A stretch of DNA of 64,000 bases from Marinovum algicola (lineage in GTDB: Bacteria > Pseudomonadota > Alphaproteobacteria > Rhodobacterales > Rhodobacteraceae), in NCBI RefSeq assembly GCF_900109145.1, contig NZ_FNYY01000013.1, positions 1 to 64,000 on the forward strand, given 5' to 3'. The stretch's first letter is position 1; each line of letters starts with the position of its first letter. Position numbers and translations under genes: made by a program. Below the pieces are notes generated by a model. It was not told the DNA's origin, made no database searches, and saw only the letters and a list, made by a program, of their open reading frames with translations. Of this stretch, positions 1-64,000 are shown in pieces.

Positions 1-100
1 TGTCGCGTTTAATTCCCGATTTCAATTGAAGCAGAAAGCTGAAACTGAAGCGCTGGAATTTCATCTTAGCGCTTCACCAACGCGTCAAGATTCCTGAGCT

Positions 101-1240
101 TCACAGCCCTGCGGCTTTGGTCAGGTTCACCCTGAACCTGTCGCGCCTGCGCTGGTAACGCCGGGTCATCTCGGCCGACGCATGTCCCAGGTGCTTTTGA
201 ACATAGCGCTCATCAACCTCTGCCGACGAGGCGAGCCCGGCGCGCAAGGAATGTCCAGAGAACATTGCCAGCCTTTTGGCTTCCGGCAGATCGGATCTGA
301 CGCCGCTCTTCAGAACGGTTGCCTTGATCAGCCGAGCGACGTGCTTGTCGGAGAGGCGGGCCTCGAGGGCACGTTTGCCGTCCCGCGAGGTGCGCACGAA
401 GACCGGCCCAAAGTCGATCTTCGCAAAGTGTAGCCATTGCTCAAGTGCGTGGACAGGACAGGTCTGGTCGCTTGAGCCGCGCCCAACCTCGACCTCGCGC
501 CACCCGGTCTTGGCGTTCAGTGTCAGCAGAGCGCCATCTTCGAAAATCTCGATCCAACCGCCGGAGCCCGGTGTATCATCCTTGTGCACGTCAAGGCTCA
601 CGATCTCGGAGCGACGGAGACCTCCAGCATAGCCCAGAAGTAAGATCGCCCGGTCTCGAAGCCCGCGGAGATCATAGGGAAGGGTGCCCACCATGGCCTG
701 GATGTCCTCGGGCAGGATCGCTTCCTTCTGAACCGGCGGACGCGCGTGTTTGCGCCTAATCCCGGCCAGAACGGTGGCGACATGGCGGTCCTTGCGATCA
801 AGAGTGAACCCTCGCTGCCTGTAATTCCAAGCGATGCCGGAGAGGCGCCGCTCAATGGTGGAGACCGAGAGAGCAGGGGCCTTCCCGGTCGCGGCGGCCA
901 GATCAGCCAGATAAAGTCCAACCATCTCCGGCGAGGGGGGCAGAGGCTCCGTGCCTTTCAACCGGCACCAGCGGGTGAAGTGTTTCCAGTCGGCGGCGTA
1001 GGCCTTGTTCGTGTTCCCAGCCGTCGAGGCCTCGGCATAGTCCCGGGCGGTATCGATCAGCCGGTCGAGCGCGCCGGAGCCGGCCACATGGGCGGGCAGA
1101 GCGATTGAGGCTCCGTCCCGAGAGGTTCTCTCGTCGCGCTCGTCACTGTTCGGCGCGGTATGGGGTGCTGAGCTCGAAATCTCTGCGTCAGACGCGTCAG
1201 AATCCTCGATTTTGGTGCCGCTATTCGTGATACTGCTCAT
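101..1240 (-). CDS. Tyrosine-type site-specific recombinase/integrase
   Basis: Probable DNA strand-exchange enzyme of the phage-integrase family, 379 residues from the chosen ATG at 1240 (another in-frame ATG lies at 1252). The frame is open up to 1555, but that upstream stretch is low-complexity and does not look like integrase. A SAM-like core-binding domain covers about residues 55-165 and the catalytic domain about 175-375. The catalytic set is visible: Arg209 in GGLRRSE, His330 and Arg333 in GHSLR, His353 in LGH and nucleophile Tyr362. The acidic, Ser-rich first 45 residues look disordered. It points away from the DUF1403-scpB-HTH genes, which I infer were its original divergent neighbours before an IS91-type element entered between them. 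A perfect inverted repeat with a 7-bp spacer lies 48 bp upstream of the start. Family call is firm; the substrate site is unknown. Confidence 0.9.
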   Translation of the reverse strand: MSSITNSGTKIEDSDASDAEISSSAPHTAPNSDERDERTSRDGASIALPAHVAGSGALDRLIDTARDYAEASTAGNTNKAYAADWKHFTRWCRLKGTEPLPPSPEMVGLYLADLAAATGKAPALSVSTIERRLSGIAWNYRQRGFTLDRKDRHVATVLAGIRRKHARPPVQKEAILPEDIQAMVGTLPYDLRGLRDRAILLLGYAGGLRRSEIVSLDVHKDDTPGSGGWIEIFEDGALLTLNAKTGWREVEVGRGSSDQTCPVHALEQWLHFAKIDFGPVFVRTSRDGKRALEARLSDKHVARLIKATVLKSGVRSDLPEAKRLAMFSGHSLRAGLASSAEVDERYVQKHLGHASAEMTRRYQRRRDRFRVNLTKAAGL

Positions 1241-1287
1241 GTTTCCGAGCATATCATTTTTCCGTCCGATAATGAAAAAGGTTTGTG

Positions 1288-1314
1288 GCCGCTGGATGCG
1301 CGTTATCCAGCGGC
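1288..1314. repeat. Perfect 10-bp inverted repeat with 7-bp spacer
   Basis: The arms GCCGCTGGAT (1288-1297) and ATCCAGCGGC (1305-1314) are perfectly complementary and separated by 7 bases. The size and spacing match the core crossover sites used by many tyrosine recombinases, and the repeat sits between the recombinase start and the 3' end of the IS91-type transposase. It could equally be the hairpin of the IS91 oriIS end, downstream of tnpA, or an ordinary hairpin; no T-run follows it. Confidence 0.6.
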
Positions 1315-1576
1315 GATAAATCTGCCTTGGACGAAAGCGCGGGCAGAATTTGGGCCTATGGGAATTGCTCTGAACGACTGAGCTCGGTGGCTGTCTGTGT
1401 TGCAGATTTTGGGGTGGGGTGGATGCCGAGTTCGACAAGAAACACCTGTCGTTCTTGCAAAACGAGGGCCTTTGCGCGCGCGGTTCCTGAGCATTTGTCG
1501 TGCTTTCGAATTTGAGCCACACGGACCCGTGCGGTGCCGGGGCGCCGCAGGTCAAGACAAAGGTTCTGCCCTTGTT

Positions 1577-2779
1577 TCATGCGGCGGTTCTCCAAGGTGG
1601 CGAGCGAGATTTCGGGGTCTTGCCGCGCTCGAATGCATCGATGACGACCATGCTGCCGCCGCATTCCGGGCACGTCAGACTCGAGGACTGTTCGTCCGGA
1701 GGGCCGGTCTTGTCGTCTGATGCTTCCTGGTCGTCTTGCGCCTCTGCGGCCAACAGTAATCTGATGGTTTCAAGCCTTGCGCGGCGGATGCCGTTGGCAA
1801 GGAAACCGGTATGGCGGATCCGGTGAAACCCCGGAGGCAGAACGTGGGTCAGGAACCGGCGAATGAACTCCCCCGTTTCGAGACGCATGACCTTCTGGCG
1901 ATTGCGGTTTCTAATCCTGTAGTCCTTCCATCGGAACGCAACCGTCTCGGCATCGGCGCTGACGAGGCGCGAATTCGGAATCGCCACCCTGTGCGTGTAC
2001 CGGCTGAGATAGGCGAGAACTGCCCCGGGTCCTCCGAAGGGCGGTTTGGCGTATACCACCCATGCGGTCTTTCTGAGCGGTGCGAGGTGGGTCTTGAAGA
2101 TGTCCGGGCTCGTCAGATGCGCCAATTGCCCGGAGAAGGCCAGATTTCCGGACCGATGAAGAGCCATCAGTCCTTCCAGGAACAAACGCCGGAACAGACG
2201 GGACACGACCCTCACGGGCAGGAAGAACCCCGGACGGCAAGCAATCCAGTGCTTGCCGCAGGGCGACAAGCCGCCGCCAGGCACGATGATGTGCACATGC
2301 GGGTGATGCGTCAGCGCCGATCCCCAGGAGTGCAGCACACTCGTCATTCCAATCGTCGCGCCCAGATGCTTGGGATCGGCGGCAATCGTCAGAAGCGTTC
2401 TTGAAGACGCCTTGAACAGAAGATCGTAGACAGCCGCCTTGTTCTGCAAGGCGATCTTGGCGATCGTTGCGGGCAGGGTGAAGACAACGTGGAAATATTC
2501 CACTGGCAAGAGGTCGGAGACCCGGGCCTGCATCCAGTGGTGGGCGGTGGCCCCCTGGCATTTCGGGCAATGCCGGTTGCGGCATGAATTGTAGGAGACG
2601 TGCTGGTGTCCGCATTTGGTGCAAGCCGCGACGTGTCCGCCCAGAACAGCCGTCCGGCAGGTTTCAATTGCCGACATGACCTTGAGTTGCGCCTGGCTCA
2701 GGTGACCAGCATTGGCACGACGCCAGGCAGGTCCGTGGGCTCGGAAGATGTCCGCGACTTCGAGTGCTGGTCGGGACAT
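1577..2779 (-). CDS. IS91-family rolling-circle transposase
   Basis: HUH-type single-strand transposase, 400 residues. An N-terminal zinc-binding region contains CTKC (about residues 53-56) and CRNRHCPKC (about 66-74). The metal-binding HUH motif is HPHVH at 159-163. The tyrosine region AYLSRYTHR supplies Tyr257 and Tyr261, the two candidate nucleophiles of a Y2 enzyme. A Cys pair near residue 370 (CPEC) adds a C-terminal zinc-ribbon-like end. No frameshift is visible and the length is normal for the family, so the gene looks intact. It follows the upstream recombinase by 13 bp in the same direction and is probably co-transcribed with it. Confidence 0.93.
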   Translation of the reverse strand: MSRPALEVADIFRAHGPAWRRANAGHLSQAQLKVMSAIETCRTAVLGGHVAACTKCGHQHVSYNSCRNRHCPKCQGATAHHWMQARVSDLLPVEYFHVVFTLPATIAKIALQNKAAVYDLLFKASSRTLLTIAADPKHLGATIGMTSVLHSWGSALTHHPHVHIIVPGGGLSPCGKHWIACRPGFFLPVRVVSRLFRRLFLEGLMALHRSGNLAFSGQLAHLTSPDIFKTHLAPLRKTAWVVYAKPPFGGPGAVLAYLSRYTHRVAIPNSRLVSADAETVAFRWKDYRIRNRNRQKVMRLETGEFIRRFLTHVLPPGFHRIRHTGFLANGIRRARLETIRLLLAAEAQDDQEASDDKTGPPDEQSSSLTCPECGGSMVVIDAFERGKTPKSRSPPWRTAA

Positions 2780-2792
2780 TGGGGACCCGCCG

Positions 2793-3665
2793 TCAGCCGC
2801 TTCCGCCTTTCTCGAGGTTCAGCAGATCCAGAGGGCTCGTCACGTCCCGGATCATCTTGATTGCAACCTTTGTGTAGACGGTCGTGGTCTCCAGCGTCGT
2901 GTGACCAAGCAGCACCTGGATCACTCGGATGTCTGTTCCGTTTTCCAGCAGGTGCGTGGCGAAACAGTGCCTCAACGTGTGGGGCGAGACGTTTTTCTTG
3001 ATATCTGCAAAGTCGCACGCGGCGTGGAACGCGCGGCTCAGCTGGCGGTTTGAAATCGGGTTGGCCGGGTCGCGGCCGGGGAATAGCCAGCCCGCAGGAC
3101 GCGTTTCCCGATAGTAGGCGCGCAAAAGCTCGAGAAGGGTGGGCGACAACATCACCTGCCGATCCTTGCGGCCCTTGCCTTGCTCGACGCGGATCAGCAT
3201 GCGATCGCTGTCGATATCGGACACTTTCAGATGCGTGACTTCATTCGCCCGCAATCCGCAACCATACGCGACACTGAGAGCGGCCCCATACTTCAAGCCC
3301 GGACCCGGCGCCGCGGCCAGAATTCGCGCGACTTCTGCGGCGCTCAGTACGACCGGGATCTGCTTGGCGATCCGCTGGTAACGAAGGTAACGTTTCATTT
3401 CGGACCGGTCGCAGGTCACCGAAAAGAAAAAGCTGAGCGCAGTCAGCCGGTGGTTGAAGGTCGGCGCGCCGGTGCCCTTGTTCGTCATATCGAGCTGAAA
3501 CGCGCGCAAGTCCTCGGGCGTGGCCAAATCGGGCGACCGCCCCAGAAATCTGGCAAACTCGCGCACTGACCGCAAATACATCTTCTGGGTGATTGGCCGC
3601 AGGCCCTTGATGCGCATGTCGTCTAAAAACCGTTGCCGTAGGGCTGGAACATGTTCGCTGGACAA
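2793..3665 (-). CDS. IS91-associated tyrosine recombinase, TTG start
   Basis: Second tyrosine recombinase of the window, 290 residues from the chosen TTG at 3665. The frame is open upstream to 3896, but the extra 77 residues do not resemble the family, and a perfect AGGAGG (3671-3676) sits 5 bases before the TTG. The first 85 residues form the SAM-like DNA-binding domain. Catalytic residues are Arg139 (GCGLRANE), His229 and Arg232 (PHTLRH), His255 (LLGH) and Tyr264. Recombinases of this type commonly precede IS91-like transposases; their exact role in transposition is not established. It is clearly different in sequence from the integrase at 101-1240. Confidence 0.85.
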   Translation of the reverse strand: MSSEHVPALRQRFLDDMRIKGLRPITQKMYLRSVREFARFLGRSPDLATPEDLRAFQLDMTNKGTGAPTFNHRLTALSFFFSVTCDRSEMKRYLRYQRIAKQIPVVLSAAEVARILAAAPGPGLKYGAALSVAYGCGLRANEVTHLKVSDIDSDRMLIRVEQGKGRKDRQVMLSPTLLELLRAYYRETRPAGWLFPGRDPANPISNRQLSRAFHAACDFADIKKNVSPHTLRHCFATHLLENGTDIRVIQVLLGHTTLETTTVYTKVAIKMIRDVTSPLDLLNLEKGGSG

Positions 3666-3889
3666 AGGAACCTCCTGTCGTTCGATTGAGAAGGTCCCAA
3701 TCAAACGACGGTCACACCTATCCGCAAAGACCACAGTCGACCCGGCGTAGTTCGGCGGTAACGAGCGCCAATACCGCGTGAGCGGTTTCGTCCAAGGCAA
3801 GCTTATTGGACATAAACGGATACGGCAAAGCGGGGCGGTTTTCCCAGTATGTGGTAGAACAAAGCGCCGCCATCGGATAGTGTTGTGGC

Positions 3890-4780
3890 ATGGCATATGC
3901 TCGAGCGACCTTCATTGACGACCCTGATACCCTACCTCGGATGCCGCCCTGGGTCACTTCCGCACGCCCCGAAACCCATGAAGATATGGCGTTTTTGTCG
4001 GGCGCGGCGCTGGCGCATCTGCATCTGGTGGTCGGGCGCGATGACGTTCCCCAAGCCTTGTTGCGGGAAAGTTTGGCGCTGCGCGCGGCGGAGGCTTGTG
4101 TGGTACATTCGGGGCGGCCGGAAAGGGCGGCAGACTTGCGGGACGCGTTGGCGTTTCTGCAGCCGGGTGACAGCCCGGGGCCAGCGGGCGAGAGTTATCT
4201 TTCTTGGCGGCGCGCGGTGGAACGACCGGTGGCGGCCAAGGCATTGAACCGGGCGCTGCCGACTTTGGAACCGGAACAGATCGCAACCTGGCTCGAAGTA
4301 GTGAAGGCGGCTCCGGTGACTCAAGCGGCCACCGTCCTGGAGGCCGTTCTTGGAGATCGACCCCGCGACCTCACCTCCGCACTGATTCTCGCGGATGCAA
4401 CTTTGGCGCAGGCGCTCGGGTGGAGCCATGTCCTGCCGCTTCTGGCACTCGGCCTCAAGCGCGGTGATCTTCGAAAAACCGGCGAGGAGTTGCGGCTGAT
4501 CTGTCATCAGGCAATTGGGACGGCAGCAGTTGAGACAACGCACCAGGCCATCGATCTGACACGACGCGCAGCCCGGCTCAAAGAGGCCGCGCCGAAACTG
4601 CGAGCCAGGGGTTCTGACAAGGCAGTGGCCGACTTTCTGGCCCGGGATGCCATCGCCCCTACCGCGCTTACCTCACTGCGGTCCGACCGGGCAGCGCGCC
4701 GCTTTTGCGACCGGCTGGTGGCGTTAGGGGTCGCCCGAGAGCTCACCGGGCGTGACACGTTCCGCCTTTACGGGGTCTAG
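3890..4780 (+). CDS. DUF1403 family protein
   Basis: A 296-residue, largely alpha-helical protein without signal peptide or membrane segment. I recognise the family from the conserved opening (DPDTLPRMPPWV), the block AFLSGAALAHLHLV and the ending ELTGRDTFRLYGV. The family has no established function and is found mainly on alphaproteobacterial plasmids next to an orphan scpB and an HTH protein, as here. The stop is followed after only 2 bases by the scpB start, so the two are probably translated together. The start ATG gives the family's usual N-terminus, and the promoter must lie within or beyond the inserted IS91-type element. The gene seems complete. Confidence 0.8.
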   Translation: MAYARATFIDDPDTLPRMPPWVTSARPETHEDMAFLSGAALAHLHLVVGRDDVPQALLRESLALRAAEACVVHSGRPERAADLRDALAFLQPGDSPGPAGESYLSWRRAVERPVAAKALNRALPTLEPEQIATWLEVVKAAPVTQAATVLEAVLGDRPRDLTSALILADATLAQALGWSHVLPLLALGLKRGDLRKTGEELRLICHQAIGTAAVETTHQAIDLTRRAARLKEAAPKLRARGSDKAVADFLARDAIAPTALTSLRSDRAARRFCDRLVALGVARELTGRDTFRLYGV

Positions 4781-4782
4781 GC

Positions 4783-5382
4783 ATGGTCAAAGATCACGCC
4801 GAAACCGACCTCGACCGGGAATTGGACGATCTGCCAACCGAATTGCGCTGGCGAGAATGGAGGCGGCGGATTGAAGCCGTTCTCTTCGCCAGCGCATCGC
4901 CGGTGCCGCGCGAGGACCTCGCGCGCGTGGTGGGGCAGGGGGCTTCGGTCGATCTGTTGGTCGAAGACCTGGCCGCCGATCTCGAAGGACGATCCTTCGA
5001 AGTGGCGCAGGTGGCCGGCGGCTGGATGCTGCGGACGAGACCGGCCTATGCGGCGGCGATCAGGACGGCCGCGGATGTCGGCGATCAGGATCTCGATCTG
5101 CGCGAATACGATGTCGCGGTCCTGGCCGCCATCGCCTACCACCAGCCGATCACAAGAGACGGGCTGAAGGACATCTTCGGCAAGGAGATCAGCCGAGATC
5201 TGATCGGTCGGCTACATGCCCGTGGCCTGATCGGCACCGGCCCACGGTCGCCGCGGCGCGGGGCACCCTATACCTATGTGACGACGGAGCAGTTCCTGGT
5301 CGCGTTCGATCTGGAGTCGCTGCAGGACCTGCCCGATCGGGAGCAGATGGAGGATGCAGGTGTCATCAATTCCCAGGCGTAG
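4783..5382 (+). CDS. scpB: Orphan ScpB-like segregation/condensation protein
   Basis: A 199-residue protein of the ScpB family, the winged-helix partner of the kleisin ScpA in bacterial SMC complexes. Recognisable features are WRRRIEAVLFASASPVPREDL at the first winged helix and the second-domain segment LAAIAYHQPITRDGLKDIFGKEIS. No scpA or smc gene is in the window, so this copy is an orphan tied to DUF1403. It starts 2 bases after DUF1403. Its last residues may have been altered by the transposon: the 3' end overlaps the tniQ stop by 17 bp convergently, and the sequence past MEDAGV falls at the presumed transposon edge. Whether it works with a chromosomal SMC-ScpA or independently is unknown. 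Confidence 0.85.
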   Translation: MVKDHAETDLDRELDDLPTELRWREWRRRIEAVLFASASPVPREDLARVVGQGASVDLLVEDLAADLEGRSFEVAQVAGGWMLRTRPAYAAAIRTAADVGDQDLDLREYDVAVLAAIAYHQPITRDGLKDIFGKEISRDLIGRLHARGLIGTGPRSPRRGAPYTYVTTEQFLVAFDLESLQDLPDREQMEDAGVINSQA

Positions 5383-6400
5383 TCGTTGCCAATGATGTTC
5401 GACGGTTTGAATGAAGGCGGATGATGGCTCGCTGTAAGGCTGTCAAATCAGGATGTCCGGAGCGTTTCTTTGTTCCCGGTGTTATCTGTGACAATATCTC
5501 TGCACTCAATGACGCCACCAGGTCGGAATGCTTGGACGCTGCCAGTGCAATGCGGGTCCAGAGCTCAATTGCGGGATGCTCGGAATATTTTTGGAGGGGC
5601 ATCATTCCTTCGGTCAACTGGCGGAAGAAAAGATATCGGTCGCGAATTGGAAGACGTGAAATCGATTTGGGTTCCCCATCGAACGTGAAGCAAACGGTCC
5701 CAAGCATGGCGGGCAGGGAGGTCCTCCCGTGCAGTCCATGTCCCGCAACATGCATTCGAAGCAGATCGTCGAGCAGCCGCTCGAGACGATGCACATTATA
5801 CTCGGCGGGCAGCGTGGGTTTTCGGAGATCTGCGTCGCACCAGACACAGAAATGTTGCGGCAGAAGCCGGTTTTGTCGAACAGGCGCGATGCCGCCACGG
5901 CAGGTAGGGCAGTGGTCGCGCAAGCGGCATCCATGCCGAAAGCAGGAAACGCGCGTTGCCAAAGTCCAGCCGCGTCGGAAGTACGGTGCGAGATCCTCTT
6001 TCAGGCACACTGGACAGTATTGCAGGCGATTGAACTGAGCGGTCGATGTGCCAGGATCTCCAGATCCACTGTTGTGCCGCAAACGCAACCGGGCTAGCGG
6101 GTCGCGGTTCAAAGCCAAGCCATCAATATCCTCGGTAGGTAACCGCGTTCGCTCGACCAGCAAATTGAGGATTCGCCCGGGAAGGTCTCGGTCAAGCTTC
6201 GCAGACCAATCTCCAACTGCGACATCCAGAACCCGCCCAAAATATTGAGGTGGAATTCCATTGGCCATGGCCAGCCGATGCAACCAGCTCGACAGCAGCT
6301 CTCCGGGTACCGGTGCAACAACGACGGGCCAGCCTTGCCCCACCTCGTTGCCGTAGTCGCGCGCAGGTGTGACCGTGATCTCGGACGCAGACTGGTTCAC
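5366..6400 (-). CDS. tniQ: TniQ-family transposition protein
   Basis: Target-selection/adaptor protein of Tn5053/Tn7-type transposons, 344 residues. The N-terminal TniQ signature is PGELLSSWLHRLAMANG. Zinc-finger cysteines follow in CPVC, SCFRHGC, CPTC and CVWCD between about residues 130 and 195, which is diagnostic of TniQ/TnsD-like proteins. Its ATG overlaps the tniB stop by 4 bp, so it is the last gene of the tniABQ operon. The stop codon lies about 5 bp inside the presumed left end of the element. The length is ordinary for a Tn5053-type TniQ. No CRISPR-Cas genes are nearby, so nothing suggests RNA-guided targeting. Confidence 0.88.
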   Translation of the reverse strand: MNQSASEITVTPARDYGNEVGQGWPVVVAPVPGELLSSWLHRLAMANGIPPQYFGRVLDVAVGDWSAKLDRDLPGRILNLLVERTRLPTEDIDGLALNRDPLARLRLRHNSGSGDPGTSTAQFNRLQYCPVCLKEDLAPYFRRGWTLATRVSCFRHGCRLRDHCPTCRGGIAPVRQNRLLPQHFCVWCDADLRKPTLPAEYNVHRLERLLDDLLRMHVAGHGLHGRTSLPAMLGTVCFTFDGEPKSISRLPIRDRYLFFRQLTEGMMPLQKYSEHPAIELWTRIALAASKHSDLVASLSAEILSQITPGTKKRSGHPDLTALQRAIIRLHSNRRTSLATTTPGN

Positions 6401-7278
6401 ATCATTTCGCGGCGCAAAGGCGCATTTCGGCGTTTCGACAGGGGCGTGTAACCAAGCGAGGTAATGGTCGCCTCAGAAATGTGTTCCTCGCCGTTCCTTA
6501 TCGCCTTGATGGCCGCGCTGCTCACGATATCGACGACCTCTCCGATCAAGCCCTCTGACAATTCATGGATGATCTCAGCCAGTGACGGTCGCGACAGGTT
6601 CGAGGCGCGGGCGAGAGGGATGCTGGTTTCAAGACTATCGAGGAGCGTCGCGAAATCCTCGTCATACGCCCATCTGGGAATAGGGATCGTATCGAACCGC
6701 GATCCCATTTCCTCGGTGTCGTGTACCGCGTCATAGACCGCAACCTCGCCAACCAGTACGGGCGAAATGTCGTGGACACGTGCGATACGGCGCAGGAACG
6801 AAAAGATAGATTTCACGTCCTGTCGGCGCCCTCGAAGGGCGCTGTGAAACTCATCGAAGATGAGCAGGCGGGGTTTCAAGCTGTCCAGCAAATGATCCAC
6901 CTGCTCGCCCGCGCGCGACAGGCTCCGCCAACCAGATGCCTGAGGCGCGCGCAACCCGGCAAGAATGCTGGCATAGAAGTGAGACAGTCCGGCACCTTCT
7001 CGGGTCTGGATCACCCAGATCCTTTGACGTTCTGACTGCCGCAAATGTTCAATCGCAAAGCGTTCGGCGATCATCGTCTTGCCATTGTGATAGGGGCCTG
7101 TCAGCAAGAGCCCTCTGGGACGCAAGGTTACTGGCCGATCAAGCAGCAGACTCATGGCGTTATGGGCGCGACTTGCAACCGGATGGCTGATCCAACGGGC
7201 CGACCGGATATGGGCGATGCGGCACGCGTCACCAGCATCGAGAAGTGATGCGGCGGAGTCTAGGAGGTGATCAATCAT
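6397..7278 (-). CDS. tniB: TniB-family AAA+ ATPase
   Basis: The transposition regulator ATPase, related to TnsC/MuB, 293 residues from the ATG at 7278. This start follows the tniA stop by one base; a longer in-frame option (7392) would overlap tniA deeply and is not favoured. Walker A is GPYHNGKT at about residues 61-68, and Walker B is RLLIFDEFH at about 136-144. The family binds DNA with ATP and hands the target to the TniA transposase, with TniQ as partner. It is coupled to tniQ by an ATGA overlap. The gene looks intact. Confidence 0.88.
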   Translation of the reverse strand: MIDHLLDSAASLLDAGDACRIAHIRSARWISHPVASRAHNAMSLLLDRPVTLRPRGLLLTGPYHNGKTMIAERFAIEHLRQSERQRIWVIQTREGAGLSHFYASILAGLRAPQASGWRSLSRAGEQVDHLLDSLKPRLLIFDEFHSALRGRRQDVKSIFSFLRRIARVHDISPVLVGEVAVYDAVHDTEEMGSRFDTIPIPRWAYDEDFATLLDSLETSIPLARASNLSRPSLAEIIHELSEGLIGEVVDIVSSAAIKAIRNGEEHISEATITSLGYTPLSKRRNAPLRREMM

Positions 7279-7279
7279 T

Positions 7280-8914
7280 TCACCAATCCTCAACCGGAAA
7301 GACGCGGCGCGGGCGCTCAGGGTCAGGTGTTTCGCGGATTGGTGTCGGGGAAGAAGTGAGGCTCTGGTAGGGTTTCGGCGCATGAGCCGCATGCCTGGCC
7401 CGTGCGACTTCCTTCAGCCTTTGCTTCTTCGATGCCGAGGCATCTACCGTCGCCGCGATTTCGCGGCGGATCGCGGTCTTCTCCTCGATCGGGCGTCGGC
7501 CGGTTTCGCGCGCTCGGCTTCTCTCGGCCCTGTGCTGCCAGAGGGTGACCGCCTCAAGCAGTCCATCCCGCCGCTCCACAGGGCGCCAGGCTCCTGTATC
7601 GGGATCCTTGATGTAGATGTGACTAATGTCCCGAGGATCATAACGAACATCGAGAGCACCCAATCGATCACGGCGGGCGACCAACGGGCCCAACCATGGA
7701 TCGAAATAGTCGTTGGCAAACAGGCTGACACCTTGAGGTGAAATCCTGCGTGTCTTGTTCGGGAGAAAGCTGAGCAGAACGTCGAAAGGGTTGTCTTCCG
7801 GGCCGTCCGGCTGACGGCATTTTCGTTCCCATTCATTGGTCGGGACTGTCAGCTTGCGTTCATTCTGGCTAAGATTGTGATCGATAATCGCCAGCGCGAT
7901 ACAGCGTTCGAGGTCTGCAAAGTTGAGCCTCGCACGGTCTTCGGACAGATACTCACCCCGATCCGCGATGGAACGCCCGGTCTTGCCAGGCAGGGAGCGC
8001 AGCACCGTATTCACCTTGCCTAGAAGTCGTTCGACAACCCCGCCACGATGGACGGTCCCCTTGTTCCGGCTTTGAATTGCAATCCCGTACTCGGCACAAC
8101 CCAGGATGAAACTGGTGCTTCTGAATTCCATGGCGGAATCCACGACGACCATCTTCGGGCGGCCAAACATCGGCCAGGAATGATTGATGTCGCGCGCTGC
8201 CAGCCAGTCCTCCTTGCGGCACATCGCCTGCGCCAGACAGAGGGCGACCGACAAGCGTGAGGGCTGCTCAAGGGTCAGGCAGAAGCCGATAATCGCGCTT
8301 GTTGCAACATCAGCTGCGATGGTGAGATAGGGGCGTCCAACATAGATGCCCTGACCATCGATGACTTCCACAAACTGGATGTCGGCGGGGGTATGGTCTA
8401 TCTGGACGACATCGAGTGCGTGGTTGGCCCGGATATAACCTGGGCGGGGTTTCAGGCGCCGTAGGTTTTTTCCTCCTGAATGTCGCCGTCGTGCAATCTC
8501 CTCGGGCGTGAACAGTCGTGGGATACGCTTGGAAACGGTGACATAGGCAGGCGGATCAAGACCCTCGCTGTCACAACGGGTGCGGATTTCATCGACAATC
8601 GGCGCAAGGTCCGGTTGCTCGGGCTGAAGCCACATCTCCCGAAGGGTTGCCAAAATGATTTCCTCAACAGCCGGGCTGATCCTCGCGCGCCTAGCTCCAC
8701 CTGTCTTTGGCAACAGCGAAGACACCCGATGTTCGGTACGATATCGGCGCAGGTGGTTGTAGACTTGGCGCGTCGAGAGACGCAATTCGGATGCGGCCCG
8801 AGAAACTGCGGTGCGCATAGGCTCTTGCCCGTCCAAAATGCGATCCAGCTCTCGCGCGATACGCGTTGCCTTGGCCCAAGCCTCGTCAGACGCTTCGTTT
8901 TCGCGCAGCGTCAT
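7280..8914 (-). CDS. tniA: TniA/TnsB-family DDE transposase (Mu-type)
   Basis: DNA strand-transfer transposase, 544 residues. An N-terminal helix-turn-helix (about residues 35-60, LRLSTRQVYNHLRRY) is followed by an rve-type integrase core with Asp173 (VVQIDHTPAD), Asp259 (VVVDSAMEF) and Glu295 (GGVVERLLGKVN), the expected DDE triad. A Mu-type beta-barrel C-terminal domain comes after. All catalytic residues are present and the frame is uninterrupted, so the enzyme may be active. It is the first gene of the leftward operon; about 170 bp separate its start from the presumed right end, the usual place for transposase-binding repeats, though I could not define any. Confidence 0.9.
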   Translation of the reverse strand: MTLRENEASDEAWAKATRIARELDRILDGQEPMRTAVSRAASELRLSTRQVYNHLRRYRTEHRVSSLLPKTGGARRARISPAVEEIILATLREMWLQPEQPDLAPIVDEIRTRCDSEGLDPPAYVTVSKRIPRLFTPEEIARRRHSGGKNLRRLKPRPGYIRANHALDVVQIDHTPADIQFVEVIDGQGIYVGRPYLTIAADVATSAIIGFCLTLEQPSRLSVALCLAQAMCRKEDWLAARDINHSWPMFGRPKMVVVDSAMEFRSTSFILGCAEYGIAIQSRNKGTVHRGGVVERLLGKVNTVLRSLPGKTGRSIADRGEYLSEDRARLNFADLERCIALAIIDHNLSQNERKLTVPTNEWERKCRQPDGPEDNPFDVLLSFLPNKTRRISPQGVSLFANDYFDPWLGPLVARRDRLGALDVRYDPRDISHIYIKDPDTGAWRPVERRDGLLEAVTLWQHRAERSRARETGRRPIEEKTAIRREIAATVDASASKKQRLKEVARARHAAHAPKPYQSLTSSPTPIRETPDPERPRRVFPVEDW

Positions 8915-9134
8915 GAACCCGCCGCTCCACGGTTTCTAAACCCCATCTTCTGCCCCATGTTCTCGCTTGTTGAAACGCGAGCTAAAAATTGAAATCGAAA
9001 CGTAAAATACCACGTCGGATTACGCTTCATCCTACTGGAATCCTGTAAGAACTTTTTGATGAAACGGCAAAGCAATTGCGACAGAAGAAGATATCTGGTT
9101 TCTGCCGGGGCCGCTCGAAGAAGACCCGGATGAT

Positions 9135-10082
9135 TTGCCTCCCGGGCCACGCGCACAACCGCCCGAAACGTCCGTCATCGACGACTGGGCAAAGGCGGAA
9201 GGCGCCCAGGCTGCGCTTCTGGCAAGGGTGGCCGGGCGCATGGGGGCGCTGGATGACCGGCTGGAGCGCGGCTCGAAAGGCTGGCGGCACAGACTGGCTC
9301 TGATCGAGGCGGCGGACCTCAGCTGGTACGCTGGTGATCGGGTGAGCCCAGATCGTCTGGCACTGTGGACCTCCATGCGGCTGTCAGGTGTTCAGGATGA
9401 TTCAAATGCCTTGGCCCGGATTGGGTGGGCTGTTCGTCGCCTGACCGGTGGCCCGGGCCCGATGACCGATCTGGCGGCCTTCCTTGACCGCCGTGATCCC
9501 GAGACCATCGAGGAGACAGCCGAACGGTTCGAAGATCGCGCGAGCGGATGGATAGACGTGATGACGGCAGCGGCCGATCTGCACCCGATCACGCGCGCCT
9601 GCATGGGCTTTCATCTCTGGAGCCTGGCGGGCCTCGGCCAACACGGCGACCAGATCGAGGCAACCGTCACAGCAGCCCGGATCGCGGCCGGTGACGGACG
9701 CGGTGCCATCTTCGCACCAATCGCCAAGGGTGGGGCAGGGGGGCTGCGTGCCTCCGGCCTGCCGTTCGAGCGGTTGACCCACTGGCTGGATGGGATGAAC
9801 AACACCATTCTGACGGCGATGCGCCATCTGGACGACATCGAAGCCTGGGATGCACGGGCAGAAGCTGCGATGGCTCGGCTCTCCGGGCGCACACCGGCCG
9901 GTCTCCGCTCTGTATTGACCGAATGGCCTTTGGTGTCGGCCCCAATGGCGGAAGCCTTGACCGGCGCAAGCCGCGCGGCTGTGCAGCGCAATCTGGCCTG
10001 GATGGAAGACCGGGGCCTAATTCAAGAAGTAACCGGGCACGGGCGCTACAGGATGTGGCGTATCGATATCCAGGTGAGTTGA
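9135..10082 (+). CDS. HTH protein of the DUF1403-scpB module, start codon apparently lost
   Basis: A 315-residue protein from a TTG at 9135. The family-like sequence begins earlier, around ATEEDIWFLPGPLEEDPDD, encoded in frame from 9078. An in-frame TGA at 9060 closes the frame and no ATG or GTG precedes this block; an ATT stands at 9075 where a start would be expected. I infer that insertion of the TniABQ element removed the original start and junction with scpB. The body is helical (DWAKAEGAQAALLARVAGRM, LIEAADLSWYAGDRV), ending in a winged helix (ALTGASRAAVQRNLAWMEDRGLI, about 265-295) likely to bind DNA. The family accompanies DUF1403 and scpB on plasmids; its function is unknown. Expression from TTG or ATT is possible but unproven. 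Confidence 0.7.
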   Translation: MPPGPRAQPPETSVIDDWAKAEGAQAALLARVAGRMGALDDRLERGSKGWRHRLALIEAADLSWYAGDRVSPDRLALWTSMRLSGVQDDSNALARIGWAVRRLTGGPGPMTDLAAFLDRRDPETIEETAERFEDRASGWIDVMTAAADLHPITRACMGFHLWSLAGLGQHGDQIEATVTAARIAAGDGRGAIFAPIAKGGAGGLRASGLPFERLTHWLDGMNNTILTAMRHLDDIEAWDARAEAAMARLSGRTPAGLRSVLTEWPLVSAPMAEALTGASRAAVQRNLAWMEDRGLIQEVTGHGRYRMWRIDIQVS

Positions 10083-10603
10083 AGGAATCCGCGCCAATCT
10101 GTCTTCCGACAGACCTCCGCAACAGACGTTCTGCCCACCGCCTGCCTGTAGACAAACGCCATTTGTGCGTCCGGGAATTTCGATGCTTTGATGCGTTTCC
10201 GCTCCTCTCCCAGCCAAGGCCTCGATGCGGAAAACTCGATCCAGAAACGAGGGCTTTCCCGGGGATCATATCAGCCCGGTCCGCAGCCACACGCCGGTCT
10301 ACACCGTGGTTCCTGCCTCGGTTCTGGCAGTGTTTTCTGACCTCATCCGGATCGCGTCGCTTGGCGCATTTTCTTATCTTGTCATGGCCATGCCGGTGCA
10401 TTGGGGTGCGTTTCACTACATGCGACATGCGATCGGTGCAAAGGCCATCACTCTGTTGCACCGGCCTCTGACGTGGTTGTTCCGGTGGCCTTCACGAAGA
10501 TGCAACTGGGGTCGGATCCCATGATCGTGTTATATGCTCTTGTCGGGATTGGCGCGGTCTTTGCTTTCCAGCGCATCTAGATGTCCCGTTAATTGGGAGA
10601 AGT
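10083..10603. other. 520-bp stretch without a recognisable complete gene
   Basis: Only short frames occur here. One 99-residue frame (10225-10524) has a hydrophobic centre (ASLGAFSYLVMAMPVHWG), and a neighbouring frame ends at 10579 with the membrane-like tail VLYALVGIGAVFAFQRI. They could be remains of a small membrane protein broken by a frameshift, but I do not recognise a family. The base use is less GC-rich than in the flanking operons. Confidence 0.4.
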
Positions 10604-11344
10604 ATGCGAATGACAGTATCGCCTCGCAGGAATGTGGCCGGGTTCAATCTGAAATCTTATCTGCTTTCATCATGGTGGGCGCGCCACCTGATCGTGATTT
10701 TGATCGGTGCGGCCGGGACATGGCTGTTCTTGTACAGCCGCATCGAGTGGTCGCCGATGCACCGCTGGAACAGGGCCGTTGGTGATATGTCGATTGTTCT
10801 GGTGGCAGCCGCCATGTCGCTTGGTCCCGTGTCGCGTCTGTGGCGCAGTACGGCGGTATTGTTACCCTACCGGCGCGAATTGGGCATATATGCGGTGTTG
10901 CTGGCATTCATACACGCCACGATCATCTTGATCGGCTGGGTGAACCTGGATCTCATGCGTCTTGTCGGCTTTGAATTTCACCCGGGACTGCAAAGATACG
11001 TCATGGTGCAGCACGGATTTGCGATTGCCAATCTGATTGGTGTCCTTGCATTGCTTTACGGTCTGATTTTGGCCGGTACGTCGAACGACCGAAGCCTCCG
11101 GTGGATGGGAAGTTCGGTTTGGAAATTTGTACAGCGGGGAACCTACGTGCTGTGGTGGCTGTCAGTTGTACATACCGGCTACTTTCTGTACCTTCACTTC
11201 CTCGATTTTCATCGGGCGACGCCCGAACCGAACTGGGTTCAATGGCCTTTTGCCGGTTTGGTCGGTACCGTCCTGGCCCTTCAGATCGTCGCGTCGTCCG
11301 CCACCCTGTACAAAGTACGCCGACGCGGTTCCGCGGCATCTTAG
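10604..11344 (+). CDS. Ferric-reductase-like transmembrane (MsrQ/YedZ-type) protein
   Basis: A 246-residue integral membrane protein with about six hydrophobic helices (LIVILIGAAGTWLFLY, LGIYAVLLAFIHATIILIGWV, YVLWWLSVVHTGYFLYLHFL). His residues within the helices (AFIHATI, VVHTGYFLYLHF) fit the haem-ligating positions of the ferric-reductase-like domain, which passes electrons across the membrane to a periplasmic partner such as MsrP. No msrP gene adjoins it, so the partner is unknown. The ATG at 10604 follows a good ribosome-binding site (GGGAGA). It is a single gene bounded by the gene-poor stretch on the left and about 300 bp without a gene on the right. Confidence 0.75.
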   Translation: MRMTVSPRRNVAGFNLKSYLLSSWWARHLIVILIGAAGTWLFLYSRIEWSPMHRWNRAVGDMSIVLVAAAMSLGPVSRLWRSTAVLLPYRRELGIYAVLLAFIHATIILIGWVNLDLMRLVGFEFHPGLQRYVMVQHGFAIANLIGVLALLYGLILAGTSNDRSLRWMGSSVWKFVQRGTYVLWWLSVVHTGYFLYLHFLDFHRATPEPNWVQWPFAGLVGTVLALQIVASSATLYKVRRRGSAAS

Positions 11345-11639
11345 GATCCGTCGCCCGGGCCTTTTGAGAGTGACCCGACCGGTCGCTGCCGGAAATCGAA
11401 TTCCGTTTGGCGCTGTGCAAGGCAGCCAGATGACGTGACTTTTCGTCTGTCGCGCGACTTTTGTGCCGGCTGTATTGGCGTCTGGCGATTTGCAGCCGTT
11501 CGCGAAACCGGCCCGGGCGGAGCTATTCAGATCCGGCGATCAGCGGCCTTTCCACCTGACGCAGGATCGATTTGCGGGTGCGTTCGGTGATCTCGAAACG
11601 ACCCGGCCACACAGCCACGGCACGAAGTGCGCCTTCAAG

Positions 11640-12110
11640 CTATTTTGCGAGAGGTGCCCGACTGAGGTCGTTTCCGCCGTCGGCCGCTTTCCTGGCGAGC
11701 CGGAGAAACTCCAGACGCTCTGCATCCGTCAGGCCGGTCAGCATGTCGTCCTGCATCGCGCGCACCACGGGTCTCGCGCCAGCGAGCGTGGCGTCACCGA
11801 GGTCGGTCAGGGAAAGTTCGCGTGCGCGCCGGTCGCGGGGGCTGACCTTGCGCAGGATGAACCCCTTTGCCTCGAGCCGGTCCACAACACCGCCGATCGT
11901 CGCGCGATCATGTGCGATGAGGCCGGCGAGGCTGGCCTGATCGATGCCCGGATTGGCGCAGATCGCGTTCAGGGCAGCGAACTGGATCGGGGTCAGATCG
12001 TATCCCGCATTCTTCATGCGGTCCTGGAAGACCGAGGTCGAGATCTGGTTGAGGCGTCGGATCAGGTGACCCGCCATATTGTGGATTTCAAGGTTTTGGG
12101 ATGAGGTCAC
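11640..12110 (-). CDS. MarR-family transcriptional regulator of the gentisate operon
   Basis: A 156-residue winged-helix dimeric regulator. The DNA-binding segment is LAGLIAHDRATIGGVVDRLEAKGFILRKVSPRDRRARELSLTD at about 60-105; the typical DRR wing is present. It is divergent from the TRAP/3-hydroxybenzoate operon and separated by 143 bp containing a long palindrome. By position it probably represses that operon and itself, released by an aromatic acid such as 3-hydroxybenzoate or gentisate; the ligand is inferred. The 295 bp between this gene and the ferric-reductase-like gene contain nothing I can name. Confidence 0.88.
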   Translation of the reverse strand: MTSSQNLEIHNMAGHLIRRLNQISTSVFQDRMKNAGYDLTPIQFAALNAICANPGIDQASLAGLIAHDRATIGGVVDRLEAKGFILRKVSPRDRRARELSLTDLGDATLAGARPVVRAMQDDMLTGLTDAERLEFLRLARKAADGGNDLSRAPLAK

Positions 12111-12152
12111 CGTCTGTCTCCGCTTCGTCGGCGCAGGCCGCCTTCGTCAATA

Positions 12153-12211
12153 GTATGCTTACTCACTATCTTGACGCAGCGCAATACATAGTATACTTAC
12201 CATAAGCATAC
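12153..12211. promoter_or_regulatory. Probable MarR operators and promoter of the gentisate operon
   Basis: A near-perfect palindrome spans 12191-12211: the half GTATACTTA is answered by TAAGCATAC, one mismatch, 3-bp centre. A further half site, GTATGCTTACT, lies at 12153-12163. A -35-like TTGACG (12171-12176) lies between them and a -10-like TATACT (12192-12197) lies inside the palindrome, spaced a short 15 bp. A regulator bound here would block the promoter for the TRAP operon and could also control the divergent marR gene. Confidence 0.65.
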
Positions 12212-12253
12212 TTAGCGAAGTGATTCCCCGGGATCACGCAACGGGAGGACCCC

Positions 12254-13240
12254 ATGAAGCATTTTCTGACCGCTCGCCTTGCCGCCTCGACCGCAGCCCT
12301 GGCCCTGATGACCTCCGCCGCGCTGGCCGAGAAAGAGCTGCGCATCGGCCTGATCACGCCGCCGCCGCATGTCTGGACGCAAGTGGCCAATCGCATGGCA
12401 GACTCGCTGCCGGACGAATCGGGCGACGCGCTTTCGCTGGCCGTCTTTCCCGCCGGACAGCTCGGCTCCGAGCAGGAAATGTTTCAGCAGCTGGGTACCG
12501 GTCTGCTTGACGCCGCGCTGATGACCGGCGCGATCAGCAGCCTGCGGGCGCCGTCGCTGGCCGGCTGGTTCACGCCGTATCTTTTCGAGGATGTCAGCGC
12601 CGCCGCCGCCGCCGCCGAAACCCCGGCCGCGCAGGAGATGCTGGACGAGCTGCAACGCGCAGGGGTCCAGGGACTGGGCTATACCTTCGCCGGGATGCGC
12701 CATATCCTGATGCGCGAGGGCCTGATTGAAACCCCCGACGACCTCGTCAACGAGAAGATCCGCATCGTGCCCTTCCCGGCGATGCAGACCTGGTGGCAGG
12801 CGGTGGGCGCCGTGCCGACGCCGGTCAATCTCGGCGACGTCTATTCCGGGCTTCAGAGCGGCTTGCTCGACGGCATCGACATTGACCTTGACGCACTGGT
12901 CGGCCTGAACTTTCAGGAAGTTGCGGGCGGCCTCACCCTGACCAACCACATGGCCTTTCCGGCGGTGCTGGTGGTGTCGCAGGCCACCTGGAGCGGAATG
13001 AGCGAAGAAGAACGCGCCGCCTTCACCGCCGCGGCGGAAGAGGCGCTGGCCTGGGGCACCGAACAGCAGGTGGCGGCGGAGAGCGCCAATATCGCCTCGC
13101 TCGATGGCCAGATCGAGATCGGCCGCGTCGAGAACGGCAACGAGGTCTTCGGCACCGCCAATGCCGCCTTCCAGGAGGCTTACGGTTCCAACGACATCAT
13201 CAGCCGCTTTCAGGAGCAGGCCCGCGAGGCCGCCCAATGA
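12254..13240 (+). CDS. dctP: TRAP transporter substrate-binding protein DctP
   Basis: Periplasmic solute receptor, 328 residues, with a clear signal peptide (MKHFLTARLAASTAALALMTSAALA, cleaved before EKEL). Internal motifs of the DctP family are the ligand-carboxylate region KIRIVPFPAMQTWWQAVGAVPTPV (about 173-196) and YSGLQSGLLDGID. It has a strong GGGAGG ribosome-binding site. It heads an operon with dctQ and dctM and then the gentisate enzymes, so it probably imports an aromatic acid such as 3-hydroxybenzoate or gentisate into the cell; the substrate is inferred from position only. Overlaps dctQ by ATGA. Confidence 0.9.
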   Translation: MKHFLTARLAASTAALALMTSAALAEKELRIGLITPPPHVWTQVANRMADSLPDESGDALSLAVFPAGQLGSEQEMFQQLGTGLLDAALMTGAISSLRAPSLAGWFTPYLFEDVSAAAAAAETPAAQEMLDELQRAGVQGLGYTFAGMRHILMREGLIETPDDLVNEKIRIVPFPAMQTWWQAVGAVPTPVNLGDVYSGLQSGLLDGIDIDLDALVGLNFQEVAGGLTLTNHMAFPAVLVVSQATWSGMSEEERAAFTAAAEEALAWGTEQQVAAESANIASLDGQIEIGRVENGNEVFGTANAAFQEAYGSNDIISRFQEQAREAAQ

Positions 13241-13764
13241 CAGCCGCAACCCGGACCACTGGCACGGCGGAGCAAATCATGCTCCGCCTCTCGGACCGGC
13301 TCGTCGCCGTCGAGCGGGTCGTGAGCCGGGTGATGGTGGTGGGCTTCGTCGGCCTGATCACCGTCAATGTCGGCATGCGCTACCTCGCCGGCCGTCCGAT
13401 CGTCTTTGCCGAGGAACTGGCGGCAATCATGCTGGTCTGGCTGGCCTTCGTGGCAATCTCGATCTCGCTGCATGACCGCGCCCAGATCGGCGTCACCCTG
13501 CTGGTCGACAAGCTGCCGGGCTTCGCCAGGCGGGCGATGGAGGTGGCGGTCAACCTGATCATTGCGGCCATCCTTGCGGTGCTGCTGTGGAAATCGGTGG
13601 TCTGGGTGAACTCGCCCATGGTGGCCTTCGAACAGGTGATCACCACGGGGTGGAAGAAATGGCCGTTCTTTTTGGTGGTTCCGCTCTTCTGCATCACCGC
13701 CTTCATTCACGTGGTCGCGCATATCCTGCGCCCGACCGGCGAACATCATGAGGTGACCCTGTGA
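13237..13764 (+). CDS. dctQ: TRAP transporter small permease DctQ
   Basis: A 175-residue inner-membrane protein with four predicted helices (VVSRVMVVGFVGLITVNVGMRYLAG, FAEELAAIMLVWLAFVAISISL, VNLIIAAILAVLLWKSVVWV, FFLVVPLFCITAFIHVVAHIL). The W-x-F block after the second helix and the overall layout are standard for DctQ. It overlaps dctP at its start (ATGA) and dctM at its end (GTGA), so the three subunits are translationally coupled. It forms the membrane complex with DctM. Confidence 0.9.
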   Translation: MTAATRTTGTAEQIMLRLSDRLVAVERVVSRVMVVGFVGLITVNVGMRYLAGRPIVFAEELAAIMLVWLAFVAISISLHDRAQIGVTLLVDKLPGFARRAMEVAVNLIIAAILAVLLWKSVVWVNSPMVAFEQVITTGWKKWPFFLVVPLFCITAFIHVVAHILRPTGEHHEVTL

Positions 13765-15020
13765 CCGGCCTCAGCTTTCTTGTCCTGCTCGGCACCGGCA
13801 TGCCCATCGCATTCGTGCTGATCGCCACCACCTTCGTCTTTCTCTACATGGCCGACCGTCTGCCGGTGCTCGACGCGGTGCCGCAGATCGCCTTCGGCAG
13901 CGTCGAGACCTTCGACTTGCTGGCCATCCCGCTCTTCGTGATGCTGGGCGAGATCATGAACGAAGGCGGGCTGACCCGGCGCATCTTCCGCGCCGCCCGC
14001 GCCTGGCTGACCCGGGTGCGCCACGACCTGCCTTTGGTCAATCTGATTGCCAACCTGGCACTGGCCGCCATCATGGGCTCGGCCACCGCGCAGATCGCGG
14101 TGATGAGCCGCACCGTGGTGCCGGAAATGGAGAAGGCGGGTTACGGCCGCGGCTATTCCACCGCCATCACCGCCGCCGCCGGACTGCTTGGCCCGATCAT
14201 CCCGCCCTCGATGATCCTGATCATCTTCGGCGTGATCGCGCAGGTCTCGATCGCCGACATGTTCCGTGCGGGCATCGTGCCCGGCCTGATCCTCTTTGCC
14301 CTGATGCTGGGCTTGACCCTGTGGCAGGCATCGCGCAACCAGACCCATGGCGCCGCGACCCGTCCGGTCGAGACCAGCCGCATCAAGGCCAGCCTGCCCG
14401 GGCTCGCCACCATGCTCATTCCCTTCGTGATCGTCGGCGGTATCAGCTTCGGCGTCTTCACCCCCACCGAATCCGCCGCCGTCGCCATCGTCGTGGCGCT
14501 GATCCTCGGGGGACCGGTGTTTCGTGATCTCACGTGGAAGAGCCTGCCGGCGATCCTCGACCGGACGGTGCAGAACTCGGCCATCGTGCTGTTCCTGATC
14601 ATGGCCGCCAAGGTGTTCGGCTGGGTGCTGACCTTCAACCAGATCCCGCAGGCCGTCGCCGCCTTCATCGCCTCGCTGACCCAGGACCCGACGATCTTCA
14701 TGATCCTCGTCATGCTGTCGCTGGTCGCGGTGGGCATGTTCCTCGACGGCATCGCGGCGCTGATCATCATGGTGCCGATCCTGTTGCCGGTCGCCACCGC
14801 GACCTATGGCATCGACCCGGTGCAATTCGGCATCATGGTCTCGATGACGCTGGTGCTGGGCCTGCTGACGCCCCCGGTGGGTGCCGGGCTCTACATCGCG
14901 GCGGCCATCTCCGAGGTGCCGATCACCCGGCTGTCGAAGCTGGTGGCGCCCTACGTGCTGGCCTCGGTCCTGGTGATCTTCATCGTGATCCTTTTCCCCT
15001 GGGTTGTCCGGCCCTTCTGA
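13761..15020 (+). CDS. dctM: TRAP transporter large permease DctM
   Basis: The 419-residue, about 12-helix membrane subunit that carries out sodium-coupled transport. Family blocks include FDLLAIPLFVMLGEIMNEGGLTRR near residue 50 and the hairpin-loop segment GLLGPIIPPSMILIIFGV near 140. It begins with GTG overlapping the dctQ stop. The 3-hydroxybenzoate hydroxylase follows 38 bp later. Length is normal and nothing is missing. It completes a tripartite transporter whose likely cargo is the aromatic acid degraded by the downstream enzymes. Confidence 0.9.
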   Translation: MTGLSFLVLLGTGMPIAFVLIATTFVFLYMADRLPVLDAVPQIAFGSVETFDLLAIPLFVMLGEIMNEGGLTRRIFRAARAWLTRVRHDLPLVNLIANLALAAIMGSATAQIAVMSRTVVPEMEKAGYGRGYSTAITAAAGLLGPIIPPSMILIIFGVIAQVSIADMFRAGIVPGLILFALMLGLTLWQASRNQTHGAATRPVETSRIKASLPGLATMLIPFVIVGGISFGVFTPTESAAVAIVVALILGGPVFRDLTWKSLPAILDRTVQNSAIVLFLIMAAKVFGWVLTFNQIPQAVAAFIASLTQDPTIFMILVMLSLVAVGMFLDGIAALIIMVPILLPVATATYGIDPVQFGIMVSMTLVLGLLTPPVGAGLYIAAAISEVPITRLSKLVAPYVLASVLVIFIVILFPWVVRPF

Positions 15021-15058
15021 ACCCCGCCCCTCTCCCCCTCATCCGAAAGGTAGAAGTC

Positions 15059-16270
15059 ATGACCCAAGAGCTTCCCATCATCATCGCGGGCGGCGGCATC
15101 GGCGGCCTCGCGGCAGCCTGCGGCCTGGCCCGCAAAGGCCAACGTTCCATCGTCGTCGAACAGGCGCCCCAGCTGGGCGAGATCGGCGCCGGCATCCAGA
15201 TCGGCCCCAACGCCTTCCACTGCTTCGATTATCTCGGCGTCGGCGACGAGGCGCGCAGCGTCGCGGTCTATATCGACCACCTGCGCCTGATGGATGCACA
15301 GACCGCTGAGGACATCACCTCGATCCCGCTCGACGATCCGTTCCGCAAGTTCTACGGCAACCCCTACGCAGTGGTGCACCGCGCCGACTTGCATGGCGTG
15401 TTGCTGAAGTTCTGCGAGACCAGCCCGCTGGTCGACATCCGCACCAACCACGTGGTCACGGGATACGAGCAGGACGGCACCTCCGCCACGCTGCTACTGA
15501 AGGACCGCGAGCCCCTCAAGGGCCGCTTCCTGATCGGCGCCGAAGGCCTGCGCTCGCCCATTCGCGGCCAGATGATCGGCGACGGTGAGCCGCGGATTTC
15601 CGGCCATGCCACCTATCGCTCGGTGATCCCCACCGAGCAGATGCCCGAGGATCTGCGCTGGAACGCCGCCACCCTCTGGGCCGGCCCGAAGTGCCATATC
15701 GTCCACTATCCGCTGAAGGGCGGCAAGGTCTACAACCTCGTCGTCACCTATCACCGCGACGAGAAAGAGGCGATCGCCGGCAAGCCGGTCAGCAAGGAAG
15801 ACGTGGCGCAGGGCTTCGAGCACATCCACCCGCGCGCCCGCCAGATCATCGAGCATGGCACCGACTGGAAGCAATGGGTGCTCTGCGACCGTGACCCGAT
15901 CTCGAACTGGGTCGACGGCCGCGTGGCGCTTCTGGGCGACAGTGCGCATCCGATGCTGCAATACTTCGCCCAGGGCGCCTGCATGGCGATGGAGGATGCC
16001 GTCGCGTTGTCGCATTGCATCGAGAACCATGGGCAGGACATCGAGGGCGCCCTGCAACGCTACCAGCAGATGCGCATGGTGCGCACCGCCCGCGTGCAGA
16101 TGAACTCGAGACTGATCGGCGAATACATCTACCACCCCGACGACGCCAAGGCCGCCGTCCGCAATCACGTCATGCGCTCGATGGGCGCCGACGACTGGTA
16201 TCGCCAGTTGAACTGGCTCTACGGCTCGAACGGCCTCGACGCCGCCGCCGCGACCGACGCGGCCGCGTGA
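15059..16270 (+). CDS. 3-Hydroxybenzoate 6-monooxygenase-like FAD hydroxylase
   Basis: A class A flavoprotein monooxygenase of 403 residues. The N-terminal FAD/NAD Rossmann motif is IIAGGGIGGLAAACGLARKGQ, and the second FAD contact is LLGDSAHPMLQYFAQGACMAMED (about 285-310). The ATG at 15059 follows GAAAGG; longer readings lie inside dctM. The closest family I recognise is 3-hydroxybenzoate 6-hydroxylase (NagX/MhbM type), which para-hydroxylates 3-hydroxybenzoate to gentisate with NADH and oxygen. The next genes complete gentisate breakdown, which supports this over salicylate or 6-hydroxynicotinate hydroxylases of the same fold. Activity itself is inferred. Confidence 0.82.
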   Translation: MTQELPIIIAGGGIGGLAAACGLARKGQRSIVVEQAPQLGEIGAGIQIGPNAFHCFDYLGVGDEARSVAVYIDHLRLMDAQTAEDITSIPLDDPFRKFYGNPYAVVHRADLHGVLLKFCETSPLVDIRTNHVVTGYEQDGTSATLLLKDREPLKGRFLIGAEGLRSPIRGQMIGDGEPRISGHATYRSVIPTEQMPEDLRWNAATLWAGPKCHIVHYPLKGGKVYNLVVTYHRDEKEAIAGKPVSKEDVAQGFEHIHPRARQIIEHGTDWKQWVLCDRDPISNWVDGRVALLGDSAHPMLQYFAQGACMAMEDAVALSHCIENHGQDIEGALQRYQQMRMVRTARVQMNSRLIGEYIYHPDDAKAAVRNHVMRSMGADDWYRQLNWLYGSNGLDAAAATDAAA

Positions 16271-16295
16271 ACATCCCCAAACAAGGAGTACCCTC

Positions 16296-16991
16296 ATGAG
16301 CTATATCTTCGATCCCGCTCCCGTCCCGACCCTTGCCGTTGCTGATAGCCAAGACCGCATCCCGGTGCGCCGCATTTTCTGTATCGGCCGCAACTACGCC
16401 GCCCACGCGGTCGAGATGGGCAAGGACCCGGACCGCGACCCGCCGTTCTTCTTCCTCAAGCCCAATGACGCGGTGGTCGAGGACGGCGCGACCGTGCCTT
16501 ACCCGCCCGAGACCGAGCACTTCCACTACGAGGCCGAACTGGTCGCGGTGATCGGAGCCGGGGGCAAGAACATCGCTGAGGAAGACGCGCTGGACCACGT
16601 CTGGGGCTATGCGGTGGGCAATGACCTGACCCGCCGCGACCTGCAACTGAAGGCGCGCGAGCAGGGCCGGCCTTGGGACCTGGGCAAAGGTTTCGACCGC
16701 TCCGCCCCCATCGCGCCGGTGCATTCCGTGTCCAAGGTCGGCCACCCGTCGAAGGGCTTCATCCGCCTGACTGTGAACGGCGAGACCAGGCAGGAGGCCG
16801 ACCTCGCGGAACTCATCTGGTCGGTGCCCGAGATGATCTCGATCCTGTCGCACTCGATGGAACTGCGCCCCGGCGACGTGATCATGACCGGCACTCCTGC
16901 CGGCGTCGGCCCGCTCGCCCCCGGCGACACCTGCGTCGTCTCGGTCGAGGGGCTGGGCGAGTTGACCACGAAGATCGGGCCCAAGGAATGA
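16296..16991 (+). CDS. nagK: Fumarylpyruvate hydrolase (FAH family)
   Basis: A 231-residue fumarylacetoacetate-hydrolase-fold enzyme expected to split fumarylpyruvate into fumarate and pyruvate, the last step of the gentisate pathway. Family motifs are FCIGRNYAAHAVEMG (about 28-42), the metal-binding acidic residues in HYEAELVAVIG (about 72-82), and MTGTPAGVGPLAPGD near 200-214. The short length matches fumarylpyruvate hydrolases of gentisate operons rather than longer fumarylacetoacetases. It overlaps the next gene by ATGA. Assignment between the fumarylpyruvate and other acylpyruvate hydrolases rests on context. Confidence 0.85.
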   Translation: MSYIFDPAPVPTLAVADSQDRIPVRRIFCIGRNYAAHAVEMGKDPDRDPPFFFLKPNDAVVEDGATVPYPPETEHFHYEAELVAVIGAGGKNIAEEDALDHVWGYAVGNDLTRRDLQLKAREQGRPWDLGKGFDRSAPIAPVHSVSKVGHPSKGFIRLTVNGETRQEADLAELIWSVPEMISILSHSMELRPGDVIMTGTPAGVGPLAPGDTCVVSVEGLGELTTKIGPKE

Positions 16992-17635
16992 CCCTGAAGC
17001 TGCACAACTTCTTCCGGTCGTCGACCTCGACCCGGCTGCGCGCCGCGCTGAACCTCAAGGGGCTGGACTACGATTACGTCCCTTACGCGCTGCGCGACGG
17101 CCAGACCCGGACACCAGAGTACCTGCGGCGCAATCCGCAGGGCCTCGTCCCGACGCTGGAGCGCGAGGACGGCAGCCATCTCACCCAGTCGCTCGCCATT
17201 ATCGAGTGGCTGGAGGAGACCCATCCCGAACCGGCGCTTCTGCCAAAGGATGCAGACGGTCGGGCGCGGGTGCGGGCGCTGGCGCACATGGTGGCGCTCG
17301 AGATCCATCCGCTCAACAACCTGCGCGTGCTGTTCTACCTGCGCGATGAATTCGCCGCCGACGAGGCCGCGCAGAAGCAATGGTTCACCCATTGGGTGAC
17401 GCTCACCTTCGACGCGCTGGAGGCCACGCTGGCGGATAGCCCCGAGACCGGCACATACTGCCACGGCGATACGCCGACGCTGGCCGACCTCTGCCTCTAT
17501 GCACAGGTCTGGAACAACAAACGCTTCGACATCGCGCTGGACAAATGGCCCACCATCGCCCGCATCTTCGCGGCGCTGGACAGCCTGCCCGCCTTCAACG
17601 ACGCCGCGCCACCCAACCAGCCCGACGCCGCCTGA
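16988..17635 (+). CDS. nagL: Maleylpyruvate isomerase, glutathione-dependent (GST zeta-type)
   Basis: A 215-residue glutathione S-transferase-fold protein. The zeta-class active-site motif is visible at the N-terminus as FFRSSTSTRLRAALNLKGLDYDYVP (SSxSxRxRxxL at about 9-19), with QSLAIIEWLEE as the glutathione-binding segment. It isomerises maleylpyruvate to fumarylpyruvate. The start ATG overlaps the upstream fumarylpyruvate hydrolase stop. Maleylacetoacetate isomerase is the alternative name for the same family, but the neighbouring gentisate dioxygenase favours maleylpyruvate. A second, unrelated isomerase-like gene lies two genes downstream. Confidence 0.87.
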   Translation: MTLKLHNFFRSSTSTRLRAALNLKGLDYDYVPYALRDGQTRTPEYLRRNPQGLVPTLEREDGSHLTQSLAIIEWLEETHPEPALLPKDADGRARVRALAHMVALEIHPLNNLRVLFYLRDEFAADEAAQKQWFTHWVTLTFDALEATLADSPETGTYCHGDTPTLADLCLYAQVWNNKRFDIALDKWPTIARIFAALDSLPAFNDAAPPNQPDAA

Positions 17636-17650
17636 GACAAGGAGAGAGCC

Positions 17651-18724
17651 ATGGACAATGCCATGCAACCCGATGACACTCCCGAACTTCGCGCGCTCTA
17701 CAAGGGGTTCGACGACAAGCACATGATGCCGCTCTGGACCCAGCTGGGCGACCTGATGCCGGTGCACCCCAAGCCGAAGGCGGTGCCGCATGTCTGGAAA
17801 TGGGCCGACCTGCTGCCACTGGCGGAAGAATCCGGCAAGCTGGTGCCGGTGGGTCGTGGCGGGGAACGCCGCGCCATCGGTCTCGCCAACCCCGGGCTGG
17901 GCGGCAATGCCTATATCACGCCGACGCTCTGGTGCGCGATCCAGTACCTGCTGCCCGGCGAGAACGCGCCCGAACACCGGCATTCACAGAACGCCTTCCG
18001 CTTCGTGGTCGAGGGCGAAGGCGTCTGGACCGTGGTCAATGGCGACCCGGTGCGCATGTCGCGCGGCGACCTGCTGCTGACGCCCGGCTGGAACTTCCAC
18101 GGCCATCACAATGTCGCGACAGAGCCGATGGCCTGGATCGACGGGCTGGACATCCCGTTCAGCCAGCAGATGGACGTGGGCTTCTTCGAATTCGGCGCCG
18201 AGCGCGTCACCGACAATGCCACGCCCAACTACAGCCAGGGCGAGCGGCTCTGGTGCCACCCCGGCCTGCGGCCGCTTTCGGGGCTTCAGAACACCGTCGC
18301 CTCCCCCATTGGCGCATACCGCTGGGAGCACACCGACGCCGCGCTGACCGAGCAGCTTTTGCTCGAGGATGAGGGCAATCCGGCGACGGTGGAGCTGGGC
18401 CATGCCGCAATCCGCTACGTCAATCCGACCACCGGCGGCGACGTGATGCCGACCATCCGCTGCGAGTTTCACCGGGTCCGGGCCGGCATTGAAACGCCGG
18501 CGCGGCAGGAGGTCGGCTCTTCGGTCTTTCAGGTTTTCGAAGGCGCGGGTGCTGTGGTGCTGGGCGGCGAGACCCGCAAGCTGGAGAAGGGCGACATCTT
18601 CGTCGTGCCCTCCTGGGTGTCCTGGTCGCTTCAGGCCGAGACGCAGTTCGACCTGTTCCGCTTCTCCGACGCGCCGATCATGGAGCGGCTCGACTTCATG
18701 CGCACGCAGGTCACAGGTCAATGA
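17651..18724 (+). CDS. Gentisate 1,2-dioxygenase
   Basis: A bicupin ring-cleaving dioxygenase, 357 residues, opening gentisate to maleylpyruvate with Fe(II) and O2 in the cytoplasm. The N-terminal cupin holds the iron ligands in PEHRHSQNAFRFVVEGEG (about 113-130) and the distal His in GWNFHGHHN near 150-158. A second cupin (GSSVFQVFEGAGAVVLGGE) lies near 288-306, as in other family members. It starts 15 bp after the GST gene with an AGGAGA ribosome-binding site and ends overlapping the next gene by ATGA. It is the central enzyme of the operon. Confidence 0.92.
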   Translation: MDNAMQPDDTPELRALYKGFDDKHMMPLWTQLGDLMPVHPKPKAVPHVWKWADLLPLAEESGKLVPVGRGGERRAIGLANPGLGGNAYITPTLWCAIQYLLPGENAPEHRHSQNAFRFVVEGEGVWTVVNGDPVRMSRGDLLLTPGWNFHGHHNVATEPMAWIDGLDIPFSQQMDVGFFEFGAERVTDNATPNYSQGERLWCHPGLRPLSGLQNTVASPIGAYRWEHTDAALTEQLLLEDEGNPATVELGHAAIRYVNPTTGGDVMPTIRCEFHRVRAGIETPARQEVGSSVFQVFEGAGAVVLGGETRKLEKGDIFVVPSWVSWSLQAETQFDLFRFSDAPIMERLDFMRTQVTGQ

Positions 18725-19272
18725 CCGGCAAGGCCAACGCCGCGCGCGACGCCCTGCGCGCGCGGCAAGGGGCGGGAGCGCGCTATGACGCCGAGACCGC
18801 GCCGCAGGGCGACCTGCTGCTGGCGCGCCGCGGCACCGCATATTTCGCGCGTAAACTCAACGAATTGCGCGACGAGGACTTGGCCGCGCCCTCGCTTCGC
18901 GACGGTTGGAGCAGGCGGCAGCTGATCGCCCATGTCAGCCTTCAGGCGCGGGCGATGGCGCTGGCGCTGAAGGTGCTGCGCGAGCCGCTGATGGCGGAGG
19001 AGGCCGAGTGGCAACCCGACCTCGCGCTGGCGGCGACGCTGCCCGCGCGCGCCCTGCGGCATCTCTTCGACCACGCCGTGAAACATCTCGACGTGGAATG
19101 GCGCGACCTGCCCGCCGCCGCCTGGGACGGGCCGCCGATCATGCTGGCCGGGGAGGAGATCAGCCCGCGCGACACGCCGGACCTGCGCGCGCGGGACATC
19201 TGGCGCGCCGCTATGGAACTCGGCAGCGGCGGGCGGCGGGAGGATGTGCCGAAGCCCTTGCGGGACGCCTGA
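18721..19272 (+). CDS. Maleylpyruvate isomerase N-terminal-domain (DinB-like) protein
   Basis: A 183-residue four-helix protein of the mycothiol-dependent maleylpyruvate isomerase/DinB-like fold. The first helix bundle carries LNELRDEDLAAPSLRDGWSRRQLIAHVSLQARAM (about 42-75). A second His-rich helix, ALRHLFDHAVKHLDVEW near 116-132, resembles the metal-binding helix of that family. The second-substrate domain is short. It overlaps gentisate dioxygenase by ATGA, so it is the last gene of the operon. Alphaproteobacteria are not known to make mycothiol and a GST-type isomerase is already present, so the thiol cofactor and role are open. Confidence 0.75.
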   Translation: MTGKANAARDALRARQGAGARYDAETAPQGDLLLARRGTAYFARKLNELRDEDLAAPSLRDGWSRRQLIAHVSLQARAMALALKVLREPLMAEEAEWQPDLALAATLPARALRHLFDHAVKHLDVEWRDLPAAAWDGPPIMLAGEEISPRDTPDLRARDIWRAAMELGSGGRREDVPKPLRDA

Positions 19273-19284
19273 GGGCGGCCCGTC

Positions 19285-19962
19285 CTATGCCAGCTTTTCG
19301 GCCAGGGGGCTTTCGTCCATCTGCGCCGTGAGCTGCGCGATCAGCCGTAAGGACAGGGCCGTCCCAATCCTCGCCGCCCTCCTGCCATTGTCGCGTCAGG
19401 TGCTGCATCGGCGGCGTCGGGTTCTGGTGCGCCTCGAATGGCAACGGCAAGTCGAACTTGTCCGGAGAGTACATGTCCCAGTATTTGCCCGGCGGATTGA
19501 ACGGGTAATGCGGGTCCGGGAAGGACACGAAGGTGCGGGCAATCGACCCCTGCGCGGTGTCAGCACCAACTCGGCGTCGATCCCGTGCCGGCGGAGGTTG
19601 CGCAAGAGCGTCCGCGTGCCCGGCACTTCTTCTGTCCCGACGGTCAGCATCGTCACCTTTGCCTTCTGTTCGAGCGCGGCCATGGCATCGCCGACGGCGC
19701 GGGCCGAGGAGCGTTTGCCATCCCAGGCCACCAGCGCGTTTTCGGCCAGCCGGTCCGCCGAATACCCGTCCGGGACCACTGTCACCGGCCGGCCCTAGCG
19801 CAACGCGATCAGATCGGGATCGGCGGACATATGCGCCTCGTTCTCGCGTCGGGAATGCACTCCCTTCACCACAAGGTCGAATGTCCGCGCGTATTCCGAC
19901 AGGGACAGCCCCGCGCCGGCATCGAGATCGACAAACTCGGACCGCCGGGGGCGGACCGTCAT
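19285..19962 (-). pseudogene. Chimeric remnant: universal stress protein joined to sulfatase fragment
   Basis: From 19962 a UspA-like frame begins with ATG overlapping the tctA stop (MTVRPRRSEFVDLDAGAGL), reads to an in-frame TAG near 19798, and resumes as PVTVVPDGYSADRLAENALVAWDGKR up to about 19546. Immediately after, in another frame, comes an internal piece of a type I sulfatase (SFPDPHYPFNPPGKYWDMYSPD, about 19540-19330), then a shift to a third frame ending at a TAG at 19285. The stress protein was evidently the last gene of the tctCBA operon; the sulfatase lacks both its catalytic N-terminus and most of its C-terminus. I infer a deletion or recombination that fused two damaged genes. 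Confidence 0.75.
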
Positions 19963-21470
19963 GCCGTCTCGGCGCGGGCGGCCTCGGCATTCTTGCGCAG
20001 GAACCAGACGACCGAGACGGCCGACAGGATCAGCAGCGCCAGAGCCACCGGGCTATAGATCACTTGCGTCAGATCGTTGTTGGTCAGCGCCAGGGCCTGG
20101 GCGATGGATTTCTCGAACCGCGGACCGAGGAAGAATGCGATGATGAAGATCACCAGAGAATAGCCGAAGCTCGTCATCAGGTAGCCCAGCACCGCGAAGA
20201 TCAGCATGATCGCCACCCCGAACAGCCCGCTCGTCGCCATCGACACGCCGACCACACAGAGCAGGATGGCCGAGGCGAAGATGATCGATTCCGGTGCCGA
20301 GACGACCTTGACCCAGATGCGCAGGCCCACCTGGCCGACCCAGAGGTTGACAAAGTTGGCCATGATCATCGCGCCGAACAATCCATAGACCAGCCGTCCC
20401 TGGCTTTCGAACAGCAGCGGGCCGGGCTGCATGCCGTGGATCATGAAGGCGCTGATGATCAGCGCCGCTCCGACCGAGCCGGGAATGCCGAGGGTCAAGA
20501 GCGGGATCAGGTTCGATCCGACGACGGCGGAATTGGCCGATTCTGACGCCGCGATCCCTTGAATATTGCCCTTGCCGAATGTCTCGGGCTCTTTCGACGA
20601 CGCCTTTGTCATCGCGTAGGACATGAAGGCCGCCGCCGTCGATCCGATCCCCGGCATGGCGCCCAGGATGGTGCCGATTGTGGCGCCGCGCAGCAGGGTG
20701 AAGCGGCAGGACCAGTATTCGGCCCAGGTCACGCGGCGATCATCGGGGTTGCCGGTGTCATTTGTCTCGATGGCCGACTGCACGCCGCCGTGGGCCAGCG
20801 GCATGCGGTGCAGGATCTCGGACATCGCCAGCATCCCGATGGCCACTGCGGGCAGGGGCAGCCCGTCGAACACGTCCCAGTAGCCGAAGATCAGCCGTGG
20901 CGTGTAGTGCTCGGGGTCCTGCCCGACCGAGGCGACCAGCACGCCGAAGGCGGCGGCGATGACGCCCTTGGTCAACGAATTGCCGATCAGCCCTGCAAGG
21001 ATCGAGAAGGCGAAGATCATCAGCGCGGCCACCTCGATCGGCCCCATCTTCAGCGCCAGGATGGCGAGCGGCGCCGAGACGGTGATCAAGACGATGTCGC
21101 TGAAGGTATCGCCGGTGATCGAGGAGAACAGCGCCATCTTGGTGGCCTTCAGCGGCTTGCCCTGTTTCGCCAGCGGATGACCGTCCAGCGCGGTCGCGGC
21201 GGCGTCCGGCGTGCCGGGCGTGTTCATCAACACTGCTGGCACCGCACCGCCCACAAGCCCGCCCTTGTTCACCCCCACGAGGAAGGCGATGGCGGGCAGG
21301 GAGTCCAGCCCGAAGGTGAAGGGAATGGCAATCGCCATCGCCATGATCGGCCCGATGCCGGGCACCGCGCCCACCATCTGGCCCAGGGTGACGCCGAGCA
21401 GCACGAAGGCCAGGTTGTAGAGCGTGAAGGCATCCCCGAAACCGGCCAGGATCGTCGCAAGGTCAACCAT
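19959..21470 (-). CDS. tctA: Tripartite tricarboxylate transporter, large permease TctA
   Basis: Inner-membrane protein of 503 residues and about 11-12 helices, the large subunit of a TTT family carrier. The conserved N-terminal block GVTLGQMVGAVPGIGPIMAMAIAIPFTF (about 23-50) and the second GATIGTILGAMPGIGSTAAAFMSYAMTK (about 250-280) hold the inverted-repeat Pro-Gly motifs of TctA. It is the fourth gene of a leftward run: CoA ligase, tctC, tctB, tctA. Its stop overlaps the start of the decayed universal stress protein. Position suggests import of a hydroxycinnamate or phenylpropanoid acid. Confidence 0.9.
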   Translation of the reverse strand: MVDLATILAGFGDAFTLYNLAFVLLGVTLGQMVGAVPGIGPIMAMAIAIPFTFGLDSLPAIAFLVGVNKGGLVGGAVPAVLMNTPGTPDAAATALDGHPLAKQGKPLKATKMALFSSITGDTFSDIVLITVSAPLAILALKMGPIEVAALMIFAFSILAGLIGNSLTKGVIAAAFGVLVASVGQDPEHYTPRLIFGYWDVFDGLPLPAVAIGMLAMSEILHRMPLAHGGVQSAIETNDTGNPDDRRVTWAEYWSCRFTLLRGATIGTILGAMPGIGSTAAAFMSYAMTKASSKEPETFGKGNIQGIAASESANSAVVGSNLIPLLTLGIPGSVGAALIISAFMIHGMQPGPLLFESQGRLVYGLFGAMIMANFVNLWVGQVGLRIWVKVVSAPESIIFASAILLCVVGVSMATSGLFGVAIMLIFAVLGYLMTSFGYSLVIFIIAFFLGPRFEKSIAQALALTNNDLTQVIYSPVALALLILSAVSVVWFLRKNAEAARAETA

Positions 21471-21482
21471 CGTTCCGCCTCC

Positions 21483-21905
21483 TTACGGCAATGCGCGCCC
21501 AAGCACCTGGGCCACGAGAAACCACGTTGCGGCGGGCATGACGAACACGCCGCCTGCCAGCCAGAGCGGACGTCGTTCTCCGATCAGCCACATGATGGCC
21601 AGCGCCAGCACAGGGCCCGCGATCTCGAACCCGAAGTGCGACATGGCGAAGGTGCCCGCCGCCAGCACAGCGGAATACAGCCCGGCGCGGGCGATCAGCC
21701 GCGGGCTGCGCATCATGTGCGTGCTGGGCTTGACCACCAGCAGCGCCCCGCAGGCGGCAATGACAAGCGCCATGACATTGGGAAGGGTGTCCGGCGCCAG
21801 GTTTCCGCCATCGACCGTCTCGATGTAGGTCGGGTTGACGCGGAAATACATCGCCAGGCCGAACAGCACGAAAAAGACACCCGAGGCACGATCAGCAGCA
21901 GTCAT
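21483..21905 (-). CDS. tctB: Tripartite tricarboxylate transporter, small permease TctB
   Basis: A 140-residue membrane protein with four hydrophobic helices (ASGVFFVLFGLAMYF, VMALVIAACGALLVV, AGLYSAVLAAGTFAMSHFGF, LAGGVFVMPAATWFLVAQVLG). The ATG at 21905 is preceded by GGAGGATAGA and was chosen over an upstream in-frame option (21938). Low sequence conservation is normal for TctB; the size, topology and place between tctC and tctA support the name. Confidence 0.82.
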   Translation of the reverse strand: MTAADRASGVFFVLFGLAMYFRVNPTYIETVDGGNLAPDTLPNVMALVIAACGALLVVKPSTHMMRSPRLIARAGLYSAVLAAGTFAMSHFGFEIAGPVLALAIMWLIGERRPLWLAGGVFVMPAATWFLVAQVLGRALP

Positions 21906-21959
21906 TCTATCCTCCCGCGTGAATGGATGCCCCGCCACGATCTGCGGCGGGGCCAGGAC

Positions 21960-22904
21960 TTATTTGCCGAACAGCACCTTCGAAGCGGCAGGCCCGTCGG
22001 TCATCATCTTGTGCGTGCCCTCCGGGCCCAGGTTCAGCGACTGGCTCTGCGTCGCGTTCTTGACGATCTCGGCCACCTCCGGCGATTTCACCGCCTCGTC
22101 GATGGCCGCGGCAATGGCCTCCACCGCAGCCGGAGCGGTGCCGGCGCGCATGGCGAGGAAATAGACCGGGTCGACATAGGCCTCGACACCGATTTCGCTG
22201 AAGTTCTTGGCCTCGGGCGCATAGCTCAGCGCTTCGGGGCCGGCGCTGCCTATCACCTTCATGTCGCCGGATTCGAGATAGGGAAACTGCTCGCCGGCGG
22301 CGAAGCCCACCATGACCTGGCCGCCCAGGATCAGCTTGAGCACCTCGGCCGCGCCATCGGCGTTGACGATATTGAGCTCGGCTCCGGTCTTGGCCATCGT
22401 CTCTTTGAGCAGAAGCACCTGCGGCGGGGCCATCGCGGTGACGGGCAGGTTGCCCTGCTCCTTGGCATGGGCCACCATGCCCGCGAGATCGTCGAACGGC
22501 GCATCCTTGCCGGCCACCACGGCCAGTTCGGTGCGGGCCACGGTGCCAAGATAGTCGAAGCTGTCGGTATCGAAGGGCAGCTGATCGCCGCGCTGCACAA
22601 GCTGCACCAGCACCGGGATGCTGACGCCTATGCCCACGGTCCGGCCATCGGCCGGGCGCTGGGAAATGCCGGTGAACATGGCGACACCGCCGCCGCCCGG
22701 CTTGTTCTCGACCACGGTGGGCCAGCCGGTGTTGTCCTGCATCACCTTGGCCAGCACCCGGCCCATGGTGTCGGTGGAGCCACCGGCGCCGAAGCCGATA
22801 TTGATGGTCAGCGGGCCCTTCGGCGCCCAGTCCTGGGCCATCGCCGGGGCGGTCGAAATCAGCGCGCTCAGGCCGAGCGCGAGCAATCTGGCTGTCAATT
22901 TCAT
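21960..22904 (-). CDS. tctC: Tripartite tricarboxylate transporter substrate-binding protein TctC
   Basis: Periplasmic receptor of 314 residues with a signal peptide (MKLTARLLALGLSALISTAPAMA, cleaved before QDW). Typical TctC blocks are INIGFGAGGSTDTMGRVLAKVM (about 35-56) and VVENKPGGGGVAMFTGI (about 64-80). The ligand is expected to be a carboxylate; the neighbouring CoA ligase makes a hydroxycinnamic or phenylpropanoic acid likely, by inference. It begins 28 bp after the ligase gene and is followed by tctB 54 bp later. Confidence 0.88.
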   Translation of the reverse strand: MKLTARLLALGLSALISTAPAMAQDWAPKGPLTINIGFGAGGSTDTMGRVLAKVMQDNTGWPTVVENKPGGGGVAMFTGISQRPADGRTVGIGVSIPVLVQLVQRGDQLPFDTDSFDYLGTVARTELAVVAGKDAPFDDLAGMVAHAKEQGNLPVTAMAPPQVLLLKETMAKTGAELNIVNADGAAEVLKLILGGQVMVGFAAGEQFPYLESGDMKVIGSAGPEALSYAPEAKNFSEIGVEAYVDPVYFLAMRAGTAPAAVEAIAAAIDEAVKSPEVAEIVKNATQSQSLNLGPEGTHKMMTDGPAASKVLFGK

Positions 22905-22932
22905 GGGGTCTCCTCCTCAAGACTTCCGAGTG

Positions 22933-24729
22933 TCAGGCGATGATTACGCCCTCGTCCGACCGATAGAGCCGGTCGATTTCGCCGGCATTGCCCGCACGCA
23001 GAGCGCGCTGGTTCAGGCTGCCTTTTTCAGTGACTTCGCCGCGGTCAAGCGTCGGCTCCTGCGCCAGTATCCTGGCCCGCCTTACCCGGCTGGCCGACCC
23101 GGTCGCGGCCTTGGCGGCAGCGGTCAGCCGTTCGGAAAGCGTCGCCTTCAATTCGTCGGGCGGCATCTGTCTCGCGACGTCCGACAGCCAGAGCAAGGCA
23201 CCGAGCTGACTTTCGTTCTCGCCCACGATCACCGCGTCGCGCACAAGCCCGGAAAGATCGTCCACCAGCTTGGCGCGCACTGCGCCGACGGCGACCCATG
23301 TGCCGGTCGACAGCTTGAAGTTCTCGGCCACGCGGCCATCGAAGTAGAAGCCGCGCGAAAAATCCTCGGGGTCCGCCGGACGCAGCGCGTCGCCCATGCA
23401 ATAGAAGCCCTCGTCGTCGAAGACCTCGGCGGTCTTCTCCGGCGCGCCGTAATAGCCCGGCGTGATCGACGGCCCCTTGAGCCGCAGCTCGAGCTTGCCG
23501 TCGGTCGGCACCAGCTTGAGCGTCAACCCCCGCGACGGTACGCCGACGTTTCCGGCGGTCTCTTCCAAGTCGGTCCAGGCCAGGGCAAAGGGCGCCGTTT
23601 CGGTTGAGCCCAGGCCCGTCGCCAGCAGTACGTCGTGGCCCGTCGTCTCTCGCCCGATCTTCATCAGCTTGTCCCAGGTGTGCTGGGCCATGCCGGCGCC
23701 GGCGTAGAACATCATGTTCAGCCGGGAATAGAAGGTCTCGGCCAGCACCTTGTCGCGGGCCAGCTCGCGGGCGAGCATGTCGTATCCGATGGGCACGTTG
23801 AAATACCAGGTGCAGGCGATTTCGCGCAGGTTGCGCAGGGTCTCGTCGAACTTGCCGGGCACCGGGCGGCCATCGTCGATGTAATAGGTGCCGCCATTGG
23901 TCAGCACGAGGTAGGCGATCTTGTTGCCGGCCGCCGTATGGTTCCAGGGCGCCCAGTTCAGCACCACCGGCGGCTCGTTCTCCAGGAAGGAGTAGCAATC
24001 GCGCACCATGGCCTGCATGGCACAGATCATCCGGTTGGTGTTGATCACCGCCTTGGGCGACCCGGTTGAGCCGGAGGTGAACAGATATTTGACCACCGTG
24101 TCGGGGGTCAGTATCGCCCGCGCGGCCGCGGCCTCGGCCTCGGCAGGGTCATGCGCGAGGAGGTCGTCGTAGCGCGCCGCACCCGCGACATGGTTGCGCG
24201 CGGTGATCGCCTTGCAGTCGCCCTTCACCAGCACTTGCAAAGCTTCGGCAAAGGTGGCCCCGTCATCGGCGAAGATCGCCCCGGGATTAAGCGTCTCGAC
24301 ACTGCCCTTCGCCTTTGCGGCGCCTTCGGACACCAGCGAATAGGCGGGCGAGATAGGCGCATAGGGGATGCCCACATAGGCACAGGCGATCCCGAGGATT
24401 GCATGCTCGAGGCTGTTTTCCGACAGGATCAGCAGCGGGCGGTCTGGCCCCAGCCCCATGTTCAGCAAGGCGGCCCCTGCGGCCCGCGCCTGATTGCGGG
24501 CCCTGCCGTAGCTCACCTCGATCCAGTCTCCGTCCGCCCCGCGACGGGCGATCCAGGTCCGGTCGGGCGCCTCATTCGCCCAGCGGTCAAGATAGTCGGC
24601 CAGAAGCTGCGGATGTTCGGGCAGATCCTCGACATGGCGCATGTAGACGGTGCCGTCGTCGCGTTTGTCATACGTGAATTCGGGGGTCCAATACCGGCGG
24701 TCTCTTCCATCTTGCCGCAAAGTTACCAC
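22933..24729 (-). CDS. Feruloyl-CoA synthase-like acyl-CoA ligase
   Basis: ANL-superfamily adenylating enzyme that activates an aromatic acid to its CoA thioester with ATP, 598 residues from the chosen GTG at 24729. A GGGAGG lies 5 bases before it, better than any upstream ATG (24780, 24855) in the same open frame. The ATP-binding P-loop is KYLFTSGSTGSPKAVINT near 180-200; the adenylate motif YGAPEKTAEVFDDEGFYCMGDA is near 430-450. The family is recognised as feruloyl-CoA synthase from ENSLEHAILGIACAYVGIPYAPISPAYSLVS. It leads the tctCBA operon and diverges from SDR-crotonase genes that would process the CoA ester. The exact acid cannot be read from sequence. Confidence 0.82.
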   Translation of the reverse strand: MVTLRQDGRDRRYWTPEFTYDKRDDGTVYMRHVEDLPEHPQLLADYLDRWANEAPDRTWIARRGADGDWIEVSYGRARNQARAAGAALLNMGLGPDRPLLILSENSLEHAILGIACAYVGIPYAPISPAYSLVSEGAAKAKGSVETLNPGAIFADDGATFAEALQVLVKGDCKAITARNHVAGAARYDDLLAHDPAEAEAAAARAILTPDTVVKYLFTSGSTGSPKAVINTNRMICAMQAMVRDCYSFLENEPPVVLNWAPWNHTAAGNKIAYLVLTNGGTYYIDDGRPVPGKFDETLRNLREIACTWYFNVPIGYDMLARELARDKVLAETFYSRLNMMFYAGAGMAQHTWDKLMKIGRETTGHDVLLATGLGSTETAPFALAWTDLEETAGNVGVPSRGLTLKLVPTDGKLELRLKGPSITPGYYGAPEKTAEVFDDEGFYCMGDALRPADPEDFSRGFYFDGRVAENFKLSTGTWVAVGAVRAKLVDDLSGLVRDAVIVGENESQLGALLWLSDVARQMPPDELKATLSERLTAAAKAATGSASRVRRARILAQEPTLDRGEVTEKGSLNQRALRAGNAGEIDRLYRSDEGVIIA

Positions 24730-24762
24730 GAGATCCTCCCATCGAAGCGTTTGCCGATTGGC

Positions 24763-24842
24763 ATAATAGTTATAAGGCATATCTGTTATTGTCCATCTCT
24801 TTTTTGAGATCCGGGACATCAGACGTTGACGAAAGTAGTTAT
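24763..24842. promoter_or_regulatory. Candidate MarR operators between the divergent CoA-ligase and SDR operons
   Basis: The 152-bp divergent region contains the palindrome ATAATAGTTAT (24763-24773) and a second TAGTTAT at 24836-24842. GCATAA (24761-24766) is mirrored by TTATGC (24839-24844), so each promoter side carries one site. The downstream MarR gene at 26428 is the natural candidate binder. The sites are short and AT-rich in a GC-rich setting, so chance is not excluded. Confidence 0.4.
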
Positions 24843-24881
24843 GCGATACAATCATGATGAAAGTTAACGAAGGGTGGCAAG

Positions 24882-25646
24882 ATGGATGTCATGGGAAATA
24901 CCGCGCTGGTCACAGGTGGCGGAAGCGGGCTGGGGGAGGCGACCGCGCGCCATCTGGCCGGGCTTGGCGCCAGAATCGCGATTGTCGATTTCGACGGCGG
25001 GCGTGCCGAGGCCGTGGCCGCAGAAATTGGCGGCATCGCCATTCGAGCGGATGTCAGTGACGCCGGGGCGGTGAGTTTCGCCTTCGATGAGGCCGTGAGC
25101 AAGCTCGGCGAGGCGCCGCGTGCGGTTGTCAATTGCGCCGGCATTGGCACCGCCGCTCGCATCCTCGCCCGCGACGGCGCGCTTTCGATCGACGTGTTCG
25201 AGCGGACAATCCGCGTGAACCTGATCGGCACCTACATCGTGATGAGCCATGCGGCGAAGCGCATGGCGACGCTCGAGCCATTGGCGGACGGAGAGCGCGG
25301 CGTGATCGTCAACACGTCGTCCGTGGCCTGGCAGGACGGCCAACTGGGCCAGGCGGCCTATGCTGCGTCCAAGGGCGGGGTGGCATCCATGTGCCTGCCT
25401 GCGGCGCGGGAACTGGCGCAGAGCGGTATCCGGGTGATGGCAATCGCCCCGGGTCTTTTCAAGACACCGATGATGGCGGGCCTGCCGGAAGAGGTCGCCG
25501 CCAAGATCACCGCCAACATTCCCTTTCCCGCCCGCCTCGGCGCGCCGGGCGAATTCGCCATGATGGCGGAGCAGATCATTTCCAATCCGTTCCTGAACGG
25601 AACAACCATCCGGCTGGACGGCGCAGCCCGTCTGCCGCCGCGATAA
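24882..25646 (+). CDS. SDR-family 3-hydroxyacyl-CoA dehydrogenase-like oxidoreductase
   Basis: A 254-residue classical short-chain dehydrogenase resembling type II 3-hydroxyacyl-CoA dehydrogenases (HSD17B10-like). The cofactor motif is LVTGGGSGLGEATA near the N-terminus, with IVDFDGG as the NAD-selective acidic segment, NCAGIGTAAR for the structural Asn, and the catalytic Ser and YAASK (Tyr, Lys) at about 147-168. The second Met (24891) is an equally possible start. In hydroxycinnamate beta-oxidation such an enzyme oxidises the 3-hydroxy-3-aryl-propionyl-CoA made by the hydratase. It is followed after 11 bp by that crotonase. Confidence 0.83.
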   Translation: MDVMGNTALVTGGGSGLGEATARHLAGLGARIAIVDFDGGRAEAVAAEIGGIAIRADVSDAGAVSFAFDEAVSKLGEAPRAVVNCAGIGTAARILARDGALSIDVFERTIRVNLIGTYIVMSHAAKRMATLEPLADGERGVIVNTSSVAWQDGQLGQAAYAASKGGVASMCLPAARELAQSGIRVMAIAPGLFKTPMMAGLPEEVAAKITANIPFPARLGAPGEFAMMAEQIISNPFLNGTTIRLDGAARLPPR

Positions 25647-25657
25647 GGAGCCACCCC

Positions 25658-26422
25658 ATGTCGGACTTTTTGAAAGTGGCCGTCGAAGGGCCCATCGCCA
25701 CCCTGACGATGAGCCGCCCGGACAAGCGCAACGCCATGTGCGATGAACTGGTCGATGCGCTGGATGCCTTCTATTCGAAACCGCCCGAGGGCGTGCGCGT
25801 CGTGATCCTGACTGGGACGGACGGTCACTATTGTTCCGGTCTCGATCTGTCGGAACATGTGCGCCGTTCGGCCGAACAGGGGCTCTATCATTCGCGCCAC
25901 TGGCACGCGGTGATGGAACGCATCCAGCTGGGCGGACTGATTACCGTGTCTGCCATGTTCGGGGCCGTGATCGGCGGCGGGATGGAGCTGGCGGCCGCCA
26001 CCCATGTGCGGATTGCCGAGGCCTCGACCATCTTCCAGCTGCCCGAGGGGCGCCGCGGCATCTTCGTGGGCGGCGGGGCCACTGCCCGCGTCGGACGTCT
26101 GCTCGGCGCCGACCGGATGACCGAAATGATGCTGACCGGGCGCAAATATGGTGCCGAAGAGGGCTTGGCCCTGGGTCTTGCCCACTATGCCGTGGGCGAA
26201 GGAGAGGCGCTGGCGCTGGCGCGGGAGCTGGCCGGCAAGATCGCGCGCAATGCGCCGCTGTCGAATTATCTGATGGTCCAGTCCATCGCCCGCATCAACG
26301 ACATGTCCCGGACGGATGGCCTCTTCACCGAGTCGCTGGCCGCCGCCCTGTCGCAGACCACACCGGACGCGGAAGAGGGGCTGACAGCCTTTCTCGAAAA
26401 ACGCGCCCCCGTCTTCAGGTAA
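25658..26422 (+). CDS. Crotonase-family enoyl-CoA hydratase (hydroxycinnamoyl-CoA hydratase candidate)
   Basis: A 254-residue enoyl-CoA hydratase/isomerase. The oxyanion-hole segments are HYCSGLDLSEH (about 57-67) and GAVIGGGMELAAATHVRIAE (about 104-123); PEGRRGIFVGGGATARVGRLLG follows. Close to the hydratases/lyases that act on feruloyl- or coumaroyl-CoA. With an SDR and an amidohydrolase next to it, it more likely hydrates without aldehyde release, feeding a beta-oxidation route, than acting as a vanillin-forming lyase; no vanillin dehydrogenase is present. AAGGAG precedes the ATG. A longer reading upstream lies inside the SDR gene and was rejected. Confidence 0.83.
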   Translation: MSDFLKVAVEGPIATLTMSRPDKRNAMCDELVDALDAFYSKPPEGVRVVILTGTDGHYCSGLDLSEHVRRSAEQGLYHSRHWHAVMERIQLGGLITVSAMFGAVIGGGMELAAATHVRIAEASTIFQLPEGRRGIFVGGGATARVGRLLGADRMTEMMLTGRKYGAEEGLALGLAHYAVGEGEALALARELAGKIARNAPLSNYLMVQSIARINDMSRTDGLFTESLAAALSQTTPDAEEGLTAFLEKRAPVFR

Positions 26423-26427
26423 TCACC

Positions 26428-26898
26428 ATGGCAAAAGCTGCGAAATCCATCACCCCGCCCGAGAAGGTCAATGACGAGACGTTGCGGGCGCACGTCGGCT
26501 ATCACATGAAGCGCGCCTTCAACATCGTGCAGGCCGATCTGACACTGACATTGAAACCGTTCGAATTGCGGATGCTGACCTATACCGCGCTCGCCCTGAT
26601 CGTCGGCAACCCCGGTCTCAGCCAGGCGCAACTGGCCCAGGCGATGGGCATCGAACGCCCCAACCTGGTGGTCATCGTCGACGAGCTGGAACGGCGCGAG
26701 CTGATCGTGCGCGACAAAGTGCCCACCGACCGGCGCGCCTATGCGCTGACAGCGACCTTGGCCGGCCGGCGCCTCTTCGGCAAGGCCAACGCCGCGGTCA
26801 TTGCCCACGAAAACCGGTTGTTCGCCGATATGGACGATGCAACCCGCGCCACGTTGACCGACGCGCTGTCACGGATCCGCAAGCAGGAAAAGACTTGA
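26428..26898 (+). CDS. MarR-family regulator of the hydroxycinnamate locus
   Basis: A 156-residue winged-helix regulator that starts 5 bp after the crotonase. The recognition region is LSQAQLAQAMGIERPNLVVIVDELERRELIVRDKVPTDRRAYALTAT at about 67-113. It resembles the CouR/FerR-type repressors that respond to hydroxycinnamoyl-CoA, which fits its place inside the operon; the effector is inferred. It may bind the repeated sites in the divergent region before the SDR gene. It is distinct from the MarR of the gentisate operon. Confidence 0.85.
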   Translation: MAKAAKSITPPEKVNDETLRAHVGYHMKRAFNIVQADLTLTLKPFELRMLTYTALALIVGNPGLSQAQLAQAMGIERPNLVVIVDELERRELIVRDKVPTDRRAYALTATLAGRRLFGKANAAVIAHENRLFADMDDATRATLTDALSRIRKQEKT

Positions 26899-26917
26899 GC
26901 GAGAAGGAACAGGACAG

Positions 26918-27790
26918 ATGGTAGATATCTCGAAGGTCCGCGCGATCGACATCCATACCCATGCCGAAGAACCCTGCGGCTGCCATTCCGACGATGGCTA
27001 TGACGATCTTCAGGCGAAGATGGCCCAATACTTCAACGCCAAGATCGTGCAGCCCACGATCGACCAGACTGCCGCGCATTTTCGCGAACAGAACGTCGCC
27101 GCGGTGATCTTTCCGGTCGATGCCGAACGCGAGACCGGCTATCGCCGGTTTTCCAACGACGAGGTGCTGGAACAGGTTGCGCGCAACAGCGATATCCTGA
27201 TCCCCTTTGCCTCGATCGACCCGTGGAAGGGCAAGATGGCGGTGCGCGAGGCGCGGCGCCTGATCGAGGAACACGGCATCAAGGGCTTCAAGTTCCACCC
27301 GACCATGCAGGGCTTCTATCCCAATGACCGGATGGCCTATCCGTTCTACGAACTCCTCGCCGAGCACGGGTGCATCGGGCTCTTCCACACCGGTCAGACC
27401 GGCGTCGGATCGGGTATGCCCGGCGGCAACGGGATGCGGCTGAAATATTCCCACCCGATGTACCTCGATGACGTGTCGGTGGACTTTCCAGACATGAAGA
27501 TCGTCATGGCGCACCCCTCCTTCCCCTGGCAGGAAGAGGCGCTGGCCGTGGCGCAGCACAAGCCCAATGTCTACATCGACCTCTCGGGCTGGTCGCCGAA
27601 GTATTTCCCCGAGATCCTCGTGCGCTACTGCAACTCGATCCTGAAGAAGAAGGTGCTGTTCGGGTCCGACTGGCCGATGATTACGCCAGAGCGCTGGCTC
27701 AGCGATTTCGAGCAGATCGCGATCAAGGATCACCTGCGCGAGGACATCATAAAGAACAATGCCGCCCGGCTGCTGGGCCTGATGGGCTGA
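26918..27790 (+). CDS. Amidohydrolase-family protein, candidate aryl-beta-ketoacyl-CoA hydrolase
   Basis: A 290-residue metal-dependent hydrolase of the amidohydrolase 2 type. Metal-ligand motifs are IDIHTHAEE (about 10-18), KFHPTMQGFYPND (about 125-137), a His in VMAHPSFPWQEEAL (about 190-203) and the C-terminal catalytic Asp in FGSDWPMITPERWL (about 248-261). Enzymes of this family next to hydroxycinnamoyl-CoA genes have been assigned as 4-hydroxyphenyl-beta-ketoacyl-CoA hydrolases, which would release the aryl carboxylate. That role is inferred here from neighbours. It begins 19 bp after the marR gene and is co-directional with the acyl-CoA dehydrogenase. Confidence 0.75.
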   Translation: MVDISKVRAIDIHTHAEEPCGCHSDDGYDDLQAKMAQYFNAKIVQPTIDQTAAHFREQNVAAVIFPVDAERETGYRRFSNDEVLEQVARNSDILIPFASIDPWKGKMAVREARRLIEEHGIKGFKFHPTMQGFYPNDRMAYPFYELLAEHGCIGLFHTGQTGVGSGMPGGNGMRLKYSHPMYLDDVSVDFPDMKIVMAHPSFPWQEEALAVAQHKPNVYIDLSGWSPKYFPEILVRYCNSILKKKVLFGSDWPMITPERWLSDFEQIAIKDHLREDIIKNNAARLLGLMG

Positions 27791-27819
27791 CCCCAACCGC
27801 CGCCGACACAGGTCGCGCC

Positions 27820-27842
27820 CGCGTCCCCCATCGGGGGCGCGG
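27820..27842 (+). terminator. GC-rich hairpin after the amidohydrolase gene
   Basis: GCGTCCCCC is followed, 3 bases later, by GGGGGCGC, giving a stem with one bulged T. A weak T run (TTTT) follows about 11 bases downstream. It could attenuate transcription before the acyl-CoA dehydrogenase or protect the upstream message; it is not a textbook terminator. Confidence 0.4.
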
Positions 27843-27881
27843 ACAGCCCCCTTTTGCCCGCTCCCCATAAGGACCCTGAAC

Positions 27882-29447
27882 ATGAAACCGTTCGAAGCGC
27901 CTCTCGACGACATCCTGTTTTCGCTCGACCACGTGGCGGGGGCCGGCGCGCTTGCGGACTGGGACGGCGCGTTGGCGGGTGAAATCCTCGGCCATTTCGC
28001 CGCCTTCGCCGAAGGCGTCATTGCGCCGCTTGACGAGCCGGGCGATGCCCAGGGGTGCCGATTGGAAAACGGCGCCGTGAAGATGCCCGACGGCTTCGCG
28101 GCGGCCTATGCGGAGCTGGCCGAAGGCGGCTGGCAGGGGCTGACCGCACCCGAGACCTTCGGCGGCATGGCACAGAACCAACTTGTCGCCGCCGCCGTGT
28201 CCGAGATCTTCTCCGGCGCCAACCACGCCATGCAGATGGTCTGCAACCTTGTTCCCGGCGCGGTCGCGACGCTTCTGCGCTTCGGGACCGAGGCGCAGCA
28301 GCAGACGTGGATCCCGCGCCTTGCCGCGGGCGAGGCCCTGTCGACCATGTGTCTGACCGAACCCGGCGCCGGCTCGGACCTGTCGCGCCTGCGCTGCAAG
28401 GCTGAAAAGGTCGGCAATGGCTGGGCAATCACCGGCGAGAAGATCTTCATTTCCGGTGGCGATCAGGACATGTCGGACGACATCCTGCACCTTGTCCTTG
28501 CCCGCACCGGCACGCGCGAAGAAGGCATCAAGGGACTGTCGCTGTTCCTGACCGGCAAGAAGGAGGCGGGTCGCACGATTTCGATCACCCGGATTGAGGA
28601 AAAGTTGGGCCTGCATGCCTCGCCGACCTGCCAGATGGCCTTTGACGGCACCCCGGCGCAATTGGTGGGCGAAGAGGGCGCGGGGCTGGCCGCCATGTTC
28701 ACGGTGATGAACCACGCCCGCATCGACGTGGCGCTGCAAGGCGTGGTCCACGCCAGCCGCGCCCATGACATCGCCAGAAGCTATGCCGACCAACGGGTTC
28801 AGGGCCGCCGGCCCGACGGCTCTGAGGCGGTGCTGTCGGATCACGCCGACGTGCGCCGGATGCTCGATGAACAGCGCGCCTTGACGTTGGGCGCGCGCGG
28901 CATGGCGCATCTCACGCTTGTCGCGCTTGAGCGCGGTGACAATCCGGCGCTGGTCGATTTCCTGACACCGCTCTGCAAGGTCTTCTGCTCCGAGGCCGGC
29001 ATCCGCGCGGCAGACCTCGGCATCCAGATTCTTGGCGGCTATGGCTACCTGCCCGAATACCGCGTGTCGCAGACCTGGCGCGACGCGCGGATCACCTCAA
29101 TCTACGAAGGGGCCAATGGCATTCACGAGCTGGCCACCACGACCCGCGGGCTGAAGCTGCACGGCGGCGCGGGCGCCGACGCGTTTCTGGCCATGATCGG
29201 CAACCTGACGGATGATGCGGATGTGCTGTCGATTTGCAGCCAGTGGCGGGAGACGCGGGAAACCGTTCTCGCTGCGCGTGACCCCGCCGCGCTGGCGCAT
29301 GACTTCACACAGCTGACTTGTGAGCTCTTCCTTCGCGCGGTCTGGGCACGCATCGCAGACAGCGAGGATCCGGAAATGATACGCCTCAGGGAGTTCGTGA
29401 TGCGAAGGCCCCTTCCGGTCAATTTCCCGTTCTCGGGCAATGGTTGA
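27882..29447 (+). CDS. Acyl-CoA dehydrogenase, C-terminus probably truncated
   Basis: A 521-residue flavoprotein of the long acyl-CoA dehydrogenase group (relatives are usually nearer 590). The middle-domain flavin region is [44 protein letters not shown] (about 157-200), and the catalytic-base region is [24 protein letters not shown] (about 405-428). It could oxidise an arylpropanoyl-CoA to the cinnamoyl-CoA used by the crotonase. The last 20 residues ([14 protein letters not shown]) do not look like a natural ending. The gene runs directly into a convergent, decayed acyl-CoA dehydrogenase, so recombination between 3' ends is suspected. Activity is therefore uncertain. Confidence 0.8.
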
Positions 29448-29471
29448 CGCGGCAGGAGTGGTGATTGCCAC

Positions 29472-30551
29472 GTGGTATTCGATCTGGATGCCGTTGCCGC
29501 CGTGCATGTCGCGGGCGTGGCGTGCAATATCCGGCGCCTTGCCGCAGTTGTTGCGCTTGATGAGCGAGACCATCTCGGGCGCAAACCGGCCTTCGTCGAA
29601 CAGCCGCCCAACGCGCAGCGAGGCCTGAAGCCCCAGCGCGATCGCGGTTTGCATGTCGGCCAGTTTCTTCTGGTAGAGCTGCGTGGCGGCCAGCGGGCAG
29701 TCGAACTGCTTGCCGCCGGGGCCGTATTGCCGGGTGCGGTGGAGACAGTCTTCGGCGGCGCCCATCACGCCTGCCAAATCGGGCCCGGTTCAGGCAGCCG
29801 AAGGGCCCGCCCATGCCCTGGGCATCGGGCAGCAGCGCATCTTCGCCGACCTCGACATTGTCCATCACGATCTCGCCGGTGATCGAGGCACGCAAGGACA
29901 GTTTTCCGCCGATCTTCGGTGCCGACAGCCCCGTCATGCCCTTTTCAAAGATGAAGCCGAGCACCTTGCCGTCATGCGCCTCGGAGTTGGCCCAGACCAC
30001 GAAGACATCGGCAATCGGGCTGTCGGAAATCCACATCTTCGAGCCGATCAGGCGATAGCCGCCGTCGGTCTTGACCGCGCGGGTCTTCATGCCCGAAGGA
30101 TCGGAGCCGGCGTCCGGCTCGGTCAGGCCGAAACAGCCAATGTATCGCCACTGGCAAGCTTGGGCAGGTATTTCTGTTTCTGTTGTTCCGAGACTTACGC
30201 GTAGATCGGGAACATGACCAGCGAGCTTTGCACCGACATCATCGAGCGATAGCCGCTGTCCACCCGCTCGACGGCGCGTACCACCAGCCCGTAAGAGACA
30301 TAGGACGCGCCGACCCCGCCGTATGCCTCGGGGATGGTCACGCCCAGCAGGCCGAGCGCGCCCACTTCGCGGAGAATCTCGGGATCGGTGTGTTCGTTGA
30401 GATAGGCCTTTTCGACGCGCGGCAGCTGGCTGTCCTGGGCAAACTGATGTGCCGTGTCGGAGATCATGCGGTCTTCTTCGGAGAGCTGGTCATCCAGCAG
30501 GAACGGGTCTGCCCAGTTGAACGGGCCGCCTTTCAGGGATGTTGCGGACAA
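29472..30551 (-). pseudogene. gcdH: Frameshifted glutaryl-CoA dehydrogenase
   Basis: The reading begins at 30551 ([29 protein letters not shown]) and runs as a normal glutaryl-CoA dehydrogenase to FPIYA, where a 1-base deletion makes a stop at 30195. It resumes in other frames as [53 protein letters not shown] (about 30080-29960) and, after another shift near 29775, [17 protein letters not shown] and [26 protein letters not shown]. The expected remaining 30 or so residues, including the catalytic Glu loop NTYEGTHDVH, are absent. At least three frameshifts and a missing 3' end make it non-functional. Confidence 0.85.
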
Positions 30552-30757
30552 TGCGGGTCTCCTTCAGCTCGCAGACGCAAGAAATTTCCGTTTCAGCGAG
30601 AATATGCCTGAAGGATCAGACGAAAATCGGTATTTCTGCACATAAACATGTAGAGATTGAATGACATGCGGCAGCGACGTTTCCTTCCCTCTGTCAAGCT
30701 CCTGATGGCGCTTGATGCGGTCGTGCGGCATCGTGGTGCCCCACATCTCCGCCGCTT

Positions 30758-31750
30758 TCACATGGTCGCTTGGGTCAGGCGATTGGTCGGACGAACCGCA
30801 TTTCGAAGTGGCTGGCCCCGTCGGAACCGGGCAATATTGTCGAGGATGATATCCACCGCCCGGGCGGTCTTGTCCGGCATTCCCGGCGTAACGTGCGGTG
30901 TGATCAGGATGTTGCGCGCATGCCAAAGCGGACTGTCCGGAGGCAGGGGTTCCTGACGAAAAACGTCAAGCCCCGCGCCGGCCAGCTGGCCGTTTTCCAG
31001 TGCTTCGATCAACGCCTCCTCCTGAATCAACGCGCCCCGGCCGATGTTGATCAGACAGGCGCCGGGTTTCATCCTTTCGAGCTCAGGCGCCCCGATCAGG
31101 TCTTGTGTCTCATCGGTGAGCGCAAGGCACAGCACGACAAAATCGGATTGTTCCAGGAGCGGAGCAAGCCCATCGCCCTTTGCGTCACAAAACAGGGTGT
31201 CGACATGCGCGACCTCGAGAGCGGAGCGGTTGAAGCCCAGAACCTGCATGTTCAGCGCCTTGGCCATGCGGGCGATCTCACGCCCGGTCTGGCCCAACCC
31301 GATGATGCCGACGCTTTGCCCGAAAAGACCACGCCGATGCGCGAACCCCTCCGTCGCCCATTCGCAGTTGTTCTGGGCGGTCATCAGCCTGTGCAGCCGA
31401 TAGACATGTGCCAGCATGAACATCAGGACATGTTCCGCAAGGACCGGCGCCGACCGGCCCGCGGAACCGGTTACCACAGTGCTGCCATTCAAAATCTTCG
31501 GATGAGAAAACCGTTCCATTCCGCTGATGTCGATGTGGACCCATGCCAGATGCGGCCGGGCAATCAGGGTCTCGACCTTCACTTGCGGGCTGAGAAAGGC
31601 GATGTCGGCCTGATCCAGCGCGCGCGGCAGATCGGCACTGCCCCCCAGAATGCACAGGTCGCAACCGCCGAATGCGGCAATGATCCTGTCCTGCTGAGCC
31701 CGGGACAGGGGCAGGTCGCTGACCACCCTGCGCGGCCCGGCGACGGTCAA
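30758..31750 (-). CDS. D-isomer-specific 2-hydroxyacid dehydrogenase
   Basis: A 330-residue NAD(P)-dependent dehydrogenase. The Rossmann motif is GIIGLGQTGREIARMAKAL (about 149-167). Catalytic residues are Arg in NIGRGALI (about 235), Glu in GLDVFRQEPLP (about 263) and His in ITPHVTPGMP (about 284). The start is a TTG whose bases overlap the stop of the GntR gene, so translation is probably coupled. It closes a leftward operon with a glycosidase, an acid-sugar dehydratase-like enzyme and the regulator, and probably reduces or oxidises a 2-oxo/2-hydroxy sugar acid. Substrate unknown. Confidence 0.83.
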   Translation of the reverse strand: MTVAGPRRVVSDLPLSRAQQDRIIAAFGGCDLCILGGSADLPRALDQADIAFLSPQVKVETLIARPHLAWVHIDISGMERFSHPKILNGSTVVTGSAGRSAPVLAEHVLMFMLAHVYRLHRLMTAQNNCEWATEGFAHRRGLFGQSVGIIGLGQTGREIARMAKALNMQVLGFNRSALEVAHVDTLFCDAKGDGLAPLLEQSDFVVLCLALTDETQDLIGAPELERMKPGACLINIGRGALIQEEALIEALENGQLAGAGLDVFRQEPLPPDSPLWHARNILITPHVTPGMPDKTARAVDIILDNIARFRRGQPLRNAVRPTNRLTQATM

Positions 31751-32550
31751 AGCATTTCCGTCCCGTCGTCGTCCTCTTTCGGATAGCGCAGGACGCGCGG
31801 TCCCATGGTCAGGGTCTGCAACCGATCGAGATCGCGCAATACCAGCGATACCGCCCGAAAGCGGTCACGTTGCTTGATGGCCTGAAAGATGTCGGTCTGC
31901 CGCTTGATAAGTTCCTGCCGCGAATTGCCGTTCTTGTGCTGCCACTTCAGCCGGTCCCAGCCGAGGTTCTTTCGCGAGGTATAGAGAACCTTGTAATTGG
32001 CCAGAAGGATGGGGTTTCGGGTGGCCGCCGCCAGCGCCAGCTGGAAGTCGTAACAAAGGCGCTTGATCTCACCCAGATCGTGGGACGCGGTCAACTGGTT
32101 GAGGATGGTCTCGCACCTGTCGATGTCGCGCGGCGATGCCCGTTCCGTTGCCAGCTCCACCACCAGCGGGTCAAGCCCGCGCCGCGCCTCGAGCACATCG
32201 CTCAGGCCGGCGTCGACATCGTCGCGATCCGTGTCGTCTTGGGCTGTGTGATAGCGTTCGCTGACAAATGTGCCACTGCCGATCTTGCGCTCGACAACGC
32301 CCTCCCGCATCAGCCGGTTAAGCACCACCCGAGCTGTTTGCCGGGTGATGTTGTTGCGCTCCATCATCTCGCGTTCGCTGGGCAGTTTCGTGCCGGGACT
32401 GAGATGAGAAATCGCTTCCAGCATCGCGTTGTAGATTCGGTCGGTCGGACCTTCGCCGAGCCCCTGCACGTCGGTCGCGTTGGGGTCGGGATCGGCCGTC
32501 GGCCGACCCGGATTTTTCGTTTCCTGCATGGTCTGGACGCTCATTTGCAC
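31747..32550 (-). CDS. GntR-family regulator (FadR-like, FCD domain)
   Basis: A 267-residue regulator with an N-terminal winged helix (ISHLSPGTKLPSEREMMERNNITRQTARVVLNRLMREGVVERKIGSGTFVSER, about 47-99) and an all-helical FCD ligand domain. GTG at 32550 is used with AGGA 5 bases upstream; an in-frame ATG six bases later is an alternative. The longer N-terminal tail (residues 1-35) is polar and probably flexible. It sits inside the glycosidase operon and probably controls it together with the divergent ABC transporter operon through the repeated ATTGGTAC sites. The ligand is probably a sugar acid. Confidence 0.83.
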   Translation of the reverse strand: MQMSVQTMQETKNPGRPTADPDPNATDVQGLGEGPTDRIYNAMLEAISHLSPGTKLPSEREMMERNNITRQTARVVLNRLMREGVVERKIGSGTFVSERYHTAQDDTDRDDVDAGLSDVLEARRGLDPLVVELATERASPRDIDRCETILNQLTASHDLGEIKRLCYDFQLALAAATRNPILLANYKVLYTSRKNLGWDRLKWQHKNGNSRQELIKRQTDIFQAIKQRDRFRAVSLVLRDLDRLQTLTMGPRVLRYPKEDDDGTEML

Positions 32551-32626
32551 ATTGATCCTGAAAGCTTCAGCAATTTGGGGCCTTTTGCAAGGTGCGGAGG
32601 CCCGCCCGCATGTCGGTCACGCCGGC

Positions 32627-33793
32627 CTAGGCTGCGACCTTCAGGTCGGCAAAGGCATATCCGCGTATGAAATCCATGTCGTACTGAACGCCAAGCCCGG
32701 CTTCGACGGGCACAGGCACGGTGCCGTCCGCCGACACGTCATCCAGCGCATCGCTGTAGCCACAGGCATAATAACCGCCCGCGAACAGCCCTCGGCCCGG
32801 GCCAACCATCGACACTTCGTAGAACTTGGAATTGCGCAGTGCAGCCATGCAGGCCCGTTGCGCCGGGCCGGGCGCATGTAGCTCGACATCCAGTCCGATG
32901 GCTTCGGCGAAATGGGCCAGTTTCATGGTACCCGTGATCCCCATGTCGAAATCGGGATCGGCGCGGACAAAATCGCTGGCGCCCGCCAGCACAACCGAAG
33001 CGTTCGCCTCCAGCCCTCGCACGCATTCCCCGATCATCAGTGGGGTCGCACACTTTTCGCGTATGGCGCGATAGGCCGTCGCCGCCTGCCCGCCGTCGCT
33101 CATCGGGTCCTCCAGCCAGTAAAAGCCTGCCGCGTCGCACGCCTTGGCCAGCCGCAGCGTGTCGCCAAACCCGTTGATCGAACACATCGGATCGCTCATC
33201 AGTGCCATCGAATGCCCAATGGCCTTGCCCAGGGCCAGCACGGTTGCGATCTCGCGGTCCACGTCATCGACGCCCCAGCCGTGCATCTTGAAGCCCCGAT
33301 AACCCAGTTCGCGACATTCCAGCGCGAAATCGACGTAATCTTGTGGCACCTGCAACCCGCCGCCGGGGCCGCCCATCCACGTGGAGGCATAGGCCGGCAG
33401 CGTGGCGCGCGCGCCGCCCAGCATTTCCGCGACCGACATGCCGGCCCGCTTTCCGGCAAGATCCCACAATGCGGAATCGAGCAGCCCGACGCCCATGCGA
33501 TCGTGTTTTTGCAGCAGCCTGCGCGCAGTGGCGTAGAAAGGTTCGCGGGCGTGCCAGGGCATTCCGATCAGCAATTGAGCGGCCTTTTCCACCTGAGGCA
33601 GCATCACGTCGGTACCGCCGACATAGGTGCCGCAAGAGCCATCGGTGGCGCGTACTGTCACGTGCAGTCGCGCACGCGACGATGTGGCCCCGGTACAGTC
33701 GAAAGTGTGACCCGAGGCGCGCTCGGTCGCGCAATTCTGGATCGGATAACGGAACGCGGTCACATGGACCGCCGCGATCGTCGCCTGGGTCAT
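32627..33793 (-). CDS. Mandelate racemase/muconate lactonizing enzyme-family acid-sugar dehydratase
   Basis: An enolase-superfamily enzyme, 388 residues from the ATG at 33793, which overlaps the upstream glycosidase stop by ATGA. The N-terminal capping domain is followed by a barrel with GFKMHGWGVDD (possible base), three metal ligands in ALMSDPMCS (Asp), FYWLEDPMSD (Glu) and IGECVRG (Glu), and VRADPDFDMGITG. The general fold and ligand set match acid-sugar dehydratases; racemase activity is less likely in this company. With the dehydrogenase and glycosidase it suggests catabolism of an aldonic or uronic acid. The exact sugar is not readable. Confidence 0.83.
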   Translation of the reverse strand: MTQATIAAVHVTAFRYPIQNCATERASGHTFDCTGATSSRARLHVTVRATDGSCGTYVGGTDVMLPQVEKAAQLLIGMPWHAREPFYATARRLLQKHDRMGVGLLDSALWDLAGKRAGMSVAEMLGGARATLPAYASTWMGGPGGGLQVPQDYVDFALECRELGYRGFKMHGWGVDDVDREIATVLALGKAIGHSMALMSDPMCSINGFGDTLRLAKACDAAGFYWLEDPMSDGGQAATAYRAIREKCATPLMIGECVRGLEANASVVLAGASDFVRADPDFDMGITGTMKLAHFAEAIGLDVELHAPGPAQRACMAALRNSKFYEVSMVGPGRGLFAGGYYACGYSDALDDVSADGTVPVPVEAGLGVQYDMDFIRGYAFADLKVAA

Positions 33794-36384
33794 CGGTCGT
33801 CCCCTTTTGGTGTGTTCTCCGCGCAGAGCACGAAATAGGGCTGATTGGAGAGGTCCGCCGTCAAGCCCGGCATTAGGCAAGGCCCCGCAGGCGTCTCAAC
33901 AGAGAAGTAATACTGAAGCTCGAAATCCGACTCCGTGTAGAGGCCAGGGATTGTGGCCATGTAGTCGGCCCCGTCCGGCGTCATCTCGGATTGCAGCCAG
34001 CTTTCAGCCTGGTTCAGTCGGCGATAGTGCAACACCGGCGCGGCGAACCAGTCTGCACGCCGGGCCAGTCGCAATTTCACGGGGGCACCGGGCACGAAGG
34101 CCGACGGCGGAGCGTGGCCCGCCGCTGCGGTTTGCATCCTGCCGCCCTGCGCGATCAGGGCCTTGACCCGCGCAAGCGTGTCGGCATCCGCAGACAGCGG
34201 CAGGCGGGTGTCGACGTGCCAAGCTTCGATGTCGTTAAGGTCGCGCACCATCGCCTGCACGCGGTCGGCCCAATTGCCCTGAAGCCAGGTGAACGGCCCG
34301 CAAGACAGATTTCTCTGGTAGATTTTCGTGCCGGTGTCTGCGGCGGATTTCCAATGTTCGATGGCCGCCGCATATTGGCGCTTGGCGGCTCTGAAAAGCT
34401 CTGGGTCGCCGGTCTTGAGGTAGATTTCCCACGAACAACCGGCGCGAAACTTGGCAGCAAAGAACCGGGCAATGCCGGCAAGGATGCGCACATCCGCCAG
34501 AATCCGGCGCGTTTCGGGGAGGTCTGCACCATTCCGGGCTTCGGCGGCCTTTGCGGCCGCCAGCCCTGTTTCGGCCCGCGCGTCAAGCCATCCGGCCACG
34601 TCCAGCGGGGTGTAGCGGTGGCTTTGCCGGTCTGCCAGCGCCTCAGTGGCGTATTGTGCCGGATTGGCAAAGAGTTGCGGGTCAAAGGTCGGCGCATTGC
34701 CGAACCGGCCCGGTTGGTCGAAGTCATCGCCGTAGGGCAATTGGCCGGGAGGGTTGATCAGCGAAAGATTGTCGTAAATCTCGGGCCAGTAATAGTGATT
34801 GCAGGCCGAGGGCCCATAGGCCTGGGTCACGATGTTCAGCACACCGCCAATCCCGGTCAGGGCCTTGGCCACATCGTCAGCGGCGTCACCGCAGCGGGAG
34901 TCGAGCAGGCGCAGAAGTTCCGGCCCTTCCGCCGCCGCGTCATGCAACTGGCGCCCCCAGATGCGATAGAAAATCTCGTGTTTTTGCCAGTCAAATTTCG
35001 GTATCAGCGCCCCATCGGTATAATTGAAACGCCCGCCGGGCTGGCCGCTACCCATCCGCCCCTTGTAAGACAGCGGTTCGCAAATCTCGACGCCGGTGGC
35101 ACCGGCGATTGTCGACAGCTGGCCATAGCCCCCGGCGATGTCAGGATCGCCCCAGAGCAGGATGCGCTGTGTGCCCGGCCAGATGCGGAACGACACCGAA
35201 TAATCACGCGCTCGCGACAGAAGATCGCCATAGCTGTAACGCAGGAACCGGCGACTGCCTTCGCTGAAACTCATCGCGCTCGGCACGTCGCCTGCGGGTG
35301 GGCTTTCCTCGCGGCGGATCGCCGCTTGATGGTAGGGCAGGCCCATATGTTCGGCCAGATACTTGGGCGAAATGTTCACCGGCAATCCGCTGCGGATCGC
35401 GGTGTCGATCAATTTCGGTTCCACGCCCTTGGCATGCAGATCAACCTCGATCGGCCGACCGGTTCTGGCGATGCCCTGAAACACCACCGACCAGAAGTCA
35501 TAGGACGCCTCAGGCACCCCGCCTTCGATGTGCACCCGAAGCGTGACACCGCGGATCTGGGGAACCGCCACCAGCAGAGCATGCAGCGCGTCGCGGCAAT
35601 AGGCGGCGTGGTTGTCGGGTGTGATGCCGTTGATGGTGTAATTGGCCCTCGGCGTGTCATCAAAATCATAACCGTGGGTCCAGAGGCCGAGGTGAAATTC
35701 CAGCCCGCGCCGCTCTGCTTCACGGCCAATGAATTGCAGCGTTTCAAGGTTGTCCGCGCGTTCGTCATCTGACAGCTCGCGGACGCGGACATCGTGGCCC
35801 TCCGGCGCGACGAGGAAGGGATAGGCGAAATGCAGGTAGACGTCCGTCAGGTACCCGTTTTGATACGGATAATTGTATGGCATCCCAAAGGTCAGCGCGA
35901 CACGGTTGAAACGGTTGGTGGCCAACATGTCGAGATACCGCCGCCAGCCTTCGCGATCGTGAAACCAGCCCTTGTCCTCGATCTCGCTTGAAAAACACCG
36001 CGACACGCTGCGCAGTCGGGCCTTTGGGCTGCGGACCATCGGGGTGACAAAGTCTTTCGCCGTCACTGCCGCGCCATGGGCAAGCCGGTCGGCAAGTTCA
36101 AGCAGGCCATACACCACGCCGCGGGTCGTGGTGCCCCAGACCAGCAGCTCTGGCGCGTCCTTGTGGCATGCAATGACGAAGCTGTCGTCGCCTTCCGGCA
36201 GGTGGACGTCATCCAAGCCGTGCCAGATGCCGGGCTTGGGCGACGTGGTCAATCCGACAACAATCCGCGGGCCGTGCTCTGTCGCGCCGGATTCCGCGTG
36301 GGCCTGTGCCAGCTTGCCCGCGGCCCATTGGATTGCGACGTCGCCGGGCGCTGCGTCGAGGTTCACGAAATGCGGCCTGTCCAT
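33790..36384 (-). CDS. Large glycoside-hydrolase-like protein with GH67/GH20-type N-terminal domain
   Basis: An 864-residue protein without signal peptide. The ATG at 36384 follows GGAGG by 9 bases; a longer open reading to 36459 looks non-coding. The first 130 residues resemble the non-catalytic alpha/beta domain preceding alpha-glucuronidase and hexosaminidase barrels (PRIVVGL, WGTTTRGVVYGLLELADRL). The middle forms a TIM-barrel-like region (RFNRVALTFGMPYNYPYQNGYLTD, LEFHLGLWTHGYDFDD, HIEGGVPEASYDFWSVV) with acidic residues on strand ends. The C-terminal part (from about 600) is helical, then beta-rich. I could not match a characterised family; an exo-acting enzyme on a uronate- or acid-containing oligosaccharide imported by the divergent ABC system is plausible. 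Confidence 0.65.
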   Translation of the reverse strand: MDRPHFVNLDAAPGDVAIQWAAGKLAQAHAESGATEHGPRIVVGLTTSPKPGIWHGLDDVHLPEGDDSFVIACHKDAPELLVWGTTTRGVVYGLLELADRLAHGAAVTAKDFVTPMVRSPKARLRSVSRCFSSEIEDKGWFHDREGWRRYLDMLATNRFNRVALTFGMPYNYPYQNGYLTDVYLHFAYPFLVAPEGHDVRVRELSDDERADNLETLQFIGREAERRGLEFHLGLWTHGYDFDDTPRANYTINGITPDNHAAYCRDALHALLVAVPQIRGVTLRVHIEGGVPEASYDFWSVVFQGIARTGRPIEVDLHAKGVEPKLIDTAIRSGLPVNISPKYLAEHMGLPYHQAAIRREESPPAGDVPSAMSFSEGSRRFLRYSYGDLLSRARDYSVSFRIWPGTQRILLWGDPDIAGGYGQLSTIAGATGVEICEPLSYKGRMGSGQPGGRFNYTDGALIPKFDWQKHEIFYRIWGRQLHDAAAEGPELLRLLDSRCGDAADDVAKALTGIGGVLNIVTQAYGPSACNHYYWPEIYDNLSLINPPGQLPYGDDFDQPGRFGNAPTFDPQLFANPAQYATEALADRQSHRYTPLDVAGWLDARAETGLAAAKAAEARNGADLPETRRILADVRILAGIARFFAAKFRAGCSWEIYLKTGDPELFRAAKRQYAAAIEHWKSAADTGTKIYQRNLSCGPFTWLQGNWADRVQAMVRDLNDIEAWHVDTRLPLSADADTLARVKALIAQGGRMQTAAAGHAPPSAFVPGAPVKLRLARRADWFAAPVLHYRRLNQAESWLQSEMTPDGADYMATIPGLYTESDFELQYYFSVETPAGPCLMPGLTADLSNQPYFVLCAENTPKGDDR

Positions 36385-36765
36385 CGGGGGCGACCTCCAG
36401 ATTATTTCCTTGGCAACCGCCCGAAATTGGTACGGCCCACTTTGCATATATTGGTACATATCACCGTGTCAATTGGCTGAATGCGTTGTGAGTTTTCGCG
36501 GATTGTGACCCACTCAATTTTCAGAAAATTCGACACGGCTTCCTGGAATTTGCATAATGTGTTGTGTTTAAAGTAAAAAAAGAACATCCGCAAGCAGGGC
36601 TGGGCGCTCGATGTCGCCTGAGTGGCTAGCCCAATTTCTCGATTTGGGTCTAAATCGGTACAGAGTTGTTGACTTTTGGCGGATTCGCGGGGATCGTGCA
36701 CATGCCGGACGCCGTGGAGGGAGGATTCCCGCGGGCGGTGGGGCAGGACTTCATGGGAGGAAATT
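36385..36765. promoter_or_regulatory. Divergent control region with three ATYGGTAC sites
   Basis: This 381-bp gap separates the leftward glycosidase operon from the rightward ABC operon. ATTGGTAC occurs at 36426-36433 and 36450-36457, 24 bp apart in direct orientation, and ATCGGTAC at 36654-36661 on the transporter side. The middle (36500-36600) is AT-rich compared with the flanks, as expected for promoters. The TTGGT core resembles half sites recognised by FadR-type GntR regulators, and such a gene lies in the left operon. A GGGAGG (36755-36760) serves as the ribosome-binding site of the sugar-binding protein. Confidence 0.55.
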
Positions 36766-38025
36766 ATGACAACACATATTCGACTAGGTCTCTATGGCGC
36801 CGCTGCCTTGGCCGTTGCGACAACCACGACGATGGCACAGGACGCGCCGTCCATTGAACTTCTTCACTGGTGGGACGGGGCTTCGGGGGAAGCCGTGCAA
36901 ACCATGCGCGGCCTTTTCGAAGAGAAGGGCGGCACCTGGAAAGACACGACAGTCTCGGGCGAGGGCGCATCGGCGATGGCGACCTTGCGGGCACGGGCGC
37001 TGGCCGGGAATCCACCGGGCGCCGTCGTTCTGAAGGGGCCCGACATCCAGGAATGGGGCTCGCATGGCTTTCTGCGTGACATCAACGCGATTGCAGAGAC
37101 AGAGGGCTGGAACGATCTGCTGGCCCCGACGATCCAAGGCGCGATGCAGTACGATGGCGCTTATGTCGCCTTTCCGGTCACGGTCCACCGCAACAACTGG
37201 ATGTACACAAGCGTCAAGGCGCTGGATGCCGTGGGGGCAGAGCCGCCAACCACTTGGGAGGAATTCAACGCCGTCGCCACGAAGATGCAGGACGCGGGCA
37301 TCATCCCCGTCGCGCTTGGCGGGCAGAAGTGGCAAGAGATCACCTTGTTCGAGGCGGTCGGCCTTGGCATGGGGGTCGATTGGTATCGCGATGCCTTTGT
37401 CAATCTCGACGACACGGCCCTGAATGCGCCCGAGATGCAGGCGACGCTGGAGCAACTGCGCACCATGATGGGCTGGGTCGATTCAGCCTCGCCGGGACGC
37501 GACTATGAACAGACGGCAGCGATGATGCTGGCCGGTGAGGCTGGTTTTCAGTTCATGGGCGATTGGGAACTTGGCGCCCTGGCCCAACAGGATGCCGAAG
37601 TGGGAGTCGATTTCCTGTGTCTGGTGACGCCGAACAATCAGGGTGATCCGGCATTCCTGCTGAACGCGGATTCCATCGCCCTGTTCAACACCGAGGACGC
37701 CAACGAACTGGCCGGGCAAGAAAGCTTTGCACGGATCGGCATGTCAGAGACGTTCCAGACCGCGTTCAACAAGGTCAAGGGATCGATCCCGCCGCGCAGT
37801 GACATCGACCTTGCGGATTTCCACACGTGCCAGCAGAAATCGGCAGAAGATCTGGTGGCGGCCAGCGACGCAGGCAACGTGGTGCTGAGCATGGGCCATT
37901 CCATGGCGGTGCCGGGCAATGTGCGCGGGGCGATCATGGATGCGGTCAGCGAATACATGAACACCGACATGTCGCCCGATGACGGCGCCGAAGCGATCCG
38001 CACAGCGATCGAGATCACGCGCTGA
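36766..38025 (+). CDS. Carbohydrate ABC transporter substrate-binding protein
   Basis: A 419-residue family-1 extracellular solute-binding protein. The signal peptide is MTTHIRLGLYGAAALAVATTTTMAQ, followed by the typical first strand IELLHWWDGASGEAVQTMRGLFEEKGG. Other family features are GNPPGAVVLKGPDIQEW, VTVHRNNWMYTSVKALDAVG and GFQFMGDWELGAL. The ATG at 36766 was chosen over an upstream one because of its GGGAGG. It probably binds a sugar or oligosaccharide in the periplasm for the two permeases downstream, from which it is separated by a strong stem-loop. Confidence 0.9.
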   Translation: MTTHIRLGLYGAAALAVATTTTMAQDAPSIELLHWWDGASGEAVQTMRGLFEEKGGTWKDTTVSGEGASAMATLRARALAGNPPGAVVLKGPDIQEWGSHGFLRDINAIAETEGWNDLLAPTIQGAMQYDGAYVAFPVTVHRNNWMYTSVKALDAVGAEPPTTWEEFNAVATKMQDAGIIPVALGGQKWQEITLFEAVGLGMGVDWYRDAFVNLDDTALNAPEMQATLEQLRTMMGWVDSASPGRDYEQTAAMMLAGEAGFQFMGDWELGALAQQDAEVGVDFLCLVTPNNQGDPAFLLNADSIALFNTEDANELAGQESFARIGMSETFQTAFNKVKGSIPPRSDIDLADFHTCQQKSAEDLVAASDAGNVVLSMGHSMAVPGNVRGAIMDAVSEYMNTDMSPDDGAEAIRTAIEITR

Positions 38026-38036
38026 TACAATGCGGG

Positions 38037-38065
38037 GCCTGCCGACAGCGCATCTGTCGGCAGGC
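38037..38065 (+). terminator. Strong intercistronic stem-loop after the sugar-binding protein
   Basis: GCCTGCCGACAG (38037-38048) pairs perfectly with CTGTCGGCAGGC (38054-38065) over 12 bp with the 5-base loop CGCAT. No T run follows, so it is more likely an mRNA-stabilising or partially attenuating element that lets the binding protein be made in excess of the permeases than a full terminator. Confidence 0.8.
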
Positions 38066-38115
38066 TCCATAATGCACTGCACCGGGCGCATTGCCGCGGT
38101 GACGAAGGTACAAAA

Positions 38116-39051
38116 ATGACATTTTCAACGTCCGAGCAGGCCGCCGCGCCGCGCCGCAGGCCCCGCCTTGACAGCCGGGTGACGGAGAGGCTGGTCATCG
38201 GCCTGTCGCTGACCCCAGCTTTCATCATCACGCTGATCGGCACCTTCATCTTTCTGGGATGGACGGTTCTCATGTCGATGACCGACAGCACGCTGTTTCC
38301 CTCAACCGATTTCGTCGGGCTCGAAGGATACTGGCAAATCTGGAAATATCCGCGCTGGCAGGTCGCCGCCGGCAACCTGTTCACCTTCGGGCCGATCTAT
38401 ATGCTGGTCTGCGGAGTCATCGGCATCGGCATGGCCATTGCGATTGATCAGAACGTGCGCGGCGAAAACATCTTTCGCGCCATCTATCTCTATCCGATGG
38501 CGGTGTCCTTTGTCGTGGCCGGGACGATCTGGCGCTGGATTCTCAATCCCGGCACCGGCGTCGAGGCGCTGGTGCAGGGCATGGGGTTCGAAAGCTTCGT
38601 GTTCGACTGGATCACCCGCAAGGACCGGGCGATATATACGGTCATCATCGCCCAGGTGTGGCAGCATGCCGGGTTCGTCATGGCGCTGGTACTGGCCGGG
38701 CTGCGGACTGTGAACCGCGACATCATCAATGCGGCGATGATCGACGGCGCACCCACACATACGATCTATCGCCGGGTCATCCTGCCATCGATCGCGCCGA
38801 TTTTCGTCGCCGTCTTCTTCATCCTCTCGCAATGGGCGCTCAAGACCTATGACATCATCCTTGCCCTGACGGGGGGCGGGCCGGGCATTGCCACAGATGT
38901 GCCGTCGATCTTTGTCCGCGACATGATGTTCAACCGTGGTGAAATCGCTCTGGCCAGCGTGGCCTCGGTCTACATGCTGCTGCTGCTGTTCACATTGATG
39001 GCAATCTACAAATCCTATCAGGTCATCGCCCGCCGGAGGACCAAGCAATGA
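38116..39051 (+). CDS. Sugar ABC transporter permease (MalF-like)
   Basis: Inner-membrane permease, 311 residues, six helices starting with LVIGLSLTPAFIITLIGTFIFLGWTVLMSM. The coupling (EAA) loop is INAAMIDGAPTHTIYRRVILPSIAPIF near 230-257, where the ATPase docks. It partners with the next permease, overlapping it by ATGA. Family call is clear; sugar specificity is unknown. Confidence 0.9.
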   Translation: MTFSTSEQAAAPRRRPRLDSRVTERLVIGLSLTPAFIITLIGTFIFLGWTVLMSMTDSTLFPSTDFVGLEGYWQIWKYPRWQVAAGNLFTFGPIYMLVCGVIGIGMAIAIDQNVRGENIFRAIYLYPMAVSFVVAGTIWRWILNPGTGVEALVQGMGFESFVFDWITRKDRAIYTVIIAQVWQHAGFVMALVLAGLRTVNRDIINAAMIDGAPTHTIYRRVILPSIAPIFVAVFFILSQWALKTYDIILALTGGGPGIATDVPSIFVRDMMFNRGEIALASVASVYMLLLLFTLMAIYKSYQVIARRRTKQ

Positions 39052-39941
39052 GCGATTCATCCGCGGCAACCGCCGCCGTCTCAGATGGCACCCTTGGCGA
39101 AGTGATGGGGCGGCTCGTGCTTTATGCGCTGCTGGTCCTGCTCGGGGTCTATTTCATCCTGCCGCTCGCCATCGTGGTCATCACGTCGCTGCGCGAACAG
39201 GGCGAAATCCTGCGCAATGGCGTGCTGTCCTGGCCCGAAGAAGTCTCGGCCCGTGCCTGGCGCGAGGCGATGTTCAACAGCTGCGTCGGCACCGACTGTC
39301 GCGGCATGGCGCCGTATTTCTGGAATTCGGTCAAGATGGTCGTGCCCGCCACCGCCACCTCGACCATTCTGGGCGCGATCACCGGATATGCGCTGACCAA
39401 GTTCAAGTTTCCCGGGTCCGAGTTCTTTTTCGCCGCAACGATCTTTGGCATCTTCCTTCCGGCGCAATTGTTCCTGCTGCCGACGGCGCAGATGCTGGGC
39501 TGGCTAGGGGCCACGAATATCTGGGGTCTGGTGATCATTCACAACCTCTATGGTCTGGCCTTCACCACGCTGTTTTTCCGCAACTATTACGTGCAGATCC
39601 CCGATGAAATCGTGGCGGCTGCGCGGATCGACGGGGCCGGGTTCTTTGCCATCTTCCGGCGGATTGTCCTGCCGCTGTCGCCGCCGATCATCGTGGTCGT
39701 CGTGATCTGGCAGTTCACCCACATCTGGAATGAATTCCTCTATGGCGCGACGTTCACCACCGGAACCGATCTGCCGATCACCGCGGCGCTTTATGCGGTG
39801 ACCGGCCCCAAGGGGGGGATCCGCGACTACGGCGTGGAGGCCGCCGCTGTAATCATCGCCGCTCTGCCAACGTTGCTGGTTTATGTCGCGGCCGGGAAAT
39901 ACTTTGTCCGCGGCCTGACCGCCGGCTCTCTGAAAGGTTGA
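39048..39941 (+). CDS. Sugar ABC transporter permease (MalG-like)
   Basis: A 297-residue second permease with six helices (LYALLVLLGVYFILPLAIVVITSL first) and the EAA loop EIVAAARIDGAGFFAIFRRIVLPLSPPI near 188-215. An extra segment with two cysteines (FNSCVGTDCRGMAPYF, about 80-95) lies in the first periplasmic loop, a mild peculiarity. It starts in ATGA overlap with the first permease, and the ATPase follows 3 bp after its stop. Confidence 0.9.
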   Translation: MSDSSAATAAVSDGTLGEVMGRLVLYALLVLLGVYFILPLAIVVITSLREQGEILRNGVLSWPEEVSARAWREAMFNSCVGTDCRGMAPYFWNSVKMVVPATATSTILGAITGYALTKFKFPGSEFFFAATIFGIFLPAQLFLLPTAQMLGWLGATNIWGLVIIHNLYGLAFTTLFFRNYYVQIPDEIVAAARIDGAGFFAIFRRIVLPLSPPIIVVVVIWQFTHIWNEFLYGATFTTGTDLPITAALYAVTGPKGGIRDYGVEAAAVIIAALPTLLVYVAAGKYFVRGLTAGSLKG

Positions 39942-39944
39942 AGA

Positions 39945-41069
39945 ATGGCCACCATTGACATCAAATCCGTCGAAAAATCCTTTGGCGCGCTGAAGGTTCT
40001 GAAGAGCCTCGACATTCATGTTCAGGATGGCGAACTGCTGGTGCTTGTCGGCCCCTCGGGCTGTGGCAAATCCACGCTTCTGTCGATGATTGCCGGGCTG
40101 AGCGACGTGTCAAAGGGCAACCTGCTGATTGACGGGGACGACGTGACCCGCAGCCACCCCAGGGACCGTGACATTGCGATGGTGTTCCAGACCTATGCGC
40201 TTTATCCGACAATGACAGTGCGGCAGAACATCAGCTTCGGGCTGGAAATGCGCCGCGTGCCAAAGGCAGAGCGCACCCGCGCGGTCGAGGATGTGGCGGC
40301 GCTTCTTCAGATCACGCATCTGCTGGACCGCAAGCCGTCGCAACTGTCGGGCGGCCAACGCCAGCGCGTCGCCATGGGCCGCGCGCTGGTGCGCGACCCC
40401 AAGGTGTTCCTGCTGGATGAGCCGCTCTCGAACCTTGATGCAAAACTGCGTGTCGAGATGCGGACCGAGATCAAGAAGCTGCATGAACGGCTTGGCAAGA
40501 CGATGATCTATGTCACCCATGATCAGATCGAGGCGATGACCTTGGCCACCCGGATCGCCGTCATGAAAGACGGCGAAATCCAGCAGTTGGACGTGCCGCG
40601 CGTGATCTACGATGAACCCGCCAACATGTTTGTCGCCTCGTTCATCGGCTCGCCCGAGATCAACTTCATTCCCTGCGATGTCATCTCTTCCGCGCAGGGG
40701 GTGACGCTGCAAACCGAGGGCCCATTGTCTGAAACCGTCGATACCATGGGCGCACTGGCCGACGCCGTCCCCGGCGACGGCGTGATGCTGGGCATCCGGC
40801 CCGAGGATGTGCGGCTGGTGACCGCCTCAGACCCGAAGCGCCGGGGCGAGTTCGCGCTGCCGCTGCGGATCGAGGTGATCGAACCGACGGGGGCCGAGGA
40901 TCTGGTGACCCTGTCCTTCGGAGAGCGGACGGTCCAGTGCAAGATGCGCGATGCCGGCCAATGGTCCAGCGGGGACATTGTGACCGCCGCCTTCGATCTG
41001 GAAAAGACCAAGTTCTTTTCGCTTTCATCCGGTGATCGGATCGTGGCCGCGCGGCAGATAGCGGCATAA
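39945..41069 (+). CDS. Sugar ABC transporter ATPase (UgpC/MalK-type)
   Basis: A 374-residue ATPase. Walker A is GPSGCGKST (about 36-44), the signature LSGGQRQRVAMGRALVRDPK (about 133-152), Walker B VFLLDEPLSNLDAKLR (about 153-168) and the switch His in YVTHDQIEA (about 189-197). The C-terminal regulatory TOBE-type domain (about 240-374, MLGIRPEDVRLV) is complete. It energises the sugar importer and follows the MalG-like permease by 3 bp. Confidence 0.92.
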   Translation: MATIDIKSVEKSFGALKVLKSLDIHVQDGELLVLVGPSGCGKSTLLSMIAGLSDVSKGNLLIDGDDVTRSHPRDRDIAMVFQTYALYPTMTVRQNISFGLEMRRVPKAERTRAVEDVAALLQITHLLDRKPSQLSGGQRQRVAMGRALVRDPKVFLLDEPLSNLDAKLRVEMRTEIKKLHERLGKTMIYVTHDQIEAMTLATRIAVMKDGEIQQLDVPRVIYDEPANMFVASFIGSPEINFIPCDVISSAQGVTLQTEGPLSETVDTMGALADAVPGDGVMLGIRPEDVRLVTASDPKRRGEFALPLRIEVIEPTGAEDLVTLSFGERTVQCKMRDAGQWSSGDIVTAAFDLEKTKFFSLSSGDRIVAARQIAA

Positions 41070-41080
41070 GGTGCTGAAAA

Positions 41081-43198
41081 ATGGCAAAGTTACCTCAGGT
41101 GCCTTTTGGTGCCGTCTATTTTCGCAAGTCCAACCCACCGCAACAGGATTGGGAAAGGGATTACAAGACAGCCGCAGAAGACGGGCTGAACGTCTTTCGC
41201 CACTGGTTCATGTGGAGCGCGATCGAGCGTGCGCCGGGCAAGTTCGACTGGGACGATTATGATCGCCAGCTCGATCTTGCCGCCAAGCACGGGATCGTCA
41301 CCATCATTGCCGAACTGTCCCAGACCACGCCGGATTGGGCGGTGCGAAAATTCGCGGATGCACGGCAGGTGCTCTATGACGGGCGGGAGCATCCTTCGAT
41401 CCAGAGCCCTTCGTCCGCTACCGGCGGGTTCAGCCATTCCGGCGGCGGCACCGGCACCCTGACGCTGAACGCGCCAGAGGTTCGCGGGGCGGCGCATAAC
41501 TTCCTCACCACCATGGCCCGGAGGTACAAGGGCCACCCCGCGCTGCTGGGTTATGACGTGTGGAACGAATGCAATTATTCGCCCTACACCGATTACGGCC
41601 CCTATACGGTTGCCGCGTTCCGCGACTGGCTGAAGCGGAAATACGGCACGCTCGATGATCTGGCCCGGGCGTGGCACCGCTACAGCTATGCGGACTGGGA
41701 AGACATCGAGCCGCCGACGCAGTTCATGCCTTATTGCGAATGCCTCGACTGGCTGCGTTTCAAGCAGGACAATCACTACGAGCAAATGCAATTCCGCATC
41801 GATGCGATCCGGGCGGCGGACCCCGATGCGATGATCGTCGCGCATGGCACCGCGGGTTCTGTCACGCAGCTGGCCCAACGCGGTTCGGACGATTGGCGCG
41901 CCGCATCCAAGGTGGAAACCTACGGCTATACATGGGTCAGCGCGCGCAAGGGCACGGAGCCGTGGAAAAACTTCTTTGCCGCCGATCTGGTGCGGGGGGC
42001 TGCACGGGGCAAATCCTTTTGGCACGCCGAGCGGCAGGGCGGGCCGTTGTGGATGCAGCCGCAGGTTCTGGGCCGCGACAAGGATGACGGGCGCGTCGCC
42101 ACGCCCGAGGATATCCGCCTGTGGTCACTGTCGTCCTTTGCCGGGGGCGCGCGGGGCATGATGAACCTGCGGTTCCGGCCGCTTCTGGACGGTCCGCTGT
42201 TCGGCGCTTTCGGGTCTTACGACATGGCCGGGCAGCGCACGCCCAGATCCGACATGGCCGCCAGCATCGCACGCTGGGCCAATGCGCAAAAGCAGGCCGA
42301 TCTGATGAAGGCCGCGCCGGTCACCGGTGACATCGGCATTATCATGGCACCGGAAGCTCAGGAATTTGCATTCCTGCTAAACTACAACGGCAAGTTCGAC
42401 ACCTATTCGGCGGCGATGTGGGGGGCCTATCGCGGGTTCTTTGACAACAACATCCAAGCCGACTGGGTTCATATCGACGATATCGAAGGGCGGAACATCC
42501 TCTATTTCCCCTATCCGATCATGCTCTTGCCGGATCAGGTCGAGAAGATCACCAATTGGGTCCGGGCTGGCGGAGTGCTGATTTGCGAAGCCTGTCCGGG
42601 ATACTTCGGACCGGGCGGACGCGCTGGCACGAAGCAGCCGAACCTCGGCCTCGATACGCTTTTCGGGGTTGAAGAGGAGGACGTCGAATTCATGCCCGAC
42701 ATCGCCGACCGCAACAGTATTTTCCATCGGGGGGACGAACTGACCTGCGCGGGTTTCCGGCAGGCGTATCGTGCCACCAGCGGCACGGCGCTGGCCAATT
42801 TCGATACCGGTCAAACCGCGATTGTCGAAAACCGCTTTGGCGCGGGGCGCACGATGTTGATCGGCTCGCACCTGTCGGCAAGCTATCACTACCATCCCAA
42901 TGACGGCCTGCGGACGTTCTTTGGCAACCTGCTGACCTGGGCCGGGCATGAACCCGCGGTGAGCAACAGCAATCCCCGCGTTCAGGCGCGGCTGCACGCC
43001 GACGGCGACCGCTTTTGGCTCTGGCTCGTCAATCCCGAACGCGTGGCGCAAGAGGGGCGCGTGTCCAGCCTGATTGCCGATGTTGGCGGCGCACAGCCGG
43101 AACAAGCCTGGGGCGGCGCAGACAGCCAGTTTTCCCAAGGGCTATACCGTGTGCCCGCGCAGGACGCGTTGGTCGTCGAACTGCCCCCCGCGAAATGA
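41081..43198 (+). CDS. GH42-like beta-galactosidase family glycoside hydrolase
   Basis: A 705-residue retaining glycosidase-like enzyme without signal peptide, presumably cytoplasmic. The N-terminal barrel shows the GH42 opening (FGAVYFRKSNPPQQDWERDYKTAAEDGLNVFRHWFMWSAIE) and the acid/base Glu in GYDVWNECNYSPYT (about 155-168). The probable nucleophile Glu is in SFWHAERQGGPLWMQPQ (about 310-326). A beta-galactosidase trimerisation domain (FDNNIQADWVHIDDIEG, VRAGGVLICEACPGYFG) and a C-terminal beta domain follow. It starts 11 bp after the ATPase, so its substrate is probably delivered by this importer. Sugar specificity within GH42 is varied. Confidence 0.85.
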   Translation: MAKLPQVPFGAVYFRKSNPPQQDWERDYKTAAEDGLNVFRHWFMWSAIERAPGKFDWDDYDRQLDLAAKHGIVTIIAELSQTTPDWAVRKFADARQVLYDGREHPSIQSPSSATGGFSHSGGGTGTLTLNAPEVRGAAHNFLTTMARRYKGHPALLGYDVWNECNYSPYTDYGPYTVAAFRDWLKRKYGTLDDLARAWHRYSYADWEDIEPPTQFMPYCECLDWLRFKQDNHYEQMQFRIDAIRAADPDAMIVAHGTAGSVTQLAQRGSDDWRAASKVETYGYTWVSARKGTEPWKNFFAADLVRGAARGKSFWHAERQGGPLWMQPQVLGRDKDDGRVATPEDIRLWSLSSFAGGARGMMNLRFRPLLDGPLFGAFGSYDMAGQRTPRSDMAASIARWANAQKQADLMKAAPVTGDIGIIMAPEAQEFAFLLNYNGKFDTYSAAMWGAYRGFFDNNIQADWVHIDDIEGRNILYFPYPIMLLPDQVEKITNWVRAGGVLICEACPGYFGPGGRAGTKQPNLGLDTLFGVEEEDVEFMPDIADRNSIFHRGDELTCAGFRQAYRATSGTALANFDTGQTAIVENRFGAGRTMLIGSHLSASYHYHPNDGLRTFFGNLLTWAGHEPAVSNSNPRVQARLHADGDRFWLWLVNPERVAQEGRVSSLIADVGGAQPEQAWGGADSQFSQGLYRVPAQDALVVELPPAK

Positions 43199-43226
43199 CC
43201 GCACTGATCCGAGAAAGGAACACGCC

Positions 43227-45278
43227 ATGTCATGGTGGCTGACAGAACCGATCCGGCTGGTTCAGACCAACCTGCGCGAAATCGACATCGACCTGGATCC
43301 GGCGGGCTTTGTCGCCGAACTGGTGGATTTCTCTGCCAATGTCGTTCTGTTCAACGTCGGCGGCATTGTCGCCAATTACCCGACGGAACTGGAGTATCAT
43401 TACCCCAACCCGCATCTGCCTATCGGGCGGGGCGACATTCTGGGCGAAGTGATCGATCGGTGTCACGAGGCCGGCATCCGATTCATGGCGCGGTTCGACT
43501 TTTCCAAGGTGCACGAAAGCCTGGCCGCGCGGCGGCCGGAATGGCTTTATGTCAGCGAGGCGGGAAAACACAACAACTACAACGGTCAGGTACAGACCTG
43601 CGTCAGCGGTGGCTATCAGCAGGAATATTGCCTGAAAATCCTGTCAGAGACGATCGCACGCTATCGCCTTGATGCCGTGTTCTTCAACATGACGGGGTAT
43701 CAACGCGACGATTACGACCGCAACTATCTGGGCATCTGCCAATGCGACGCCTGCCAGACAAGTTTTCATGCGCGCACGGGCATGGACTTGCCCCCGACGG
43801 CCGACACGGCCAACCCGGCGTTTCTGGCGCTGGAACGGTTTTCGCTGGAGCGCACGAACGAGCAATATGACCAGATCAACCGGCACGTCAAAGCGCTGGA
43901 CCCGAATATCGCGATCTGTACCTACACCAGCCGCGGGGTCGATATCTGGCGCAAGGAAGCCGCGACGACCTTTGAGCGCAACCTCGAATGGGAATACGAA
44001 TCCGCCGATAATGTGAAAAGTGTCATGCCCGCCTACCCTGACAAGGCAGTGGCCAATGCTGCGGTGCATTTCGTGTCGCGCCGGTTTCGCTATTCCGGTG
44101 TCGCGCCGGAATTGTCCAGGTTGCGGCTTGTTCAGAATATCGCCTGCGCCGCTCCGCTCGATTTCTTTGTAATCGGCACGCTGGGCAATCAGAAGGACCG
44201 GGTCAGCTACGACGGGGTGCGCGACCTGTTCCACTATCACGCGCAGAATGCCCATTGGTATCAGGATGTAGAACCTCTGGCCGAGGTCTGCCTGATCAAG
44301 CCCGAGGCAAATTTCATCTACGGCGCCAAAGACGAATACTACGGAATTTTGCGCATCTTGTCGGAAAATCACATCCTATATGACGTCTGGCCAGAGGACG
44401 CGCTGGAAATCGCCCCGACCTTGGAAATCCTGTCGCGCTACAAGACGGTGATCGTTGGCGAGGCGCGTTGCCTGCGACCGGACATCGCGGCGGCGCTGGA
44501 TGCCTATGTCGCATCCGGTGGCGTGCTGATCACCACGGGCCAGACCGCGACGCTTGACCAAAATGGCCGGGCCACGGGGGGCTGTGGCCTTGTCGCCAGC
44601 GGAATTAACGCGGTGCGCGACATCCGACCCCGCGCCAACAGCGCCTACTTCTCCTTGCGCGATCAAGACAAGGCGCGGCTGGATTGGCAGGACGCACTCG
44701 ATGTGGTCTTTCTCTATGGCGAATACATGGACTGTGAATTGAAAGCGGGCGCCGAGGCGATATTGAGCCACCTGCCACCGCATATGCACGGGCCGCCTGA
44801 GAAATGCTATCATGAGGTGGAAGCCGATGATCCGGGTCTAATCGTCAACCGCCACGGCGCGGGCTGCTGCGTCACGATCCCCTGGGCTGTCGGCAGCCAT
44901 TACCAAACCCATGGCAATCATGCGCATGCCATCCTGATGAATCGCGTTCTGGCCACATTCGCCCCACCGATCTGCCTGAGCACGGATGCCCCGGCATTGG
45001 TCGAGGTTCACGTCCAGGCCCGAAGGGACGGGCGCTGGATGGTTGTCACGCTGGTCAATCAATCGGGCCAGAACGGTCATGCCTTTCATGCCCCGGTGCC
45101 GATGCACGACATAATGTTAAAACTGAAAGCAGGCAGGCCGGTGGCGCGGGTCTCCGCGTTGAAGGCAGGGCTGGACCTGCCCCTAAACCCTACGGAATCC
45201 GGCGCCAGCGTGACTGTCCCGAGGTTGGATCGTTTCGAAACCCTGATCTTTCATTGCGTGGACGGCGAACGCCCATAA
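43227..45278 (+). CDS. GHL6-type glycosidase-like protein with beta-galactosidase trimerisation domain
   Basis: A 683-residue cytoplasmic protein starting at the ATG at 43227 with GAAAGGAA upstream; longer in-frame starts lie inside the GH42 gene. The first 350 residues form a TIM-barrel-like region (VQTNLREIDIDLDPAGFVAELVDFSANVVLFNVGG, GIRFMARFDFSKVHESLAARRPEWLY, DAVFFNMTGYQRDDY). They include a Cys motif in CQCDACQTSF typical of putative glycosyl hydrolase 6 proteins. Residues about 370-560 resemble the GH42 trimerisation fold (ILYDVWPEDALEIAPTLEILSRYKTVIVGEA, ASGGVLITTGQTA). Activity is not established for the family. It ends the right-hand operon, just before an IS3 remnant. Confidence 0.75.
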   Translation: MSWWLTEPIRLVQTNLREIDIDLDPAGFVAELVDFSANVVLFNVGGIVANYPTELEYHYPNPHLPIGRGDILGEVIDRCHEAGIRFMARFDFSKVHESLAARRPEWLYVSEAGKHNNYNGQVQTCVSGGYQQEYCLKILSETIARYRLDAVFFNMTGYQRDDYDRNYLGICQCDACQTSFHARTGMDLPPTADTANPAFLALERFSLERTNEQYDQINRHVKALDPNIAICTYTSRGVDIWRKEAATTFERNLEWEYESADNVKSVMPAYPDKAVANAAVHFVSRRFRYSGVAPELSRLRLVQNIACAAPLDFFVIGTLGNQKDRVSYDGVRDLFHYHAQNAHWYQDVEPLAEVCLIKPEANFIYGAKDEYYGILRILSENHILYDVWPEDALEIAPTLEILSRYKTVIVGEARCLRPDIAAALDAYVASGGVLITTGQTATLDQNGRATGGCGLVASGINAVRDIRPRANSAYFSLRDQDKARLDWQDALDVVFLYGEYMDCELKAGAEAILSHLPPHMHGPPEKCYHEVEADDPGLIVNRHGAGCCVTIPWAVGSHYQTHGNHAHAILMNRVLATFAPPICLSTDAPALVEVHVQARRDGRWMVVTLVNQSGQNGHAFHAPVPMHDIMLKLKAGRPVARVSALKAGLDLPLNPTESGASVTVPRLDRFETLIFHCVDGERP

Positions 45279-45283
45279 ACCGG

Positions 45284-45392
45284 GGTCTATCGGTCCCGAT
45301 GACGGGCTGGTGACACCATCGGAACAATGTAGAGCAATCGGGATGTTGTATCCGATCGCGCTGCGGGGGCTGTCCTCGTTGTAGTGCCTGCG
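45284..45392 (-). mobile_element. IS3-family transposase C-terminal remnant
   Basis: Reading leftward from 45392 the frame gives RRHYNEDSPRSAIGYNIPIAL, the C-terminal signature of IS3-family (OrfB) integrase-core transposases (usually HYNEDRPHSAI). Upstream and downstream sequence of the transposase is missing. It is a scar of an insertion sequence at the right edge of the carbohydrate locus. Confidence 0.75.
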
Positions 45393-45400
45393 GCAGGGGC

Positions 45401-45889
45401 TCAGCGCCGGGTCTGCATCGCCTCGACGAGGTTGGGCTCGGCGTAAAGTACCTCCGGGCGCTCGTTGAGGCTCTTGGCGGCCTCGAGCCCGGATTGGCCT
45501 TCGGCCTCGATCAGAAAGGTGTTGGGGGCAAACCCAAGCTCGCGCCGGACCTTGAAGCCAAGCTCGGCCAGAAGCTCCGCAACCCGCTCGGCGGAGAGAT
45601 CGGGGTTGATCTTGACGGTCAGGGCACGGCCGGCCAGCTTGAGATGCCCGTCGGTGTCCATCACCACCTCGAAAGCGCGGTCGTCCGGGGCGCTTTCCGG
45701 CGGCCCGAAGGTCCAGCCGGCCGCCTGGAGCGTTTGCAGATCGGCCTGCGCTTCCTGCGAGGCCGTACCCAGCTCGCGCTGCGCGATGTCGGGGGCCGAA
45801 GGGGCGGCGTCAGCGCCGGGGGGCAGGGCGCGCAGGCGTTCGACCTTCTTGATTCCGGTCAGACGTTGAAGGGCCGACGATTTGTCCAT
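45401..45889 (-). CDS. Stand-alone subtilisin-propeptide-like protein
   Basis: A 162-residue cytoplasmic protein from the ATG at 45889 (the frame is open further upstream, inside the protease gene). Residues about 88-155 (RALTVKINPDLSAERVAELLAELGFKVRRELGFAPNTFLIEA to EVLYAEPNLVEAM) match the fervidolysin-type prodomain and are visibly similar to the prodomain inside the adjacent protease (RIALRFEADVPEADR to EVTFAEPDFIEHI). No protease domain follows. It lies 14 bp downstream of the protease gene in the same direction. By analogy with propeptides that fold and inhibit subtilisins, it may act in trans as chaperone or inhibitor; this is an inference. Confidence 0.7.
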   Translation of the reverse strand: MDKSSALQRLTGIKKVERLRALPPGADAAPSAPDIAQRELGTASQEAQADLQTLQAAGWTFGPPESAPDDRAFEVVMDTDGHLKLAGRALTVKINPDLSAERVAELLAELGFKVRRELGFAPNTFLIEAEGQSGLEAAKSLNERPEVLYAEPNLVEAMQTRR

Positions 45890-45903
45890 GTGACAGGCTT
45901 TGC

Positions 45904-47469
45904 TCAGAGTCCGGTGCCACGCCGCCGCGCCTCGGCCACCGCGGCCTCGGCATTCGCGCGGCCATGGCCGTAGCGGATGTTGTGCCCTCCAATATAGGGC
46001 AGCGGGCCGACTTTGTCGCATGTGTCGCGCAGCACCTGGCGCAATTCATGCGCTGTCATGTCGGGCTTCTGCGACAGCGCCAGGGCCCCGATACCGGCGG
46101 CACAGGGCGCGGCAAAGCTGGTGCCGGTGGTTTCATGGTACGTACCGCCGCTGGCCGGGATCCAGACCTTCACGCCGGGGGCGAGGAAGTCCAGCTTGGG
46201 GCCGAAGCCCGAGCCATTGTCGGTGTCATTGGCGGTGGCGCGGCCGACCGCCATCACCTCGGCATGGGAGCAGACCTGATCCGAGCCGATGGGATGATTG
46301 CCGTTGGTGCAGGCCCAGAAGATCGCGCACCCCTTGTCGCCGCGGCCGCTGGCGGCGGCAAAATCCAGCGCGTCGCTCAGAACCGCGCTCATCGTCCAGA
46401 CCGCGCCATTGGGGCCGAGCGAACAGGCGATGATGTCGGCGCCCTCTTCCTGAACGCCTTCCTTGGAGGGATCGGCGGCATAGGCAATGGCCCGGGCCAG
46501 AGTAAGCTGGGTGCCGACCTGATCGTTCATGCAGGCGATCATCCGCAGATCGGCGCCGGGCGCCACGCCGCAGCCTCCCAGATTGTTGTCGGCAATCGCG
46601 GCAATCATCCCGGCGCAGGCGGTACCATGGTTGCCGTCTGGAATATTGGCCGTTCCGGGGATGAAATCCGCATCGACGAAATCGAAGGTCGGGCGGTAAT
46701 GCCCCGACCCTGCGCCGAAAATCAGATCAGGATGTGTGGTGTCAAAGCCGTTGTCGATCACCGCGACCCTGATGCCTTCGCCCTGGGTCCGATCCCAGGC
46801 GTTGCGCGACAGGATATTGGCGTGATGCCATTGCCGGGTCAGATCCGGGTCGTTCGGAGTGAGCCGCTGGCCGATATGTTCGATGAAATCGGGCTCGGCA
46901 AAGGTGACCTCGGCCTCCTCCATCAGCATCAGGCAGGTATCGAGTGCGCGGGCGTCGCCGGTATCGGCGCGGTAGGTGTCGGGAGGCAGGCCGGCGCTGC
47001 TCAGACGGGTGATATTGTGGCGGGCAAAAATCGCCGCGCGGTCGGCCTCGGGCACATCTGCCTCGAAGCGCAGGGCAATGCGCGAGGTTTCCAGCAGCAG
47101 GCGCTGGCTGTGCACGAAGACGCGATTGACCAGACCGTTGCCGCCCTGGTTCTCGCGTTCCGCCAGGGGCAGGTTCCAGAAATCGGCATCGCTGTGGAAG
47201 AAGTTCATCCCGGCGCCGGCAAAGCCCGCCATCTGCTCGCGCATGGCCGGGTCTTCATAGAGCTCCGGCGCGACCGCCTTGCGGCCGGTATCGAGATCGA
47301 GCGAATCGAGTTGCGTGCGGGCGGCGCTGGCGGCGCGACCGATGTCATTGGCGCGCAGCCCCTCGGCCATGCCCGAGAGCGTTTCCGATGGCTGGGCGCG
47401 GGTGGGCAGGATGCCCCGGAGTTCTTCGAGATGGGCAAGACGGTCGCGGACAGATGATTTGTGAGACAT
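45904..47469 (-). CDS. Cytoplasmic S8 (subtilisin-like) serine peptidase with prodomain
   Basis: A 521-residue subtilase from the ATG at 47469. No signal peptide; the N-terminal 130 residues are a helical region of unknown fold. A fervidolysin-type prodomain occupies about 131-197 and ends in VTFAEPDFIEHI. The catalytic triad is intact: Asp239 (VAVIDNGFDTTHPDL), His281 (DGNHGTACAGM) and Ser451 (TTGTSFAAPCAAG), with the oxyanion Asn in ACTNGNHP. The domain has several Cys residues, unusual for a secreted subtilase. Upstream is a 188-bp gap to the SDR gene. Partner is the propeptide-like gene downstream. Role unknown; intracellular regulatory or defence proteolysis are possibilities. Confidence 0.85.
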   Translation of the reverse strand: MSHKSSVRDRLAHLEELRGILPTRAQPSETLSGMAEGLRANDIGRAASAARTQLDSLDLDTGRKAVAPELYEDPAMREQMAGFAGAGMNFFHSDADFWNLPLAERENQGGNGLVNRVFVHSQRLLLETSRIALRFEADVPEADRAAIFARHNITRLSSAGLPPDTYRADTGDARALDTCLMLMEEAEVTFAEPDFIEHIGQRLTPNDPDLTRQWHHANILSRNAWDRTQGEGIRVAVIDNGFDTTHPDLIFGAGSGHYRPTFDFVDADFIPGTANIPDGNHGTACAGMIAAIADNNLGGCGVAPGADLRMIACMNDQVGTQLTLARAIAYAADPSKEGVQEEGADIIACSLGPNGAVWTMSAVLSDALDFAAASGRGDKGCAIFWACTNGNHPIGSDQVCSHAEVMAVGRATANDTDNGSGFGPKLDFLAPGVKVWIPASGGTYHETTGTSFAAPCAAGIGALALSQKPDMTAHELRQVLRDTCDKVGPLPYIGGHNIRYGHGRANAEAAVAEARRRGTGL

Positions 47470-47657
47470 GACTTTCTCCGACTTTGGCGGGGGCGGCTCA
47501 GGCGGTTCAAAAATGAATTCTGTGTTATGGTCGCAGTATAGCACAACCTATGCGGTTATTCGCGCAAAACCTGCCCGTCGTCGGCCGCCCCCACAGGCGC
47601 CTTTTGCGCGCGAGTGCGACCGCTGTCCCGGCTGCGCGCTCTGGCCCGGTCAAATGG

Positions 47658-48422
47658 TCAATCGGCAGTCCAGCCGCCATCGACCATCAGCGCTGTGCCT
47701 GTGACCAGGGCCGACGCTTCGGAGGCGAGATAGACCACCGCGCCCATGACATCCTCGATTTCGCCGACGCGGCCGAGCTTGATCTTGTCTTCTATCCAGG
47801 CCCGGCGCGCCGGATCTGCCAGGGTCTGTTCGCCAAGCGGGGTGCGGATGAAAGTCGGGCAAAGCGTGTTGATGCGCACGCCCTTGGGCCCCCATTCGAT
47901 CGCCATGGATTTCACCATCCCCTCGAGCGCGTGTTTCGATGCGCAATAGACACCGCGGTCGACGCCGCCGACATGGCCCATCTGGCTGCTGACATGGATG
48001 ATCGACCCGCGCAGGCCGGTTTCGATCATCCGGCCGGCTGCGGCGGTCGAGAGGAAATAGGCGGCGCGCAGGTTGACCGACATCACCGCATCGAAATCCG
48101 CGGGATCGGTATCCAGCGCCGGGCCGTGGCGCGCCATGCCGGCAGAATTGACCACGATGTCGAATGCCTGAGCGGCAGCGAGGGCGGCGCGGGTGGCTTC
48201 GATATCGGTGATGTCCAGCGCCAGCGGGGCAAAGGCCAGGTTTTCACCCGCCATCGCCGCGCCAAGCGCGTCCAGCGGCCCCTGGCGGCGGGCAACGCAG
48301 GTCACATGCGCCCCGGCCCGGGCCAGCGCGGTGGCGGCGCCAAGGCCGATCCCGGAGGTGGCGCCGGTGATCAGCGCGCGCTTGCCGTCAAGCTGGAAGG
48401 TCGGGGTCTGGGGAAGCTGCAT
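47658..48422 (-). CDS. SDR-family oxidoreductase of the TAXI-TRAP locus
   Basis: A 254-residue classical short-chain dehydrogenase from the ATG at 48422, which has AGGAG seven bases upstream; a start six codons earlier is possible. Motifs: ALITGATSGIGLGAATALA (cofactor), VNSAGMARHG (structural Asn), HVSSQMGHVGG (Ser) and YCASKHA (catalytic Tyr and Lys). It follows the histidinol-dehydrogenase-like gene by 94 bp in the same direction, suggesting sequential oxidation steps on one substrate. Substrate not determined. Confidence 0.82.
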   Translation of the reverse strand: MQLPQTPTFQLDGKRALITGATSGIGLGAATALARAGAHVTCVARRQGPLDALGAAMAGENLAFAPLALDITDIEATRAALAAAQAFDIVVNSAGMARHGPALDTDPADFDAVMSVNLRAAYFLSTAAAGRMIETGLRGSIIHVSSQMGHVGGVDRGVYCASKHALEGMVKSMAIEWGPKGVRINTLCPTFIRTPLGEQTLADPARRAWIEDKIKLGRVGEIEDVMGAVVYLASEASALVTGTALMVDGGWTAD

Positions 48423-48516
48423 GGGGGGTCTCCTGCTCACGGGTCAAGCTGATATCCATTGTTCACCAATTCCCGGCCGGGCGCGAGGGGATGTGCCCCG
48501 CGTCCGGCCGGCCGGC

Positions 48517-49848
48517 TCATTCTGCCGCGTCGCGGGCCGGCGCGGCCGCGCCGTAGGGCACGTTGACGCCACCATAGCGGCGGACCCGGATGTTGCATTG
48601 CTCGGCATGGCCGACAAAGCCCTCGAGCATGCAGAGCCGCGAGCCGTATTCGCCGATCATCGTCGCCGCCTCGTCGGTGGTGACCTTCTGATAGCTGTGG
48701 GTTTTCAGGAACTTGCCAACCCAGAGCCCGCCGGTGTAGCGGCCCGCCTGCTTGGTCGGCAGCGTGTGGTTGGTGCCGATCACCTTGTCGCCGTTGGCGA
48801 CATTGGTGCGCGGCCCGAGAAACAGCGCGCCGTAGCAGGTCATGTTGGCGAGGAACCAGTCGTCGCGGTCGGTCATCACCTGGACATGCTCGCTGGCGAT
48901 CTCGTCGGCGACCTTAAGCATTTCTTCATAGCTGTCGCAGACAATGACCTCGCCATATTCCTCCCAGCTCACCCGCGCGGTGCCCGCGGTCGGCAGGATG
49001 GCGAGAATGCGGTCGATCTCGGCCAGGGTGTCCGCGGCCAGCCGGCGCGAATTGGTGACCAGCACCGCCGGCGAATTATAGCCGTGTTCGGCCTGGCCCA
49101 GCAGGTCGGTGGCGCAAAGCTCGGCATCGGCGGCGGTCTCGTCGGCGATGACCATGGTTTCGGTCGGGCCGGCAAAGAGGTCGATGCCGACGCGGCCGAA
49201 CAGCTGGCGCTTGGCCTCGGCGACAAAGGCATTGCCGGGGCCGACCAGCATATGCACCGGGTCGATGGTCTCGGTGCCGAGCGCCATGGCGCCGACCGCC
49301 TGGATGCCGCCCATGACATAGATCTCATGCGCGCCGCCCAGGTGCATGGCGGCGATCACCCCGGGGTTGGGCTTGCCCTCGAATGGCGGGGTGCAGGCGA
49401 TGATCCGCGGCACGCCGGCGACGGCGGCGGTGGCGACGGACATATGCGCCGAGGCCACCATCGGGAACTTGCCGCCGGGGATGTAGCAGCCGACCGATTG
49501 CACCGGGATGTTGCGGTGGCCGAGGATGACGCCGGGCAGGGTCTCGACCTCGAGGTCGAGCATGGTGTCGCGCTGGGCCTGGGCAAAGTTGCGCACCTGG
49601 TCCTGGGCAAAGCGGATATCGGCGAGTTCCTGGTCCGAGAGCTGGCCGATCAGCGCATCGATCTCGTCCTGGCTGAGGCGGAAGGCGGCGGGGCTGTAGC
49701 CGTCGAACTTCTCGGACAGCGCGCGCACGGCGGCATCGCCGCGCGTCTCGATGTCTTTCAGCGTCGCCTCGACCACGGCACGGGTCCGGGCATCATCCTC
49801 CGCCCGGTCGGCCTCCGGCTTGCCGCGTTTGAGATATTCGATGGTCAT
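48517..49848 (-). CDS. Histidinol dehydrogenase-family alcohol dehydrogenase
   Basis: A 443-residue zinc-dependent NAD enzyme of the HisD family. Family motifs are the cofactor region [26 protein letters not shown] (about 128-153), [22 protein letters not shown] (about 203-224), [16 protein letters not shown] (about 252-267) and the C-terminal [33 protein letters not shown] (about 351-383). No other histidine biosynthesis gene is nearby, and it sits in a transport regulon, so it is more likely a catabolic paralogue, such as the sulfopropanediol dehydrogenases (HpsN) of roseobacters. That specific role is a guess from context. A 13-bp palindrome lies 84 bp upstream. Confidence 0.8.
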
Positions 49849-49931
49849 GACCGGTCTCCTGTCCGATTGCTTGCTGACTTTGCAGGCTTGCTAGCGCAGC
49901 CAGCACGCCATGCAATAATTTCTGATACAAC

Positions 49932-49944
49932 TGAAAAAATTTCA
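49932..49944. promoter_or_regulatory. LacI operator candidate before the HisD-like gene
   Basis: TGAAAAAATTTCA is a 13-bp palindrome (TGAAA-N3-TTTCA) 84 bp upstream of the start of the HisD-like gene. The same pattern occurs before the TAXI-receptor gene and, with one mismatch, before the lacI gene, so the LacI regulator at 53103 probably binds here. Confidence 0.6.
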
Positions 49945-50036
49945 ACTCGGGGGCGCGGCCCGAACGAACCGACCCCGCAGCCGACCCTGACGAGGGCCGG
50001 CTGCGGGGAAGCATCCGGGCGTCTCGACCCCCGATG

Positions 50037-51941
50037 TCAGGCCGGCTGGGCGTCGGCGGCCTGCGCGGTCGCGAGGCTGCGGCGCGAAAGCATGACCAGC
50101 GCCGCCAGCAGCGCCGCCGCCGCCAGGGCCGCGCCCCAGGGCGGCATCAGCGCCAGCCCCACCGGCAGCGCCCAAAGCACCCGCGAGACAGAGCCCCAGG
50201 GCAGCCGTGCGCCCCCCAGAAGATGGGCCATGCCAAGCGCAAAGACCGCGCCCGACAGTACCGCTCGGGCGATGGCCTCGGCCCCGCCGCCGCCGAGCAT
50301 GCCGGGATAGGCCAGAAACAGCATCGGCAGCACATAGGCGGTGGCCCCCAGCCGCAAGGTTTCGCCCGCGACCTTCATCCAGGGCGCCTGGGCAATGGTG
50401 GCGGCGACAAAGACACCGAGACAGACCGGCGGGGTGATCACCGACAGCGCGGCGTAGTAGAGCACGAACATATGCACCACCAGCGGATCGATGCCCTGCT
50501 GGATCAGCGCCGGGGCAAAGACCGCCGCGACCATGACATAGGCGGCCGAGGTCGGCAGCCCCATGCCGGCGATCAGGCAGACCACCGCCATCAGCCCGGC
50601 AATGAGCCAGATCTGGCCCTGACCGATGGCCAGCACCGCCGAGGTCACGGCGACGCCGAAACCGGTAAGGTTGATCATCGCGACGAAGACCTGCGCCCCC
50701 ACCAGGAGAATGCCGACGATGACGACGCCCTTGCCGCCGGCCTCGAGCGCGCGCAGGATGATGCCGAACACCGCCCGCGGGTCTTCGCCATTGGCGATCC
50801 GCGCCACCAGCACCGCCACCAGCATGGCGATCATGCCGTAGCAAGCGGTGAGTTCGACCGAATTGCCATTGATCACGCCAAAGCCCAGTCCGGCGAGGGC
50901 GGCGGCAATCGGTGCCAGCCGCGCAAAGCTCATCGCGCCACGCCAGTCGGGCAGGTCTTCGGGGCGCACCGGGCGAAAGCTCTGGCGCCGGGCGATCACA
51001 TGCACCGTGGCATAGATGCCAAGGTAGAAGAGCAGGGCCGGCACCACGCCCGCGAGCGCGATCGACCAGTAGTTCACGCCCACCAGTTCGGCCATGACAA
51101 AGGCGGCGGTGCCCATGATCGGCGGCGCCAGTTGGCCGCCGGTCGAGGCGATGGCCTCGACCGCGCCGGCATAGGCGGGCGGGTATTTCAGCCGTTTCAT
51201 CAGCGGGATGGTGAAATTGCCGGTGGTGGCGACATTGGCCACGGTCGAGCCGTTGATCGCGCCGAAGAAGCCCGAGGCAAAGGTCGCGATCTTGGCCGCG
51301 CCGCCTGGGCGCGCGCCGCCAAGCCGCGCCGAGAGGTCGAAAAAGGTCTCGCCCGCGCCGGTGTGCAGCAGGATTGCACCAAAGAGCACGAAGGCGGCCA
51401 GCGTGGTCGAGGCGACATTGACCAGCATGCCCCAGAGGCCGCGGTCGGAAAGAAAGATGATTTCGGTCAGATAGCCGGCGTCAAAACCGCGGTGGCCGAA
51501 TTGCCCGGGGATCAGGTAGCCGAAAAAGGCATAGCCCACAGCGGCCAGAACGATCAGCGGAAACACCCAGTTCGAGGTGCGCCGCGCCAGTTCGAGCACA
51601 CAGAGCAGGGTGCCGAAACCCATCACCATGTCCCATTTCGTGGCCCAGGGCAGATCGGTCATGATGGTCTGGTAATTGCCGATGATATAGACGCCCGAGA
51701 CGGTAATCATGGCGACGATTCCGACGTCGATCAGGATGCCCAGCGGGCGCCAGCGGCTGCCGTCGAACAGCGGGTGCATCAGCACCGCGAGCGCCGCGAT
51801 GGTCATCACAAAGAGCGCGCGCTGCACCAGCGATTCAAACGGTCCGTTGAACGAGGTGTAGAAAACGAAGACGCCCAGCAGCACGGCAAGAACGGCGGTG
51901 GCGGTCTGGCGGATGTTGGTCAGGAACAGGGGTCGGGTCAT
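50037..51941 (-). CDS. TRAP transporter fused permease (TAXI type)
   Basis: A 634-residue membrane protein that fuses the DctQ-like and DctM-like subunits, as is usual for TAXI-TRAP systems. The first about 130 residues hold four helices; the rest has the DctM core with AAKIATFASGFFGAINGSTVANVATTGNFTIPLMK (about 210-245) and AGMGLPTSAAYVMVAAVFAPALI (about 455-477). It is separated from the TAXI receptor gene by a stem-loop with a T run on its strand. Together they import a substrate for the HisD-like enzyme and SDR. Confidence 0.9.
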   Translation of the reverse strand: MTRPLFLTNIRQTATAVLAVLLGVFVFYTSFNGPFESLVQRALFVMTIAALAVLMHPLFDGSRWRPLGILIDVGIVAMITVSGVYIIGNYQTIMTDLPWATKWDMVMGFGTLLCVLELARRTSNWVFPLIVLAAVGYAFFGYLIPGQFGHRGFDAGYLTEIIFLSDRGLWGMLVNVASTTLAAFVLFGAILLHTGAGETFFDLSARLGGARPGGAAKIATFASGFFGAINGSTVANVATTGNFTIPLMKRLKYPPAYAGAVEAIASTGGQLAPPIMGTAAFVMAELVGVNYWSIALAGVVPALLFYLGIYATVHVIARRQSFRPVRPEDLPDWRGAMSFARLAPIAAALAGLGFGVINGNSVELTACYGMIAMLVAVLVARIANGEDPRAVFGIILRALEAGGKGVVIVGILLVGAQVFVAMINLTGFGVAVTSAVLAIGQGQIWLIAGLMAVVCLIAGMGLPTSAAYVMVAAVFAPALIQQGIDPLVVHMFVLYYAALSVITPPVCLGVFVAATIAQAPWMKVAGETLRLGATAYVLPMLFLAYPGMLGGGGAEAIARAVLSGAVFALGMAHLLGGARLPWGSVSRVLWALPVGLALMPPWGAALAAAALLAALVMLSRRSLATAQAADAQPA

Positions 51942-51965
51942 GCCGGCACTTTCACGCTGAAGATC

Positions 51966-52005
51966 GAAAAAAGGGGCGGCCCGGCACCAAGGCCAGAGCC
52001 GCCCC
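51966..52005 (-). terminator. Rho-independent-like terminator between TAXI receptor and permease genes
   Basis: On the minus strand, GGGGCGGC (52005-51998) pairs with GCCGCCCC (51980-51973), and six Ts follow directly (51972-51967). The 17-base loop can partly pair further. It lies just after the receptor stop, so transcription may partly end there and give more receptor than permease. Confidence 0.75.
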
Positions 52006-52022
52006 GACCTCTGGGGTCTTGC

Positions 52023-52991
52023 TTACTTGAGGTGGTCCGGCACGGTCAGGCCGATTTCCTCGTAGTAGCGGATCGCGCCGGGATGCAGCGGGCTGGTTGC
52101 ATATTGCAGTGTGAGCTCCGGCAGGTTCAGCCCTTTGACCGTCGGAAAGGCGGCGGCCTGTTCCGGCATGTTCTCCATCACCGCCTTGGTCAGATCATAG
52201 GCGGTCTGGTCGTCGAGGCCGGGGCGGGCCGAAACGCCGATCATGAAGCCCCAGGCAGTGTAGGGCCCGGAATTCTCCATTTCGCCGCCCGGCATCTCGA
52301 CAATCGAAAGCTCGGGCAGGGTTTCGCGGATCTTCGCCTCCTGGTCGTCGGACACACCCAGCACCTGAAGCGGGGTGAAGGCGGCAATGTCGGTGGTCAG
52401 CGCGTCGAAGGAGGTGCCGACGGCGCTTTTGACAAACCCTTCCGAGCGGTCGTCCTTGATGGCATTGGCCTGCTCGCCGTTGGTGCCGCGCACCCAGTCG
52501 GGGGTGATCTCGAGCAGATCGAAGACCTCGAGCGCCGTCGCCTCGGTCGAGGACCCGCGCATGCCGGGGCCGAATTTCTGGCCGGCAAGCGCGGCCAGCT
52601 CGGTGATGCCGGAATCGCGGCGCACCACGACGTTCTGCGGGGCCAGCGAATAGGCCCAAAGCAGTTTCGATTCGACCGGCCGGCCGTCAAAGGATTTGAC
52701 GCCGTTATAGGCGTGATAGAGCGTCGAGGTGGTGATCAGGCCGATATCGAGCTGGTCGCGCGCCATCCGTTTCAGGTTGTCGACCGTGGCGCCGGTTTCC
52801 ACCACCGAGGCCTGATAGGTCTCGGGGTAGGCGGTGTTCACGATTTTCGCCAACGAGGCAAAATAGGCGTAATGCGCGCTTTGCGAGTTGGTGGCGCCAA
52901 AGGCCAGCCGGGTTTCGGCCTGCGCCGGAGCCGCAACGGCCAGAGCGGAAAGCGCCATGGCAGCGCCGGTGACAAAAGTATGCAAATTCAT
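52023..52991 (-). CDS. TAXI-family TRAP transporter solute receptor
   Basis: Periplasmic binding protein of 322 residues with signal peptide MNLHTFVTGAAMALSALAVAAPAQA, cleaved before ETRLAF. TAXI-type features are LAFGATNSQSAHYAYFASLAKIVNTAYPETYQASVVETGATVDNLKRM near the N-terminus and RDQLDIGLITTSTLYHAYNG. It is upstream of its permease and downstream of the LacI gene. A TGAAA-N3-TTTCA palindrome lies 99 bp upstream. Ligand unknown; TAXI receptors often bind organic acids. Confidence 0.88.
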   Translation of the reverse strand: MNLHTFVTGAAMALSALAVAAPAQAETRLAFGATNSQSAHYAYFASLAKIVNTAYPETYQASVVETGATVDNLKRMARDQLDIGLITTSTLYHAYNGVKSFDGRPVESKLLWAYSLAPQNVVVRRDSGITELAALAGQKFGPGMRGSSTEATALEVFDLLEITPDWVRGTNGEQANAIKDDRSEGFVKSAVGTSFDALTTDIAAFTPLQVLGVSDDQEAKIRETLPELSIVEMPGGEMENSGPYTAWGFMIGVSARPGLDDQTAYDLTKAVMENMPEQAAAFPTVKGLNLPELTLQYATSPLHPGAIRYYEEIGLTVPDHLK

Positions 52992-53089
52992 TGCAATCCT
53001 CCCAAGAATTCATGATCTGCCCACCAATCGGGCGTATCGGGAGGAGAAGGCACAGATCGCAGCGGCTTCGCAACTCTTGCCGCGTGCAA

Positions 53090-53102
53090 TGAAAAATTTT
53101 CA
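53090..53102. promoter_or_regulatory. LacI operator candidate before the TAXI-TRAP genes
   Basis: TGAAAAATTTTCA, a 13-bp palindrome of the TGAAA-N3-TTTCA type, begins right beside the lacI stop codon and lies 99 bp upstream of the TAXI receptor start. It matches the site before the HisD-like gene at 11 or more positions. Confidence 0.6.
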
Positions 53103-54083
53103 CTATCCGCTTTCGCGGCTTTGCAGCTCGCCTTGCAGGATTCGGATATCGCCGGCGCCACTGGCGACATCGGCGCTCAGGATGATATCGACCGCCTGTC
53201 CCAGCATCCGCTTCACTGGCTGGCGGATGGTGGTCAGCCGATAGGATTCCCACGACGCCATCGGGATGTCGTCAAAGCCGATCACCGCCAGTTCCTGGGG
53301 CACCGCGACGCCCTTGATCCGGGCGGCATCCAGCACCGCGATGGCCATGATGTCATTGGCGCAGAACACCGCGTCAGGCAAGGGGCGCAGCGCCAGAAGG
53401 TCCTGCGCGGCGGCATAGGCCTGTTGATAATCGTATCCGCCGTCGAATTGACGGGCGATCTCGCGGCCGGCCTCTTCCAGATGGTCGCGAAATCCACGCA
53501 TCCGTTCGAGATGGGTAGAGGTGTCGCGCCGCCCGCCGATAAAGGCAATGCGCTGGCGCCCGCCGGCCAGAAAACGCGCGGCAACCTGCTTGGCGCCGCC
53601 GTAATTGTCGCAACAGACCGCCATCATGCTGCTGTCGGATTGCACGCGGTTGAGCAGCACCGCCGGAATGCCGTTCTCGCGGCAGGCGCGGGCCAGGCGC
53701 GAGGTCATGGTCGAACTGGCCAGGATCACGCCTTCGGTGCGGAAATCCAGAACCTGCCGGATCACCGTGTCGACGTCTTCGGCCGAGGGCACCACATGCA
53801 TGATCGCCTTGAGCCCGCGTTCGGGCAACTGCCGGGTCAGTTCGTCGATGGCAACGGGATAAAACGGATTGTGCATCTCGCTCACCACCATGGCGATGGT
53901 GTTGGTGGCCTGGGTGGCCAGAACCTTGTCGACGCTGCTGATGTAGCCAAGCTTGCCGGCGGCGGCAAAGATCGCCTTGCGCTTGTCATCGGCAATCGCG
54001 CCATCGGCGCGATAGGCCCGCGACACGGCAGAGACGGAAACCCCGGCGAGGGCGGCGACATCCTTGGCGGTGACTTTTTTCAT
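53103..54083 (-). CDS. LacI-family transcriptional regulator
   Basis: A 326-residue regulator from the ATG at 54083 (an open extension to 54131 lacks family sequence). The DNA-binding helix-turn-helix is VTAKDVAALAGVSVSAVSRAYRADGAIADDKR (about 3-34), followed by hinge helix and periplasmic-binding-type ligand domain. Palindromes at 53090, 49932 and, before its own start, 54115 suggest it controls the TAXI-TRAP transporter, the HisD/SDR genes and itself. The effector is probably the transported compound. Confidence 0.88.
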   Translation of the reverse strand: MKKVTAKDVAALAGVSVSAVSRAYRADGAIADDKRKAIFAAAGKLGYISSVDKVLATQATNTIAMVVSEMHNPFYPVAIDELTRQLPERGLKAIMHVVPSAEDVDTVIRQVLDFRTEGVILASSTMTSRLARACRENGIPAVLLNRVQSDSSMMAVCCDNYGGAKQVAARFLAGGRQRIAFIGGRRDTSTHLERMRGFRDHLEEAGREIARQFDGGYDYQQAYAAAQDLLALRPLPDAVFCANDIMAIAVLDAARIKGVAVPQELAVIGFDDIPMASWESYRLTTIRQPVKRMLGQAVDIILSADVASGAGDIRILQGELQSRESG

Positions 54084-54114
54084 GCGGCGCTTGTAACCGC
54101 ATCTTTCGGACGAG

Positions 54115-54127
54115 CGAAACATTTTCA
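54115..54127. promoter_or_regulatory. Autoregulatory LacI operator candidate
   Basis: CGAAACATTTTCA differs by a single outer base from the TGAAA-N3-TTTCA palindrome at the other two promoters and lies 32 bp upstream of the lacI start codon. This placement fits autorepression. Confidence 0.45.
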
Positions 54128-54185
54128 TCACCAGGGCGGAAAGTCTTCATCCGGCGAGCACATCTAGGACCGTAGCAGGCCGCAC

Positions 54186-54210
54186 TTGCACCGCTTGCAA
54201 AAAACTTGCA
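54186..54210. promoter_or_regulatory. Triple CTTGCA repeat before the second lacI gene
   Basis: CTTGCA is repeated three times, with TTGCA at 54186-54190, 54195-54199 and 54206-54210. The same motif is clustered before the next operon (55331-55419), so the regulator at 54281 probably binds both regions. Confidence 0.5.
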
Positions 54211-54280
54211 TCACCCGAAGTTTCGGCAGAAAACGGGGCAGGGCGACCGGGTCGCCGTGAGTTCAGTCAGGAGAGCGGTT

Positions 54281-55312
54281 GTGCGGCAGTCCAGGGTCAG
54301 ACAGGAAGACATCGCCCGCGCGGTGGGTGTTTCGGTTTCCACCGTGTCACGGGTGTTGTCGGGCGCACCTGGGATCAGCCCGGCGACGGCGGAAAAGGTC
54401 ATGCGCGCCGCCGCCGATCTTGGCACGCCTGTCACCGGCCCGACGGGCGGCCCCGGCAGTGCCGTTGCGGCCCACAAGATGCAGCGGGCGCTGCTGTTTC
54501 TCAATCAGGTCGATATCAACACCGGCTCCGGCTCGATCTATCATTTCGTGATTACCGGGATTCAGAAAGCCGCGAAGAAAGCCGGTCTGCCGATCGAACT
54601 GGCGCTGCTGGGCGACGATGGAGAGATCCCGGAAAAGATCCTCGGAGGCCCGGAAACCGGCGTGCTCTTTGCCGGTGTCGATCCCTGTCACAATGTAAGT
54701 GAACGCCTGAAAAACAAGGGGCATCCCACGGTTATCGTCAACGGGCTCGATCCGACGATGCGCCATGACCAGGTTGCGCCGAACAATTTTTTCGGCGGGC
54801 AACTGGCGGCGCAATATCTGGTTTCGATGGGCCATCGCCGCATTCTGCACCTTGGCACCCGGCGGCGCTGGACCCTCAGCGCCCGGACCGACGGGTTTCG
54901 CGCCGGCATCGACGGCGCGGATGTGGCGGGGCTGAAATGCGACAACATCGAATTGCCCAATGTGACTGAACATGCTGCCAGGGTCACCCTGAACGATCTG
55001 CTGGAGAGCGGCGATTTTGCCTATTCGGCGGTCTTCTGTGCGGCTGACAATGTCGCGCTGACGGCAATGCAGGAATTGCGGATGCGCGGAATCGAGGTGC
55101 CGCGGCAGGTTTCGCTGCTGGGGTTCAACGGTTTGCCGGTGGCGGAACTGTCCTCGCCGCTGCTCAGCACGCTTGCGGTGGACTGGGAATTTCTTGGTGC
55201 GGAATCGATTCGCATACTCGCATTGCGGAGCCTGGAGCCGCTTCGACCGACCCAGCAAATTCAGACACAGGTCGTGCTGCACCGCGGTGAATCCGTAATC
55301 GAGGCAAATTAG
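54281..55312 (+). CDS. LacI-family transcriptional regulator (second)
   Basis: A 343-residue regulator from the GTG at 54281, chosen because AGGAG lies 8 bases upstream; a TTG at 54206 in the same frame overlaps a CTTGCA repeat and is less likely. The helix-turn-helix is VRQEDIARAVGVSVSTVSRVLSGAPGISPATAEKVMRAAADLG (about 6-48), followed by the periplasmic-binding ligand domain. It diverges from the first LacI gene, and the ABC/2-hydroxyacid dehydrogenase operon follows 132 bp downstream with matching operator-like sites. Confidence 0.87.
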   Translation: MRQSRVRQEDIARAVGVSVSTVSRVLSGAPGISPATAEKVMRAAADLGTPVTGPTGGPGSAVAAHKMQRALLFLNQVDINTGSGSIYHFVITGIQKAAKKAGLPIELALLGDDGEIPEKILGGPETGVLFAGVDPCHNVSERLKNKGHPTVIVNGLDPTMRHDQVAPNNFFGGQLAAQYLVSMGHRRILHLGTRRRWTLSARTDGFRAGIDGADVAGLKCDNIELPNVTEHAARVTLNDLLESGDFAYSAVFCAADNVALTAMQELRMRGIEVPRQVSLLGFNGLPVAELSSPLLSTLAVDWEFLGAESIRILALRSLEPLRPTQQIQTQVVLHRGESVIEAN

Positions 55313-55330
55313 CGACACAAAATCAAAGAG

Positions 55331-55419
55331 TTGCAATGCTCGGCGAGTTTTGTGCAAATTTCTTGCAGATGGACCGCAAAACTTGCGCAATAATGCAAGT
55401 CGTGCAAATATCCTTGCAA
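55331..55419. promoter_or_regulatory. Operator array of TTGCA/TGCAA sites before the ABC operon
   Basis: Inverted pairs are TGCAA-N5-TTGCA (55353-55367), ACTTGC-N8-GCAAGT (55381-55400) and TGCAA-N6-TTGCA (55403-55418); a single TTGCAA is at 55331-55336. The pattern shares its half site with the triple repeat before the lacI gene. The high density in only 90 bp suggests cooperative binding by the LacI regulator, controlling the operon starting at 55445. Confidence 0.6.
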
Positions 55420-55444
55420 TGGCAGGAACCGCAAGGAGAGCCGA

Positions 55445-56467
55445 ATGCGCTTCACATCTCTAATTCAGCTGTCGCCGGCCGAGTTCGACATCCACTTTCC
55501 CGCCCCGTGCTGCACCGAGGCGCGCACACGGCTGGGCCGGCTGACCGAGCTGTTGCAGGCGGATCCGGTGCCGGATCTGCGCCGCCCCGAGATGGCGGCG
55601 CTGTTACCCCAGGTCGATATCCTGGTGACCGGCTGGAAATCGCACCCGGTGGACGCCGAGCTGCGCCAGCGGATGCCACGGCTCAAGCTGATCGCGCATC
55701 TCGCCGGCACCGTGAAAGGCGTGCTGACCCAGGGCGTGGCCAGCTCGGGGCTGCGCGTCGTCAGCGCGGCCGAGGCCAATGCCAAGCCGGTGGCGGAATT
55801 CACCCTGGCGCATATCCTGCTGCATCTGAAGCGGGTGGCGGACTGGCGCAGCCTCTACCGCGAGAAACGGTCTCGGATCGACACCCGCAACACCCGGTTC
55901 GGCGGCCCGCTGGGCAATGCCGGCCGCACCGTCGGCATCATCGGCGCCTCGCGCATCGGGCGGCGGGTGGCCGAGGACCTGCGCCGGCACGGCGTCTCGG
56001 TATTGCTGCACGATCCTTTTGTCAGCGCCGAAACCGCCGCCTCTTTCGGCGCGAAGAAGGTCGAGATGGCCGTGCTGTTGCGGCGCAGCGACGTGGTCAG
56101 CCTGCACCAGCCGTTGTTGCCGACAACCGAACGCAGCTTTGGCGAGGCTGAATTTGCCCGGATGCGCGACGGCGCGCTTCTGATCAATACCGCGCGCGGG
56201 CGGATCATCGACAGCGCTGCGCTCGAGGCGGCGATGTCGGGCGGCCGGCTTTTTGCGGTGCTCGACGTGACCGACCCGGAGCCGCTGCCCGACACCTCGC
56301 CGCTCTGGGACATGCCGAATGTGACGATCACCCCGCATATCGCCGGCTCCTTCGGCTGCGAGGTCTGCGCGATGACCGAACTGGTGCTGGACGATATCGG
56401 CCGGTTTACCCGCGACGAGCCGATGCAGAACGAGGTGGTCATCGCCGACTGGGAGCGGGTGGCATGA
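55445..56467 (+). CDS. D-isomer-specific 2-hydroxyacid dehydrogenase (second)
   Basis: A 340-residue NAD-dependent dehydrogenase. The cofactor motif is VGIIGASRIGRRVAEDLRRHG (about 159-179). Catalytic residues are Arg in LINTARGRIID (about 250), Glu in DVTDPEPLPDTSPLW (about 279) and His in ITPHIAGSFGCE (about 298). An AAGGAG precedes the ATG. It is the first gene of an operon with a TIM-barrel isomerase, an ABC transporter and a DUF2264 protein, and overlaps the isomerase by ATGA. Members of this set are often found in rhizobial and rhodobacterial sugar-acid loci; substrate unknown. Confidence 0.85.
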   Translation: MRFTSLIQLSPAEFDIHFPAPCCTEARTRLGRLTELLQADPVPDLRRPEMAALLPQVDILVTGWKSHPVDAELRQRMPRLKLIAHLAGTVKGVLTQGVASSGLRVVSAAEANAKPVAEFTLAHILLHLKRVADWRSLYREKRSRIDTRNTRFGGPLGNAGRTVGIIGASRIGRRVAEDLRRHGVSVLLHDPFVSAETAASFGAKKVEMAVLLRRSDVVSLHQPLLPTTERSFGEAEFARMRDGALLINTARGRIIDSAALEAAMSGGRLFAVLDVTDPEPLPDTSPLWDMPNVTITPHIAGSFGCEVCAMTELVLDDIGRFTRDEPMQNEVVIADWERVA

Positions 56468-57249
56468 TCCGCCCCGGTCTCTGCTCCGTCACCTTTCGGG
56501 CGTTGACGCCCGAGGCGGTGATCGATCTGGCGGCGCGCACCGGCGTCGCGGCAATCGAATGGGGCGGCGACACACATGTGCCGCCGGGCAATGCCGATCT
56601 GGCCGCGCGGGTGCGGGCGATCTGCGCGGAACGCGGCGTGCTGCCGGCCTCTTACGGCTCTTATGTGCGGGCCGGAACACCGGGGTGTTGCAAGGATTTC
56701 GATGCGGTGCTGGCCACGGCCGAAATCCTGGGCGCCGGCAATATCCGGGTCTGGGCCGGAACCGCACGGCGGGACGAGGCCGGGGAGGCGGCCTTTGCCG
56801 ACACGGCGAGAGACCTTGGCCAGATGGCGCGCGCCGCCGAAGCCCGGGGCATCACCGTCAGCGTCGAATACCACCGCAACTCGCTGACTGAAGAGGCCGA
56901 GGATGCGCGCGCCCTGATGCGGGCGGCGGATGACGACAACCTGTTCAGCTACTGGCAGCCGGTGCCGGGGCGGGGCCGGACACGCTGGCTCGAGGAGCTG
57001 CGGATGTTGCAGCCTTGGCTGGGGGATCTGCACGTCTTTCACTGGATCATGACCGAAACCGGCCAGCAGCGCCGGCCGCTGGCCGAGGGCCTCGCCGACT
57101 GGCACGCGCTTTTTGCCGCCTGGACGCCGGCGCCGCATTGGCCGCACCCCCGCACCGGCTTTCTCGAATTCGTGCGCGAGGACACGGCGGAGCAGTTTCG
57201 GGACGACATCGGGCACCTGCATGCGCTTTGCAGCCCCGGCGGGGGCTGA
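56464..57249 (+). CDS. Sugar phosphate isomerase/epimerase (xylose-isomerase-like TIM barrel)
   Basis: A 261-residue AP-endonuclease-2/xylose-isomerase-fold protein. Barrel motifs include VAAIEWGGDTHVPPG (Glu ligand, about 20-34), NIRVWAG, SVEYHRNSLTEE (Glu-Tyr-His, about 139-150) and LGDLHVFHWIM (His, about 190-200), consistent with a divalent-metal site. It overlaps the dehydrogenase stop by ATGA. Likely isomerises or epimerises a keto sugar or sugar acid produced in the same pathway. Confidence 0.8.
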   Translation: MIRPGLCSVTFRALTPEAVIDLAARTGVAAIEWGGDTHVPPGNADLAARVRAICAERGVLPASYGSYVRAGTPGCCKDFDAVLATAEILGAGNIRVWAGTARRDEAGEAAFADTARDLGQMARAAEARGITVSVEYHRNSLTEEAEDARALMRAADDDNLFSYWQPVPGRGRTRWLEELRMLQPWLGDLHVFHWIMTETGQQRRPLAEGLADWHALFAAWTPAPHWPHPRTGFLEFVREDTAEQFRDDIGHLHALCSPGGG

Positions 57250-57284
57250 GACGACATTACAGCAATCCATGGGAGGAGAGTTAC

Positions 57285-59174
57285 ATGCTGAATACGAGTT
57301 TCACGGGAATATCGATGGCCGCGCTGGTCGCGCTGGCCGGTCCGGCCTTTGGCCAGGACTACAGCCAGGCGCCGGACCTGAAGGCGGCGGTCGAGGCCGG
57401 AACTCTGGCGCCGGTTCAGGATCGCCTGCCGGCGAAACCGATGGTGGTGACACCGATGGAGGAGGTCGGCAGCTATGGCGGCACCTGGCGTTCGGCGCTC
57501 AAGGGCACCTATGACACCGGCTGGATCCGTCGCACCGTGGGGTATCAGCCGCTGGTGGCCTATGACTACGAATGGACCGAGGTCGTGCCCAATGTGGCCG
57601 AACGCTTCGAGGTCAACGACGATGCGACCGAGTTTACCTTCTACCTGCGCGAGGGCCACAAGTGGTCGGATGGCGAACCCTTTACCGCCGAAGACCTGAA
57701 ATTCGCCGTCGATGTGATGTCGAGCCCGGCTTATGGCGGGCGCAAGGCCAACGGTTTCGAGTGGAGCAAGATGCGCGGCGAGGTCATCGATCCGCTGACC
57801 TTCAAGCTGACCTTGAGTGATCCCAACGGGCTGTTTCTGGAGCGCATGGCCTCGGTCGAGGGGCAGTTCATCGTCAACGCGGCCAAGCATTATTGCGGCA
57901 AGTATTTCCCCGATGTCAGCCCCGATGCCAATGAGACCGCCAAGGCGGCGGGCTTCGACAGCTGGTCCCAGGCCATCGAGCAAAGCTGTTCCTTCAACTT
58001 TGTCGACGAAGAGCGCCCGCTGCTCTTTGCCTGGCGCCAGGTCACGCCTTATGACGGGCTGAACCAATTGATCGAATGGGAGCGCAATCCCTATTTCTTC
58101 AAGGTCGACACCGAGGGCCAGCAGCTGCCCTATATCGACAAGGTGCAGATGGTCCAGACCGAGAACGTCGAGGACATCGTGCTCAAGGTGGTCAATGGCG
58201 AGATCGATTTCTCCAATCGTCACTTCGCCACCGTGACCAACAAGCCGGTGATCTATGACGGTCAGGACGGCGGCGGCTATTCGCTGAAGGCCACAACCGA
58301 CGCGCGGATGAACCACGCAATCTTTCAGCTCAACCTGACCCATGACGACCCGGAAAAGCGCAAGCTCTACAACGAAAAGGACTTTCGCGCCGCGCTCTCG
58401 ATGGCGATGGACCGCGAAGAGATCATCGATGTGGTCTTTGCCGGCCAGGGCGAGCCCTATCAGGCCGCGCCGCGCCCCAGCTCGCAATTCTACAACGAGA
58501 CGCTGGCCAAGCAGTTCACCGACTACGATCCCGACGCTGCCAACGCTTTGCTGGACGGGCTGGGCCTGACCGAGCGCGACGGCGACGGCACCCGGCTGGG
58601 ATTTGACGGCGAACCGATCCGCATTCAGCTTTTCTCGCCGTCGGATCAGATCGAGTTCAACGACATCGCCCAGCTGATTGTCGAGCATTGGAAGGAAATC
58701 GGCATCGATCTGGACGCCCGCAACGCCGAGCGCAGCCTTGTCTACGAGCGGATCCAGAACAACACCCACGACATGCATGTCTGGTGGGGCGATGGCGGGC
58801 TGAACGACGCGCTGCTCGACCCGCGCTATTACTTTCCCTTCAATCTTGAATCCGCCTTCGCCGAGAAATGGGCGCAGTATTTCATGAACGATGGCAGCAA
58901 GCTGGCCGAAGCTCCCCCGGCCGCGGTCCAGACGCAGATGGACCTCTATATCGAGCTGATCGCCACGGCGGACAAGGCGAAGCAGAAAGAGCTGTTCGAC
59001 GAGATCCTGCAAATCGCGGCAGAGCAGTTCTATGTGATGGGCACCGTGCTTCCGGCTGATGGCTACGTGGTGGCCAATGCGCAGCTTGGTAACGTGCCGG
59101 AGGGGCAGGTCTATACCTGGATGTATCCGCAGCCCGGTCCGATGGAAACCGCGCAGCTCTTTTACAAGAAGTAA
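57285..59174 (+). CDS. Oligopeptide/oligosaccharide-type ABC substrate-binding protein (family 5)
   Basis: A 629-residue extracellular solute-binding protein with signal peptide MLNTSFTGISMAALVALAGPAFG, cleaved before QDY. The family-5 signature region includes TEFTFYLREGHKWSDGEPFTAEDLKFAVDVM (about 112-142) and RAALSMAMDREEIIDVVFAGQGEP (about 370-394). The ATG at 57285 follows GGGAGGAGAG. Large relatives in this position often import sugar-acid-containing oligosaccharides rather than peptides, and the neighbouring enzymes support this, though ligand identity is open. A stem-loop follows the gene. Confidence 0.88.
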   Translation: MLNTSFTGISMAALVALAGPAFGQDYSQAPDLKAAVEAGTLAPVQDRLPAKPMVVTPMEEVGSYGGTWRSALKGTYDTGWIRRTVGYQPLVAYDYEWTEVVPNVAERFEVNDDATEFTFYLREGHKWSDGEPFTAEDLKFAVDVMSSPAYGGRKANGFEWSKMRGEVIDPLTFKLTLSDPNGLFLERMASVEGQFIVNAAKHYCGKYFPDVSPDANETAKAAGFDSWSQAIEQSCSFNFVDEERPLLFAWRQVTPYDGLNQLIEWERNPYFFKVDTEGQQLPYIDKVQMVQTENVEDIVLKVVNGEIDFSNRHFATVTNKPVIYDGQDGGGYSLKATTDARMNHAIFQLNLTHDDPEKRKLYNEKDFRAALSMAMDREEIIDVVFAGQGEPYQAAPRPSSQFYNETLAKQFTDYDPDAANALLDGLGLTERDGDGTRLGFDGEPIRIQLFSPSDQIEFNDIAQLIVEHWKEIGIDLDARNAERSLVYERIQNNTHDMHVWWGDGGLNDALLDPRYYFPFNLESAFAEKWAQYFMNDGSKLAEAPPAAVQTQMDLYIELIATADKAKQKELFDEILQIAAEQFYVMGTVLPADGYVVANAQLGNVPEGQVYTWMYPQPGPMETAQLFYKK

Positions 59175-59181
59175 GCACAAC

Positions 59182-59207
59182 CGGGCGCGGGCAACCGTCC
59201 GCGCCCG
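59182..59207 (+). terminator. Intercistronic stem-loop after the binding-protein gene
   Basis: CGGGCGCGG (59182-59190) pairs perfectly with CCGCGCCCG (59199-59207) around an 8-base loop. It lies 8 bp after the binding-protein stop and has no T run, so it probably stabilises the upstream message and lowers permease expression, as in many ABC operons. Confidence 0.7.
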
Positions 59208-59240
59208 AACCATTGCGTATATCCAGGGGAGGAGACGCGC

Positions 59241-60239
59241 ATGTTGACCTATCTGGCCCGCAGGCTGGTGACGATGATCCTGACGCTTCTGGCCTTGTCG
59301 GTTGTCGTCTTCGTGGTGATCCAACTGCCGCCGGGCGATTTCGTGACATCCTACATCGCCAGCCTTTCGGCCGCCGGCGAAAGCGTCGATCAGGATACGA
59401 TCACCGCGCTGCGCGACCGCTACAAGCTGGATTCGCCGGTTCTGGTGCAATACTGGGCCTGGTTCTCGGAAATGCTGCGCGGCGATTTCGGCTACAGCTT
59501 CGAGATGCAGACCCCGGTGTCCGAGATCTTCTCGCAGCGCATCGGCATTTCGCTGGCCGTCGAACTGACCGCCGTGGTGGTCATGTGGGCGGTGTCGATC
59601 CCGATCGGCATCTATTCCGCGGTCAACCAGTATTCTCTGGGCGATTACGTCGCCACCGTGCTTGGCTTTCTCGGCCTCGCCATCCCCAACTTCCTGTTTG
59701 CGTTGGTCTTGATGTACATCTGTTACAACTGGTTCGGCGTGACCATCACCGGGCTGTTTTCGCCAGAATACATGAACGCCCGCTGGTCGCTTGACCGTTT
59801 CCTTGATTTCGCCAGCCACGTCTGGGCGCCGATCCTGGTAATTTCCACCGCCGGCGCGGCGCAACTGGTGCGGGTGCTGCGCGCCAACCTGCTCGACGAG
59901 TTGAACAAACCCTATGTGCTGACCGCCCGCGCCAAGGGGCTGACCCGGCGGCGGCTGATTTGGCGCTACCCGGTGCGCGTGGCGATGAATCCGCTGGTCT
60001 CGACCATCGGCTGGGTGCTGCCGACGGTGATCTCGTCGTCCTTCGTGACCGCCATCGTGCTGAACCTGCCGACGCTCTCGCCGATCCTGCTGCGCGCGCT
60101 CTTGAGCCAGGACATGTACCTTGCCGGCGCGCTGATCATGTTCATGGGGCTGCTGACGCTTGTGGGCACCCTGATTTCCGATCTTCTGCTGGCCTGGATC
60201 GATCCGCGCATCCGGCTTGGCATGGTGGGAGCCAATTGA
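59241..60239 (+). CDS. ABC transporter permease (DppB/OppB-like)
   Basis: A 332-residue inner-membrane permease beginning MLTYLARRLVTMILTLLALSVVVFVVIQLPPGDF, the standard OppB opening. Coupling loop near LDELNKPYVLTARAKGLTRRRLIWRYPVRVAMNP (about 218-251). The ATG is preceded by GGGGAGGAG and its stop overlaps the next permease start by ATGA. It partners with the OppC-like protein. Confidence 0.9.
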   Translation: MLTYLARRLVTMILTLLALSVVVFVVIQLPPGDFVTSYIASLSAAGESVDQDTITALRDRYKLDSPVLVQYWAWFSEMLRGDFGYSFEMQTPVSEIFSQRIGISLAVELTAVVVMWAVSIPIGIYSAVNQYSLGDYVATVLGFLGLAIPNFLFALVLMYICYNWFGVTITGLFSPEYMNARWSLDRFLDFASHVWAPILVISTAGAAQLVRVLRANLLDELNKPYVLTARAKGLTRRRLIWRYPVRVAMNPLVSTIGWVLPTVISSSFVTAIVLNLPTLSPILLRALLSQDMYLAGALIMFMGLLTLVGTLISDLLLAWIDPRIRLGMVGAN

Positions 60240-61429
60240 TGACCCTCACAACCCCCGCAAATTCCCCAGACACCCGCATCGGCGCGGTCAGTGACACGCC
60301 CGAAGCCCCGATAGGCGAGGTCGATCCCCGCATAGACACCAGGCACGGCACCGAAAGCCAGTGGCAGCTGATCCGCCGCCGTTTCGCCAAGCACCGGCTG
60401 GCGGTGATCAGCCTCTGGGTGTTGGCGCTCTTTGTCTTTGTTGCCCTGTTCGCTGGCTTCGTCGCCCCGAACGATCCCGGCGACGTCAAGGCGCGATACA
60501 CCTATGCGCCGCCGCAGGCGCTGCATTTCATTGATCGCGCAGACGACGGCTGGGCGATTCGGCCCTATGTCTACGGCTATTCGGTGGAAATCGAGCCGGA
60601 AGCCCTGCGCCGCACCTTTGTCATCGACGAGGACAAGAAGATCTATCTCAGCTTCTTCAAGCGCAGCTGGGAGTACAAGCTGTTCGGTCTGATCCCGACC
60701 GACATCCACCTGCTGGGGCCAGAGCGCAACCGCGATCCCTTCTATCTCTTCGGGGCCGACCGGCTGGGCCGCGACATGTTCTCGCGGTTGGTCTATGGCA
60801 CGCAGATCTCGCTCTCGGTCGGGCTGGTGGGCGTGATCATGAGCCTGGTGCTGGGGGTCATCATCGGCGGTGCGGCGGGCTATTTCGGCGGCTGGTTCGA
60901 CGCCGTCACGCAACGCGCCATCGAGTTCTTACGCTCGCTGCCCACCATTCCGCTCTGGATGGGGCTGGCGGCGGCGATGCCGTCGGACTGGTCGCCTTTG
61001 CAGACCTATTTCGCCATTACCCTGATCCTGTCCTTCCTCGGCTGGACCGAGTTGGCGCGGGTGGTGCGCGGCCGCTTTCTGGCGCTCAATGGCGAGGATT
61101 ACGTCGCCGCCGCGCGCTATGACGGCTGTTCGCATCTGCGGGTGATCCTCCGCCACATGGTGCCCGCCTTCACCAGCCACATCATCACGGCCGCTTCGCT
61201 GGCGGTGCCGGCGATGATCCTGGCGGAAACCGCGCTCTCCTTCCTGGGCCTCGGGCTGCAAGCGCCGGTGATTTCCTGGGGCGTGCTGCTGCAAGAGGCG
61301 CAGAATATCCGCACGCTGGCCACCGCGCCCTGGCTGCTTCTGCCCGGTGCGGCCATCGTGATCGCCGTCTTGGCGATGAATTTCATCGGTGACGGTCTGC
61401 GCGACGCCGCCGACCCCTATGCCAAGTGA
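60239..61429 (+). CDS. ABC transporter permease (DppC/OppC-like)
   Basis: A 396-residue permease from the ATG at 60239. Longer than average because a cytoplasmic N-terminal tail of about 45 residues and an insert after the first helix (about 80-160, LHFIDRADDGWAIRPYVYGYSVEIEPEAL) precede the transport core. The family block LFGADRLGRDMFSRLVYGTQISLSVGLVG is near 170-198, and the coupling loop GEDYVAAARYDGCSHLRVILRHMVPAF near 284-310. It pairs with the upstream permease. Confidence 0.88.
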   Translation: MTLTTPANSPDTRIGAVSDTPEAPIGEVDPRIDTRHGTESQWQLIRRRFAKHRLAVISLWVLALFVFVALFAGFVAPNDPGDVKARYTYAPPQALHFIDRADDGWAIRPYVYGYSVEIEPEALRRTFVIDEDKKIYLSFFKRSWEYKLFGLIPTDIHLLGPERNRDPFYLFGADRLGRDMFSRLVYGTQISLSVGLVGVIMSLVLGVIIGGAAGYFGGWFDAVTQRAIEFLRSLPTIPLWMGLAAAMPSDWSPLQTYFAITLILSFLGWTELARVVRGRFLALNGEDYVAAARYDGCSHLRVILRHMVPAFTSHIITAASLAVPAMILAETALSFLGLGLQAPVISWGVLLQEAQNIRTLATAPWLLLPGAAIVIAVLAMNFIGDGLRDAADPYAK

Positions 61430-61439
61430 GGAGACAGAC

Positions 61440-63109
<1,670 letters not shown>

Positions 63110-63110
<1 letters not shown>

Positions 63111-64000
63111 TGAAAGACCTCACGAACCAGGCCATGGGCAACCCGATGGCCGGCAATTCCTTTGCCACCCGCGCCGACGCGCAACAGGCGGTGGTCGATC
63201 TCACCGCGCCGCTGCTCGAGGCCTTTTCGCCCGGCTGTGCGCGGGTCACCCTCGGCGCGACCGGGGCGCATTTTCATGCCGCGGCGGCCGATCTCGAGGG
63301 GCTGGTGCGGCCCTTCTGGGGGCTGGCGCCGCTTCTGGCGGGCGGCGGGCGGTTCTACGGCATCGAGAAATTTGTCGACGGGCTGAACAATGGCGCCGAT
63401 CCGGCGCATCCCGAATACTGGGGCCCGGTCACCGACCGCGATCAGCGCATGGTCGAAAGCGCCGCCATCGGCTACGCTCTGGCGCTGGCGCCGGATGTGT
63501 TCTGGGACGGGCTGAGCCCGCGCGGCCGCGACTGCCTGCGCGACTGGCTGCTGAACTCGCTGCATCAGACGCCTGCGCCCAACAACTGGAATTTCTTTCA
63601 TGTTCTGGTGTCGCTGGGGCTGCGCCGCGTGGGGATCGACCATGACCTGACGATCATCGAGGGCAATCTCGACCGGCTGGAGGGATGGGACATGGGCAAT
63701 GGCTGGTATCGCGACGGATCGAGCCGGCAGGCCGATCACTACATCCCCTTTGCCATGCATTTCTACGGGCTGATCTATGCCCAATACGGCCCCGAGGGCG
63801 ACGGCGCCCGCCGCGAGAGGTTCCGCGAACGGGCGCGGCGTTTCGCGCCGCAAATCGCCCATTGGTATGCCGCCGATGGCGCGGCGCTGCCCTATGGGCG
63901 CTCGCTAACCTACCGCTTTGCCCATGCGGGGTTCTGGGGCACGCTGGCGCTGGCCGGGGAAGAGGTGCTGCCCTGGGGGGACATCCGCGGTTTCTGGGCG
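63110..64000 (+). CDS. DUF2264 family protein, cut by the window end
   Basis: The frame is open from the ATG at 63110 to the last base, 297 codons, so the C-terminus is missing from the window. It starts within the ATGATG overlap with the ATPase. Family-like segments are RPFWGLAPLLAGGGRFYGIEKFVDGLNNGADPAHPEYWGPVTDRDQRMVE and PAPNNWNFFHVLVSLGLRRVGI, with many aromatic and acidic residues typical of an (alpha/alpha) barrel. DUF2264 proteins occur in polysaccharide utilisation loci and are suspected glycoside hydrolases or lyases, but their activity is not established. No signal peptide; it probably acts on an imported oligosaccharide. Confidence 0.82.

Follow-up and report, generated by a model that had tools for sequence, protein, structure and literature searches.

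A probable site-specific recombination system of RepABC-type plasmids, comprising Int, DUF1403 and an orphan ScpB, on a TniABQ transposon of Marinovum algicola

The genes for a tyrosine recombinase (Int), a DUF1403 protein and an orphan ScpB at the start of contig C21 (NZ_FNYY01000013.1) of Marinovum algicola probably form a site-specific recombination system of RepABC-type plasmids. The window, that is, the whole stretch of 64,000 nucleotides which was analysed, is the start of this contig in a 5.4-Mb draft genome of 62 contigs. The key element is a crossover site in the gap between Int and DUF1403, which was absent from a preliminary description of this DNA; Int and this site are well supported, by sequence comparison, as a plasmid recombination system.

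Genes of the window and their conserved neighbourhood

The following features were identified (position, strand where assigned, identity):

1 to 9083: TniABQ transposon, an identical repeat of 9,083 bp, with termini TGTCGCGTTTAATTCC.. (left) and ..GCAATTGCGACA (right)
101 to 1240, minus: Int, tyrosine recombinase of 379 amino acids, 100% identical to the annotated integrase of pNS6003 (L064)
1262 to 1272, plus: left arm of the crossover site, CCGTCCGATAA
1273 to 3795: IS91-type insertion within the crossover site, absent from L064, L042 and L040
1577 to 2779, minus: IS91 family transposase (NF033538, 8.8e-128)
2793 to 3896, minus: second tyrosine recombinase open reading frame, part of the IS91-type insertion
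3796 to 3813, plus: spacer GGCAAGC and right arm TTATTGGACAT of the split site
3832 to 3869: conserved inverted repeat GGGGCGGTTT..AAAGCGCCG between the site and DUF1403, with GGCG and CGCCG invariant in 60 unique loci
3890 to 4780, plus: DUF1403 protein of 296 amino acids (PF07183, 2.7e-86)
4783 to 5382, plus: ScpB, plasmid-type orphan of 199 amino acids (PF04079, 1.4e-35)
5366 to 6400, minus: TniQ
6397 to 7278, minus: TniB, with its start taken from the annotated L064 copy (the longest open reading frame reaches 7392)
7280 to 8914, minus: TniA transposase
9084 to 9088, plus: GAAGA, 5-bp target duplication, which also terminates the left flank on contig C47
9084 to 10082, plus: rest of the interrupted host gene, with an HTH_13-like end and a weak RHE_PE00001 match

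The Int open reading frame was listed as 101-1555 on the minus strand and the gene was taken as 101-1240 by its identity with the annotated pNS6003 copy; the HxxR, LGH and tyrosine catalytic motifs were all present. The open reading frame at 2793-3896 extends beyond the insert, so its true start should be inside it, and the stop ends of the TniQ and ScpB genes overlap. Profile matches confirmed that the recombinase, DUF1403, ScpB, IS91-type and TniABQ genes of the preliminary description are real, and the tight coupling which it had reported for DUF1403 and ScpB was borne out by a gap of 2 bp between the stop of the former (4780) and the start of the latter (4783). The ScpB is also an orphan with respect to ScpA, as had been proposed, the single ScpA match of the genome being located on contig C32 beside the chromosomal scpB and none being encoded with the ScpB of the module. 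Further into the window, a ferric-reductase-like membrane protein (PF01794) at 10604-11344 and, from reading of the open reading frames, an apparent TRAP-type transporter set at 12254-15020 were observed.

DUF1403 was searched against 394 genomes of the family to which the window belongs (by its named relatives, the Rhodobacteraceae in the broad sense), of which 84 were matched (78 above the DUF1403 family's own cut-off) in 129 match rows; with no more than 5 candidates scored in each genome, the copies per genome are to be read as "at least". Of these rows, 5 belong to the genome of the window and 29 are fragments or weak matches; without them the survey set consisted of 95 rows from 71 genomes, which are partly dependent in that several loci can come from one genome. 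ScpB was found directly downstream of DUF1403 in 94 of the 95 loci, while a divergent Int homologue was located upstream in 67 (65 of 86 when loci with at least 1.5 kb of upstream sequence are considered). The preliminary description had suggested a conserved neighbourhood of DUF1403, and this holds for ScpB and Int and fails for its HTH gene, a homologue of which (E ≤ 1e-5) was detected in 8 of 95 loci. When tallied per locus, Int and the site were both present in 62 loci, Int alone in 5, the site alone in 6 and neither in 15. Replication genes were found nearby in the 95 loci, namely RepA in 46 (within about 5 kb), RepB in 35 and RepC in 32.

DUF1403 matched 680 plasmid records at E ≤ 1e-5, and 4 matches were obtained among 385 evenly drawn genomes of the class; nothing useful was obtained from a DUF1403 search of viral contigs. 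Among 17 plasmid regions, hand-picked for diversity from 60 listed rows and thus non-random, Int, DUF1403 and ScpB occurred together in all 17, and repA, repB or repC was annotated in 14 (the exceptions being L069, L074 and L077). Toxin-antitoxin pairs were observed between Int and DUF1403 in 5 of the 17 (L068, L071, L073, L074 and L078), which makes the gap an insertion hotspot beyond transposons.

The crossover site and recombination at it

The crossover site is a 29-bp palindrome, ATGTCCGATAA-N7-TTATYGGACAT, with an asymmetric spacer of 7 bp. Of the 90 loci with enough sequence, 74 have it no more than 450 bp upstream of DUF1403, and of these 74 copies 56 carried no substitution, 15 carried one and 3 carried two. 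The site was positioned exactly 105 bp from DUF1403 in 61 loci and only one further match was detected elsewhere in the 95 loci. A decayed version occupies the same place in L154 and L171, and in distant plasmids both arms change together (e.g. ACGAACGATAA/TTATCGTTCGT in L066).

In the window itself the IS91-type element, inserted no more than 1 bp from the boundary of left arm and spacer, splits the site, which leaves this copy without an intact one; Int, DUF1403 and ScpB are whole but the crossover site is probably dead. The insertion of this element between Int and DUF1403 had been recognised in the preliminary description, as had the expectation that uninterrupted relatives would display the original junction, and the IS91-free copies of L064, L042 and L040 agree with both. 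Elsewhere in this genome, copies of the site (with at most 2 mismatches) were located on contigs C52 and C58.

The arms match the attA/attD crossover site of the Rhizobium etli integrase IntA. The attA sequence is given in PMC4928290 as TCCGATAAGCATTACTTATCGGA, i.e. TCCGATAA-N7-TTATCGGA, and the p42a record contains TCCGATAAGCAGTACTTATCGGA at position 2595, adjoining the integrase gene and differing from the published attA by one spacer base. IntA is not closely related to the Int of the window (28% identity, E 1.7e-13), so that the site is common to two distant branches. On p42a (L081, 1339-5805) a His-Xaa-Ser (hxs) peptide-maturation cluster was observed beside the integrase and attA, at the place where DUF1403 and ScpB would be expected. 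The site pattern was also matched exactly in 27 viral contigs (L226-L252), where the spacers vary and the outer bases of the arms mostly agree; an Int homologue (33-36%) was present in only two of these stretches, L234 and L236; phages may use or carry the crossover site.

Evidence of exchange at the site was found in natural plasmids. Two plasmids of genome G422 correspond to pDSHI01 and pDSHI03 of D. shibae in where the module lies, and for pDSHI03 sampled sequence matches as well. When both plasmids of G422 are taken as circular, they are identical over 61,467 bp beginning at the first base of the site, of which each carries exactly one copy, and the remainder of the sequence which they share is 88-93% identical, save for one near-identical, inverted block of 6.3 kb. 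In pDSHI03 the second crossover lies near position 29,455, among ordinary annotated genes. A shared region of more than 50 kb in these sister plasmids has been noted previously (PMC4886583), and the words integrase, recombinase and site-specific were not found in the main text of that paper.

Pairwise identities among 49 loci were correlated at r=0.80 on the Int side and at r=0.87 on the DUF1403 side, compared to only 0.26-0.36 across the two. In adjacent 200-bp windows of 42 loci, the correlation across the site was r=0.21 (95% bootstrap 0.09-0.35), compared to 0.53-0.78 for the four steps to its left and 0.65-0.94 for the first four steps to its right. Further to the right, values of 0.54 and 0.56 were followed by a fall to r=0.27 close to the ScpB end (+1229/+1429), so linkage drops elsewhere as well as at the site.

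Switches of ancestry at or inside the core were observed in L124/L126, in L119/L121/L122/L124 and in L127/L133/L134, that of L127 being placed between core positions 6 and 21 (zero-based). L119, L121, L122 and L124, which belong to four genera, show one mismatch or none over 2.4-4.9 kb on the Int side and are about 80% alike on the other side. Between L064 and L040 there are 122 differences in the 1,262 bases on the left of the site and 4 in the 5,270 on its right; the window, on the left, has no mismatch to L064 over 1,272 bp. As far as sequences can indicate, such natural switches fit strand exchange within the core.

The transposon that carries the module

Positions 1-9083, which start with TGTCGC and terminate with GCGACA, were repeated without mismatch at four contig ends, those of C21, C28, C40 and C47. 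A left flank is present on two of these contigs and a right flank on the other two, so the simplest reading is that the genome holds two copies; these are identical, IS91-type insert included, from which it follows that the transposon multiplied after its crossover site had been broken. The preliminary description held that TniABQ had entered between ScpB and the HTH gene and so split the module, and this was rejected: Int, DUF1403 and ScpB are all enclosed by the ends of the transposon, at 1 and 9083, which therefore carries the module, and the HTH gene is outside it.

On C47 the left flank ends with GAAGA, apparently inside the beginning of an HTH-type gene, and GAAGA recurs at 9084 of the window, where a gene of the same kind continues. 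The protein of 9135-10082 has a C-terminal likeness to HTH_13 (1e-4, under the curated cut-off). In six of the eight survey loci with a homologue of it (L133, L134, L139, L170, L177 and L193), the homologue directly follows the right end of the transposon from query residues 1-4, and starts at approximately the same position as in the window. The same arrangement was seen in C40 and in L041, but L041 is the same contig as L170. The homologue in L136 occurs without Tni genes, upstream of the crossover site, and L159 holds only a fragment. The HTH gene is thus the gene entered by the transposon, and the HTH protein was rejected as a member of the module.

The TniABQ genes and the 5-bp duplication GAAGA, which one of this genome's two flank pairs shows, are those of the Tn5053/Tn402 group; no target duplication was found at the C28/C40 flanks, nor in L064 and L040. 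Elements of the Tn5053 family are known to target the sites on which recombinases act, and they carry res-tniR (PMC7765201). A search of 1-9083 with three queries gave no match to a serine recombinase, and hence no res-tniR resolution module. On C28 (L028, 5789-6505) the left end of the transposon was seen to cut a serine recombinase gene at approximately residue 55, beside an apparent repABC; this recombinase is 94% identical to one of D. shibae. In genome G743 two near-identical transposon copies (L192 and L193) have flanks which are seemingly swapped, CCGGC being present in the left flank of one and in the right flank of the other.

A Tni gene match was found in 20 of the 95 survey loci. 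In six survey loci and plasmid L070 a Tni element lies just upstream of the crossover site, with its end at 27 bp (L070, L130, L153 and L174), 42 bp (L118 and L148) or 55 bp (L205) from it. The four 27-bp flanks differ from one another, as expected of res-site hunters (PMC7765201). The Tni ends of L070 and L153 are identical at 281 of 300 positions and their 27-bp flanks at 15 of 27, which suggests that the elements inserted independently at one offset; the Tni element of L070 is flanked by a duplication of ACCCA.

Proposed function and comparison with known systems

We propose that Int would cut and rejoin DNA at the 29-bp site, as IntA does at attA, and that its usual task would be to convert multimers or cointegrates of low-copy plasmids into monomers; the resolution of multimers and cointegrates is likely to be the main role of the system. 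Recombination of different plasmids at the common site would reshuffle their replication and cargo halves. In the TniABQ transposon, which is without a tniR resolvase, the Int module may supply cointegrate resolution.

Judged from constant linkage, fixed spacing and a conserved repeat, DUF1403 and ScpB are plausible accessory factors of recombination. The repeat GGGGCGGTTt..AAAGCGCCG, which separates the crossover site from DUF1403, is possibly an operator or accessory site; in the least certain step of the proposal, DUF1403 and a ScpB dimer would be accessory DNA-binding proteins at GGCGGTT..AAAGCGCC which regulate or bias the reaction. The DUF1403 model, of modest confidence (mean pLDDT 66), is all-helical and includes a long helix; it gave no significant match with Foldseek (best SoFic 3eqx, E 0.98, TM 0.38), nor did the sequence against PDB sequences (best E 0.63). 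Alignment of DUF1403 with the HTH protein by hhalign covered 27 C-terminal columns (probability 4%, E 0.0099), so that a winged helix common to the two is only a suggestion. A more specific version, in which ScpB, a kite protein, and DUF1403 were recruited as an accessory complex of the tyrosine recombinase that loads at the repeat and makes recombination resolution-selective, and in which the site is a common splice joint of RepABC plasmids across genera and a landing place of TniABQ, is put forward tentatively and is rather doubtful as a whole.

DUF1403 and ScpB could instead be a separate partition or condensation pair which feeds on the chromosomal SMC-ScpA and merely lies beside an Int/site cassette; this we regard as unlikely. 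ScpB is a known SMC partner, RepA lies within about 5 kb in 46 of the 95 loci, and linkage is high within DUF1403 and low across the site. The 15 loci which have at least 1.5 kb upstream and carry DUF1403 with neither Int nor site, together with the 5 that have Int without the site, also indicate that the pair may have another role. However, the 105-bp spacing between site and DUF1403 is kept even where Tni is located between site and Int (L130 and L153), Int accompanies the pair in most loci with enough upstream sequence (65/86), and the sole ScpA match in the genome is chromosomal.

Exchange between plasmids does not by itself establish a resolution function, and the selected function may be plasmid fusion and cargo exchange, with co-transfer of non-conjugative plasmids, although we consider this somewhat less probable still. 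Low-copy plasmids need a resolution system, which counts against such a reading, and the single site on each of pDSHI01 and pDSHI03 fits resolution. Cross-plasmid and cross-genus chimeras at the site speak for exchange, but exchange requires a second crossover, which in pDSHI03 falls among ordinary annotated genes. Exchange is also favoured by the IntA precedent of cointegration (PMC4928290), and co-transfer of non-conjugative plasmids is described for p42a and the symbiotic plasmid.

A four-gene defence or segregation module that includes the HTH protein and was split by two mobile elements is highly improbable, for although all four genes lie inside 10 kb, the HTH homologue is confined to few loci and mostly to the right end of the transposon, the other three genes are enclosed by the transposon ends, and no PADLOC family was matched by Int, DUF1403 or ScpB. 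From the earlier suggestion of a recombination or defence module, a recombination-linked plasmid module of Int, DUF1403 and ScpB was therefore retained and an anti-phage defence role was rejected.

In the open-access literature searched, no mention of DUF1403 was found, nor of repABC together with scpB; 'segregation and condensation protein' was absent among the matches listed by a broader search, and none of the matches listed by a search with the site letters was, by title, on the subject. A description of the module was not found in the accessible parts of PMC5613091, PMC9426580 and PMC6209633. With the present reading the DUF1403 family acquires a function that can be tested, and the mosaic structure of RepABC plasmids a concrete mechanism, which extends to the long identical stretch of the D. 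shibae sister plasmids. Plasmid modules can be delimited by means of the crossover site, and a testable question is raised as to whether ScpB works in recombination without ScpA and SMC.

Compared to IntA/attA of R. etli CFN42 (p42a and p42d), the system has the same two-arm site with a 7-bp spacer and identical inner arms (TCCGATAA/TTATCGGA), and in both a tyrosine recombinase gene lies beside the site and recombination takes place between plasmids. IntA, in contrast, works without DUF1403-ScpB beside it, so that recombination of this kind does not in general depend on the pair. Xer/dif, Cre/loxP and plasmid multimer-resolution systems likewise combine a tyrosine recombinase with palindromic arms, a short spacer and one site per replicon; the system of the window differs from them in its own dedicated recombinase plus the DUF1403-ScpB pair, which does not resemble the accessory proteins PepA, ArgR and FtsK. 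The plasmid ScpB, like that of chromosomal ScpAB-SMC, covers nearly the whole Pfam model, whereas it is 35% identical to the chromosomal ScpB, follows DUF1403 almost invariably and is encoded in a module without an ScpA or SMC gene. The Tn5053/Tn402 res-site hunters have TniABQ, the 5-bp duplication and a preference for recombinase-used sites in common with the transposon of the window, which differs from them in that a tyrosine-recombinase module lies at the expected place of res-tniR and in that window-type copies enter the HTH gene repeatedly.
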